A stretch of DNA of 41,242 nt, taken from a virus. Position 1 is the stretch's first letter; every line of letters starts with the position of its first letter. A program made the translations under genes and the position numbers. A model generated the notes under the pieces. That model saw only the letters and a list, made by a program, of their open reading frames with translations, was not told where the DNA came from and searched no databases. The stretch lies in the IMG/VR virus record IMGVR_UViG_3300046794_000603, positions 1-41,242 of that record. One strand, 5' to 3'. This document shows positions 1-41,242 of the stretch, in pieces.

Positions 1-127
1 CTGGAGGAGGTCCTGAGCAGTAGAGAGTTTCCCTGCCAAGGTTCCCGGCAGAGCAGAAGTGGCTTCGACGTACATCACGAAGTCGTCCGGCTTGGGCAAT
101 TCCTTCCAGTCAACGGACTCGAAGCCG
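1..127. repeat. Terminal direct repeat, left copy (assembly overlap)
   Basis: These 127 bases are identical to 41116-41242. The portal reading frame runs through the repeat without a break when the ends are joined. A perfect overlap of exactly 127 bases is what a k=127 assembler leaves on a circular contig, so I read it as proof of a circular or circularly permuted molecule of 41,115 bp and not as a biological terminal repeat. Confidence 0.95.
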
Positions 128-1548
128 TCGTCGGCTTGGGTGCGGACCTCGTAGCTCCCAGCGCGACTCAATTCTTTGGCGGCATCGGCAATGAGCATGC
201 CGTCTTCCTCGACGGCCGTCTCGAACCGGGCGCCCACGTCCTGAAGCGTCTCGTTCTGCTGGTCAGCGTAGACGCGTTGGGCTTCACCGGAGTCGAGCCC
301 CACCGGCCGTTGAGCCTGAGCGGCCTGTTGGTTGATGCCAGCGAGCTCGTAGTATTTGGAGACCAGGTTCCAGAGGTGTTGGTAGACTTCTTGCGGGATA
401 ATGGTGGGGACTTGGTAGACAGGCGGATTGCCCGTGTAGCGAAGGACGCTTGACAGGTCATTATTTATATGTGATATTTGAACCTTGCTGCCCGAGTCCA
501 CCAAATAGCGACCCTTGATGAGATGGTGGCCGTTTTGAATCTCACGCACGAGCTTATTTATTTCGGCCTGCAGGCCCGAGCCCTCCTCGATAATTCCCTG
601 GCCGTAGAAGCCTACAATCGGCGGCGCCCAGCGGAACCAGCTCATTTGCTGCTTATAGTCATCAATCTTCCGGTCAATCAGCGTGCAATTCTCGACGCCG
701 ACGACGTAACGGCCGTCTTGGGCTCCGACTCCAGAAGGCCGGTGCCATGCCTCTTCAACCCTCACCCTCGAGACGGTTTGCTGGTAGCCAAACTCGGCGT
801 CGGTGTCGCGCAGGCCGGCGAGCTTGCTGAGCATGTCCTTCTTGTAGGCAATCTCGCTCTCGTCGCCGTCGGCATACCAGTTCTGCCCCGAGCGCCCGGT
901 GCTGACGCCCGCGCGGTGAATGAGCATGTGGCGGTCCACGTAGTACGAGAGGTACATGCATCGCGGCCCCTCCCAGAGGACGTTGCCGTTCGTCATGGTC
1001 TCGCCGTCGTCGACGATGACTTCCCACGGCATCATGCGGAGGACGTCCACGTTCCGCTCGTCGAAGTTGGCACGAATACGATTGAATCCGGTCCCGAAGG
1101 TGCAGGCGTCAAGCCCCTTCATCACGCTCTTGGCGTAGTAGCTCGTTTGACGCATCGAGCCGTCGATGCCGAGCTCCAACTGTTCGGCCGAGTGCTGCTT
1201 CTCGTAGTCGCCGCCGATGGTCGCCACGGAGACCCGGGGCTTAGACTTGGAGAACACCCGGCTGACCGCGGCTTTCACCACGTTGCGGGAAACGTTCAGG
1301 CTAAGTTTGCTCCCACCCACTCCCGGCGTGGAGCGGACGTAGGTGTCAACTGCCATGCCACCTCCAGAGGGCGGAAGGCCGCCGGCATACATACTGCCGT
1401 AGAGGAGGAAGTCCCGCTTCCGGTCCTGGTCCCGCATGATGTGGGTGAGCACGTTGTGCAGCTTCTCATGCGCACGCGGGTCCTCGCTGTCCCGGTCGTC
1501 CTCGGGGCGTACCCACCAGCACTTTTCCATTTCGGTCATCGTGGGCAT
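1..1548 (-). CDS. Portal protein, N-terminal 516 codons (continues at the right end)
   Basis: The ATG at 1548 opens a frame (MPTMTEMEKCWW...) that stays open to base 1 and continues in the same frame at 41115, ending at 40681. The joined protein is 660 residues. It has the character of a podovirus head-to-tail portal: an N-terminal segment with VSRNVVKAAVSRVFSKSKPR, the VDVLRMMPWEVIVDDGE stretch, a WAPPIVGFYGQG segment, and a helical VYQHLWNLVSKYYELAGIN region. A dodecameric ring of this protein would sit at the packaging vertex and dock TerL and the tail adaptor. It follows TerL and one small gene, and precedes the scaffold, the usual order. A purine-rich GAGAG lies about 8 bases before the start. 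The family call rests on sequence character and gene order, not on a search. Confidence 0.85.
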   Translation of the reverse strand, partial: MPTMTEMEKCWWVRPEDDRDSEDPRAHEKLHNVLTHIMRDQDRKRDFLLYGSMYAGGLPPSGGGMAVDTYVRSTPGVGGSKLSLNVSRNVVKAAVSRVFSKSKPRVSVATIGGDYEKQHSAEQLELGIDGSMRQTSYYAKSVMKGLDACTFGTGFNRIRANFDERNVDVLRMMPWEVIVDDGETMTNGNVLWEGPRCMYLSYYVDRHMLIHRAGVSTGRSGQNWYADGDESEIAYKKDMLSKLAGLRDTDAEFGYQQTVSRVRVEEAWHRPSGVGAQDGRYVVGVENCTLIDRKIDDYKQQMSWFRWAPPIVGFYGQGIIEEGSGLQAEINKLVREIQNGHHLIKGRYLVDSGSKVQISHINNDLSSVLRYTGNPPVYQVPTIIPQEVYQHLWNLVSKYYELAGINQQAAQAQRPVGLDSGEAQRVYADQQNETLQDVGARFETAVEEDGMLIADAAKELSRAGSYEVRTQADDGFESVDWKELPKPDDFVMYVEATSALPGTLAGKLSTAQDLLQ

Positions 1549-1560
1549 AATAATTGTCTC

Positions 1561-1887
1561 TCAGTCTAGCTCAAAAATAGCCGGGTCGAGGAACGGGTCG
1601 ATGCGTTCTGCAGATAATTCCCACTGTCCAAGCTTGGCCCGGAAGTCCTCCCGAGCGGCCTCGATGCGCGCATCCCGGATTGCCGCCGGCGTCTGGGATT
1701 CTTCTGCGGCCTTCGAGAGCACCTCGAGCTTCGTCGGCTTCAACGGCTCGGGGCCAAGCACCATGCCAAAGAGCTGGATGACTCCAAGCTCGCGCATCAA
1801 GCTGACGCGTTTACGGAGGCGTTCCTCCTCCTCTTCCCACCGTCCAAATTGCCCCAAATTCCCGAACCCTGCTCCTGTCAATGCCAT
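1561..1887 (-). CDS. Hypothetical protein between TerL and portal (108 aa)
   Basis: A 108-residue, highly charged protein starting MALTGAGFGNLG. It has a Glu/Arg-rich helix near residues 17-32 and a second helical stretch near residues 60-95. There are no membrane segments or cysteine motifs. Its start overlaps the last 10 bases of the terminase gene, so it is probably translated with it, and its stop lies 12 bases before the portal start. The position suggests a packaging or head-assembly accessory, but I do not recognise a family. Confidence 0.75.
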   Translation of the reverse strand: MALTGAGFGNLGQFGRWEEEEERLRKRVSLMRELGVIQLFGMVLGPEPLKPTKLEVLSKAAEESQTPAAIRDARIEAAREDFRAKLGQWELSAERIDPFLDPAIFELD

Positions 1888-3284
1888 GTCGCTTCTCCTT
1901 CTTCTTCACACGCGAGCCGCTCGAGCTCCGCTTCCATTTGGAGCAGCGCCTCCGGACTCCCCTTCGCAGGGAGCTCCACTCGCGAAGTTTCATTGTAGCT
2001 GTTGCATGCGCGCCAAGTGTACAACCCACTATCGCTCGCATGATTATTGAATCCGGGCGCCTCCTTCATCCCATCGGCCGTCTTGGGCAGAGAGAGCCAC
2101 TCGTCCACGAGGTCGGCGCAGGAACCATCGTTCACCACCTTTATCAATCCGCGCGCCATGGCCGCGTTGAACAACGAAATGAATCCCCACTTGTTCGTTT
2201 TCTCCGCGGCCTCAATCGCTATTTGCTTCCGAGCTGCGAGCTCCGCTTGAAACAGCTTCCCCATGCCACCTACGTCGCCAACAATCTTGTCGAACTTGGC
2301 TATCTTATCCAACGCCAGCAAATCGGCGGCCACGTCATCCACCAGGCCAGTGAGGCGGTAGCTACGCTTGATGTAGACGATTGGGTCGTGGTCACGCCAG
2401 CCGGCCCAGGTGAGCGCGTTCTGGTCGTTGACGCCGAAGTCCAAGCCACAAATGTTCCGCGTGAGCTTGGGAACATCGGCCGGAGCGATGTAGTTGCGGC
2501 CGTCATCGAACTGACTATAGACAAGCCCGCCTCCGTCGCGAATCCATATGCCCTCCTTCAACTGCTTCTTCGTGATGGGGTCGAGGCTGTCGAGGGTGAG
2601 CTCGTACTCCGCCAAGTCCAGCGAAGGATTGTCTCTTGCAAACGCCTGGACGAACGCGCCTTTGCTCCCCTCGGCCACGAAGCCGCGATAGACCCAGTCA
2701 TGGCCTATGCCACCGGGGTTGGCCGTAAACCTGGCCCGGATGGGAACCTCGGAGCCCGCCAGTCTGCGGAGTCGGCTTGTCAAGTAGCGTACCCGGTTCT
2801 CTGGAAACTGCGTCGCCTCGTCCACGCCAAGGTACTGAATCTCCGCGCCCTGGTACTTGTCCTTATCGTTCTCGCTCTCGAGGTAGCCAAACGTGATGGT
2901 CGCCCCCGAGGGGAAGGTGAAGCGGCGGTCCTCCTCGGACCATTTGATGCCGAACCGGCCGCGCCACCACTCGAGCGCACGACTCATGATGGCGCCTGGC
3001 ATGGCCAGGTCCTTATACGTCTTCCGAACGAGCAAGGCGGCGTAGCCCGGCACGTGAACGTACTGGGCCGCGCCAATCAATTGGGTATCAGATTTGCCAG
3101 AGCCGGCCGCTCCTCCGTAGAGAGCCTCGCGGTCCGTGAGCCTGAGAAATTCAAGCTGCTTCGGGTGCGGATAGTGCGGCACCATATGTGCCGTAGTCCG
3201 ATGCATGATGCCGTCTTCAATCAGACGGCGGCGTCGAATCTCACGGATGGCGTCTGCCGCAGATATCTCCCTAGCAAAGCTCAT
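1878..3284 (-). CDS. terL: Terminase large subunit (packaging ATPase/nuclease)
   Basis: A 468-residue protein that powers DNA packaging into the prohead and cuts the concatemer. The N-terminal ATPase domain shows a Walker A, GGAAGSGKS, at residues 57-65 and a Walker B acidic pair in QYLGVDEATQFPE near residue 155. The C-terminal RNase H-like nuclease domain shows the expected acidic residues in ICGLDFGVNDQNALTW, KIVGDVGGMGK and FNNHASDSGLY. Length and motif order match phage TerL. The ATG at 3284 directly follows the TGA of the upstream gene, giving translational coupling. It lies in the packaging block ahead of the portal. No truncation or frameshift is visible. Confidence 0.93.
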   Translation of the reverse strand: MSFAREISAADAIREIRRRRLIEDGIMHRTTAHMVPHYPHPKQLEFLRLTDREALYGGAAGSGKSDTQLIGAAQYVHVPGYAALLVRKTYKDLAMPGAIMSRALEWWRGRFGIKWSEEDRRFTFPSGATITFGYLESENDKDKYQGAEIQYLGVDEATQFPENRVRYLTSRLRRLAGSEVPIRARFTANPGGIGHDWVYRGFVAEGSKGAFVQAFARDNPSLDLAEYELTLDSLDPITKKQLKEGIWIRDGGGLVYSQFDDGRNYIAPADVPKLTRNICGLDFGVNDQNALTWAGWRDHDPIVYIKRSYRLTGLVDDVAADLLALDKIAKFDKIVGDVGGMGKLFQAELAARKQIAIEAAEKTNKWGFISLFNAAMARGLIKVVNDGSCADLVDEWLSLPKTADGMKEAPGFNNHASDSGLYTWRACNSYNETSRVELPAKGSPEALLQMEAELERLACEEEGEATWH

Positions 3285-3671
3285 TCAATTCTTCACGACC
3301 CCATCAGCGTCCAGCGTTTGCGTGAAGTCGCGGCCCTCGCTCAAGGCGTCCGGCGCGAAGAATGCAAGGCGCGGGATGATGTCCGTCAACCGGTTCTGGC
3401 TCCAGCCCCGCTGCTTCTCGATGACGCAAGAGGACTTGAGCACCGGGTGCACCTGGCACCACTCGCCGGTAACGATGCTCTGTTGAAGGCCGTCGCACCT
3501 GGCCCAGATTTCCACCTGATAGTCGGTGTCATTTTCCAGGCCATATGCAGAGACAGGCACCTTGCACAACATGCACTTGGGCCAGTTGGTGACACCACCC
3601 GCCACTTGCCTCGGAAGGATGATTGAACCTTGGGGCGCGTTCTTCCGTGCCATCTTGCGCATGAAGCCCAT
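3285..3671 (-). CDS. Hypothetical cysteine-containing protein upstream of TerL (128 aa)
   Basis: A 128-residue protein starting MGFMRKMARKNAP. The centre holds a CMLC pair, and further single cysteines follow (WARCDGL, EWCQVHP, KSSCVIE), so a metal-binding fold is possible. It starts inside the stop codon of the 45-residue gene before it (TAATG), and its TGA directly abuts the terminase ATG. I do not recognise a family; the context suggests late-packaging or virion morphogenesis. Confidence 0.7.
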   Translation of the reverse strand: MGFMRKMARKNAPQGSIILPRQVAGGVTNWPKCMLCKVPVSAYGLENDTDYQVEIWARCDGLQQSIVTGEWCQVHPVLKSSCVIEKQRGWSQNRLTDIIPRLAFFAPDALSEGRDFTQTLDADGVVKN

Positions 3672-3808
3672 TAGCTTTTCGCCTTCTTCGACTCTTGCTG
3701 TTTGATTGCGCTCAGGAGCGGCGGCGTCAGGAAGAGAATCCGCGCGACGGCTTTCGCCCTGTCGCCGAACAGCTCCTCAATGAGCTTCCGGCACTCGTCG
3801 TCCGTCAT
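3671..3808 (-). CDS. Small hypothetical protein (45 aa)
   Basis: The ATG at 3808 gives MTDDECRKLIEELFGD and ends KKAKS with TAA at 3671-3673. Both ends are tightly coupled: an ATGA overlap with the gene before and a TAATG overlap with the gene after. An acidic N-terminal helix is followed by a short hydrophobic stretch (ARILFLTPPLL) and a basic tail. No family recognised. The support is the perfect packing between two other genes. Confidence 0.6.
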   Translation of the reverse strand: MTDDECRKLIEELFGDRAKAVARILFLTPPLLSAIKQQESKKAKS

Positions 3809-3987
3809 GACTTCGCCTTGATGCTGACGGCCTGAATGGCCGCAATGACATCCCGCACGATGGTGTCAACAACCTGGCCAAGTACTTCTTGTGCGCGCTC
3901 CTGCGCTTTGGCCCCGTAGGCGTCTTCGCACTTGCGCTCCGCCTCTTGCAACCGAAGTACCAGGGAGTCGTCAATTGAGATGTTCAT
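3805..3987 (-). CDS. Small helical hypothetical protein (60 aa)
   Basis: Starts MNISIDDSLVLRLQEAERK and is predicted by eye to be mostly amphipathic helix (AQERAQEVLGQVVDTIVRDVIAAIQAV). Four-base ATGA overlaps join it to the neighbours on both sides. No cysteine or signal motifs. Function unknown. Confidence 0.65.
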   Translation of the reverse strand: MNISIDDSLVLRLQEAERKCEDAYGAKAQERAQEVLGQVVDTIVRDVIAAIQAVSIKAKS

Positions 3988-4166
3988 GGTGTTTTGCCTG
4001 TAGCCTTATCCCATTGAGCTTGGCGCATCTTGACCCACGCGGCATGTTCTTCGCAGAGGTCCTCACGCATCTTGCGAAGGTCGCCCACGGGCTCGACCAT
4101 CATGGCCATGACCATCGATTCAGGCGTGCTGCCCAATGCCACACACGCCATACACTTATCACTCAT
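3984..4166 (-). CDS. Small hypothetical protein with an N-terminal CMAC pair (60 aa)
   Basis: The start MSDKCMACVALG at 4166 is preferred over the in-frame codon 12 bases upstream, because it gives the same ATGA overlap with the upstream gene that is seen throughout this operon. A methionine-rich middle (MVMAMMVEP) is followed by a helical part with one more Cys and a His (LCEEHAAW), so a small zinc-binding protein is possible. Function unknown. Confidence 0.65.
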   Translation of the reverse strand: MSDKCMACVALGSTPESMVMAMMVEPVGDLRKMREDLCEEHAAWVKMRQAQWDKATGKTP

Positions 4167-4369
4167 TCTGAGGGCCAATCTGCCGGAGCGGCTCTATCTT
4201 CGGCCACGCCATTGAGGCATGGCTGGCAAACACCATGCGCACCGCGCGGCAATTTACGGTCGCACCACGTGCACCGAGTGATTGCGCGTTTGCGGAGCTC
4301 TTTCCTGATTGCAAGAGCGAAGAGTGGAGTGACGACTCCGCATGCAAAGGTGATGAGCTCCAGAGTCAT
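4163..4369 (-). CDS. Small membrane-anchored zinc-ribbon-like protein (68 aa)
   Basis: Residues 3-20 (LELITFACGVVTPLFALA) form one likely membrane helix followed by a basic stretch (RKELRKRAI). A CTWCDRK...GVCQPC four-cysteine ribbon follows at about residues 33-51. A membrane-tethered zinc knuckle is the plain reading; the function is unknown. ATGA overlaps couple it to both neighbours. Confidence 0.7.
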   Translation of the reverse strand: MTLELITFACGVVTPLFALAIRKELRKRAITRCTWCDRKLPRGAHGVCQPCLNGVAEDRAAPADWPSE

Positions 4370-4638
4370 TTTACTTTGACCTGCGCAGCTTCTTTCATCT
4401 GCAATACGTTGGCCATTGGCACCTTCTCAGGCAGCATGCCTTCCGCTGCAGTCGGATGCCGCACGTACACATATTCGCCATCATGCCAAAGCTCAAAGTG
4501 CTTGGAGCTCGATAGGCGATTATTGGGGTCGGAATAAGATTTGAGAACACGCTCCCTACTTCCGTATTCGTCATCCTTCATGCCAGGTGAATTGATGGCA
4601 TTTATGAACTCAACGCGGGATAATTTTATTTGGGCCAT
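4366..4638 (-). CDS. Hypothetical protein (90 aa)
   Basis: Start chosen at MAQIKLSRVEFIN (4638), which sits one base after the TAA of the TerS-like gene. The longer in-frame start would overlap that gene by 38 bases. The protein has a helical first half and a WHDGEYVYVRHP strand-turn-strand segment at about residues 50-61. It shares ATGA with the next gene. No family recognised. Confidence 0.7.
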   Translation of the reverse strand: MAQIKLSRVEFINAINSPGMKDDEYGSRERVLKSYSDPNNRLSSSKHFELWHDGEYVYVRHPTAAEGMLPEKVPMANVLQMKEAAQVKVK

Positions 4639-4639
4639 G

Positions 4640-5089
4640 TTATTTATTCGTCCCGTCTTTCTTCGCTTCTTCCGCACTTTTCAATGCGGCAGCGTCCTGA
4701 ATTGCTTGCATGAGGTCATCGAGTTCAACGTCCTCAAGTTCATTTGAATTGGCCGGTGCGGCGTTCTTTGCCTTGGCCGCCGCCACTTCTTTGGACCACC
4801 TCTTGTCGCGGCGTTCAAGCCACCATGCCATGCCCTGCCAACCGGTGGCGCCTTCCTTGATGCGGACAAGGCCGGCGTCCACGGCGAATGCCTCAGCGTC
4901 CAGCACCTTCTGGCAGAAGCTCAAATAAGGCTCATCATCCCGCTTCATCCACTCCGTGATGCAATTCCGGTTGACGCGGGCAAGCTGGCAAGCGGTGGAC
5001 CGCATGTTGCCGCGCTTGAGAGCCCCAATAATTTTGGCCTCAACGATGTCGTTGAGCGCCCAAGGTCCTTTTGGTCCGGTCTTTGCCAT
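4640..5089 (-). CDS. Candidate terminase small subunit (HTH protein, 149 aa)
   Basis: The N-terminal 60 residues contain a helix-turn-helix of the type ACQLARVNRNCITEWMKRDD. This is followed by a helix ending in the GWQGMAWWLERRDKRW signature that is common in phage HTH/terminase-small proteins, and an acidic C-terminal tail (NELEDVELDDLM). TerS recognises the packaging site and regulates TerL. The position, a few small genes upstream of TerL on the same strand, supports this. The alternative is a transcriptional regulator with the same fold. No strong Shine-Dalgarno is visible 20 bases after the previous gene. Confidence 0.65.
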   Translation of the reverse strand: MAKTGPKGPWALNDIVEAKIIGALKRGNMRSTACQLARVNRNCITEWMKRDDEPYLSFCQKVLDAEAFAVDAGLVRIKEGATGWQGMAWWLERRDKRWSKEVAAAKAKNAAPANSNELEDVELDDLMQAIQDAAALKSAEEAKKDGTNK

Positions 5090-5109
5090 GTGAGTCAGCG
5101 CCTCTGAGC

Positions 5110-5274
5110 TTATTTTACAGCCCGTGCAATTTCTCGCACGTCAATAAGCCGGCCATGTTCGTCCCTAACCACGTCCTCCACCTCCTCGATGCGGGTGTCT
5201 TCGCAGCACGCCTGCAGCCGCTGCTGATGGGGCGCGCACTCACGCCCACAATTCATGCACATGAGGGCGTTCAT
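5110..5274 (-). CDS. Small cysteine-rich protein (54 aa)
   Basis: The ATG at 5274 gives MNALMCMNCGRECAPHQQRLQACCED and runs to TAA at 5110-5112. The CMNC...C...H...CC spacing looks like a zinc knuckle in the N-terminal half, and the rest is acidic and helical. It overlaps the upstream regulator gene by ATGA. Function unknown. Confidence 0.6.
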   Translation of the reverse strand: MNALMCMNCGRECAPHQQRLQACCEDTRIEEVEDVVRDEHGRLIDVREIARAVK

Positions 5275-5753
5275 GGCTCGGCCGTCTTGGCCCGGCTCGG
5301 TCGAAGGATGCCAAGCAAGGTCTCAATGCGGATGCGGAGCTCGGCAGAAGGTTTGAAGGTTCCGCGCTCACAATTGCACATGTGTGGTTGCTTGATGCCA
5401 ACGAAGACGGCAAGCTCTTCTTGGGTCCAACCCTTCGCTTGCCTTGCCTTGGCCACCTTCTTGCCCCAGGTGAAGTTGCCAGTGCGGAGCATGCCACCAC
5501 GGAGGTAGCGAGGCTGCGGGCCCTTCTTCTTAGGCTTGGCATTCTTCGCACGCTGCTTGGCGCCCTTCTTGACGTTCGCCTTCTTTTGCTTGGCGCGCCA
5601 CTTGTCTTGGTACGCCTTGAGCTTTGCAGGGTCCCGCGGGGCGCGCACACGTTTCTTGGGGCTCTTCGCTTTGGGCATGGTCTCCTCCGGTTCGAGCTCC
5701 TCAGGCAGCATCGCCTCCGTGTCCAGCAATGCATCCAACATTTCGCCCATCAT
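5271..5753 (-). CDS. XRE-type HTH protein with a lysine-rich linker (160 aa)
   Basis: Three parts are visible. Residues 1-25 are acidic (EELEPEET). Residues 28-80 are extremely Lys/Arg-rich with few hydrophobics, like a histone tail. Residues 98-150 form a Cro/CI-type helix-turn-helix (ARQAKGWTQEELAVFVGIKQ...CERGTFKPS). The HTH should bind an operator; the basic linker would bind DNA nonspecifically. It overlaps the polymerase stop by ATGA, so it is co-expressed with replication genes just before the packaging block, a plausible place for a middle-to-late regulator. The role is inferred. Confidence 0.8.
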   Translation of the reverse strand: MMGEMLDALLDTEAMLPEELEPEETMPKAKSPKKRVRAPRDPAKLKAYQDKWRAKQKKANVKKGAKQRAKNAKPKKKGPQPRYLRGGMLRTGNFTWGKKVAKARQAKGWTQEELAVFVGIKQPHMCNCERGTFKPSAELRIRIETLLGILRPSRAKTAEP

Positions 5754-7267
5754 AAGTCGCTCACTCTCTCTCCGGTCTTCAGGTCAATAGGCAGTATGAG
5801 CTTGCCGCCAGGCGTGTCAATCTCATTTGCCCAACATTTAGAAATTAAATCTTTTGCCTCGGCCACGCGCTCTTTGGGCACGTCGTAAATGCAGGCGTCA
5901 TGCACCTGGGCTACCAGCTTCCCCGCAAGCATGGTCTCGCTCAGGGCGATGGTCCGCTCGTTCATGATGTCGGCCAAACCTGCCTGGATGGGGAAGTTGG
6001 CCACGTCGGGCAACCCCGGGAACCAACCGAGCCAACGGATGCGGCCCAAGAAGGGCGTCCGCATGAAGCCTTGGACTCTTACGCGCTGCAGATTGGCTTC
6101 CACCCATTTGAAGTAGGTGCGGTAGGCGGCATGAAGCTTGTTCAGAATGAGGTCACATCCGGCATAGGTGACGTCGAACCCCTTGCTGCGGAGGTTGACG
6201 AACACCGTCTCCGTTTCCGCACAATAGGAAATCGCGAACCCGAGGTTCTTGCAAATGTCACGGAACTTCTTGCCACGGTCAGGGTCTTTCTTCGCCTCTC
6301 CGTCGAGCCACCCCTTAGCAGCAACGAGGGGGAACACCTGCTTCGCGTTGTTTGCGTGCACATCTCCGCGACATGCCTCGATGAAGTTGGTGTCGTTGGA
6401 GAGGTACGCGGCGAGCCGCATCTCGGCCTGGCTCACGTCGAAGTACACCAGCTCATTGCCCGGGCTTGCGGTGTACATCTCCCGCACCCGGGACTCCGGA
6501 TTGGCAGGGTCGTACCGGGGCACGGATTGGAACCGGCATGAGAGTCGCCCGCTCACGGTACCGAACGGCTTCCAGTTGAAATGAGCTCTGCCGTTCTTTA
6601 GGTGGACGGCCTTGTTGCCGGCTCCTCCAATCGCATCGATGTAGGTGCTCTTGACCTTGGCCGCAACGCGCCAGTTGAGAAGCGCGGTCGCGAACGCCGC
6701 GTGCTCCTCGTTGCCCCCCATCCGAAGCCCCTCAAGGGTTTCGTTGGATGTGGAGGCCAGGCCCTTGGCGGTCACCTTCACGTATCGGGCACCCAACGTG
6801 CCAAACATGTGCCTGCGGATTTGATTGTGACTCCCGGGCTTGAGGACGGGGTCGTTCACCATCCCGCGGAGCTCACACTGCAACATGCTACAGCGGCTTG
6901 CGAGCTCGGAGGTGAGTTCCGCTTTTCTCTGCAGGTCAACATGTATGCCGGTCCGAATCATCTCTCGGCAAACGGCGGCCAACTGCCGGTCGTGCTCGTA
7001 CACATGCCGTTCGGGCCCCAAGTCACCTTGCATCCGCTCCCAAGCCCGGATGGTGAGAATCGCGTCGCTGGCATTGTATTGGCAGAGGGTGTCACCATCG
7101 AGCTTATCGGGCGTGGTGCCCTTCTCGTCCTTGTCTCCACCTTTGAAGACCTGCTTCCACGGCCTACTGTCCGTGTAGCAAGAGGCCACATGGTCAAGTC
7201 GCTGCGGCAAATGAGAAGCAAATGCGTGGTGGGCAAGAAGCGTGTCATGCACGTTGGCAAACTTCAT
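5750..7267 (-). CDS. Family A DNA polymerase, Exo III plus polymerase domain (505 aa)
   Basis: The N-terminus begins in mid-domain: VHDTLLAHHA, then the Exo III motif YNASD at residues 64-68 of the DEDD proofreading fold. Exo I and Exo II are encoded two genes upstream. The polymerase domain is complete by motif: A, DVSQAEMR (277-284); B, R336, K340, F344 and Y348; C, QVHDACIYD (454-462). Both catalytic aspartates (277, 457) are present. The motif B tyrosine is followed by Cys where most family members have Gly. No 5'-3' nuclease domain is present. The ATG overlaps the preceding stop as ATGA. It would replicate the phage genome, presumably with the upstream fragment bound. Confidence 0.92.
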   Translation of the reverse strand: MKFANVHDTLLAHHAFASHLPQRLDHVASCYTDSRPWKQVFKGGDKDEKGTTPDKLDGDTLCQYNASDAILTIRAWERMQGDLGPERHVYEHDRQLAAVCREMIRTGIHVDLQRKAELTSELASRCSMLQCELRGMVNDPVLKPGSHNQIRRHMFGTLGARYVKVTAKGLASTSNETLEGLRMGGNEEHAAFATALLNWRVAAKVKSTYIDAIGGAGNKAVHLKNGRAHFNWKPFGTVSGRLSCRFQSVPRYDPANPESRVREMYTASPGNELVYFDVSQAEMRLAAYLSNDTNFIEACRGDVHANNAKQVFPLVAAKGWLDGEAKKDPDRGKKFRDICKNLGFAISYCAETETVFVNLRSKGFDVTYAGCDLILNKLHAAYRTYFKWVEANLQRVRVQGFMRTPFLGRIRWLGWFPGLPDVANFPIQAGLADIMNERTIALSETMLAGKLVAQVHDACIYDVPKERVAEAKDLISKCWANEIDTPGGKLILPIDLKTGERVSDL

Positions 7268-7509
7268 TTGAAGGTGAGCACCGGGTAGCCGTCCGCGTCG
7301 AGCGCAATGAGCTTGTAACCACTGATGTTGTCAATGTGGACCGGGATGTCCAAATAGCGCAACCCCGTCGCCTCGCCCGGCTTCGCTTCACGCATGGGGA
7401 TAAGCTTCGTGAGCTCCGTGAAGTAGGCGGTGGACATGTACATCACTGCCACGGTCCGGTTCTCGGAACGAAGCGCCTCAACAGCTTCCGCTATCTCGAC
7501 GAGCTTCAC
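7264..7509 (-). CDS. Unidentified 81-aa protein between the two polymerase pieces
   Basis: The frame starts at a GTG overlapping the stop of the UDG-exonuclease gene (GTGA) and ends in an ATGA overlap with the polymerase gene. The protein (81 aa) has a helical first third (VEIAEAVEALRSENRTVAV) and a beta-rich rest (RYLDIPVHIDN, YKLIALDADGYPVLTF). No homing-endonuclease, intein or intron motif is visible. It lies exactly where a contiguous polymerase would join Exo II to the DTLLAHH segment. It may be a late-arriving gene, or a subunit that bridges the fragments. Function unknown. Confidence 0.75.
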   Translation of the reverse strand: MKLVEIAEAVEALRSENRTVAVMYMSTAYFTELTKLIPMREAKPGEATGLRYLDIPVHIDNISGYKLIALDADGYPVLTFK

Positions 7510-8453
7510 CAGCTTACTCCGTGATTCTCGAGCACGAGCAAGTCGAAGTTGTTCCCATTGTGGAACACCACTGCCATCCGATGCCGCATGGCGTTACTCA
7601 CGCGCTTCGCATACGCATCCGACCATGGCCAAATCTCCGAGACGTGTCCGTCTTTGTCGGCAAATCCGATGCTGAGGATGTTCGTCTCGAGCGGCTTGAT
7701 GCCAGTCGTTTCAATGTCGCAGCTTACGGTATCTCCAAGCCCTTCGAGCACCTCCGGCCCGCCCACGGTGTACTCTACCTGGTCCTCATACGGGGCACGT
7801 ACCTCACCATGCACGACACGGCCGATGCGCCGGAAGTCGAGCTCGGAGATAGGCTTCCAGGTGTCCGCACGAAGCACGAATGACGGGGCAATCGACGGGA
7901 GCACCAATCGTCCGAACAATACTTGCCGGGCACGCAACGTGGCACCCTTGAGGATGCCGTCTGCCTTATTCTTATAGGCGGCTTTGATGCGGCTCTCCTC
8001 AATCTCAGCGACGGTCCAAATGAAACCACGGGCAGTGAGTATATTCCGGACCCCGAGGATGCTTCGAAGGCTGGCTTTACCAAGAGCCACAATAGGAACC
8101 CCTTCATCCGTCGCAGCAAGCTCTTTGAGAAGGCGAGGCGCGCAACACTCGGCGGCACGTTCGTTGTCGTCATCTGAATCTCCTCGGCAGAGCGCGGCAT
8201 TGGTAACGTACGTTGAGCTTCTCGAGAGCTTGGCATCCCGCCGAAGCCGATCATCGAGAAAGTGCCCGGGCGCTCCGCTGAACGGAGCGTTCATCTTTTC
8301 GTCCACCCGAGTCGGATGCTCCCCAACAATGACGAGACTTATCTTGCCAGAAGGAGGCGCTGAGCTCACAAGCTGGCCCTTGTTGTTGGGGCAGGCGCCG
8401 CAATGCGCTCCGAGCGCTTTGGCTTCGACTCGATTCATGGTGTTCACATTCAT
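7506..8453 (-). CDS. UDG-like domain fused to DEDD exonuclease Exo I-Exo II (315 aa)
   Basis: Residues 14-200 resemble family 4 uracil-DNA glycosylases. They carry four iron-sulfur-type cysteines (C18, C21, C89 and C103/C104), the VGEHPTRVDEK...PFSGAPGHFLDD region and the IVALGKASLRSILG stretch. The usual GEAPG motif reads GEHPT, and the usual HPSxxLR reads APSFVLR, so catalysis is doubtful. Residues 230-315 hold the start of a proofreading exonuclease: CDIETTG (Exo I) and HNGNNFDL (Exo II). The protein stops there, and Exo III is in the polymerase ORF downstream. The fusion suggests a template-uracil sensor or repair domain on the replicative polymerase; this is inference. The exact ATG among three near 8453 is uncertain. 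Confidence 0.85.
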   Translation of the reverse strand: MNVNTMNRVEAKALGAHCGACPNNKGQLVSSAPPSGKISLVIVGEHPTRVDEKMNAPFSGAPGHFLDDRLRRDAKLSRSSTYVTNAALCRGDSDDDNERAAECCAPRLLKELAATDEGVPIVALGKASLRSILGVRNILTARGFIWTVAEIEESRIKAAYKNKADGILKGATLRARQVLFGRLVLPSIAPSFVLRADTWKPISELDFRRIGRVVHGEVRAPYEDQVEYTVGGPEVLEGLGDTVSCDIETTGIKPLETNILSIGFADKDGHVSEIWPWSDAYAKRVSNAMRHRMAVVFHNGNNFDLLVLENHGVSW

Positions 8454-8462
8454 TTGAAGATG

Positions 8463-8686
8463 CTATTTAACGCAGTGCGAGAAGATGACAACGTTGTCTG
8501 ACGCGAAGAGGGCCGACGCCCCCGTTCCTACCAAGTCCAGGTGATGCCCGCATGCGTTGCAGTCCCGCCCTGCTTGAGAACCTTCGGTGTCGCAGCAATC
8601 CACGCCATGAACCACTGGCCGCGGATGTAGGTTTTGCCACCCGACTTGATGGTCACGCACTCACTCATTTGCACCGCGCTCTTCAT
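8463..8686 (-). pseudogene. Small cysteine-rich ORF, apparently frameshifted
   Basis: The ATG at 8686 gives MKSAVQMSECVTIKSGGK up to about residue 24 and would stop after 52 codons at 8528. In the -1 frame the same DNA reads on as VVHGVDCCDTEG...RDCNACGHHLDL...SHCVK to TAG at 8463. Joined at about 8610, the two halves make one plausible Cys/His protein that ends just before the UDG gene. There is no classical slippery heptamer at the junction. A single-base indel or a sequencing error is more likely than programmed slippage. Two overlapping genes is the alternative. Confidence 0.4.
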
Positions 8687-8693
8687 AAAGAAC

Positions 8694-8721
8694 ATAGTAG
8701 CTTCTCAAATATTAGAGTCAA
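8694..8721 (-). promoter_or_regulatory. Sigma70-like promoter, leaderless layout (early operon)
   Basis: On the minus strand: TTGACT (8716-8721) within TTGACTCT, a 16-base spacer, TACTAT (8694-8699), then exactly 7 bases to the ATG at 8686. It shares the -35 octamer, spacing and ATG distance with promoters at 10507 and 18862. It is the only promoter-like site between the structured region and the polymerase genes, so it probably drives the UDG-exonuclease/polymerase transcript. Confidence 0.6.
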
Positions 8722-8844
8722 GGCCACTTCAAATAATAAAAATGACGCAGAGTGCGCTCAGGTTTGACGCACTGCGAGAATTGAAGAGGCTTACACGGAC
8801 TCGGCGTATGACGTGTGCACGCGAAAACGCTTACCGATGCTCAG

Positions 8845-8898
8845 TGGAGCGCGCGGGATTCGAACCCGCTCTGGCCAGCCCTCCAAGGGTAGCGCCCC
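8845..8898 (-). ncRNA. tRNA-like element with a perfect T-arm, no anticodon arm
   Basis: Minus-strand bases 8869-8853 read GCGGGTTCGAATCCCGC, a textbook 5-bp T-stem with the TTCGAAT loop. It is followed immediately by GCGCTCC and a discriminator A. GGGGCGC at 8898-8892 pairs with GCGCTCC over 7 bp (one G-T). Only 22 bases remain for D and anticodon arms. They contain one small hairpin (CCC-TTGGA-GGG) and no 7-base anticodon loop, and no CCA is encoded. It is not a canonical tRNA; a degenerate tRNA or tRNA mimic is the best description. Confidence 0.45.
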
Positions 8899-8902
8899 TA
8901 AG

Positions 8903-8984
8903 TGAACGCCTCAGGATTTGCACCTGAATTTCCGAGGGCGGGGCCGCTTGCTCGGTGTCCTAGTCTACTTAGACGACACGTTCA
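8903..8984 (-). other. Second structured element with a T-arm-like hairpin
   Basis: Minus-strand TGAACGT (8984-8978) pairs with GCGTTCA (8909-8903), with one G-T pair. Directly inside lies TCAGG-TGCAAAT-CCTGA (8927-8911), a 5-bp stem with a 7-base T-loop-like sequence in which Psi55 would be G. Further in is a CCGAG/CTCGG helix. The fold is tRNA-like in outline but lacks an anticodon arm. A 7-bp closing helix can arise by chance in GC-rich DNA, so confidence is low. Confidence 0.25.
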
Positions 8985-9034
8985 TTGGCGCCAGATTTTC
9001 CCTCGGTGCCATAGGGGGTTATGTGCATATGCCG

Positions 9035-9081
9035 TGGAGTAACCAACCCGCGCCACTTGGAGGACCCGCCCCTCCTACTCC
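9035..9081 (-). other. Compact hairpin element closed by a 7-bp helix
   Basis: Minus-strand GGAGTAG (9081-9075) pairs with TTACTCC (9042-9036), one G-T, followed by an unpaired A. Inside is GAGG-GGCGGGT-CCTC, a 4-bp stem with a 7-base loop. It is 47 bases long, too short for a tRNA. Included because it is the third such closed helix in this gene-free stretch. Confidence 0.22.
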
Positions 9082-9126
9082 TCATCGGAGCGACTTTCAG
9101 CTTCGCTGCTCAGTGGCTAGTAAATA

Positions 9127-9306
9127 TTATTTAGCAGGTCCGAATAAATCGTCAAGCACTTCTCCAACCGTCACGTCGAATCTTGCGTCTGGTTTTTCAA
9201 GCCAGTCGATGGCGGACTTCAACTCGGCGCAGGAGTACCCGTCGTTATATGCCTCCGCGGCGCATTCCAGCTCTTTCAGCAACGCAAGGAGTCGGTCGCG
9301 GGTCAT
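9127..9306 (-). CDS. Small acidic hypothetical protein (59 aa)
   Basis: The ATG at 9306 gives MTRDRLLALLKELECAAEAYNDGYS and ends DDLFGPAK with TAA at 9127-9129. An ATGA overlap couples it to the zinc-ribbon gene upstream. It is mostly acidic helix with two cysteines (C15, C27). It is the last gene before the structured gene-free stretch. Function unknown. Confidence 0.65.
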   Translation of the reverse strand: MTRDRLLALLKELECAAEAYNDGYSCAELKSAIDWLEKPDARFDVTVGEVLDDLFGPAK

Positions 9307-9809
9307 TTATACACACACTTCGGGCAAGCGCACATCATGCCATGGTCAGAATGCGATGGCGTCGCCTTCCCTTCGAAGAAAGCGTGGCGAAGTCTCCGCA
9401 TGGCCTCTTCGTCGCCAGCAATCATCTCCTCTACGAGTCGCTCGATGAGGCTAGGCTCCTTCGGCTTCGAGTGCTGCGCAACGCCCACTGTATGGTACGG
9501 GAACGGCCTCCACTCGTACTTACACGTTTGGCATTGGTGCGTCTTGTGCAATCGCGTTGTCGCCCATTCGCCCTCGTCAATGTGGGGGGACTTGCACGCG
9601 GGGCAATCGATGTTGACCTCCTTGGGTCGTGAGTGCTGCGCGGCGAAGAGGGCCGTCTTGAGGTCGATGAATTCAGCCGTTTCATCTGAGACCGACATCC
9701 AGCCGCTGCCCTGTTTCGCCGTTGTCAGCCACTCCACCAGGTTCGAAGCCGCCGCCATCACCTCCCGCACGCGCGGGTCGTCGAATTGGGGAAAATCTTC
9801 GGGTTTCAC
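9303..9809 (-). CDS. Zinc-ribbon protein (168 aa)
   Basis: Residues 1-65 are helical (VREVMAAASNLVEWLTTAKQGSG). Residues 69-100 form a clear ribbon, CPAC...CQTCKYEWRP, of the kind found in TFIIS-like and phage zinc fingers. A third Cys group sits at the C-terminus (MMCACPKCVYK). A helical ERLVEEMIAGDEEAMRRLRHAF segment lies between. Likely a small nucleic-acid-binding or protein-binding accessory of early infection. It overlaps both neighbours by 4 bases. Exact family not recognised. Confidence 0.75.
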   Translation of the reverse strand: MKPEDFPQFDDPRVREVMAAASNLVEWLTTAKQGSGWMSVSDETAEFIDLKTALFAAQHSRPKEVNIDCPACKSPHIDEGEWATTRLHKTHQCQTCKYEWRPFPYHTVGVAQHSKPKEPSLIERLVEEMIAGDEEAMRRLRHAFFEGKATPSHSDHGMMCACPKCVYK

Positions 9810-10066
9810 TTGCAGCCTCCTTCAATCCAATCGGCGATGAAGTCGCTGGCATCGGCCTCTTCCCCTAGAATCTGAACCAGCCCGACATTGAATTCATTGG
9901 CGCGCGCTTGCTCTAGCTTTTGCGTCACGCGCAGGCGCAGATTGGCTACTACCTCCGCAATCGCATCCCTCCGCCCCGCGGCCCGCTCGCTCGCAAGCTC
10001 GTCGTGACGAATCTTTGCGCACTTCTTTGGGTCGCAAAAGTCGCACTCGTGTTCGCACCAACTCAC
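9806..10066 (-). CDS. Small Cys-motif protein (86 aa), GTG start
   Basis: The start is placed at the GTG at 10066 because it overlaps the preceding stop as GTGA, the pattern used across this operon. An upstream ATG in frame would bury the 41-aa gene. The N-terminus SWCEHECDFCDPKKCAK is a dense Cys/His knuckle, followed by a long charged helix (ASERAAGRRDAIAEVVANLR) and an acidic end. Function unknown. Confidence 0.65.
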   Translation of the reverse strand: MSWCEHECDFCDPKKCAKIRHDELASERAAGRRDAIAEVVANLRLRVTQKLEQARANEFNVGLVQILGEEADASDFIADWIEGGCK

Positions 10067-10188
10067 GGCTTTACCTCCTTCGAGGCCTTCACGGCTCCGG
10101 CCATGGGGAGCGCGATGCACGTAAAGGCTCCGCAGGCAGCCATCGGCAACAGGATGAGCGCGACGAGAATCTTCAAGACGGTGTTCAC
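10063..10188 (-). CDS. Tiny lipoprotein-like or membrane peptide (41 aa)
   Basis: A GTG at 10188, overlapping the upstream stop as GTGA, opens a 41-codon frame: a short polar start, a hydrophobic run KILVALILLPMAACGAF, and a basic end (VKASKEVKP). The run plus MAAC resembles a lipoprotein signal with the lipobox cysteine at residue 19. It sits right after another lipoprotein gene. GTGA overlaps at both ends argue that it is translated. Confidence 0.55.
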   Translation of the reverse strand: MNTVLKILVALILLPMAACGAFTCIALPMAGAVKASKEVKP

Positions 10189-10499
10189 GGCATCACCGTG
10201 CTTCGAGTGAACACCGCATAGCTACCGGTGAAGCAAGAGACCGTGGCAACAGTGCGGCCCGGCTGTTGGTCGAACGCCGGAAGCTGGTACGCAACATGCT
10301 CGGCAGTGTGGATGGTAGCAATCACGGAATGGGCCACCTCCTCGCGGGTCTCCTCGTACACCACCTGGGCGAACTCCCCAACGCACGAAGCGCGAAGCTC
10401 TGAGGAGCTCGAACTCTCCGCGGGGGCATCTGCCGTAGCAGCAGGAGCCGCGCAACCAACCAGACCGAGAATTCCTAGAGCAACAATTAGCGTCTTCAT
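10185..10499 (-). CDS. Putative lipoprotein (104 aa)
   Basis: From the ATG at 10499 the protein begins with a type II signal peptide: basic start, hydrophobic core IVALGILGLV and the lipobox LVGC, predicting a lipidated Cys at residue 16. A Ser/Ala-rich linker (SSSSSELR) and a 70-residue domain with two more cysteines follow. It would be anchored in a membrane facing the periplasm. A superinfection or exclusion role is possible but unproven. The start follows the leaderless promoter layout (7 bases after the -10); an AGGA also lies 8 bases upstream. Codons at 10508 and 10505 are weaker alternatives. Confidence 0.75.
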   Translation of the reverse strand: MKTLIVALGILGLVGCAAPAATADAPAESSSSSELRASCVGEFAQVVYEETREEVAHSVIATIHTAEHVAYQLPAFDQQPGRTVATVSCFTGSYAVFTRSTVMP

Positions 10500-10506
10500 G
10501 ACCATC

Positions 10507-10534
10507 ATCCTAGCGTGAGTTATTTGAGAGTCAA
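10507..10534 (-). promoter_or_regulatory. Sigma70-like promoter, leaderless layout (lipoprotein gene)
   Basis: Minus strand: TTGACT (10529-10534, inside TTGACTCT), a 16-base spacer, TAGGAT (10507-10512), then 7 bases to the ATG at 10499. The layout is the same as at 8694-8721. The -35 lies three bases after the stop codon of the preceding gene. Confidence 0.6.
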
Positions 10535-10537
10535 ATA

Positions 10538-10981
10538 TTATTTGAACAAGACCCCTTTGGCCGCCCCAAGTATGGCCAACATGGCGGCCACTGCGTCCGA
10601 CGTGAGGGGGTCCGCAGCCCAGTGTTGGTCAACCCACATTGCGGCTCGCTTAGCAATGACATTCAGCGCCTCCTCTAAAACTGTAACCTTGGTGGTTGCA
10701 GCTTCAACCCGAGCCTCAAGCGTAGCCTGCTTCTGTTCGAGTTCCTTCACCCGCCGGTCGGCCTCGAAGGCCATCGCCTTGAAGAACTCCGAGCGGCCAG
10801 TGGCCTCCGAGGAGGTGGGAAGGAAGTCCTCAGAGGTAACCTGAGTCTCCGTGCTGGGGATAGGCTCCTCAGGAGGCCCGGGCGTGTGGTCCACCGGCGC
10901 CTCCGGATGGTTGATACACGATTCTGTATAGTTCAGTCCGCACTCAAGCGGCCGCTGACACACACTGCAATACGCATTCAT
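10538..10981 (-). CDS. Coiled-coil protein with an N-terminal zinc knuckle (147 aa)
   Basis: The start at 10981 has a good Shine-Dalgarno (CAGGAG, 8 bases before ATG) and overlaps the previous stop as ATGA. Residues 1-22 carry CSVCQRPLECG...C, a likely small metal site. A Pro/Glu-rich linker follows (residues 27-50), then a long coiled coil (residues 65-115, KELEQKQATLEARVEAATTK) and a final helical domain. Possibly a structural or replication accessory; no family recognised. Confidence 0.75.
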   Translation of the reverse strand: MNAYCSVCQRPLECGLNYTESCINHPEAPVDHTPGPPEEPIPSTETQVTSEDFLPTSSEATGRSEFFKAMAFEADRRVKELEQKQATLEARVEAATTKVTVLEEALNVIAKRAAMWVDQHWAADPLTSDAVAAMLAILGAAKGVLFK

Positions 10982-11106
10982 CTCAATAACTCCTGACAGC
11001 TTAGGAACAGCAGCATTGAAATGCCGCCAAATACGACTGCGCACATGAAGCAGTCCAGTAAATCACGGTACACCTGGCGCCCCCGAATTCCGCTTGTTCT
11101 TCGCAT
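10978..11106 (-). CDS. Small basic single-span membrane protein (42 aa)
   Basis: The ATG at 11106 gives a basic head (MRRTSGIRGRQVYRD) followed by a membrane helix (FMCAVVFGGISMLLFL) and a short tail. It ends in an ATGA overlap with the coiled-coil gene. It overlaps the 3' end of the 44-aa ORF before it by 44 bases in another frame. The positive-inside head predicts a cytoplasmic N-terminus. Function unknown. Confidence 0.5.
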   Translation of the reverse strand: MRRTSGIRGRQVYRDLLDCFMCAVVFGGISMLLFLSCQELLR

Positions 11107-11197
11107 TCACAAGCTTGCCACGGCGCGGACATCGTGGCATCTCCGGCCTGGGCGGGAGTGGCCTGCTCTTCCAAATCACCCTGATGGGCTCACTCAT
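11063..11197 (-). CDS. Small basic protein (44 aa)
   Basis: The ATG at 11197 is preceded by a very strong purine run (AGGAGAGGAAG), the best ribosome site in this block. The product is basic and proline-rich (MSEPIRVIWKSRPLPPRP, then CPRRGKLVNAKNKRN). It overlaps the membrane-protein ORF downstream. The ribosome site is the main support. Confidence 0.5.
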   Translation of the reverse strand: MSEPIRVIWKSRPLPPRPEMPRCPRRGKLVNAKNKRNSGAPGVP

Positions 11198-11223
11198 CTT
11201 CCTCTCCTCCGCGGTCGCCCGCT

Positions 11224-11239
11224 GGCCCCTTTCGGGGCC
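11224..11239 (-). terminator. GNRA-type hairpin without a U-tract
   Basis: The minus strand reads GGCCCC-GAAA-GGGGCC, a perfect 6-bp GC stem with a GAAA tetraloop, with partial further pairing outside. It lies between the stop of the 61-aa gene and the start of the 44-aa gene. There is no following U-run, so it is more likely an RNA-processing or stability hairpin than an intrinsic terminator. Confidence 0.4.
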
Positions 11240-11247
11240 GGGCTTTC

Positions 11248-11433
11248 TCAGCCTTCGAAGATGGGGTCAAGCTTCGCAAGGTCCCACACCTTGGCGACCA
11301 TCCCGTTCTTGATGGCGATTTTGGCGAGGACGATGAGCTCGAACTCCGTGTTGTACTTCGTGAGGTGGTTGGAGATGGTGGCGCCCGTGCTGCGATTTCC
11401 GATGACGAGGTTCAGGGTCTTGGAGGAGTTCAT
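11248..11433 (-). CDS. Small hypothetical protein (61 aa)
   Basis: Starts MNSSKTLNLVIGNRSTGATIS, with AAAGG about 9 bases upstream. The sequence has balanced hydrophobic and charged residues (EFELIVLAKIAIKNGMVAKVWDLAKL) and looks like a compact folded domain. It is preceded by its own promoter candidate and an inverted repeat, so it may be expressed independently. No family recognised. Confidence 0.7.
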   Translation of the reverse strand: MNSSKTLNLVIGNRSTGATISNHLTKYNTEFELIVLAKIAIKNGMVAKVWDLAKLDPIFEG

Positions 11434-11455
11434 GATGTTTGCCTTTTCTTTTTTC

Positions 11456-11512
11456 GGGAGAGCGACTTGCTCCCCACACCAATCACTATAGGCTCTCCCA
11501 AATAATGCGCAA
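11456..11512 (-). promoter_or_regulatory. Promoter with an 8-bp inverted repeat around it
   Basis: Minus strand: TTGCGC (11507-11512), a 16-base spacer, TATAGT (11485-11490, five of six consensus bases). The arms GGGAGAGC (11499-11492) and GCTCTCCC (11463-11456) are perfectly complementary. The first arm lies in the spacer and the second in the leader. This could be an operator pair or a leader stem. The predicted leader to the ATG at 11433 is about 45 bases, so unlike the TTGACT class this transcript would carry a ribosome site. Confidence 0.45.
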
Positions 11513-11556
11513 GGAGCGAGGATAAATAAATCTCAAATACTTTTAAATGAGGGAAA

Positions 11557-11982
11557 TCAGGCCCATTTCTCTGCTCGTTGATGCGCCAATCGGGTCGCGG
11601 CTTTCTGCTCCAACAGCTCCCAAGCGTAACAACGACGATGTATCTGGGCAGGCAAGTGCCAATAGAAGCGCCCTTCTCCACTATTTTTCGTCATGCGGTA
11701 ACATCTCCAACAGAGCCCATGCGCCTTATGCGGTAAATCGGGATGACATCTCGGCGCCGACACATCGCGTGGCCGCCGCACGTAATTACGAAGATAGCTG
11801 GCACGCCGTCTAATTTTTGACCTGGCCTTGACCTCTGGAAAGTGGGCAATGAACTTCCCCTTCTCTCTCCAGCGGTTGACGCTGTTCTCAGTCTGGCGCG
11901 CCGCCACTGCTTCTGTCTGATTTTGCCAAGAACCGGAATGCCCAAGCTCTTCAAGCGCCTCGTCCAAATCTAGGAAGGCCAT
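11557..11982 (-). CDS. Basic zinc-finger-like hypothetical protein (141 aa)
   Basis: The ATG directly follows the ThyX stop (TGAATG). The first 35 residues are acidic to neutral, then a strongly basic stretch appears (KARSKIRRRASYLRNYVRRPRD). A Cys/His group follows (CHPDLPHKAHGLCWRCYR, about residues 79-96), which resembles the HP...GLCxxCY knuckles of phage DNA-binding proteins. It probably binds nucleic acid. HNH nuclease was considered, but the catalytic His-Asn-His pattern is not visible. Confidence 0.7.
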   Translation of the reverse strand: MAFLDLDEALEELGHSGSWQNQTEAVAARQTENSVNRWREKGKFIAHFPEVKARSKIRRRASYLRNYVRRPRDVSAPRCHPDLPHKAHGLCWRCYRMTKNSGEGRFYWHLPAQIHRRCYAWELLEQKAATRLAHQRAEKWA

Positions 11983-12702
11983 TCACGCCCGCTTCTTCTC
12001 TTCAAACAAGGCCATCGTCCTCGGAAACACCGGCAACAACACCTGATGCACCGCGTTGGCGTACACCCGGATTTCCTCTTGCGCCTTCATGTCCTCCCTC
12101 AACGTGAGGAACTTCATCCAGTTCAGCAGGTTCGCACTTGCCCACATCCGGGAGTAGCGGAACACGGACACCGGGCCCCTCGCCAGCTCCTTGGGCCATC
12201 CCCGCGCCAGGAGACGTTCGTAGAGCTTTTGGCCGGCCTTGAAGTACGCCTCCAGCTCCTGGATATCCTCCGTGGCCGTCGCCCTCGTGATGGGAAAACG
12301 GGACGTGCCCTGCGCTTGCTTGTTCCTGTTCAGATGGTCGCCGCCTCCAGCAACCACTCTGGTTACAGTTGGCAGATAGTTATTGTCCGGCATGGGCGCA
12401 TACCTCGCGGACATCTCGTTGTAGCTCTGCGTCCGGTGACGATGCCACTCGCGGAAGACGAACAGCGGGGCCTGCACCTCGATGGTGATGCCGCCCATCT
12501 CAAACGGCGAGGTGTGTTTTGGCTCTTGGTTCCAAAGGTAGGCGAGGAGTTTCTCGTCCCCCGGATTGGTGGCGACGCCCCACCCCTGAAAACCCTTGTT
12601 GGTAGACATGCGCGCGGCACGCACGATGTCTTCGTCGGACCCCCATTGCTGGGTGAGTTGCACGTAGCCGCTATCGAGGACGAAGATTTTGGAGGCTTGC
12701 AT
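11983..12702 (-). CDS. thyX: Flavin-dependent thymidylate synthase
   Basis: A 239-residue ThyX, which makes dTMP from dUMP with FAD, NADPH and methylene-tetrahydrofolate. The family signature RHRTQSYNEMSAR is at residues 88-100 and gives the RHRxxSxNExSxR flavin/dUMP-binding loop. A further conserved region, RGPVSVFRYSRMWASANLLNWMKFLTLR, places the C-terminal arginine-rich site. Start at 12702 because the N-terminus IFVLDSGYVQLTQQWGSDEDI matches the family's beginning. It overlaps the previous gene by 32 bases. The upstream extension reads as low-complexity Ser/Thr/Pro and was dropped. It supplies thymidine nucleotides for phage replication. Confidence 0.93.
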   Translation of the reverse strand: MQASKIFVLDSGYVQLTQQWGSDEDIVRAARMSTNKGFQGWGVATNPGDEKLLAYLWNQEPKHTSPFEMGGITIEVQAPLFVFREWHRHRTQSYNEMSARYAPMPDNNYLPTVTRVVAGGGDHLNRNKQAQGTSRFPITRATATEDIQELEAYFKAGQKLYERLLARGWPKELARGPVSVFRYSRMWASANLLNWMKFLTLREDMKAQEEIRVYANAVHQVLLPVFPRTMALFEEKKRA

Positions 12703-12853
12703 AGCGGTTGATTCTCGGAGTGATTGGGTTGGGTTCAAAGTCATTGAGGATGTCGGAGGGGTCGACGTCGATGGGGATGCGGACGATAAGCGGGGTGTAA
12801 ACGCGAGGAGTCTCGGGCGCGTCGTCTTGCTGAGTGGAGTCAAAGAGAATCAT
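12671..12853 (-). CDS. Small hypothetical protein (60 aa)
   Basis: Starts MILFDSTQQDDAPETPRVY in an ATGA overlap with the DUF3310 gene and runs 32 bases into thyX. Proline- and aspartate-rich, with a short beta-like core (TPLIVRIPIDVDPSD). No family recognised. The coupling on the upstream side is the main support. Confidence 0.6.
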   Translation of the reverse strand: MILFDSTQQDDAPETPRVYTPLIVRIPIDVDPSDILNDFEPNPITPRINRYASLQNLRPR

Positions 12854-13134
12854 GATTTGCTCACGCGCTCAATCTCCCGGGCCACATACCATGCCGCCTT
12901 CTTCAGGTCCTCCCGATGACTCTGCGAGTCCTTGATGCCGGCCCGCCAAATGTATTTGATGGCGTTGCCTAGGTTGAAGGTCATGTGCTCCGTGATGGTG
13001 ATGCACTCCACGCCAGATGGGTGGGCCGTGTAGTGGGAGGGATGGTCCACGGGGTCTACCGACTTCAATGCGCGATGCTTGTCGCAACATCCGCCGACCC
13101 CATTCGATGCAATATCGAATCCACAATCTTTCAC
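12850..13134 (-). CDS. DUF3310 family protein (94 aa)
   Basis: Residues 28-92 carry the DUF3310 (PF11753) pattern: VDHPSHYTAHPSGVECI, TFNLGNAIKYIWRAG and HREDLKKAAWYVAREI. Such proteins are common in phages and are often annotated as nucleotide kinase-like, without proof of activity. The GTG start at 13134 is chosen for its GTGA overlap with the gene before; the N-terminal 27 residues contain an extra GCCDKH cluster. Its neighbours include ThyX, which fits nucleotide metabolism, though the molecular role is unknown. Confidence 0.85.
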   Translation of the reverse strand: MKDCGFDIASNGVGGCCDKHRALKSVDPVDHPSHYTAHPSGVECITITEHMTFNLGNAIKYIWRAGIKDSQSHREDLKKAAWYVAREIERVSKS

Positions 13135-13322
13135 TTTAGGTGCTCCTTTCTCTCGAGCCTCTGGGCCAACACTTCGCGGTCCGCACTGCATTCGACTCCG
13201 TCTTCGGAAGGCTTGCGAAGCCAAGCGATAATGCGCCGCTCTCTCGCGGCGGCGCCCTTATCGAACGCCTTCACCGTCGCCATCTCAAGAACCTGACCCC
13301 ACTCTTGGGTCGTCCTACTCAT
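13131..13322 (-). CDS. Small charged hypothetical protein (63 aa)
   Basis: Starts MSRTTQEWGQVLEMATVKA at the ATGA overlap (13322). The C-terminal part AARERRIIAWLRKPSED...LAQRLERKEHLK is an Arg/Glu-rich helix. Tightly coupled on both sides. Function unknown. Confidence 0.65.
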   Translation of the reverse strand: MSRTTQEWGQVLEMATVKAFDKGAAARERRIIAWLRKPSEDGVECSADREVLAQRLERKEHLK

Positions 13323-13654
13323 CGCGCGTTGTGCCGCGGACTGTTCGACGACCCTCCTGGCGGAAAGAGCGGAAGCTGCCCGCAATTGACGGTGAGGCAG
13401 GGCTTCTCCTTGAGAGCGAACTCGCGGTCTTTGCTTGCCGGCTTACGTCCAGTGCACTCTTGTCCCACGACCATCGGCAATAGCTCCTTGCCAATCCGCT
13501 CCTTCGCTCGTTCGACCCACGCCTTCTGTTTGGGCTTCAACGTGAACTTGCCCGACGCAGCTAAGTGCGACGCCATGTCCGTGAACGCCTCGAGCTCCTT
13601 GGCGCTCAGCGTCCCGTTCTCGAGCACGTGATTCAACATCTCTAAATCGTTCAT
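13319..13654 (-). CDS. Hypothetical protein (111 aa)
   Basis: The start at 13654 (MNDLEMLNHVLENGTLSAKE) overlaps the membrane-protein stop as ATGA. The first 65 residues look like a small helical domain containing KELEAFTDMASHLAAS and KFTLKPKQKAWVERAKERI. The C-terminal third has two cysteines and a disordered Pro/Gly/Ser end. I do not recognise a family. Confidence 0.7.
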   Translation of the reverse strand: MNDLEMLNHVLENGTLSAKELEAFTDMASHLAASGKFTLKPKQKAWVERAKERIGKELLPMVVGQECTGRKPASKDREFALKEKPCLTVNCGQLPLFPPGGSSNSPRHNAR

Positions 13655-13812
13655 CGCAGCACCCGTATTACAGTTACAATCCCGTAGCTTAGAAGCAACG
13701 GGAGGTAGAGTAAATACCAACTCCAATCGATGACACCACACACGCGCAAGGCGACGAATAGAATCGTTAGGTCTTGCGGCAGGTGGGCCAAACGCCCTCT
13801 ATCTTCACTCAT
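13651..13812 (-). CDS. Small two-span membrane protein, Fragile-X-F/Tmemb_185A-like (53 aa)
   Basis: The ATG at 13812 has a near-ideal ribosome site (GGAGG, 5 bases upstream). The longer in-frame start would run through the tRNA-like element. A polar N-terminus is followed by LTILFVALRVCGVIDWSW and YLLYLPLLLSYGIVTVIRVL, two membrane helices around the GVIDWSW turn. That turn is characteristic of the small phage proteins annotated as transmembrane Fragile-X-F-associated. The function of the family is unknown. A holin role is possible but unsupported, because the lysis genes lie elsewhere. Confidence 0.75.
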   Translation of the reverse strand: MSEDRGRLAHLPQDLTILFVALRVCGVIDWSWYLLYLPLLLSYGIVTVIRVLR

Positions 13813-13823
13813 GAAACCTCCAG

Positions 13824-13923
13824 TGCAAGGGGAGAGGGTCGAACTCTCCAAGCCGCCTAACAAGGAATGGTCAGAAGCCCTCATCGCCACGAGGGAACCA
13901 CCGCCTAGCTATTCGACCCTTGC
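13824..13923 (-). tRNA. tRNA-like gene, long variable region, anticodon uncertain
   Basis: Minus-strand GCAAGGG (13923-13917) pairs perfectly with CCCTTGC (13831-13825), followed by A at 13824. Adjacent is a perfect T-arm, GAGAG-TTCGACC-CTCTC (13848-13832). A possible D-arm is GAAT/GTTC, with a 12-base loop carrying GG. The rest contains CCTC-GTGGCGAT-GAGG and CTGAC-CATTCCTT-GTTAG, either of which could be the anticodon arm, but both loops have 8 bases instead of 7. At 100 bases it is long even for class II. No CCA is encoded. The acceptor and T-arm are convincing; decoding function is not. Confidence 0.5.
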
Positions 13924-14079
13924 TAAATGCCCGTCTCTCCGGGCTGTCACGTCACGCTCACTTCATAACCCGACGTTGGGAACCGCTACAGCGTGAGCCA
14001 CTGCTGAGGCCATGGCCGACATTCGCCTCAGTAAGAATTCATCACCCAAATTCATGGGGAGAGGTCGGCATTCTGAGTC
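13924..14079. other. Short gene-free stretch with hairpins
   Basis: No ORF is supported in these 156 bases between the tRNA-like element and the DUF669-like gene. Several inverted repeats are visible: CCCG-TCTCTC-CGGG near 13930, GCTCAC (13956-13961) with GTGAGC (13993-13998), and GCCGAC (14015-14020) with GTCGGC (14064-14069), the last enclosing a CCCA/TGGG hairpin. They may form a structured leader or further decayed tRNA-like units. Confidence 0.4.
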
Positions 14080-14586
14080 TTAGCCGCGCTTCGAGCGTTT
14101 CTTCGGAGTCTCCGATTCCTCAGAGGCCGCGCTCACTGTCCCGCGCGGTGCCCGAAACGAAATCTCAGTGCGCACTTCGCCGGTCGCCTTGTCCGTCTTG
14201 TGCGTCGTCCACGGCGTGCCCTTGACGCCCTCGACTTCCGCAATGAACTCGTCGAAGTCGGACGCGTTCTGGAGAGTGGTGAACCGGGGGACCTGAATCT
14301 TCAGACCTTCGCAAAGGTCATTCAGTTGCTGCCGGTACATCTTGACGTACTGATGATTGGCTCCGCGGATGACGAGGAATTGCGTCACCTTGCTTCCGAC
14401 GGAACTCTCGTTCCCCTCCGTGAGGGCCTCTTCCAACTTGAAGTCAATGACCAGCATTGGGTCACCTTTGGCGGAGACGCGCACCTTGACGCGCTGGCTC
14501 GTGACCCATTGTCCGACCGGAGCATCCGGCGGAATTTCGGACATGTTGCCAACTTCAATGGGGCTGAACTGAATTTCGTTGCTCAT
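14080..14586 (-). CDS. DUF669-like, probable ssDNA-binding partner of the Sak4-like ATPase
   Basis: The start at 14586 (MSNEIQFSPIEVGN) overlaps the ATPase stop as ATGA. The 168-residue protein has a beta-rich domain with VRVSAKGDPMLVIDFKLEE and VTQFLVIRGANHQYVKMYRQQL. It continues with a segment on target assessment of the EFIAEVEGVKG type and a basic C-terminal tail (KKRSKRG). This is the layout of DUF669 proteins, OB-like and usually next to Sak4-type ATPases in phages. A role coating ssDNA during recombination or replication is inferred from family and position. Confidence 0.6.
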   Translation of the reverse strand: MSNEIQFSPIEVGNMSEIPPDAPVGQWVTSQRVKVRVSAKGDPMLVIDFKLEEALTEGNESSVGSKVTQFLVIRGANHQYVKMYRQQLNDLCEGLKIQVPRFTTLQNASDFDEFIAEVEGVKGTPWTTHKTDKATGEVRTEISFRAPRGTVSAASEESETPKKRSKRG

Positions 14587-15344
14587 TTGGTAGGTTCTTT
14601 CTTGGACGTGTCGACTTTGGTGTCGATGGTTTCGTTGTGTGTCTTCATAGAGGCCCACACGGCTTCTATGCTAGCCGGCAAAATAGACATGCCGGGAAGA
14701 TTTCGGGCGCCGGGGGACCAGACCCCCGCGGCGTTGGTGATGAAGTTTCTCGAGGTTCCCTTGCGCTCGAGAAAGACGACATCTTGAAAGGCGGCCGGCA
14801 CGTGAATTCTCAGTTGCCCAGGGAGCATCGGTGCAATCCCCTCGCCATCCTTGTCAAGCTGGTTGTCAATCGGGGCACCGCCCACGTCGGCCCAGTGGCT
14901 GTTGACGATGACGTGGGCGTCCAGCTCAAACAGGCGGTCAATGATGTTGAGGATGTGGTTCCGAAATTTCGGGTGATACCTTCTCCCATCGGGTTCCCCA
15001 TCCTTGTTCTCTGTAGCTTTAGCAAATACCTTCTCGGCGCGCCAGCAATATTTAGTGATGGTGTCCCAAATAATTGTTTGGTAGCGGCCAGATGCTACGC
15101 CTGCCTTAGCGGTCGCGAGCGCCTTCTCGATGTCTCGGAGGTTGTCGCCGAGGACCATGTCGAACTCGAACTCCTCTGAGAACTCGAGCACCGGACGGAG
15201 CGAGTTCTTGTCGTCGCTGTTGATGACGTAGGAGAAGCCGGGCGCGGTGCCAATGACGCTGCAGCTCTTACCAGCCTTGGGACTCCCCAGGACAAGGAGG
15301 CGCATGAACTCCGCTGCGGAAATCTCGGAAGCTGCGTGGGGCAT
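14583..15344 (-). CDS. Sak4-like RecA-fold ATPase (AAA_24), recombination
   Basis: A 253-residue protein with Walker A, GSPKAGKS, at residues 20-27, the Walker B strand YQTIIWDTIT ending in D94, and an INSDDKN segment typical of the AAA_24 (PF13479) group. Further matches to that group are VIVNSHW, a likely sensor strand, and the beta-hairpin LPGQLRIHVPAAFQDV. Members such as phage Sak4 promote single-strand annealing together with SSB. It overlaps the DUF669-like gene and sits among replication genes. The ATG shares one base with the previous stop (TAATG). Confidence 0.82.
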   Translation of the reverse strand: MPHAASEISAAEFMRLLVLGSPKAGKSCSVIGTAPGFSYVINSDDKNSLRPVLEFSEEFEFDMVLGDNLRDIEKALATAKAGVASGRYQTIIWDTITKYCWRAEKVFAKATENKDGEPDGRRYHPKFRNHILNIIDRLFELDAHVIVNSHWADVGGAPIDNQLDKDGEGIAPMLPGQLRIHVPAAFQDVVFLERKGTSRNFITNAAGVWSPGARNLPGMSILPASIEAVWASMKTHNETIDTKVDTSKKEPTK

Positions 15345-15562
15345 TACTTCTTCTCCGCTCTGCGTGCTGCGAGATAGCTACGAAAATCCAATAGGACGGG
15401 CCGCTTGACGAAGCACCGCTCGACCTCTTGACGGCACCGAAAGTCGAACAGCTCACGCAGCAATCTTGAATTACTCCACCACCAATGCGTCTTCAGGCCA
15501 AGACTCTTGGCGGCTCGGCGGAGGCGGAAGTAGCGGTCCACCACGAGATGCACGCTGCTCAC
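15344..15562 (-). CDS. Small basic hypothetical protein (72 aa), GTG start
   Basis: The GTG at 15562 overlaps the previous stop as GTGA; an in-frame upstream start would cover the neighbouring gene's end. The product is basic (DRYFRLRRAAKSLGLK, RSYLAARRAEKK) with a WWW run near residue 28 and two cysteines (DFRCRQEVERC). Possibly a nucleic-acid-binding accessory to the ATPase it precedes. No family recognised. Confidence 0.6.
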   Translation of the reverse strand: MSSVHLVVDRYFRLRRAAKSLGLKTHWWWSNSRLLRELFDFRCRQEVERCFVKRPVLLDFRSYLAARRAEKK

Positions 15563-15729
15563 GTCGTCACCTCGAACACACGGAGGACGAACCCCTCGTG
15601 GTCGCAAAGCTCGACGGTCTCCTCGTGGTAGTTGGCCGCAACACGCAGCTCCTTGATTTTCTCGTCGTGGTAGCAGTCGTCGAAGGCGTAGAGGGTGGAT
15701 TCTTGTCGGGAGAGGTTTACGGTTCTCAT
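15559..15729 (-). CDS. Small acidic protein (56 aa)
   Basis: The ATG at 15729 overlaps the previous stop as ATGA. Sequence begins MRTVNLSRQESTLYAFDDCYHD and ends GFVLRVFEVTT with TGA, which overlaps the next GTG. Short beta strands (ELRVAANYHEE, VLRVFEV) suggest a small folded domain. Found by following the overlap pattern. Function unknown. Confidence 0.6.
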   Translation of the reverse strand: MRTVNLSRQESTLYAFDDCYHDEKIKELRVAANYHEETVELCDHEGFVLRVFEVTT

Positions 15730-15887
15730 AGGCCGACCAACTTTGCCAGCTTCATGCTGCGAAGTGAGTACTTTGCTTTCGTCGACCAGTACTCGTAACC
15801 GGTCGAATCGTTCTCTGCTTTAAACAGTTTCGCCATCTGAAATTCAGAGAGGGCTTCGGCGGCGTATTTCTTAGAGAGGGTGCTCAT
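15726..15887 (-). CDS. Small hypothetical protein (53 aa)
   Basis: The ATG at 15887 starts MSTLSKKYAAEALSEFQMAKLF and the frame ends LAKLVGL with TGA in an ATGA overlap. It is helical and slightly basic (YWSTKAKYSLRSMKLAK). It is the first gene after the AT-rich gap, so its operon probably starts here. The leader has only a weak GAAAG ribosome site. Confidence 0.6.
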   Translation of the reverse strand: MSTLSKKYAAEALSEFQMAKLFKAENDSTGYEYWSTKAKYSLRSMKLAKLVGL

Positions 15888-15932
15888 GGTGTTTGCTTTC
15901 GTTGGTGGGTGGCGGCGGCGTCTTGTGATTTA

Positions 15933-15960
15933 AATGTATCCCGTTTGATTCAGGATGCAA
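15933..15960 (-). promoter_or_regulatory. Weak promoter candidate for the recombination operon
   Basis: Minus strand: TTGCAT (15955-15960), a 16-base spacer, TACATT (15933-15938), each matching four of six consensus bases. Predicted leader to the ATG at 15887 is about 40 bases. The main support is position, between the origin candidate and the first gene of a long co-oriented run. Confidence 0.35.
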
Positions 15961-16060
15961 GGCGAGAAGTGAATTATTTATCGGCCTCACTTCAACCGAT
16001 CGGCCCGGAAAGGACCATGCCACCAAGAACCATGCCACAACATACACGAGCAAAAGGGGC

Positions 16061-16145
16061 CTCTGTACTCTATATGTATTATATAATAATTATCTATTCT
16101 CTTCTCTATATAGAGATGTAGTTATAGTTGTTATGTAGTTAGAAG
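16061..16145. other. AT-rich island, replication-origin candidate
   Basis: By hand count about a quarter of these 85 bases are G or C, against a clearly GC-rich genome. It contains a perfect 14-base palindrome, TCTCTATATAGAGA (16103-16116), and two copies of TGTAGTTA (16117-16124 and 16134-16141). It has no ORF and lies 30 bases beyond the 3' end of the primase-helicase gene. Easy melting, short repeats and replication genes on one side make it the best origin candidate in the window. The surrounding gene-free gap is 15888-16175. Confidence 0.45.
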
Positions 16146-16175
16146 AGCCAAAAAGGCAGGGCGCCGTCGTCACAA

Positions 16176-17393
16176 CTACCCACCCACCCCGTTGTTGACC
16201 TTGTGATATGCGCGCTTTCCGGTACTCGCCTGGCGAGGCGCCCAACCAAGTGCCTGCATTATCCGGCCAATTCGCGATTGGTCTGCCCGGGTGATGTCCT
16301 TCGGGGACTTTCCGATGGCACCTTCCAGGATGGCGGTCGACGTAGGGGGCTCCTGCTGCCTCTCCAGCCACTCTTCAATGGTGGGTTGCCACGGGTCCTC
16401 AGAATGCCGCCGACCCCTCTCCTTGAAGGCGTGAGAGGCCGCCGCGGGGGTAAGCCAGTAATCCTCCCCAGAGGCGGCGCGCTCAAAGGCCTCAGCCCAT
16501 AGTTGGGTTCGGTCCCTTTCGATGGCATCCCAGAGGACTATACCGACTTCAACAGGTAGCCAGCGGCGGTTACCTGTAGAGTCCTGTAAGTATTCCGAGT
16601 CATTGGTTGTGCCGATGAACACACATCGTCGGGGCATGTCTTCTGGCTCCCGACCGTACGGTACTCTGAACCTGTCGGTCGGACTGCTTACAAACACCTT
16701 CATGGCGTTCGCATCCGTCTTGCTCATGCTCGAGAGCTCCCCGAGCTCGACGCACCACTTACCGCGCATCGCCAAATAAGCGTCCTTGTTTCCAACGTCG
16801 AGCGGCGTATCCGAGAAGAGCTCCTTGCCGAAGAGCACCTTGATGCCGCGCGACTTGCCGGCGCCCTGCTTCCCTTCGAGGATGACAACTTCATGCAACG
16901 CGACACCGGGCGTGAGCACCCGATTGATGGCGCCAATCATGAGGTTCTTCCCGACCTCGCAAATGTACACGTTGTCCTCAGCGCCAAAGTAATCCACGAA
17001 GAGACGGTCAATTCGTTTGACACCGTCCCACTTCAGTCCGCGAAGCCAATCCGCCATGGGACTGATGATGTGGCGGTCCCCTACCAAGCGAATGGCGTCC
17101 ACCACGATGCCCTTCAAAATGTCCAGCTTGTAGTGAACTGAAATCCAATCGGTCACGCGCACCGTGTCAATGTCCGTCCAGGCACCAACACCACCCCCAC
17201 ACGGGGCGGACTTCAACTTGACGATGCACCCCTGAAACTCGTCCCACGCAATGACGCCAACCCAACGTGAGTCCAGTTCAAGAATTATTTTGGCGTTCGT
17301 CAAGTTTGCCTTCACTCCCTTCCTCGGCCCGGTCACCAACTTCGCTTGCACCAACTGGATGACTTCCGCGAGAGTTTCATTACTTGACGGCAT
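16176..17393 (-). CDS. VirE-type primase-helicase (superfamily 3-like ATPase)
   Basis: A 405-residue protein of the virulence-associated E (PF05272) type, the helicase part of many phage replication initiators. The linker signature WDGVKRIDRLFVDYFGA is at residues 122-138, Walker A EGKQGAGKS at 173-181, the Walker B region at WCVELGELS, and the sensor/arginine segment RRCVFIGTTNDSEYLQDSTGNRRWLPVEV after it. There is no separate primase (TOPRIM or AEP) domain, so priming may depend on the host. The ATG at 17393 starts only about 3 bases after the predicted transcript start. It should open DNA, perhaps at the nearby AT-rich island. Confidence 0.88.
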   Translation of the reverse strand: MPSSNETLAEVIQLVQAKLVTGPRKGVKANLTNAKIILELDSRWVGVIAWDEFQGCIVKLKSAPCGGGVGAWTDIDTVRVTDWISVHYKLDILKGIVVDAIRLVGDRHIISPMADWLRGLKWDGVKRIDRLFVDYFGAEDNVYICEVGKNLMIGAINRVLTPGVALHEVVILEGKQGAGKSRGIKVLFGKELFSDTPLDVGNKDAYLAMRGKWCVELGELSSMSKTDANAMKVFVSSPTDRFRVPYGREPEDMPRRCVFIGTTNDSEYLQDSTGNRRWLPVEVGIVLWDAIERDRTQLWAEAFERAASGEDYWLTPAAASHAFKERGRRHSEDPWQPTIEEWLERQQEPPTSTAILEGAIGKSPKDITRADQSRIGRIMQALGWAPRQASTGKRAYHKVNNGVGG

Positions 17394-17431
17394 CGTAGGG
17401 ACAATCTATGTTATCTGCATGTCCAAGTCAA
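17384..17431. promoter_or_regulatory. Overlapping divergent promoters controlling both strands
   Basis: Plus strand: TTGACG (17384-17389), 17 bases, TATGTT (17407-17412), 6 bases, ATG at 17419. Minus strand: TTGACT (17426-17431), 17 bases, TAGATT (17403-17408), 9 bases, ATG at 17393. The two -10 hexamers share two bases and each -35 lies inside the other gene's coding sequence, so the polymerases would exclude each other. Only 25 bases separate the two start codons. The plus-strand gene looks like a DNA-binding regulator, so autoregulation is likely. Confidence 0.6.
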
Positions 17432-17604
17432 CCACCGCTACTCGAGTCCGCGAGGCATATGGGCAACAGATGTCCTTCCGCCTCACGGAAAAAGAGGCGA
17501 AGGCACTTCACCTCCTCGCGCAACGCGATGGGTCAAAGGCCGCTGCCCTCCTCCGCCGGTACATCCGAGAGACGTACCGCCTCATATTCGGAAAGGAGGT
17601 CTAA
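17419..17604 (+). CDS. Ribbon-helix-helix-like regulator (61 aa)
   Basis: Start at the ATG at 17419, since the upstream extension is antisense to the helicase. After a short basic head comes QQMSFRLTEKEAKALHLLAQ, a strand followed by a helix, then RDGSKAAALLRRYIRETYRL, a second helix. This is the Arc/MetJ layout, in which the SFRL strand pairs in a dimer and reads the operator. Length fits. Placed directly at the divergent promoters, it is the obvious candidate to switch between the two transcription units. Function inferred from fold and position. Confidence 0.7.
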   Translation: MSKSTTATRVREAYGQQMSFRLTEKEAKALHLLAQRDGSKAAALLRRYIRETYRLIFGKEV

Positions 17605-17606
17605 GC

Positions 17607-18695
17607 ATGAGCGACGCAGCGATTCAGAAGACGGCATCCAAGACCGCACTGCTCTTGCAGTGCCCGCGCCCCTTCTCCGAAGAGACAGAGACCGAGACCA
17701 GCGAGGCGGGAGAGGCCGCCATCTACGGAACTAAGTTCCACAACTTGATGGCCTCCAAACTTCGCGCTCCGTCTGAAAAATGGGAGACGCTCCTCGTTCG
17801 GGCAGACGACGACAACGACTTGGTCGACCACGTCCTCCTCGCCCACGAGGAGTTACAAGTTTGGTGTTCTCCTTCTGGGAACCCCTTCGGCCTCTCCTTC
17901 AAAGTCGTCGAAGTGGAAACCAGCCGATGCTTGGACCTGACTAAAAGCAGCGGCGGCATCCGCAACATCACCCTCCGCGACCCGGACGGTGACCACGAAT
18001 ACGTAGACCTCGCACCCCACGAACTCGCGGGCACCGCCGACGTCATCCTCGAGGCGGAGACGCCTACAGGAATCTTCCGTGTCGTGTTGGACCACAAGAC
18101 CGGCGAGCACGAGGAGTACTACATCCACCCGGCCAAGCTGGAGCAGATGCAGGCGCTGGCCGCAATGTGGGAAGCCGACGCCGTCGCGGTCCTCCACACC
18201 CCGCGCAACGTCCCGCCGATTGTGTATGCCGAAGCGGTAAGCCTGGACCGATTCCGGCATCAGCTCTGGTCCGCCTACCGCCTCGTGAATTCCGGCTTTC
18301 TCCGCACCGGGAGCGAGTGCAAGTTCTGCCCTGCGCGTAGTAGCTGCCCGGCCAAGCAGGGGGAGCTGATTGCCGCTGCAGGCCAAGTGTTGGGGGCGGC
18401 TCTCGTGAAGCGCCAAGAGCCGCTCACGGCGGGGCAATTTCACCAGCTTCGAAGCCAGTGGAATGCGCTCGAGAAGCAAGCCCTTGCCACCATCCGCGAA
18501 GACGTCCGCGCCGGCGAGATAATCGAGCGGCCGGATGGCAAGGTGCTCGAGCTGGTCACCAAAAACATCGAGCGGCTTTCCAAGAAATCAATCCTTGAAG
18601 CCTACGGAAAAGCTGGAGGAGAGCGCATTCTGCAGAAACTTCGGGATGACGGCGCCCTCAGTGAAGTTCCCCAAGAAGAACTCAGGGCTAAATGA
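17607..18695 (+). CDS. Cas4/RecB-like PD-(D/E)XK nuclease, possible Fe-S cluster (362 aa)
   Basis: Starts two bases after the regulator stop with an AGGAGG 8 bases upstream. The nuclease core shows HNLMASKLRAPSEKW with an early His-containing helix, then AGTADVIL (about residues 140-147) and VVLDHKTG (about 157-164). These give the D...(D/E)XK-type metal ligands. C19 with C238, C241 and C247 (CX2CX5C) is the Cas4/AddB-like iron-sulfur pattern. The layout resembles the DUF2800/PDDEXK_1 phage nucleases. It would resect or trim DNA ends, probably with the downstream SNF2 helicase in recombination-dependent replication. Confidence 0.82.
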   Translation: MSDAAIQKTASKTALLLQCPRPFSEETETETSEAGEAAIYGTKFHNLMASKLRAPSEKWETLLVRADDDNDLVDHVLLAHEELQVWCSPSGNPFGLSFKVVEVETSRCLDLTKSSGGIRNITLRDPDGDHEYVDLAPHELAGTADVILEAETPTGIFRVVLDHKTGEHEEYYIHPAKLEQMQALAAMWEADAVAVLHTPRNVPPIVYAEAVSLDRFRHQLWSAYRLVNSGFLRTGSECKFCPARSSCPAKQGELIAAAGQVLGAALVKRQEPLTAGQFHQLRSQWNALEKQALATIREDVRAGEIIERPDGKVLELVTKNIERLSKKSILEAYGKAGGERILQKLRDDGALSEVPQEELRAK

Positions 18696-18865
18696 AAGAG
18701 TGGGAGAAGCATGTAGCCAAAGAGAAAGGCCTCGCCTACTGCGGCGCCAAAATATCTTGGTTTGACTGGCATCTCCAAGACATAGAACATGCCAAGTCGT
18801 GCGTGGAACAGGACACGCGCATTCAACCGTGCCCTAAATGTTGGAAGCAAATAAATAATTCTTGA
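18692..18865 (+). CDS. Small zinc-finger-like protein (57 aa)
   Basis: ATGA overlap with the nuclease stop; sequence MKEWEKHVAKEKGLAYCGAK to WKQINNS. Conserved-looking Cys/His residues (C17, H27, H33, C37, CPKC at 47-50) suggest one zinc site. The -35 of the helicase promoter overlaps its stop codon. It travels between nuclease and helicase, so it may be an accessory of that pair. Function unknown. Confidence 0.65.
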   Translation: MKEWEKHVAKEKGLAYCGAKISWFDWHLQDIEHAKSCVEQDTRIQPCPKCWKQINNS

Positions 18866-18890
18866 CTCTTATTTGCACGGAAGCTACAGA
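18862..18890 (+). promoter_or_regulatory. Sigma70-like promoter, leaderless layout (SNF2 helicase)
   Basis: TTGACT (18862-18867, inside TTGACTCT), a 17-base spacer, TACAGA (18885-18890), then 7 bases to the ATG at 18898. It shares the octamer and the 7-base ATG distance with minus-strand sites at 8694 and 10507. The -10 is weak (three of six bases), so strength may depend on another factor. Confidence 0.5.
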
Positions 18891-18897
18891 CTAAATA

Positions 18898-20493
18898 ATG
18901 AAAGTCCAACCCAACACCTACAACACCTTCACCCTCACCCACGACTCCTACTCCCCCGCCATGTTTGAAGCGGCACGCGCCATCCCCGGCTGCGCCAAGT
19001 TTTCTTCAAAGGCAATTGCCGGCAGTCCTGACGCCATCGCCTGCGCCATCCAATACATGGTGAAAAAGAAGGGCCTAAATCCCATCGCATTTCAGGGGCG
19101 CGACCTCCTCATCCCGAAGACCAAATTTGCCCACGGCGGGCAATGGTACGAACCCCGACTGCGGGAGTACCAGAAGGACGCAGTGCTATTCTTGAAGAGC
19201 ACAAAGCGCGCCATCCTCGCCGACGACATGGGGTTGGGGAAGACGGCGTCCGCCATCAACGCGGCGATGTCCTTTATTACAAGTAAGCGGGTGCTCATCG
19301 TCCCGCCCTCCTACGTGCGCGGGGTGTGGATGAATCCCCATGACAAGGGGGAGCTCGGCAAATGGGGTATGACTGGCTCCGTATATGAATGCAGGGGCAT
19401 CAAGGTAAAAGGTGATGAGCCTCTCAACATATTCAACATCATCATTTGCCACTACGACATCTTGCATGCGTGGGCCGACATCCTCAAGACGTGGAACCCC
19501 GAAGTAGTCATCTTCGACGAGTGCCACTACCTCATGAACCCGGAGACCAAACGCACGAAAGCCGCGAAGCTCGTCTCCAAGGATGCCGATTACGTGTGGG
19601 GACTATCAGGCACCCCGATGACCAATCGGCCACGCGACCTCTGGGGCATCTTGGACACCATCGTGCCGGACCGCTTCGGCAGTTCCTTCTTCAACTTCGG
19701 CCTCCGGTATTGCGGCGCCGAGAAGCAGCAGGTCACCCCGGAGAAGGTCGTGTGGAACTTCGACGGCAAGAGCCGACTCCCCGAGCTCCGTGACCGTTTG
19801 AACCACATCATGCTCCGCCGCACCAAGACGGACGTGGCCCTCGAACTTCCGGCCAAGACGCGACAGGCCATCCGAGTGGACATCTCCAAGCCCGGGGCTC
19901 TGGTCGCAAGCATCTCCAACACCACGGCGTTCCGGGCCGCTCTCGCAGTGGCAGCCGACGCCAAGCTCAAAGACAGCGCCATCCCGCTCATCCAATCGCA
20001 CCTGGATGCCGGCTCCAAGGTAGTTGTCTTCACCTACCGCCGCGCGGTCGCCGACTACCTGGCCCGGGAGCTAGGCGGGTCCGTCATTCACGGGGGCGTC
20101 TCTCAGGCCACCAGGGAACGCACCCTCTTCGGGCTTCGCATCTCCGGAGCCGAGTCTTCATCCCTGCTTTGCGCCACCATTGACGCCGCTTCCACCGGCA
20201 TCGACTTGTCGTACGCCGATGTGGCCGTGTTCGTGGAGCTAACCTACGAACCCCACGAGCTCCTCCAAGCGGAGGCCCGGCTTCACCGGTTCGGGCAGAA
20301 GAACCCGGTGCTGATTCAATACCTCATCGCACGCGGCACCGCCGACGAACTTGTCGCAGAAGTCGTGCTCTCCAAGCTCGACGCGTTGGAGTCCACCATT
20401 GGCGGGTTCGCCGAAACCGGCATGAGAAGCGATTTATCCGAGAGCGAGGATTCAATCATGAAACAACTCTACGCAAGCTTGGGGCTCACATGA
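18898..20493 (+). CDS. SNF2-family DNA helicase/translocase (531 aa)
   Basis: A two-domain superfamily 2 ATPase. Domain 1 has the RLREYQKDAVLFL Q-like region, Walker A DDMGLGKT (about residues 109-116), DECH (207-210) and LSGTPMTNRP. Domain 2 has FTYRRAVADYL, the ATIDAASTGIDLS motif V and the arginine-finger segment ARLHRFGQKNP (about 460-470). The pattern matches compact SNF2/SMARCAL1-like phage helicases that remodel forks or recombination intermediates. It has no ribosome site but a leaderless-type promoter. It ends in an ATGA overlap with a 30-aa ORF. Confidence 0.9.
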   Translation: MKVQPNTYNTFTLTHDSYSPAMFEAARAIPGCAKFSSKAIAGSPDAIACAIQYMVKKKGLNPIAFQGRDLLIPKTKFAHGGQWYEPRLREYQKDAVLFLKSTKRAILADDMGLGKTASAINAAMSFITSKRVLIVPPSYVRGVWMNPHDKGELGKWGMTGSVYECRGIKVKGDEPLNIFNIIICHYDILHAWADILKTWNPEVVIFDECHYLMNPETKRTKAAKLVSKDADYVWGLSGTPMTNRPRDLWGILDTIVPDRFGSSFFNFGLRYCGAEKQQVTPEKVVWNFDGKSRLPELRDRLNHIMLRRTKTDVALELPAKTRQAIRVDISKPGALVASISNTTAFRAALAVAADAKLKDSAIPLIQSHLDAGSKVVVFTYRRAVADYLARELGGSVIHGGVSQATRERTLFGLRISGAESSSLLCATIDAASTGIDLSYADVAVFVELTYEPHELLQAEARLHRFGQKNPVLIQYLIARGTADELVAEVVLSKLDALESTIGGFAETGMRSDLSESEDSIMKQLYASLGLT

Positions 20494-20582
20494 GGTGGAT
20501 TTATTTCGTGTGGGAAGATGCACAAGGCCAAATGAATTTCGATTGGCTCCTCGTGAGAGAAGCCAGCACCGATTACATTTAG
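20490..20582 (+). CDS. Tiny ORF after the helicase (30 aa)
   Basis: Starts in an ATGA overlap with the helicase stop and reads MRWIYFVWEDAQGQMNFDW to ...STDYI with TAG at 20580-20582. Aromatic-rich. It meets the end of the convergent endolysin gene with a 4-base overlap, so no terminator separates the two strands. Support is the overlap only. Confidence 0.4.
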   Translation: MRWIYFVWEDAQGQMNFDWLLVREASTDYI

Positions 20583-21205
20583 GGCTGCCACACCAGCACT
20601 TCGGGGTCCCCGGAGTCCTCAATGCATGCCTCAGCGTTGAGGAGCAGCTCCTTGTTCAGCGCGTTCCGCTTGATAAGACTCCCCGCTTCAGGGGTCATCT
20701 TGCACTCCGCCGCCGCGCCTTTGAAGTCCTCAGCGGCAAGCGCGCGACAGCACTTCGGGAACTTGGAGACAAGCCCCTCAAAACCAAGCGCCCACACCAT
20801 ACTCAGGACGGCCAGCTGAGCGTCGGCCGGCCACTCCTCAAAAGCCGGGAACTTCTTCGCCAGCTGCGTGTTGAAGCCGTCAAGCCGGGCGTCAATCAGG
20901 GCGTCCACATGCTCGTCGTGAAGCCGGATGTTGTTCTCCGGAATCTTGATGGCGTGCGTCCACCCCTCTGAGGCGCTGCGGGGGTCGTTCTTGACGGCGT
21001 GCCAGGCCTTCAAGACCTCGTCGTTCGTCGCCCTGCGCCAGCTTGGAATCAGGCACCACGGGAGCTTGAGGGCATCCTCGACAGGGTCAATCTTGCACCC
21101 CATAGCCGTGGTGATGAGGTTCTTCACGTCGGCGTAGGGGAAGTTCAGAATCCCCTCAAGATCCTTGTTGTAGGCCCGCCAAGCCTTGTAGACCGCGGCC
21201 CTCAC
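20579..21205 (-). CDS. Lysozyme-like endolysin (208 aa), GTG start
   Basis: The GTG at 21205 overlaps the previous stop as GTGA; the long upstream extension is antisense-like and was dropped. The N-terminal half has FPYADVKNLITTAMGCKIDPVEDALKLPW, matching the usual YLDxxGLxTxGxGxxIDP region of phage lysozyme-like muralytic enzymes, although the glycine-rich GVGN is changed to AMGC. The C-terminal half has EWPADAQLAVLSMVWALG and DFKGAAAECK...IKRNALNKELLLNA, the helical core of that group. It follows holin-like and lipoprotein genes, so it should degrade peptidoglycan at lysis. The catalytic residue was not assigned. Confidence 0.68.
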   Translation of the reverse strand: MRAAVYKAWRAYNKDLEGILNFPYADVKNLITTAMGCKIDPVEDALKLPWCLIPSWRRATNDEVLKAWHAVKNDPRSASEGWTHAIKIPENNIRLHDEHVDALIDARLDGFNTQLAKKFPAFEEWPADAQLAVLSMVWALGFEGLVSKFPKCCRALAAEDFKGAAAECKMTPEAGSLIKRNALNKELLLNAEACIEDSGDPEVLVWQP

Positions 21206-21396
21206 GTCTTCACCGGCCCAAACTTCGCATCCTCGTAGGCGTCGGCCACCGCGTCCGCCGAGTCGAGCAGGGCCTCCAACTCCGCCGCTGGATTCTTGCC
21301 CGAGTTCAATAGCTCGGTCGCCCACGCGATAATCACCTTCTCCGCCAGCGGGGCTGCCAACGGCAGGAGCGCAATAACTTCGTCTTCGAAACTCAT
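21202..21396 (-). CDS. Small lysis-cassette protein (64 aa)
   Basis: Starts MSFEDEVIALLPLAAPLAEK with a strong AGGAGG 6 bases upstream. One moderately hydrophobic helix (VIALLPLAAPLAEKVIIAWATELL) and an acidic tail. Too polar for a sure membrane span. It overlaps the endolysin GTG and the lipoprotein gene by 4 bases each. Possibly an antiholin or endolysin partner; not recognised. Confidence 0.65.
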   Translation of the reverse strand: MSFEDEVIALLPLAAPLAEKVIIAWATELLNSGKNPAAELEALLDSADAVADAYEDAKFGPVKT

Positions 21397-21632
21397 TTGG
21401 GGCCTCCTGCATCGGCACGCTCAGTAACAGTGATGACATCAACGCAAGCGTGGTTGTAAGCCACCGCCACTTTGCATCGGCAGATGTCCGCTTCCGCGCG
21501 GGTAGCGGCCTTGTCGATGCATAGCTTCTGCTCTTCTGCATACTTGACCGCGATGCCCGCATTTCCGGCGCACGCCATGGCGAAGCATCCGCCAATCAGG
21601 GCGCCCACTGCGATTCCAAAACTGAGTTTCAT
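21393..21632 (-). CDS. Lipoprotein, spanin-like candidate (79 aa)
   Basis: A basic MK start, a hydrophobic core (FGIAVGALIGGCFAMA) and the lipobox FAMAC predict a lipidated Cys at residue 21. The mature part is short, with four cysteines (KLCIDKAATRAEADICRC, NHACVDV) and a polar end. In a lysis cassette, a small outer-membrane lipoprotein could be the o-spanin component. No inner-membrane i-spanin partner is evident, so the role stays open. Confidence 0.65.
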   Translation of the reverse strand: MKLSFGIAVGALIGGCFAMACAGNAGIAVKYAEEQKLCIDKAATRAEADICRCKVAVAYNHACVDVITVTERADAGGPK

Positions 21633-21832
21633 TTAGGGTCTTCTTTCTTGGGCTCAATCAGAGCGCGGCCAAGCCCGGTGGCTAGCGCCGTCAACGTGGC
21701 GAGCACCGGCACCAACCAAGTGCTCGCGTCCGCGGGGTACCGCTTTGCAATCGCCACACTACCCCAAACGGCAACGATGGTGACCACGAGGCTAATCAGT
21801 GTCTGGCCTCTCCCTAGGAACCATTCCTTCAT
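21629..21832 (-). CDS. Holin-like protein, two membrane spans (67 aa)
   Basis: Residues 11-29 (TLISLVVTIVAVWGSVAIA) and 38-57 (TWLVPVLATLTALATGLGRA) are two membrane helices. A short loop with RYPADAS separates them and the tail is charged (EPKKEDPK). Size and topology are those of small phage holins that release or activate the endolysin. ATGA overlaps on both sides place it in the lysis cassette. Confidence 0.7.
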   Translation of the reverse strand: MKEWFLGRGQTLISLVVTIVAVWGSVAIAKRYPADASTWLVPVLATLTALATGLGRALIEPKKEDPK

Positions 21833-22071
21833 GGCAAACCTCTACCTGATTTGGGAACCCTCGTGGCACGAACGTCATACCACTTCCGAACGCATGCCCG
21901 CCAAAGCGCTTGACCTGCAAGCGAGACAAAGCCGCAAGCAAAGGCGATGGCAACTTTTCCACCAACGTCCACAACGGCGGCCGGCATGAATGCTCCAAAT
22001 AATGCGGCGGTAACCGTCGCAAATACGTTGTGTTCTGAAAGGCGCATTTCGTTAGGATGTGTCTCAGTCAT
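21829..22071 (-). CDS. Second holin-like membrane protein (80 aa)
   Basis: A GGAG 7 bases upstream supports the ATG at 22071. After a polar N-terminus come two hydrophobic segments, FATVTAALFGAFMPAAVV and VAIAFACGFVSLAGQALW, then a basic C-terminal tail (RKWYDVRATRVPKSGRG). Two small membrane proteins in a row before the endolysin suggest a holin/antiholin or two-component pinholin system. It is the first gene of the lysis cassette, 107 bases after the tailspike. That gap is AT-rich near its right end, but I could not assign a clear promoter. Confidence 0.68.
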   Translation of the reverse strand: MTETHPNEMRLSEHNVFATVTAALFGAFMPAAVVDVGGKVAIAFACGFVSLAGQALWRACVRKWYDVRATRVPKSGRGLP

Positions 22072-22178
22072 TGTAGCACTCCGTGGCGAACGCGGGCGGT
22101 GGTTGGTAAGAAAGTCGAAAGGCCACGCGCGCTTACATGTATATTACACTAGCATACAATCTATAATTTTGCAGGCCC

Positions 22179-25079
22179 TCAAGTGATATGCCGGAGCTCG
22201 GCTCCGTCTCCGGCCATGCCCCATGTCGCCGCCGCCGGGATGGTATTCGTGACGGCGCCCGTCGTGGTCTTTACGATGACGCTGAAGCCACCCGTCGTAT
22301 TGTTGAAGAACGTCTTCATGCCGGTCGGGTTGAGGGGCACGGTCACTGTCCGATTGGCCGTCAATGCGCCGGTGAAAATGAACTTCCCACTGAGGTACTG
22401 GTCGGCCGTGATGGCCTGGTTCGCATCCGCCATGGGGATGGTAATCTTCTTGAACACGGCGCGCGGCATGATGTTCCACTCGATGTCCGCCGTGGACGTC
22501 GGAGTAATAATCAGTGCCTCCACGCCGGGGAACACGCCGAAGCTGTTGAACGAGGCCTCGAACGTTGGGGCGTGCACACTCATCGCGTAGTTAGGGTCGA
22601 TGATGCGCATGTCGAAGCAATAGTTGCCGGGGGCGACCGGAGAGGTGAAGGGGCCGTGCCAACCAAGCGAGGTGCCGGGGAACGTAATGTCGCACCGGTG
22701 GAAAAAAATAATACCATCCTCGGCGTGGATGACCGGGCCCGTGCCGGTAGCAACCAGCAGGCTGCAGCCGCTGATGGTAACGGCCCCACATCGAATGAGG
22801 CCGATGCTACTCAGGGGGTTTACGAACCCGCCGCCTTCATCCGATATCGAGAGGCCGTTGACGACAAGATTGGCGGCCGTAATGGCGAGGATGCCATACT
22901 GCGTGTTGTCGATGTAATAGCCATTCTGGATAACAGTTGCACTCAAGCAAAGCAGGCCGTATCGAAAAGCCGTGATGCGGCAATCGTCAGCGCTGGACTC
23001 GTAGGCGCTGTCGCCCATGTTGATGCCGATGCGGGCAAGGTCGGGAGTCGACGCCGCCGCGTAGATGCGTTTTAGATATAGGTTGAAACAATTGTTCTCG
23101 CAGAAGACGCCCGTTTTTCCGATGAGACTCAAGTCGTGAATGATTGACTCGTTCACCGTTTGCAGCTCGAGAGCCGGACCCGCCGGGCTGAAGATGTTTA
23201 GGTTGCTTATCTCGATGTGCGAGAGCGCAGTGTACGGCGCCTGCGTCGACGTCGGCGCCCAGTGCTGGGGCCACGAGGTCTCCACTGCAGGCAATGCCGA
23301 CGCCTTCGTAATGATGGCCCGGTAGTTGTTGAACGCGCCAGATGTAATCTGGAAGTCGGCCATCAAGGTGGTCAGACCGTCAATGGGGGGTGGCACCGTC
23401 GGAGGCGTGTACACCTGGGTGTAGTTGGCGCTCCCGTCAAACTGGTTTCTCACCGTCTTAGAGACGCGCAGGTAGCCGATGTTTGCGGTGGCCACCACAT
23501 TGCTGAAGCCCGTTCCGAAAAAGTCGCTGAATCCGACCCCGAGATTCACGCTCTCCCAATCGGCCTGCACTATACTGCCAACCGCGGTGAGGAACGACAG
23601 CTTCCAGCCGTTGACGAAGGTTCGCATGAAGCCGCGCCCGACATTGAATTCGAACCAAACCCACTGGCCTTTGGGGAATCCGGTCCAGGCTCCGGACGGT
23701 GCGAAGTTGGCGTTCACATAGCCCGTCGTCGACACGTGGACGCGGGTGGAGCAGCCACTGTTGCTGCCATCCATTGTGCACATAAATGCATTGGAATGAG
23801 CGCCTGGCGCAATGGCTGGATCGCTAGGGAACCGCTTCCCAGCGCTGCTGAAAAGCACTCCGCCTTCGGGTGTTGCCGGGTCAACCCACACCATCATCTC
23901 GACGGTGAACTCGGTGAAGCCGTCGACATCGACCCCCATCCCAAACTCGCGAAACTTCATAAACGGTTCGTTATTCGTAGCGAGGTTCGTCTCGATGTGA
24001 ATGCTTTTAGCTAAACTCGCGAATCCGTTGCCCACGATTGGCGGCATCGGCAGTTGGTAATTGCTCGCGTGCAGGCCGGGGCCGGCGCCCATAGAGGCGG
24101 CATCAAGGTACGAACTGTACATGCCGTCGCCTCCGATGACGGCGCCGCTTTGCTTGATTTGCACCGGGGTCACAAGACGGTACCGACCCCGCGGGAAGTG
24201 GACCGGTCGCATGTTGTACGGGAGCCCCGCGAGCGCCGGGTTGTATGCGTCGTCGAGAGCTTTTTGCACGACGGCCGATGTGTCGATGTTGCCGGTGCGG
24301 TCGCACTCGTACCCCGGACTCCCGATGACGATGGTGCCGCCAAACCGGATGAACGGGTCGATGTGGAGATTCGCGTTAGGGTCAATCTCACCGATGACGT
24401 AATCGGCCGGCTCCGGATTCAGGGAACGAATCACGCGCGCGTTCGTGTCGAGCACCGCGTAAGCTTTTGCCCCCGTCGCAGTCAACCCAATCAGGGAGCC
24501 CGGCACCGTTGCACCCACGCCGGCGTAAAGCGTAAAGGTGTTTGCGAGCGCCGGGAAGAGGGCCACGCCCCATCCCTTGCCCGTGTTGAGCAGTGCAGCG
24601 GGAAGCGCCTTCGTGATGTTGTCGGCCGTAGAGGCGGAGTTCGCGCCGGTGATTCCGTCTCCCGCGGAGAGCGCACTTGTAGTGAAGGCGAGGATGGTTC
24701 CGGCGCCGCCGCCAGCGCCTCCCCCTTTGGACTCAAGGAAGTTATTTGCGGTGATGCTACTACTAGAGGAATCCGTGACCGTGACCACCAGACTTATGCC
24801 GGCAAGAACGGACGCGTCGCTTACCAGCGTGGACGCCGGAAACGGAATGCGCCAACCGTTGTACTGGCCCGGTTGCCAACTAAACGACTGTTGATGCAGG
24901 CCCGGATACCCGGGCGCAATCAGCGTGAACTCCGCCCGCTGAATCCACTTGGTGGATTGCAAGGCAAATATCAAGTCGTTGCCCGGCGTGAACAGCCCGA
25001 TATCTCCGGCCGCCAAGTTCACGGGGGCGAGGATGCCATCTTGGATGCTAATCAGAGCGTTGGCGGCGGTGAGGCTCAT
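22179..25079 (-). CDS. Tailspike: shared anchor, beta-helix with a LamG-like insert (966 aa)
   Basis: Residues 1-118 are the same module as the N-terminus of the protein at 35785-36807, probably the virion attachment part. From about 263 (NIDTSAVVQKALDDAY...VHFPRGRYRL) a pectate-lyase-like right-handed beta-helix starts. A region at about 370-545 (FTVEMMVWVDP, GQWVWFEFNVG) looks like an inserted LamG/concanavalin-type carbohydrate-binding domain. The helix resumes (ISNLNIFSPAGPALEL...) and ends near residue 870. A C-terminal beta domain follows (LTANRTVTVPL, NNTTGGFSVIVKTTTG). It would recognise and perhaps cleave host surface polysaccharide. Catalytic residues not assigned. Confidence 0.85.
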   Translation of the reverse strand: MSLTAANALISIQDGILAPVNLAAGDIGLFTPGNDLIFALQSTKWIQRAEFTLIAPGYPGLHQQSFSWQPGQYNGWRIPFPASTLVSDASVLAGISLVVTVTDSSSSSITANNFLESKGGGAGGGAGTILAFTTSALSAGDGITGANSASTADNITKALPAALLNTGKGWGVALFPALANTFTLYAGVGATVPGSLIGLTATGAKAYAVLDTNARVIRSLNPEPADYVIGEIDPNANLHIDPFIRFGGTIVIGSPGYECDRTGNIDTSAVVQKALDDAYNPALAGLPYNMRPVHFPRGRYRLVTPVQIKQSGAVIGGDGMYSSYLDAASMGAGPGLHASNYQLPMPPIVGNGFASLAKSIHIETNLATNNEPFMKFREFGMGVDVDGFTEFTVEMMVWVDPATPEGGVLFSSAGKRFPSDPAIAPGAHSNAFMCTMDGSNSGCSTRVHVSTTGYVNANFAPSGAWTGFPKGQWVWFEFNVGRGFMRTFVNGWKLSFLTAVGSIVQADWESVNLGVGFSDFFGTGFSNVVATANIGYLRVSKTVRNQFDGSANYTQVYTPPTVPPPIDGLTTLMADFQITSGAFNNYRAIITKASALPAVETSWPQHWAPTSTQAPYTALSHIEISNLNIFSPAGPALELQTVNESIIHDLSLIGKTGVFCENNCFNLYLKRIYAAASTPDLARIGINMGDSAYESSADDCRITAFRYGLLCLSATVIQNGYYIDNTQYGILAITAANLVVNGLSISDEGGGFVNPLSSIGLIRCGAVTISGCSLLVATGTGPVIHAEDGIIFFHRCDITFPGTSLGWHGPFTSPVAPGNYCFDMRIIDPNYAMSVHAPTFEASFNSFGVFPGVEALIITPTSTADIEWNIMPRAVFKKITIPMADANQAITADQYLSGKFIFTGALTANRTVTVPLNPTGMKTFFNNTTGGFSVIVKTTTGAVTNTIPAAATWGMAGDGAELRHIT

Positions 25080-25107
25080 TGCGGGAGGACTCCAGATTCA
25101 ACGCGGT

Positions 25108-25533
25108 TTAGAAGAGGAGAACGCCCGTGGTCGTTGTGCCGGTTTGCCGCACGATGGCAATGGCCAGCGGATACATGGTGCCGGCCAAAATACCGCCCAA
25201 CGTGACGTCGGCCGTGGCATCCGCGAGTCGCACCACGAGAACCCCCGTAGTCGTTGCCCAAAAGTAGCGGGTGCACACGTTGAGAACCTGGTCCCCGCCG
25301 CCAACAGAAAGGGCCACGCCATCACGCGCCGCTTCATTGGACGTCCGCAGGCGTCCGCGCCGGTCCGTCCGCATGTTGCTCTGGCGCCCCTGCCCACCCG
25401 GCGCGGTGTTGTTGGCCGCCCCCTGGGCCCACACGTCCGGAGAGGCTTGCGCCACTGGGCCGGGCGCCGTCGCGGACTTCGCGGCAACGTTCAGCCCCTC
25501 ACCATCATACGACCCGCTGATTCCTGAACTCAT
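25108..25533 (-). CDS. Tail-associated structural protein (141 aa)
   Basis: AGGAGG lies about 9 bases before the ATG at 25533. The first 60 residues are Gly/Ala/Ser-rich and disordered. The rest is beta-rich (VLNVCTRYFWATTTGVLVVRLADA, YPLAIAIVRQTGTTTTGVLLF), typical of small tail or head-fibre proteins next to tailspikes. It overlaps the ejection-protein stop as ATGA. Possibly a spike adaptor; family not recognised. Confidence 0.7.
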   Translation of the reverse strand: MSSGISGSYDGEGLNVAAKSATAPGPVAQASPDVWAQGAANNTAPGGQGRQSNMRTDRRGRLRTSNEAARDGVALSVGGGDQVLNVCTRYFWATTTGVLVVRLADATADVTLGGILAGTMYPLAIAIVRQTGTTTTGVLLF

Positions 25534-28382
25534 TTCTTCGCTCCTCCTAAGTCGCCCGCCGGTTCAAACATTCCAGAAGTCATTGTAGCAAGTTTCAGTG
25601 GCTTTTGCGTCGAGCCGCGGCTCTTTCCGCCGGGAGCTCCGGGTCCTCCGGTAGAGGGCTTGGGTGCGTAAATCATTTGCGCCTGCTGAATGAGGTCCGC
25701 CTGGAGAGAAGCAGTGGTAGGAACATCGAAAAGGATGCCCAACCGAATCGCCGTCTGGTACGGCACCGGATGAATCCGCGATGCGCACTCCAGTTGCACT
25801 CGCTGCTGCGCTTCCGCAAAGTACGCGGGGTAGACGTTCTTCATGACGTCCGCTTCCACCAATCCTCCGTGGCCGCGCATGACATCCCGGAAAATATCTT
25901 CGGGGCCGGCTTCAACAGCGTCCTTCGCTTTCAAGAAGGTCACCATCTCCGGCCCACTGGCGGACTTCTTCACATTGGGGGTCCACGTCGGCTCGGCCTT
26001 CGCGCCCGTGAAGCTGGCGGGAAGCTTGGTGCCCAAATACTTCACCGCGGCAACACTCTTTTGATTCACGGCCTCGGCAATCTCCGGCGCGTGGCTTGTC
26101 AGACTCGCGGTCTGTTTCTGCATGTGCGCCGCCACCCTCTCAGGCGCCGCGTTCATGGCCATCACGCGCTCGGCTTCCTTGTTGAACCGCGCCTGCGAAT
26201 AGTCCTTCTTAGCGATGGGAATTACCTTCGCAGGAGAGCTACTCAATGCAGACTTGATGGTCGAGTCCAGCCGCGCCATTGAGCCGGCATGCGCCTCGCT
26301 CATTCCGCCAAGTGTCCCGAGTTTATCGAGGAGCACTGCGAGAGTAGCATTACCCCTCTGACGAATCTGGTGGTGTGCCGCCCCTAACAGCATCCCACCA
26401 ATCCCGCCCGCGATTCCGTGTCCTGCTGCTTCCCCGACATGTTCGCCAAGGTTCATCCCCATTAGGCCCGCCGCCATATCACTAGGCGATGCCAGACGGT
26501 TCCGGAGCTTCGCAGTGAGCGCACCTTCAGCTGTTTCATTGATAAAGCGTATTTCGCTGAATCTTGTCTTCGCAGCTTGGTAATCGGCCAGCCAACTTGT
26601 GTTGCCGGCCTCTTTGGCCGCGTTTTCGCCGGCCCGCATGATGGTGTCTTCAATCGTCCGGCCAGCAGCCTTGATGCCCTGCGCCCGTACGGTGTCCGTG
26701 TTCCAATTGATGGTGCGTTCCAAACCGCGCCGCTGGTCCAGCATCTCGCGAATGGGGATTTCATACTCACCAATTTCGCGGCCCGCCATCTCCGGAGCCG
26801 CCATGGCGCGCGGCCCGTAAATGTCCGCAATCTCCTTTATCTTGGAGCGAATCTCTCCGGCCGCAGAAGCGAATCCTAAATGGGACTCGAATTGCTTGGC
26901 ACGGGCTTCCAATGCTTGGAGCGCGTCCTCTACGCGAACTCCTTTGGCGCCGACCTTGTCGACCATCTCAGAGAGCCCATCAATCGCCGATGATTCGGCT
27001 TTCGCGGCTTTGGCGGCAATCTTCTCAATGTTGTCGCCCGCGCTGACGATGCCTTCCGTTCGAAGCCGGTCGGCAATCCGCTTAGGCGCGTCCGTGCCGC
27101 CAAAGCGTTCCTTCATCTCTTTGATGATGCCCTGGTTCTTCGGACTCAATGCGCGGATATATTGCTCGTCCGCCGCGTTGGCAATCTTCTCTTCGAAGGG
27201 TGCGTGCTCGCCGAAAGCGCTCAGGGCCTTCCCGAACACTGGCTCCGCGGCGCCCAAAGCCCCGCCAATTGCTCCGGCGAGAAGTGCGCCGTGCCCGGCC
27301 GCCGATATAAATGACTCGGCTGTCAAGTCCCGGTTTGCGAGCGTCGCACTCGACACCTCTTGGCCGGCGCCCCAAAGGCCGCCCTCGACCATGGCCTGTG
27401 TCGCGGAGCGGATGGCCTTTTGGCCGGCTCGCGAGAGCAACTTCTCTGCGGATGTGCCCACGAGTTTGGCCGCGACTTGCGCCGCCATCTCGCCGCCGGC
27501 GCCAATGCCGCGCGGAATGGTCCCCAAAATAGAGCCAAGTCCGAGCTCGTCGCCGACGAACATGGGGGCGACGGCGCCGACAATCTCCGACCCCATTGAG
27601 ATACCGGGGTTAGCACTCTGAATCCCAGAAAGGTGCCCTCGGACTTTCTCGGCTGCGTGTTCTCCGCCGAGGAGGCGCGCAGCTCCAACGGCCAACGGGT
27701 CAGAGAGGCCCGCAGTGAGTCCGCGCGCGGCGCCTTCGCCTGCGGCAGCCAGCCCTCCGCCGATTCCGCCGTACTCCTTCTGGAGCGCAGCATCCGCCGC
27801 CTCGGCCGCAGAAGCAAGTCTTCCTCCCTGCTTTAGGAATGCGCTTGCCTGCTCTGCGGGGATATCCTTGGGGAGCCCAGTCGCCGGGTCAATCCCAACG
27901 ATAGTCGAGCCGGCGTTCCAGCCGTACTTTCCACTACGCACCGCACCCGCAGCTTGTTCCGCGGGCACGTCATGCAGATTACCGTCGCGGTCAACAAGTT
28001 GGACCGTATGAGCGCCCGCCGCAGCATTTGGTGCTTCACGACTCGCCTGCTGGCTCGCATGTTCACGCGCCCACTCAGCCTCTTGTTTGGCATATGTCTT
28101 TTCTTGGTCCTTATGCAGTTGCTCCGCGTAAGCCGTCGCACTTTCCGGCGTGGCAAACTTGCCAAGGTGCGCCCCGGTCTTGTGATAGAGGTCGATGGCC
28201 TCGTCCTCAGAGAGCAGCTTTCCTTCTGGGCTTACGGTGGGGACGAGAATCTCTTTTCCGCCCTCCCCAAAGCTCATACTTCGAACGGTGCTGATGCTGC
28301 CATCGTCGTTCTTCGCGATGGGCCGGTGTAGTAGGTCGATGTTGCCGGCTTCGAGCGGGCCAGTCTTTTCAGGCTTGGGCAT
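25530..28382 (-). CDS. Large internal virion / DNA-ejection protein (950 aa)
   Basis: The N-terminus NIDLLHRPIAKNDDGSISTV...KEILVPTVSPEGKLLSEDEAIDLYHKTGAHLGKF is the repeat-like segment found at the start of many phage ejection or virion proteins. Residues about 200-400 are Ala/Gly-rich with alternating hydrophobic helices (AAGEGAARGLTAGLSDPLAV, GAIGGALGAAEPVFGK), and long amphipathic helices follow up to 800. The composition suits a protein released into the cell envelope at infection, like T7 gp16-type core proteins, but no lysozyme motif is seen. It directly follows two other large helical virion proteins. Confidence 0.75.
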   Translation of the reverse strand: MPKPEKTGPLEAGNIDLLHRPIAKNDDGSISTVRSMSFGEGGKEILVPTVSPEGKLLSEDEAIDLYHKTGAHLGKFATPESATAYAEQLHKDQEKTYAKQEAEWAREHASQQASREAPNAAAGAHTVQLVDRDGNLHDVPAEQAAGAVRSGKYGWNAGSTIVGIDPATGLPKDIPAEQASAFLKQGGRLASAAEAADAALQKEYGGIGGGLAAAGEGAARGLTAGLSDPLAVGAARLLGGEHAAEKVRGHLSGIQSANPGISMGSEIVGAVAPMFVGDELGLGSILGTIPRGIGAGGEMAAQVAAKLVGTSAEKLLSRAGQKAIRSATQAMVEGGLWGAGQEVSSATLANRDLTAESFISAAGHGALLAGAIGGALGAAEPVFGKALSAFGEHAPFEEKIANAADEQYIRALSPKNQGIIKEMKERFGGTDAPKRIADRLRTEGIVSAGDNIEKIAAKAAKAESSAIDGLSEMVDKVGAKGVRVEDALQALEARAKQFESHLGFASAAGEIRSKIKEIADIYGPRAMAAPEMAGREIGEYEIPIREMLDQRRGLERTINWNTDTVRAQGIKAAGRTIEDTIMRAGENAAKEAGNTSWLADYQAAKTRFSEIRFINETAEGALTAKLRNRLASPSDMAAGLMGMNLGEHVGEAAGHGIAGGIGGMLLGAAHHQIRQRGNATLAVLLDKLGTLGGMSEAHAGSMARLDSTIKSALSSSPAKVIPIAKKDYSQARFNKEAERVMAMNAAPERVAAHMQKQTASLTSHAPEIAEAVNQKSVAAVKYLGTKLPASFTGAKAEPTWTPNVKKSASGPEMVTFLKAKDAVEAGPEDIFRDVMRGHGGLVEADVMKNVYPAYFAEAQQRVQLECASRIHPVPYQTAIRLGILFDVPTTASLQADLIQQAQMIYAPKPSTGGPGAPGGKSRGSTQKPLKLATMTSGMFEPAGDLGGAKK

Positions 28383-29945
28383 TTATTCCTCGGAGTCATC
28401 CTCGGCGGCGCGCTTCTCTGAAACACCCAAGTCGATGCCCACCTTCTTAGCCTCCTCAATGGCCGCTTTCATGTCACGCGCCGTCAGCGCTCGGAGGGCC
28501 AACTTCTGATTTATCCTAGCCTGCGAATCGCTCGGCAGAGGCATGAGAGCGCCAGTGGCATGTTCCATATCCTCGGTACGCCGCATGCCTAAACCGACGT
28601 GGGCATATCCATAAACAGGTACGTTCGAGGCCTTGATGGCCTGTTCTTTCCGAGCGCCCTCGGTCCCTTGAAACAGGGCACCGGCAAGCGGGATATGACT
28701 CAATCCCGCAGTGATTCGGTCACCAACCCCGAGAGCTTCGAGCGGCTTCTTGGAGCTCTCCTCGAGCCGAGCAGCCGCCAAGTCCTCCTTGTCCGCTTTC
28801 CCTCCGGCCTTGGCGCCCCACTGCGTCGGCAATCCGGAACTCGGAGCGGCACCGCGAATGGCCATGGCGGCTTGCATGGCCTGTTCTGGCGTCCCGTATT
28901 TGCCGGTCTTGTAAAGCTCGAAGGCGCGCTTTTGGTCCTCCGGAGTGACACCCCCCGCAGAGCCGCCGACCGCCCACTTTTCCATTTGGGAGTGGGTCTT
29001 CGCCTGCTCCAACGCGATGGGGCCGGCCTGTTCTTTGGCTTTCGCCATGAGGACCGGAGAGCCTGACCTCAGCGCCTCACTTTGCATCTGCAACTTGAAC
29101 TGCTCCTGCATTTGCGCCCGCGTCGCAAGGTCGGCGGCGTCCTCGTTCCCGAACTGGGCCAACTTTTGGGCGTATAGGCCCTGAGCGGCTTCCGCCTTCT
29201 TGCCCTTCTGAGCGATGTTCGCCTTTTGCGCGTCGATATCGCGGCTGATGAATTGGTTCATCAAATCCATAGCTGGATTTCCGTGACCTGCGCCCTGGGA
29301 GAGCCCCCCAAATATAATCCCGATAACGCCCAAAGCTTTCTCGCCGACATTCTTCGAACCCCACCAATGGTCGGGGTTCACCTTCTGATCGGCCGCTTCA
29401 TCTTGGAGCCGCTTGTAATCGGCCATCTGGCCATCGAGCGCTTGTGTCCTCACTTTGCGCTGAAGGTCCTGTTCGCGCATCAACTTGCCCATGGCTTCCG
29501 CGTGTTGGTCATACACGCCCGCCATGTGTTCGTTCGCAATCCCTTGTTGGCGCGCCGTTTCCTCGGCGGCTCCGCCCATGTTCCCATAGGCGGCGTCATA
29601 CTCCGTACGGATGCCGGGGCTCACCGTACTCACGGAATGGGGACCCACCGCGCGTGCCGGAGGCGGATGCCACTGAGGAGCACCTCCCGCTTCTGGAGCG
29701 CCTCCTTCAAAGATTCCTTGCGCCCTCGGAGGAGGAGCCGCAGGCCCGGGCTTCATCGTCTGAGGCACGCCGGCGCTCTGCAAACCTCCTGAAAGCATCT
29801 GCTCCGTTGGAGAGAGTGGGGCCGCGGACGGGACGACCGGAGCTGCTACCGGAGCCGCCGCTGGTTTTCGCATTGCGCTAAGAGGCTCCGTGAGGAACCC
29901 CTGCGCCTGGAGTTGCTTCATCAGTTCCGGGTCGAGGTCGGCCAT
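28383..29945 (-). CDS. Internal virion protein (520 aa)
   Basis: Start placed at MADLDPELMKQLQAQGFL (29945), sharing one base with the previous stop (TAATG); an upstream in-frame start would overlap that gene by 100 bases. Residues 20-115 are Pro/Ala-rich, 125-330 are helical and charged with Gln-rich parts (QKANIAQKGKKAEAAQGLYA), and a hydrophobic glycine-containing segment (LGVIGIIFGGLSQGAGHG) near residue 205 could insert in membrane. Likely a partner of the 950-aa ejection protein. Confidence 0.72.
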   Translation of the reverse strand: MADLDPELMKQLQAQGFLTEPLSAMRKPAAAPVAAPVVPSAAPLSPTEQMLSGGLQSAGVPQTMKPGPAAPPPRAQGIFEGGAPEAGGAPQWHPPPARAVGPHSVSTVSPGIRTEYDAAYGNMGGAAEETARQQGIANEHMAGVYDQHAEAMGKLMREQDLQRKVRTQALDGQMADYKRLQDEAADQKVNPDHWWGSKNVGEKALGVIGIIFGGLSQGAGHGNPAMDLMNQFISRDIDAQKANIAQKGKKAEAAQGLYAQKLAQFGNEDAADLATRAQMQEQFKLQMQSEALRSGSPVLMAKAKEQAGPIALEQAKTHSQMEKWAVGGSAGGVTPEDQKRAFELYKTGKYGTPEQAMQAAMAIRGAAPSSGLPTQWGAKAGGKADKEDLAAARLEESSKKPLEALGVGDRITAGLSHIPLAGALFQGTEGARKEQAIKASNVPVYGYAHVGLGMRRTEDMEHATGALMPLPSDSQARINQKLALRALTARDMKAAIEEAKKVGIDLGVSEKRAAEDDSEE

Positions 29946-32014
29946 TACTGCGCTCCAAATCGTGTGTTGCCCATGTCGGAAGGAGCCATGCCGGCCGGCC
30001 AGCCATTTTCGCCTTGGCCCCACGCATTGCCGGGGCCGGGCGACCATTGCGGAGACCCGACAATGGCCCCCGTGTTGGGGTCTCGAAGGACCGTGTTTTC
30101 AGGTGTGTACTTGTTGGCGATGTCTTGCATGCTACTGTTGCCACCACCTTCGGGCTTCTTTTCGCCCTGGCCGGCCGCTGCCTTATTCAACTTTTGGCTC
30201 AAAGCGCCGAAGGGCCCGTCGGCTTCGGTATCCTTGACGGCTGCAACGGAAGCCGGTCCCCGCGCTTGCGCGACGGGCGTCTGAATCTGGGGCATACCGC
30301 CCGGATTGGGCGCGCCCAGCATGGGCGGCGGAGGCGCGACACCGTGCGCGCCGGGCATCTGCGCGACAGGCCCTTGCGCGGGCGGAGGAGGAGGCCCGCC
30401 AGGGGCAGCTTGCGGCGGAGGTGGGCCTTGAGGTACAACGCCAGGCGCAGGCCCTTGCGGGAACTGCGTCGCCATGGCGGAGGGGGCAGCAGTCGGAGCC
30501 TGCGGGGCGGTCTGAATGACCACCGTTGGAGCCGCCGTCGCGCCGGTTTTCTTAGCCGCTTCGTCTTTCTTGGCTTCTTCGGAACCAAGAAACATGTCGC
30601 CGTAGGAGCCGTTGGTTTGGGAGATGGGGCCCGCACCGTGTGGGGCGAGAGCTTGCTTATGTTCCCCTGCGGCAAGCGGAGAAGTCATCAGCTTCCGCAT
30701 TTCGCCGGTGGACTCGTTCTTGGCGAGGATGAAGTCGGGCTCCTCACGGAGCGTCCAACCCGCCCCGCCGCCAGGCTCCCGCAACTTGGCATCTCCGTAC
30801 ACATTACCGCGCTGGAGATTGTCAATCTTCTCGTTCAACCGCGCGACCGCGGCGAGTGCGAAGTTGGTCGCCTCCGGAACCTTCACGCCCATGCCACCGC
30901 CGGGGTAGGCCCCGACAAGCGCGGAGCCGGCGTCCGTGGACGCTAACTCCTGGGCCATGATGCCCGTGTGCTGACCACCTGCTTGGCCCATGCCCTGCTT
31001 GTACTCGTACTGGTGCGGATGCATCGCTTGCAGCGCGGTGTCGATCCCGTGGCCGCCGTCCTTGATATTGGTCTTACTTCGCTCGTCTGAAAGCATCATC
31101 GCGCCGCCGACAGCGCCAATGAGACCGCCGATGCTGTTTGAAGCATTCTTGGCATTGCTCATATTCATTTGATAGGCGTTGTTTTGGTTGTTCATTTGCG
31201 CTTGCATATTTGCATTTTGCGCGTTGAACCCGAGTTGCTCATATCCAAGCTGCGACTGTTGCCCCAACTGGTTCTGCGACTGCTGCAATTGGGCCTGCGC
31301 TTGCGCATTCCCCTGAAGCGCGTTGGCGCCTTGCATGCCAAGAGCGGCATACCCCTGTTGCTGAGCGGCCATGTTGTTCTGGGCCTGCGTGCTTTGAGTA
31401 GCGTACTGCGATTGCGCGGCTTGCATCTCCTGCGCCCGAAGCTGCGCGCTCTGATTGGCCGCTTGCTGGCCCTGCATACCATTTTGCCCGAGCGCGTTCT
31501 TCTGAGCATTCGCCATACCAGCTTGGCCCCGCGTCGAATTGGCCATCGCCATGTTCGAGTTCATAGCGGCCTCCGTGCCCTGTTGGAGCTGGGCCTGCGC
31601 CGCAGAGGGGCCGTACCCCGAAGCCGCTTGCTGCAGCTTGGACATGGCATCGTATTGGTTGTTCATCATCTGCTGATTCTGACCAGCAGCATTCCCGTAA
31701 GCAGCGCCGGCCTGCCCCATTTGGGCGTTGATGGCGTTGGTGCCCGTGTTACCTATTTGGGCCGCACCTGCCGCATTGGCCATTCGGCCTTGCTGCTGGT
31801 AGTAGTTCGTGATGCCGCCCGCGGCTTGGGGCGTGCCGCCAAAGTAGACCTGGTCCGGCGCCGACGCTTGGCCCATGATGTTTTCCATAACGCCCGGGTT
31901 GCCCTGGTTGTGGAAGGAGCCGGCCGCGCCCAATCCGCCCGTCGTCGAATCCGGATTGTAGTTCCCCGAAAAGGCGCCGTTCGCGCCGGTCCAATCCATT
32001 GTTGTCTGCGGCAT
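29945..32014 (-). CDS. Gln/Ala-rich virion protein with an internal Peptidase S74 domain (689 aa)
   Basis: Residues 95-290 are an Ala/Gln/Asn/Met-rich helical array. Residues 307-400 are a Peptidase S74 intramolecular chaperone: MLSDERSKTNIKD with S309 and K314 in the Ser-Lys dyad positions, then HQYEYK, TGIMAQEL and ALAAVARLNEKI. The last 290 residues are Pro/Gly-rich and disordered. S74 domains normally sit at the C-terminus of fibres and cut themselves off after trimerisation; here cleavage near S309 would release 380 residues. With the next two genes it forms the ejection or internal protein block. Confidence 0.78.
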   Translation of the reverse strand: MPQTTMDWTGANGAFSGNYNPDSTTGGLGAAGSFHNQGNPGVMENIMGQASAPDQVYFGGTPQAAGGITNYYQQQGRMANAAGAAQIGNTGTNAINAQMGQAGAAYGNAAGQNQQMMNNQYDAMSKLQQAASGYGPSAAQAQLQQGTEAAMNSNMAMANSTRGQAGMANAQKNALGQNGMQGQQAANQSAQLRAQEMQAAQSQYATQSTQAQNNMAAQQQGYAALGMQGANALQGNAQAQAQLQQSQNQLGQQSQLGYEQLGFNAQNANMQAQMNNQNNAYQMNMSNAKNASNSIGGLIGAVGGAMMLSDERSKTNIKDGGHGIDTALQAMHPHQYEYKQGMGQAGGQHTGIMAQELASTDAGSALVGAYPGGGMGVKVPEATNFALAAVARLNEKIDNLQRGNVYGDAKLREPGGGAGWTLREEPDFILAKNESTGEMRKLMTSPLAAGEHKQALAPHGAGPISQTNGSYGDMFLGSEEAKKDEAAKKTGATAAPTVVIQTAPQAPTAAPSAMATQFPQGPAPGVVPQGPPPPQAAPGGPPPPPAQGPVAQMPGAHGVAPPPPMLGAPNPGGMPQIQTPVAQARGPASVAAVKDTEADGPFGALSQKLNKAAAGQGEKKPEGGGNSSMQDIANKYTPENTVLRDPNTGAIVGSPQWSPGPGNAWGQGENGWPAGMAPSDMGNTRFGAQ

Positions 32015-32017
32015 GAT

Positions 32018-35000
32018 TTAGCTCCTCTGTCCGGACGGAAGGTTCATGTAGCGGCCCTGGTCTTCAACGCCGAGTTCCAATGAAATGGTGGCCCACTGAA
32101 ATCCTTGTCCTGTACTATAGCTCCCAACGGGTTGCGCGTCCGTGAGAGTTACCTGAATCGCCTTCGCTTTTTGGTTGCCGACAAGGTGTTCGACATCGAC
32201 TTGGGGGAGCCGATTAAACCCAGCAATCTGGGCGTCCGTCCAACTGCTGGCTTCCGTGTAAAATGAGGCAGGCGCATAATCAAACTGAAAGCTCAGTGTG
32301 AGCTGGGCCGGGTCGAGCCGGTCGCTCTGAATCTGAGCTCTCCAGAAACGGGCAAACCCGGCGAGCGCAGGCTTGAACCAAGCGGACGTGAAGCTCATCG
32401 TAATCCACCGCGACACGTTGCCCGCCGCGTTCATGTCGACGTAGGCGTTGGCGACCGGCACCCCCGAATTCTCCCGATAGACGCTCCCACTGTAGTCGGC
32501 CCAGTAGACGAGCGGCTGATTCGCTGTCCCGCCCGAAACGGTGCTTCCTAATCCACCGGCAATCCAGGTTGTCCGTGCCGCGCACCCATCGTTGCTGTTC
32601 ACGTAGGAGAAATGTGTGTCCGTGGACCAGCCGCCATTGATGTAGTCGTACACAAGCCGGAACCCGTCTGTCGCACCGACGATGGTATCGGTCGGAGCGA
32701 ACTCGAAGTAAACGCTCCCGTTGCTGGGGTGAACAAGGACGCCGGTGCACGTCGGGTTGAGAGCCATGATGTCCTCAACGGGCCCGCTCAAGTAGTGCAC
32801 CTGCAAATCTCTCGACAACAAATAGATTCCGCCGCCGTTGTTGGGCGCCCCGATTGGAGCGAGGAAGAAGCACCCGAGCTCCGACACTGCGATGCTGCGC
32901 TGGTCAACCGCGCCAACTGCGGAAGGAATCGGCTGCGGAGGGTTGGTGAAGTCGTTGGCCGCCCCCGTATCGAGCGGCCCATCGCCGACGACGTACTCGA
33001 TGCCGTACGAATCATTTCCCCGGCGGACGAAGATGATGAGCTTCTCATCCATAGAAGCCATGGCGGTTACCGCGCCCGTAGCATTGAAGTTCATCTGCTC
33101 GTTGAAACCGGGCGTCTCTCCGACAGTGAGCGGCTTCGAGGGCCACACGAGAGTCGGTTCGTCGCACCCGCCAAGAAGCCAGCGGTTCTTATGCGTGATG
33201 CAAATCTTAGCGCTGCCGGGGTTGTAGTTGTCGAGCACTCCACCCGTCGTATAGAGGAGCGGGTTCGTTGTCTTCAATGCAATACTTCCGTTGTCAAGAT
33301 ACGTGATAGTGCCGACATCGGTCCTGTTGTCGATGCTATCGAACTTGTAGTAAATGGTTCCCAGATTCGCCGTCCGGTAGATGACTATTTTCACCAGCTG
33401 AGACAGATTTTGGAACACGGAGTTGCTTGTCCCCACAACGGTGGGCGCATTTCGCTGGCGCCACGTAGAGCCCAGCGTCGGGATGACGATGCTCACGTTT
33501 TGCGCCGCGGGCACCACGTTGACAGGTGGTGACGTCGCGCTTCGGTGCAAGTTGCCAATGGCGTCCGTCCACTCGTAGCAGATGATGTAGCTAAATGTGC
33601 CGGTGAGGGCGCCGCCTCCAACTAATGTCGGTGTGCACTCGGGGTACCACATGAATCCCATTTCTGCGGGCGTCTGCTCGTCATATGTAAATGGCGCGCC
33701 CGACGACAGGCCCGCAAGATTGGAGCCGGCGATGGTTCCACCGAAATACCTATTCCACGCGTTGAAGTCGAACGTTTGGATGAACATCCCTACACTCGTA
33801 AACGTCTGATTGATGTAGACCACTGTCGCCAATGTGGTGGCATTCACCAGCACCAGCTTCGGGACGGAGACACTTCCGCCAGGCCCCGTATCCCCGGCGC
33901 TTACACCCAGCGACTTGGCCAGTCGAGGTGCTATGGTTGTCACCAATCGCCCCGGTGCGTTGCCCGCCACGCCATCTCTTGTAAAGGGAACAGCTCCTGC
34001 GCCAAACCAGTCAAAGCAGCAGAGATATTGAGTCCCCTGAAGGCTGCTGTTGGTATTTACTAGTGCGTAGCACCGTTGCCCCTCTGGTGTTTGCACCACC
34101 TGCGGCTTCGAGCAGAGCATCACGCCGAACATCCGTCGCAATGCGCCGACAGTGTTGCTCACGCCCGCGGCGGAGTGGAGTTGCTGCGCTGTAACGTTGT
34201 TTCGGTAAGGTGGGCTACCGCCGGCCGTGTATTCCGTCCAAAACACGACGGCATCCGACGCACTCACGCGCGCAATGCCGATTTGGGCGAATCCAACGTT
34301 GTTACCATCACTATTTAGGGCTACGGGGTTCCAGGCGATGTTGCTGTTGTCGTTGAACCCATACTCTTCCCACGTGTGACCGCCACCGCCATTCAAGATG
34401 CTGTAAGCAACCCAGCAATTCTCGGTGTTATACCCAAGAATACCGATTGAGAGCGGCGCGCCCGCTGTAAGGGGCGTCTTTGAGAATCCGCCCGCTCCGG
34501 CAAGAGTAGCGGCTGTAATCTTACTGAAAAGAACATTCCCGCCTTTGAAATACGCGACCAAAAAACGTGTTGGGTCGTTGACCATGGCCGTCAGGTCAAA
34601 CAGCGAAAACGCCGTCGCCATCGGGTTGTCAAACAGGACGGGCACACTCCAACCCGCTGGGATGTTCGTCAAATCAATCTTCGAAAGATAGAGCCCAAGT
34701 ACGCCCCCAGGGAACCGCATGAAAGCGGCGATGGCCAGATTGCCGCACACGGCCACCTTCACCACAAGGCCGGTGTCTCCGTTTCGGTCAATGGTGGACG
34801 TGTCGACCGTGGCCCCTGAAGTGGCATCGATGATGACGGCCTGAATGTTGGTCGTATTTGGAGCCACTAGGACAGGAAACACGCTCACGTAATACCCCTG
34901 CGAAGTAGTCGCGTAATCAACGTCTCCGCCAAGCCCCTGAACGGCTGCGATGGGGATTCGCACGTCGGCAACCGCTTCGGGGGCGGCATCAATTAACGTC

Positions 35001-35290
35001 CAACCCGCGCGAGAATCGGAATACGAACTAAACTTGTAGCCGTCGAACACCAGAGGAGCGCGCCCGTAGTTGACGCCGCGAACCACGTTGTTCTCGGTGA
35101 CAGTAAAGCCTTTCCCTTGCAGAGTAGAAGTAAGCTGGCGGCATCCGATACGCTTCCGAATTCCACCTTGCTTCGTCTGGCTGCAGTTGGTCATGGCGAC
35201 GGCGCCATCCGTGGCGAGTTCGCGTTGGTCCGCTTTCTGATTCAAACCGCTACTGAGGGGGGCTTCGGCGAGTACTTTACGCAGCGGCAT
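32018..35290 (-). CDS. Large beta-rich tail protein, nozzle (T7 gp12-like) candidate (1,090 aa)
   Basis: Almost entirely beta-strand and loop by eye. After a basic N-terminal stretch (SQTKQGGIRKRIGC) come many propeller-like strands, then near residue 700 HKNRWLLGGCDEPTLVWPSK...GFNEQMNFN and SMDEKLIIFVRRGNDSY. That order (an NRL..S.P... GF..NF block followed by a short self-assessment of IF values) resembles tail tubular protein B of podoviruses. It would form the tail nozzle around the DNA channel. AAAGAG 9 bases before ATG serves as ribosome site. The alternative is a general tail-hub or fibre protein. Confidence 0.65.
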   Translation of the reverse strand: MPLRKVLAEAPLSSGLNQKADQRELATDGAVAMTNCSQTKQGGIRKRIGCRQLTSTLQGKGFTVTENNVVRGVNYGRAPLVFDGYKFSSYSDSRAGWTLIDAAPEAVADVRIPIAAVQGLGGDVDYATTSQGYYVSVFPVLVAPNTTNIQAVIIDATSGATVDTSTIDRNGDTGLVVKVAVCGNLAIAAFMRFPGGVLGLYLSKIDLTNIPAGWSVPVLFDNPMATAFSLFDLTAMVNDPTRFLVAYFKGGNVLFSKITAATLAGAGGFSKTPLTAGAPLSIGILGYNTENCWVAYSILNGGGGHTWEEYGFNDNSNIAWNPVALNSDGNNVGFAQIGIARVSASDAVVFWTEYTAGGSPPYRNNVTAQQLHSAAGVSNTVGALRRMFGVMLCSKPQVVQTPEGQRCYALVNTNSSLQGTQYLCCFDWFGAGAVPFTRDGVAGNAPGRLVTTIAPRLAKSLGVSAGDTGPGGSVSVPKLVLVNATTLATVVYINQTFTSVGMFIQTFDFNAWNRYFGGTIAGSNLAGLSSGAPFTYDEQTPAEMGFMWYPECTPTLVGGGALTGTFSYIICYEWTDAIGNLHRSATSPPVNVVPAAQNVSIVIPTLGSTWRQRNAPTVVGTSNSVFQNLSQLVKIVIYRTANLGTIYYKFDSIDNRTDVGTITYLDNGSIALKTTNPLLYTTGGVLDNYNPGSAKICITHKNRWLLGGCDEPTLVWPSKPLTVGETPGFNEQMNFNATGAVTAMASMDEKLIIFVRRGNDSYGIEYVVGDGPLDTGAANDFTNPPQPIPSAVGAVDQRSIAVSELGCFFLAPIGAPNNGGGIYLLSRDLQVHYLSGPVEDIMALNPTCTGVLVHPSNGSVYFEFAPTDTIVGATDGFRLVYDYINGGWSTDTHFSYVNSNDGCAARTTWIAGGLGSTVSGGTANQPLVYWADYSGSVYRENSGVPVANAYVDMNAAGNVSRWITMSFTSAWFKPALAGFARFWRAQIQSDRLDPAQLTLSFQFDYAPASFYTEASSWTDAQIAGFNRLPQVDVEHLVGNQKAKAIQVTLTDAQPVGSYSTGQGFQWATISLELGVEDQGRYMNLPSGQRS

Positions 35291-35306
35291 TTTGAATCAC
35301 TCTTTC

Positions 35307-35780
35307 TTAGAACACATAAATATCAAATGTGCCATCAGCAGCGGATACGAGGGGGACAACCGAATCGGAGGTACTCCCGGCGCTATAAGTCGCATCAGAA
35401 AGCAGACCCGCAACGGAGGCGCGAACGATGAAGTACCCCTGCCACGGACGCCCCAATCCGTGCACTACCATTTGCGCCACGCCCGACGTGAACTTGATGC
35501 TCCTCAAGATGTTCCCGGGCACCAACTGGTTCGTACTCACCACGCCCAAGATTTGGAGGGTGGCCTCCTGCATCCGGTTCAAAATATCGTACAGTTTGGC
35601 GCTATCCGCTACATCGGCGGCCGTAAAGAAAACGCGCCGGAGCGTCACCCATGCTTTCGTGGTGATGCTCAACGGCGCGCCCGCGGGGAGCGGCTTGGCG
35701 GTTGCAGTACTGGCAGTCGTCTCCTGAGAGAGAATAGACGACGCCCGGGGCGCAGTGTTTTTTACCGGAGGCGTCGCCAT
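35307..35780 (-). CDS. Virion-associated protein (157 aa)
   Basis: Starts MATPPVKNTAPRASSILSQE four bases after the previous stop. A helical middle (ADSAKLYDILNRMQEATLQIL) lies between beta-rich parts (GYFIVRASVAGLLSDATYSA, GTFDIYVF). It resembles in style the 141-aa protein beside the tailspike, and like it sits next to a gene with the shared anchor module. Structural role inferred from position. Confidence 0.7.
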   Translation of the reverse strand: MATPPVKNTAPRASSILSQETTASTATAKPLPAGAPLSITTKAWVTLRRVFFTAADVADSAKLYDILNRMQEATLQILGVVSTNQLVPGNILRSIKFTSGVAQMVVHGLGRPWQGYFIVRASVAGLLSDATYSAGSTSDSVVPLVSAADGTFDIYVF

Positions 35781-35784
35781 GTGA

Positions 35785-36807
35785 TTAGAGTTGGTTCGTA
35801 ATGGTTACGGTAAGCGCGGAGCTGTCGGCCGCATTGATGGTGCCGGCAGCAAGAACCGCCGTCAACGTGACAGTCGCCGTGCCAAGGTTACCCGGCGTCG
35901 GAACGGCCACTAGGCAGTACATGACGGTCAACGAGGCGCCTGCGAAAGAGAGTCGCAGCGACAGGACGTTGCTCTTCACGGCGTCCAAGATGGGCACCTT
36001 GGTAATGACCAGCGCGCCCGCCGTCATCGAACCAGCAAACGTGACGCTGCGGGGGAAGAAGGAGATAGCGTTGGTGCCGATGATGGCGACGGCCGTATTG
36101 GAAACGACCCATGTAGTGCCGCTGAACGTAGTTCCCTTTGAAACGAGAATTTCCGTCTTCGGCATGACAGAGATGCCGTTGCTCCACGCACCTGCGAGGA
36201 CGGCAACGAACTTGGCGCCCGCCGCGCCAACAGCGGTGATGGTGTAGAGGCCTGCATCGGCCAAAGCTCCGGCAATCCCGCCGGGGAGGAGGAAAGTGTC
36301 GCCGACAGTCGGGGTTTGCCCGTCCGCCATTGCGCTGGTGATGGCTCCGTTCGCGTTTCCAGTGAGCGTCCCTGAAACGTTGGTATACGCCGGCAAAGCC
36401 GCGACCATGACGTAGTCGACGCCGAGCTGGAACTCGCTGGCGTTGCCGCCCTTGCTCTGCAAGTAGTTGAAGCTGTTCGCGATGCTGGATACGGAATCGG
36501 TGACCGTGACCTGCACCAGGATTCCGGCGAGACTCGAGGCGTTCGCGACTTCAGTCGAAGCCGGCATGATGACCTGCCAGCCGTTGACCATCCCCTGGAA
36601 CCAGGTGAAGGTCCGTTGGTGCAGGCCGGGATATGCCGGGCAAATGAGCTGATATTCCGCTCGGGCGATTCCGGCGGTGCTCTGGAGTGCGAAGGTGACC
36701 TGCGCGCCAGGGGTGAAAAGCCCGATGCTCGAGCCTGATGTGAGATTGACGGGTGCGCCCGGGCCGTCCTGAATGCTAATTTGGGCGTTCGTTACAGTGA
36801 GAGCCAT
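35785..36807 (-). CDS. Structural protein with the tailspike anchor module (340 aa)
   Basis: The first 120 residues (MALTVTNAQISIQDG, IGLFTPG, FALQST, YPGLHQRTFTW, NGWQVIMPAST, LQSKGGN) match the tailspike N-terminus step by step. The rest is different: beta-rich with Ala/Thr/Val strands (GATVTI-like repeats, SFFPRSVTFAGSMTAGALVI), like a short fibre or receptor-less decoy. GGAGG lies 9 bases before the ATG. Perhaps a head-tail junction fibre carrying the same docking domain. Confidence 0.75.
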   Translation of the reverse strand: MALTVTNAQISIQDGPGAPVNLTSGSSIGLFTPGAQVTFALQSTAGIARAEYQLICPAYPGLHQRTFTWFQGMVNGWQVIMPASTEVANASSLAGILVQVTVTDSVSSIANSFNYLQSKGGNASEFQLGVDYVMVAALPAYTNVSGTLTGNANGAITSAMADGQTPTVGDTFLLPGGIAGALADAGLYTITAVGAAGAKFVAVLAGAWSNGISVMPKTEILVSKGTTFSGTTWVVSNTAVAIIGTNAISFFPRSVTFAGSMTAGALVITKVPILDAVKSNVLSLRLSFAGASLTVMYCLVAVPTPGNLGTATVTLTAVLAAGTINAADSSALTVTITNQL

Positions 36808-36821
36808 TTGAAAACCTCCGA

Positions 36822-36836
36822 AGGCCAGACGGGCCT
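36822..36836 (-). terminator. Small intergenic hairpin before the anchor-module gene
   Basis: Minus strand AGGCC-CGTCT-GGCCT, a 5-bp stem with a 5-base loop in the 31-base gap after the adaptor gene. No U-run follows, and the ribosome site of the next gene is directly downstream, so it probably tunes translation or mRNA decay. Confidence 0.3.
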
Positions 36837-36838
36837 AT

Positions 36839-37588
36839 TTAGTAACCCGGCCTACCAATCCAGCCGTCATTTAGTGTTACGTCCTGCACGCGCATCGGGT
36901 TCTCCGCATCGTGCGTGACTAAGGAGCTCATGATGCGCTCCTTTTCTTCGGCCATTTGCGCACTGAGTGCGCCCACATGGTCGAATCGTTCCTGTTTCAA
37001 CACCAACTTCTTGGCCGCATCGAGAACCGCGTACTCCTCGAAATTATTGATGCCGTCGAATTGGTCTCCACCGTTCACGAGCGGTGCGAGGACCGGGTAG
37101 TACCAAAGAGTGCAGTTGAACTGCCCGCTTGGCATCGGAATCAGCTTCACGGAATCCAATGGCGCAGAAGCAACTGCACCGCTGGACTTGCCCGTGAATT
37201 GGTAGAACACCGGCTGGGAATAAATCCAACCGGGGTACCACTTGAATCGATTCCGTTCGCTCCACATGAACGGGCGTGCGCTGATAACAATCTGCTGCCC
37301 GAACGAGATGTCAATCCCCTTCCCCTTGTAGAAGTCGGAGACATTTATCAGCTGGCCGGTGCCAATCTTGTAGGTGTCGGTGTTGAGCACCGTGTTGAAC
37401 GTGACGGAACTCAAATAGTAGGGCTGGTCCTGTTGCGAAATAATCAAATCGTACAGCTTGGCCAGGCCCTTATTGATGTTATTGTCCAGTTCAGCAGCGG
37501 TGAACAGCGACGCGTTGCTCGCAACCTCCACGTTGGCCGCTTGCTTGACGCGGTCCCGCAATTCCGTGAGGGTGACGATGCTGGCCAT
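36839..37588 (-). CDS. Head-to-tail adaptor, tail tubular protein A-like (249 aa)
   Basis: The N-terminus TLTELRDRVKQAANVE...FTAAELDNNINKGLAKLYDLI is the helical start usual in podovirus adaptor proteins. A beta-rich middle (YYLSSVTFNTVLNTDTYKI, FMWSERNRFKWYPGW) and the C-terminal helices YAVLDAAKKLVLKQERFD...QMAEEKERIMSSL complete the pattern. The adaptor ring would join the portal to the nozzle. Located between capsid-associated and tail genes, as expected. Confidence 0.75.
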   Translation of the reverse strand: MASIVTLTELRDRVKQAANVEVASNASLFTAAELDNNINKGLAKLYDLIISQQDQPYYLSSVTFNTVLNTDTYKIGTGQLINVSDFYKGKGIDISFGQQIVISARPFMWSERNRFKWYPGWIYSQPVFYQFTGKSSGAVASAPLDSVKLIPMPSGQFNCTLWYYPVLAPLVNGGDQFDGINNFEEYAVLDAAKKLVLKQERFDHVGALSAQMAEEKERIMSSLVTHDAENPMRVQDVTLNDGWIGRPGY

Positions 37589-37591
37589 GAC

Positions 37592-37882
37592 CTACTCGTC
37601 GAGCGACGGGAATTCGCTCCCCGCCGCATCAGAGGGGGACATTTCCATATCGTCTTCGCCAGGGGGCGTCATGGTGAGAGAGAGCGCGCTAAACGCGTCC
37701 CTCACGCCGGCGGCGTCCTTGGCGTGAATGGCATCGAGGAGAGCTTGCGCGCTCCCCAGACCATCGTCGACACCCGGGGCCTCGACATCATCCACGACGT
37801 CGCTGTCGCCTCCGGATGATTTGCCGAGGGTGCCCCCGAGCGGGTCCGATTCAAAGATTGAACTCTTTTTCTTGGCTGCCAT
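37592..37882 (-). CDS. Acidic hypothetical protein (96 aa)
   Basis: A basic start (MAAKKKSSIF) followed by an Asp/Glu/Gly/Ser-rich, largely disordered chain with one helix (AQALLDAIHAKDAAGVRDAFSAL, residues 45-67). Ends 3 bases before the adaptor gene. Could be a head completion or scaffold-like helper; no family recognised. Confidence 0.7.
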   Translation of the reverse strand: MAAKKKSSIFESDPLGGTLGKSSGGDSDVVDDVEAPGVDDGLGSAQALLDAIHAKDAAGVRDAFSALSLTMTPPGEDDMEMSPSDAAGSEFPSLDE

Positions 37883-37886
37883 CTGA

Positions 37887-38390
37887 TTAGGGCTTCGGGT
37901 AATTGGCGGTGGAATCCCGCAACCAGAGGTCGAATCCGATGCGGAACGTCGGACCGAAGTCCGTCAAAGTTCCAGCCGCCACGAACGTATTGATGGTGAA
38001 GGTCGGCGCGCGCCCGCCAACTCCGAGGTTGGTCGGAAGGGTGACGATGCGGGCCTGGTTCGTGACGAGTCCTCCAGAGGGCGGGTTCACGTACGCGTTC
38101 CAGGCCTGCGCGTCGATGTAGGAATCCTCCAGCGTCAACGTGTAGACACCGGCACTTACCCAGATGATGCCGGGCACGGAGATGATTCCGGGTTGGGCCT
38201 GAGGCTTCAGCGCCATGATGCCCTGTTGGTTGGGTGCGTATCCGAATCCCAAGCCCTTCACGCTTGTAGGGTCGAAAGCGCCGTTGGCGCCCGCACCGCC
38301 TACGCCTGTCGGAGCTGCGAAGCTCCCGAAAATGTGGACCGCCCGCTTTTGAAGCTGGAGGTGGCCACGCTCATAATCTCGATTGCTCAT
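37887..38390 (-). CDS. Capsid-associated structural protein (167 aa)
   Basis: An excellent ribosome site (AGGAGG, 7 bases before ATG). After a charged head (MSNRDYERGHLQLQKR) it is beta-rich and Gly-containing (GLGFGYAPNQQGIMAL, GIIWVSAGVYTLTLEDSYIDAQAWNAYV, FRIGFDLWLRD). Directly downstream of the capsid gene with strong translation signals, it is a good candidate for a capsid decoration or head-fibre protein. Not recognised at family level. Confidence 0.7.
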   Translation of the reverse strand: MSNRDYERGHLQLQKRAVHIFGSFAAPTGVGGAGANGAFDPTSVKGLGFGYAPNQQGIMALKPQAQPGIISVPGIIWVSAGVYTLTLEDSYIDAQAWNAYVNPPSGGLVTNQARIVTLPTNLGVGGRAPTFTINTFVAAGTLTDFGPTFRIGFDLWLRDSTANYPKP

Positions 38391-38416
38391 TTGGTTTCCT
38401 CCTAGGATTTATTCCA

Positions 38417-38445
38417 GACCCTGAGTCCTTACGGACTACCAGGTC
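38417..38445 (-). terminator. Hairpin spanning the capsid stop codon
   Basis: Minus strand: AGTCC-GTAA-GGACT with a GNRA tetraloop, extended after a 2-base bulge by GACCTG/CAGGGTC. The capsid TAG lies in the stem. There is no U-tract, so complete termination is unlikely. A stable 3' hairpin could protect the capsid message or reduce read-through into the tail genes. Confidence 0.45.
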
Positions 38446-39671
38446 CCGTGGAGGTTGTAACCCGGGGCTTCGTTGCCGTAGTTGAAGTAGCCGCCCATGC
38501 GCCACTGGTAACCGTCGTTGTTCGCTTCACGGAGCATCTTGATGCCGTCGTCATCGAGGATACGCGGAACGCCCTTTGCCGACTTGAGGACCCAAGTATC
38601 CATTTCAAGCAGAGCGAATTGGCCGCGCGGGATGTTGATGTCGCTGAGGACTTTAATCGTACTATCAGGCCCCTCAATCTGAAGAGCGCGGAAGCCGATG
38701 TCGCCATCCGTGCTGTTTACGGGCTCGTAGCAAGCCTTCGTGCCCAAGGACTTCACCAAGTCAGCGCGGTCCAGGTTGTTGATGAAGCAGGTGAGGTCTT
38801 CTGCCCCTTCTCGAGACGCCAACTCGGCGGCATCGATGATGGTTTCCTCCTTGTTCCCGCCGTTGCCGTTGTAGCGAATGCCCGCGAGGCGGACCACATC
38901 GACGCTTCGATCCACACCGAAGTGGTTATCGCCAGCAACAGGCGCAACTGCCGGAATCCAGCGGAAGACGCCCGCCGGGCCGAGCGAATAGTCGCCGTTC
39001 CGGAAGAGGAAGTCTGCGACGGTCGCTCCCGTGACGGTATTGATGTTCGCGTTGAAGGTGATGGTGCCCGCCGTGCGGTCGACGGCGATAACCGTCAAAG
39101 GCCCGTTGGCTCGAACGCCGGCGAGCGCACCGCCGTTGTTGTACCCATCGTCCAAGCTGAAGTCGACCTTCATCTGGACTTCGAAGCCGACGATGTCCGC
39201 CGCCTGCAAAAGCGTACCGACTGCAGTGGCCACGGACGCATTGGCAAGCTGTCCGCGTTGCCCGCCTCCGTTGCGCCATGCGCAAATCTGGAGGGAGCGA
39301 TTCAGGTTCCGCATAGAACCTTCCATTTCGCCGCGGAGGGTGTTATAAATAGTGTTCTCGTCACCGTCGCCCGCGGCGAGAGCTTCGCCGGAGATGCCGG
39401 AGACCTGATAGTCCTTGGCGCGCGTCAGAAGGAAGCCAACATCCGACGAGCTGGTCGCATTGGCTTGCGCAATCGGCAGACTGAAGCTTCCTCCTTGCGG
39501 GGCGCCGTACCGAAGCGAGATACGGGCGTTATTGCCGCCGAACTTTTCGTCCTTCCGAATCATCGCCGTGAACGGCGCCTTTCGGTAGAACATTTGATGA
39601 AAGACCTTTTGGTCGTAGCGCGTCTTCAGAATATTCGTCAGCGCTGCGATTGTTGCGTCACCTGCGGGCAT
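38436..39671 (-). CDS. Major capsid protein (411 aa)
   Basis: Strong ribosome site (GAGGTGAT, about 5 bases before ATG). The N-terminal arm (ILKTRYDQKVFHQMFYRKAPFTAMIRKDEKFGG) and the domain order are those of podovirus capsids: an axial-type region around NRSLQICAWRNGGG, a long beta-rich insertion at about 165-265, and the C-terminal DINIPRGQFALLEMDTW...DDDGIKMLREANND. The HK97 fold is expected. It follows the scaffold gene directly and has the best expression signals in the late region. No protease gene or cleaved N-terminus is evident. Confidence 0.85.
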   Translation of the reverse strand: MPAGDATIAALTNILKTRYDQKVFHQMFYRKAPFTAMIRKDEKFGGNNARISLRYGAPQGGSFSLPIAQANATSSSDVGFLLTRAKDYQVSGISGEALAAGDGDENTIYNTLRGEMEGSMRNLNRSLQICAWRNGGGQRGQLANASVATAVGTLLQAADIVGFEVQMKVDFSLDDGYNNGGALAGVRANGPLTVIAVDRTAGTITFNANINTVTGATVADFLFRNGDYSLGPAGVFRWIPAVAPVAGDNHFGVDRSVDVVRLAGIRYNGNGGNKEETIIDAAELASREGAEDLTCFINNLDRADLVKSLGTKACYEPVNSTDGDIGFRALQIEGPDSTIKVLSDINIPRGQFALLEMDTWVLKSAKGVPRILDDDGIKMLREANNDGYQWRMGGYFNYGNEAPGYNLHGTW

Positions 39672-39718
39672 GAAATCACCTCAGACAGAACGGGGTAGAA
39701 ACCAGAGCAACCAGTGAG

Positions 39719-40684
39719 TTACTTTTTGCTCGCATGTGCGATTGCATCGGCCTGAGAAGCTTTTCGGAGGGCGGCCAAATCGGCCTCAATCTCCTGCTCC
39801 CGGGTCTGATACTTGTTGGCACTTACGGGCGGTTTCCCCTTTGCTGGCGGGGTGACCTTGCCGGGAATTACAGCAGCCGGCGCCGCGGGTGATGGTGGAG
39901 CTGCGCCGAGGTATGCACTTCGGCGCGTCTCTCTATCACTATGTACTTTTTGCGCTTTACTTTCAAGATAAAGTGCAACTTCTCGGCCAGTCCAATACTT
40001 GTTATTGGCCTTGCCCCACTCGTGCACTTCGCGAGCTTGTTGAAATATCTCGTTTTGGGAGTATTCCGAATTTAGATACTTGAACTCTTTGGCCTGTTCG
40101 CCTTGCGTCATCCAAAGGGTAATGTTTTGGAGGGCGTTGTACTCCTGCCCCTTCTGAATCTCGGCGACTCGGCGCTGCTCCTCTTCCTCACGCGCTTTGG
40201 ATGCAGCGGTCTGGCCCTGCTTGAACTCCTCGAACTCCGATGCTTGCTTCTCGAGCTGCTTCCGGAGAGCAATGACCTCGGCTTCGGGCGTCCCCTGAGC
40301 GACCAGTTCACGGAGGTGTGCAGTCGCGTCGACCCCCGGACGGAGGAGCGGATTGCCCGTCTTCAACTCCTGAAGCTCCTTGCGGAGCGCGGCTATTTCT
40401 TCCTGGCGCGCCTTCTCCGCGGCGGAGGAAGATTCCGCATGCGTCTTCTTCTCATGCTCGAACGCCTGGCGCTGGCGATGAAGCTCGTCGCTCTTGCGCT
40501 TCACGCGCTCCAGCCGGTGGTGCTCCTCGGCGCGGACGCGGGCAGCTTTGGCCGCCTCGCCCGGCGTCAACGGCTCGGCAGGAATCTCGGGCGCTGCATT
40601 TGCCGGAGGCGCCGCGGGCTCCGGAGGGGTTGCGGGCGCTGAAATCTCTGCGGGAACGCTGGTCCCCGGTGCTTGCATGGTCAT
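39719..40684 (-). CDS. Scaffolding protein (321 aa)
   Basis: Starts in an ATGA overlap with the portal stop. Residues 1-45 are Pro/Ala-rich, 46-190 a long, very charged coiled coil (RAEEHHRLERVKRKSDELHRQ, SEFEEFKQGQTAASKAREEE). A small helical domain follows (NALQNITLWMTQGEQAKEFKYL), and the tail is basic. High charge, coiled coil and place between portal and capsid are diagnostic of phage scaffolds, which template prohead assembly and leave before packaging. A second Met two codons later is a possible start. Confidence 0.85.
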   Translation of the reverse strand: MTMQAPGTSVPAEISAPATPPEPAAPPANAAPEIPAEPLTPGEAAKAARVRAEEHHRLERVKRKSDELHRQRQAFEHEKKTHAESSSAAEKARQEEIAALRKELQELKTGNPLLRPGVDATAHLRELVAQGTPEAEVIALRKQLEKQASEFEEFKQGQTAASKAREEEEQRRVAEIQKGQEYNALQNITLWMTQGEQAKEFKYLNSEYSQNEIFQQAREVHEWGKANNKYWTGREVALYLESKAQKVHSDRETRRSAYLGAAPPSPAAPAAVIPGKVTPPAKGKPPVSANKYQTREQEIEADLAALRKASQADAIAHASKK

Positions 40685-41242
40685 GTAGGCATCACTCCGT
40701 TAGCGCCCGGGGGCGGCATTGGTGCGCCAGGAGCCATTGGGCCCCCGGCAGTTGGCATAGGAATTGGTCCACCCGGGTTCATCCCGGGAGGAGCGCCAGG
40801 CCCCATTCCGGGAGGAGGCGGCGGAGGAGCGGGCGGCTTCATCAAGCGGTTGCACTTGTCGATGAAGTCCTGGACGACGCCCAGGTAGGTGTCGTCGACC
40901 CCACGAAGCTCGGCCATGTTGCGCATCTCGGTCGCCAGCTCGGCGGCCTCCGCGAGGTTCAGTGCGGGGTGAGGCTCGTAGGCCCCCTCGCCGCGGAGCA
41001 TCATGCCGACCTTCTTCTCAACGAGCTTTCGCGACGCTTCCTTGCGCTTCCTGATTTGCATGAGGTCAGCCATGCCAACCATCTCGAGCACATCGGCCGG
41101 CGTGAACTCCCCAATCTGGAGGAGGTCCTGAGCAGTAGAGAGTTTCCCTGCCAAGGTTCCCGGCAGAGCAGAAGTGGCTTCGACGTACATCACGAAGTCG
41201 TCCGGCTTGGGCAATTCCTTCCAGTCAACGGACTCGAAGCCG
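40681..41242 (-). CDS. Portal protein, C-terminal part (joins 1-1548)
   Basis: This frame is open at the right end because the circle was cut here; 41116-41242 repeats bases 1-127. The unique part (40681-41115) encodes the last 144 residues. It has a helical region LLQIGEFTPADVLEMVGMADLMQIRKRKEASRKLV-type, a segment with TEMRNMAELRGVDDTYLG, and a tail of about 50 residues that is almost only Pro, Gly, Met and Ala (PPAPPPPPPGMGPGAPPG and onward). Such low-complexity tails are unusual on portals and may be disordered inside the head. The stop overlaps the scaffold ATG. Confidence 0.85.
   Translation of the reverse strand, partial: GFESVDWKELPKPDDFVMYVEATSALPGTLAGKLSTAQDLLQIGEFTPADVLEMVGMADLMQIRKRKEASRKLVEKKVGMMLRGEGAYEPHPALNLAEAAELATEMRNMAELRGVDDTYLGVVQDFIDKCNRLMKPPAPPPPPPGMGPGAPPGMNPGGPIPMPTAGGPMAPGAPMPPPGANGVMPT
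41116..41242. repeat. Terminal direct repeat, right copy (assembly overlap)
   Basis: Identical to 1-127. The coding frame of the portal is the same in both copies, so removing one gives an uninterrupted circular map of 41,115 bp. Confidence 0.95.

Follow-up and report, generated by a model that had tools for sequence, protein, structure and literature searches.

Organization of the polymerase locus

The window, i.e., the whole stretch of DNA analyzed here, is a 41,242-base IMG/VR virus record, and the genes considered below all lie on its minus strand. The ORF list confirmed three ORFs at the positions, and with the GTGA and ATGA overlaps, that had been given in an earlier note made from the sequence alone. 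Chain A (7506–8453; 315 aa, C-terminal end ...HNGNNFDLLVLENHGVSW*) consisted, according to the ORF list and Pfam, of a UDG-superfamily domain and the first part of a DEDDy 3′–5′ exonuclease, the start of which was touched by a Pfam RNase_H_2 match (4.7e-4). Chain B (5750–7267; 505 aa, N-terminus MKFANVHDTLLAHH) comprised the remaining exonuclease, including the DTLLAHH segment, and the whole family A polymerase (Pfam DNA_pol_A, 2.2e-39; phrog_17, 3e-55); a profile of the family matched Klenow at 2e-54. Alignment of the motifs upheld the earlier assignment of Exo I (CDIETTG, 7701–7721) and Exo II (HNGNNFDL, 7539–7562) to the upstream ORF and of Exo III (YNASD, 7064–7078) and the polymerase motifs to the downstream one. 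The aspartates of motif A (YFDVSQAEMR, 6416–6445) and motif C (QVHDACI, 5888–5908), together with the DNA_pol_A domain, identified chain B as a family A polymerase. The D-x-E of Exo I, the Asp of Exo II and the Y-x3-D of Exo III were all present in the window, divided between the two chains.

An ORF of 81 codons with a GTG start (7264–7509), supported by coding statistics, occupied the gap between the two chains. Its start lay on the TGGTGA end of chain A (overlap GTGA, 7506–7509) and its TGA stop on the ATGA start of chain B (overlap ATGA, 7264–7267). The next gene, encoding an HTH protein (5271–5753, Pfam), likewise shared a four-base ATGA overlap with chain B, and an HTH-like gene also followed chain B in four related contigs (L003–L006). 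Four-base overlaps are frequent in phages and are weak evidence taken alone. Elsewhere in the window, genes for a terminase, a VapE-type helicase, an SNF2 helicase, a PD-(D/E)XK nuclease and ThyX were found, as well as a weak match to a major head protein. Upstream of chain A, a tRNA-like element with an acceptor and a T arm only (8842–8898, minus strand) matched the Rfam tmRNA model at 22 bits, which is under the cut-off, and a second, longer tRNA-like element was seen by eye just upstream of it; ARAGORN called no tRNA for these elements (8842–9000, minus strand). A tRNA-Leu(gag) was located likewise upstream of chain A in contig L009 (3527–3598).

The UDG-superfamily domain (residues 39–198 of chain A, 7860–8339, minus strand; Pfam 1.8e-14) had been overlooked in the earlier note, which had recognized the exonuclease part of the same chain correctly. 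The domain and the retained Cys of the presumed 4Fe-4S site correspond to a family 4-like UDG, whereas the catalytic motifs GExPGxxE and HPxxxLR were absent from the window: motif 1 reads GEHPTRVD versus GExPGRxE in the family, and motif 2 reads APSFVLR versus HPAFVLR. Because both motifs deviate in this way, glycosylase activity has probably been lost in the window phage. The UDG motifs of contig L006 were likewise decayed, and those of most other relatives were intact.

One-chain homologues and conservation of the split

Relatives carrying the UDG, exonuclease and polymerase parts in a single chain were numerous (L010, L012, L022, L031–L047, L049, L052–L055 and L059) and could be aligned end to end over both ORFs of the window; one annotated enzyme of the same type was also found (MW202622). 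In L010, L012, L022, L031–L046 and MW202622, the domains were the same as in the window and in the same order, but unbroken, and the polymerase of the one-chain IMG/VR relatives was about 34–51% identical to that of the window. The possibility that the upstream ORF is an independent enzyme never joined to a polymerase, which the earlier note had named as a refutation, was thus met by the opposite finding. The alignment also confirmed that the break falls where a one-chain enzyme passes from Exo II to the DTLLAHH segment; the length of the loop at this site varied among the one-chain relatives. Short patterns from chain A alone gave no match in IMG/VR, whereas the alignment-based search did find relatives, and a search of bacterial and archaeal genomes revealed no relatives of chain B.

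Searches with chain B revealed a break at the same residue in ten other IMG/VR contigs (L003–L009, L011 and L050/L051) from several metagenomes, with chain B identity to that of the window ranging from 71% down to 37%. In these contigs, chain A ended in ...HGV(V/S)W, ...QGVF, ...REGAW or ...REKAWE, and chain B started with M and a few residues followed by DTLLAHH or a similar segment. Since the break falls at an identical residue in ten further contigs, a read error or an assembly slip, the other refutation foreseen in the earlier note, is excluded. With one-chain homologues spanning both ORFs, a conserved split and retained catalytic residues, the enzyme has the features of a naturally split polymerase. 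It should be added that the reading frame of one further contig (L019/L048) changed after the DTLIAHH segment and before Exo III. This change may reflect either an additional break or a sequencing error, and because of the latter possibility the contig was set aside from the split set.

Genes in the gap

The GC content of the 81-aa ORF by codon position (57/38/79%) resembled that of its neighbors, and its codon score lay about 5–6 sd above shuffles, which sets this ORF apart from a chance open reading frame. No relatives of its product were found in IMG/VR, phage records, eleven related contigs, Pfam or PHROGs, and with no Pfam or PHROG match the gap ORF gave no sign of a homing endonuclease in the window gap. 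In the split relatives, the gap held an 86–87 aa ORF (L003/L004), a 56 aa Cys-rich protein with CxxC...CxC (L005), a 29 aa membrane peptide with one hydrophobic stretch (L008/L009), a 102 aa ORF (L011) or four overlapping genes of 137, 63, 71 and 69 aa (L007). The codon test on the 29-aa and 63-aa ORFs gave z values of 1.8 and 1.9, these ORFs being too short to convince. The gap gene was absent from L006, in which chains A and B overlap by 17 nt, and from L050/L051, in which the junction reads TGGTGATGG.

Both junctions could be read as four-base overlaps in the window, L003/L004, L005, L008/L009 and L011, so that the gap gene starts on the end of chain A and stops on the start of chain B; in most gap genes, the ...TGGTGA or ..ATGA end of chain A provides the start and the ATGA of chain B the stop. 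Gap proteins of different lineages showed no detectable similarity, except that the L011 gap gene and the third L007 gap gene both matched phrog_18063. Among others, Myxococcus phage Mx1 and Variovorax phage VarioGold carried relatives of the L011 gap protein. The small gene at this site differs between almost all lineages, which points to rapid turnover of the gap gene.

These data bear on the suggestion of the earlier note that the 81-aa protein has a part in joining the two chains. A gap protein acting as a true third subunit that clamps both halves would be in keeping with a clearly coding ORF placed between chains A and B and joined to each by four bases. At about 70% polymerase identity, however, the slot is filled by unrelated proteins (56 aa Cys-rich, 29 aa membrane and 86–87 aa), no gap protein at all exists in L006 and L050, and the 81-aa protein has no homolog elsewhere, which makes a third subunit quite improbable. 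As a general rule, a joining function found no support in the relatives, which carry an unrelated protein or, in L006 and L050/L051, none; for the window phage alone, such a role is conceivable.

Retention of the exonuclease residues and structural models

In all ten split enzymes tabulated, from both clades described below, Exo I retained its D-x-E, Exo II its Asp, Exo III its Tyr and Asp, and polymerase motif A its Asp; motif C was also kept, though relocated in L011 and L050. The dN/dS values in the exonuclease part of both halves ranged from 0 to about 0.15 in the measurable pairs (L008/L009, L003/L004, L004/L005 and L005/L008), silent sites being near saturation in wider pairs. Such values indicate purifying selection on both exonuclease halves in the relatives measured. 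The retained residues, for their part, are a sign of selection and not of assembly.

The AlphaFold (AF2) model of the one-chain L012 enzyme had a pLDDT of 91.9 and its best PDB match was E. coli Pol I. The break mapped to loop 330–336 of this model, with the Exo II Asp helix (319–329) before it and the EDTL strand (337–340) after it. When chain B of one split relative (L050) was modeled alone, the exonuclease fragment had a pLDDT of about 34–60 and most of the polymerase 80–97; the alignment had 19 rows, and its shallowness may partly explain the low values. The poorly modeled exonuclease fragment of the lone chain fits a fragment that needs a partner.

Among the three outcomes offered in the earlier note, assembly of the two chains for proofreading was thus the one best supported, by the residues, the dN/dS values and the position of the break in a loop, the reassembly itself being a prediction. 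Loss of the exonuclease, in turn, is contradicted by the conserved catalytic residues, the low dN/dS and the break in a loop. A variant of this outcome, in which proofreading is lost and chain A survives only for its UDG domain, could appeal to the presence of that domain and to the cut through the exonuclease; yet the decay in the window and in L006 has struck the UDG motifs and spared every exonuclease residue, and the exonuclease part of both halves is under purifying selection in the measurable relatives, so we give this variant very little credence. Annotation of chain A as UDG only and of chain B as polymerase only would hide the probable proofreading function.

Evolutionary history of the split

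A tree was constructed from the joined A and B columns, with the window, L003, L005–L008, L011 and L050 as split rows. The split rows formed two well-supported clades, the first combining the window, L003 and L005–L008 and the second L011 and L050, with one-chain lineages between them. The tree needed two changes, and a single change sufficed in none of the 200 bootstrap trees. When the split rows were forced into one clade, the topology was rejected (AU p = 0.0002, joined alignment); a single origin of the split was accordingly discarded on the joined alignment, and the A-only tree did not discriminate. The B-only tree agreed with the two clades, whereas the A-only tree was poorly resolved.

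The two-clade tree suggests at least two separate origins of the cut, both at the same position. Alternatively, one fission could have been followed by re-fusion, recombination or transfer of the split locus. The phrog_18063 gap-gene family is common to L007 and L011, which belong to different clades; this sharing, which simple independent insertion would not predict, hints at some exchange. Because each clade has an insert-free member (L006 and L050, respectively), the simplest order would be fission first and insertion of the gap gene later. As regards cause and effect in gene fission, the insert-free splits in both clades mean that the gap gene need not have broken the polymerase gene.

Comparison with other split phage genes

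Phage polymerases that are split around a small ORF are already known. In the OM43 phages MEP401 and MEP402, the family A polymerase is split, with a small ORF of unknown function between the parts in most group members (PMC10580990). As in the window, two ORFs encode a family A polymerase and a small ORF separates them; as described there, however, the break is inside the polymerase domain, whereas that of the window is in the exonuclease, and the accessible text does not mention a UDG domain such as that of chain A (PMC10580990).

Gene 43 of the Aeromonas T4-like phages 25 and 44RR is likewise divided into two genes, which are separated either by an untranslated spacer or by another gene, and the 43A and 43B chains of phage 25 co-purify and have polymerase activity (PMC2988022). 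They belong, however, to a family B polymerase, and the insert in phage 25 is a homing endonuclease (PMC2988022), which the window gap does not contain. The split nrdA of phage Aeh1, with its mobE insertion, is fully functional and likewise represents an essential phage enzyme active in two chains, but it is a different enzyme and its presumed cause is insertion of the homing endonuclease (PMC2988022). A similar overlap between nrdA and mobE of T4 has been read as translational coupling (PMC2988022). As far as the open-access literature was searched, the break between Exo II and Exo III, its position at the same residue in two clades and the rapid turnover of the gap gene are new.

Expression of the two chains and proposed mechanism

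Joining of chains A and B by frameshifting at the overlaps was considered, the ORFs overlapping and a +1 shift at TGG-T in L006 being able to fuse them exactly. The frame relation nevertheless varies by lineage (+1 in L006, −1 in L050), two shifts that build 81 aa into the enzyme would be required in the window, and no slippery heptamer was seen by eye at either overlap; frameshifting is therefore very improbable. Removal of the gap as an intron, or its splicing or bypassing as another kind of insert, would yield a single joined polymerase; introns are frequent in phage polymerase genes, and the authors left one open for MEP401/MEP402 (PMC10580990). This is nevertheless the least credible explanation, given that Rfam gave no intron matches, group I or II, in the window or five relatives, that the gaps of about 80–260 nt share no common sequence and contain ORFs with coding-like codons, and that L006 and L050 have no gap and encode chains A and B in different frames. 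A split intein was rejected, as chain A ends and chain B starts at polymerase residues and Pfam detected no Hint domain.

The reading we favor, and regard as quite likely, is that a one-chain UDG–exonuclease–polymerase has been fissioned, that its two chains would reassemble the proofreading site and that the gap genes are passengers at a tolerated break. Comparison with the one-chain relatives places the fission in the loop that follows the Exo II helix and precedes the next strand of the exonuclease fold, where the gap genes would have lodged afterwards. Chain A, the gap gene and chain B are most probably translated from one message by termination–reinitiation at the overlaps, and the two chains would then associate via the two halves of the exonuclease fold, so that the DEDDy site is rebuilt and proofreading with it. 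Because relatives exchange or lack it, the gap protein would be a passenger and not a structural part. By analogy with 43A/43B and split NrdA, we infer that the chains assemble into an active enzyme in the window phage.

A more far-reaching proposal, which we consider doubtful, is that fission recurs at the exonuclease loop, which would serve as a swappable gene slot, the break being kept because of the genes it hosts. Under this joint and equally doubtful claim, the gene halves would supply a start (TGGTGA or ..ATGA) and a stop (ATGA), and an essential two-chain polymerase would control the expression of passengers, perhaps counter-defense or membrane peptides, that replace one another. Whatever the standing of this proposal, the family offers a natural series of one chain, two touching chains, and two chains separated by four genes or by any of several unrelated single genes, which is material for testing the tolerance to a cut through a catalytic domain and proofreading rebuilt from two chains.

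Permuted palm and other variants in the family

In the second clade (L011 and L050/L051), alignment revealed that polymerase motif C (RIVAQIHDAAIIEF) is displaced: its normal position close to the C-terminus is vacant, and it lies immediately ahead of motif A. In L050 (5775–5850), as well as in chain B of L011 and in L051, motif C (IVAQIHDAAIIEF) directly precedes motif A (LFYYDLSQCEAR) and is not found after IQGGIADIHNDR, where it usually lies; three contigs thus have the permuted palm, and one of these also carries an intein. The chain B model of L050 showed the permuted block as three neighboring strands (267–272, 275–280 and 283–289) next to motif A, with a pLDDT of about 87–93, and the whole chain still matched Pol I large fragments. 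A C-A-B motif order is known for some RNA virus polymerases; no report of this order in a DNA polymerase was found in the literature searched. The permuted palm of this clade is possibly more interesting than the split itself.

The polymerase was apparently interrupted by an intein at motif A in L018/L055 and ahead of the IQ/VQ helix in L011 and L052. In two near-identical contigs (L057/L058, 5600–5790), the split was inside the polymerase part and the gap gene was absent; ORF 1 ended in ...QVLDV* and ORF 2 started with MSSAAARRAVKRARRR before RTHFNWRSYG. This break lies in broadly the same region of the enzyme as that described for the MEP401 phages. In addition, upstream of its intact chain A, L050 carries at 3144–3455 a remnant copy of the chain A start, with close similarity to that of L011.
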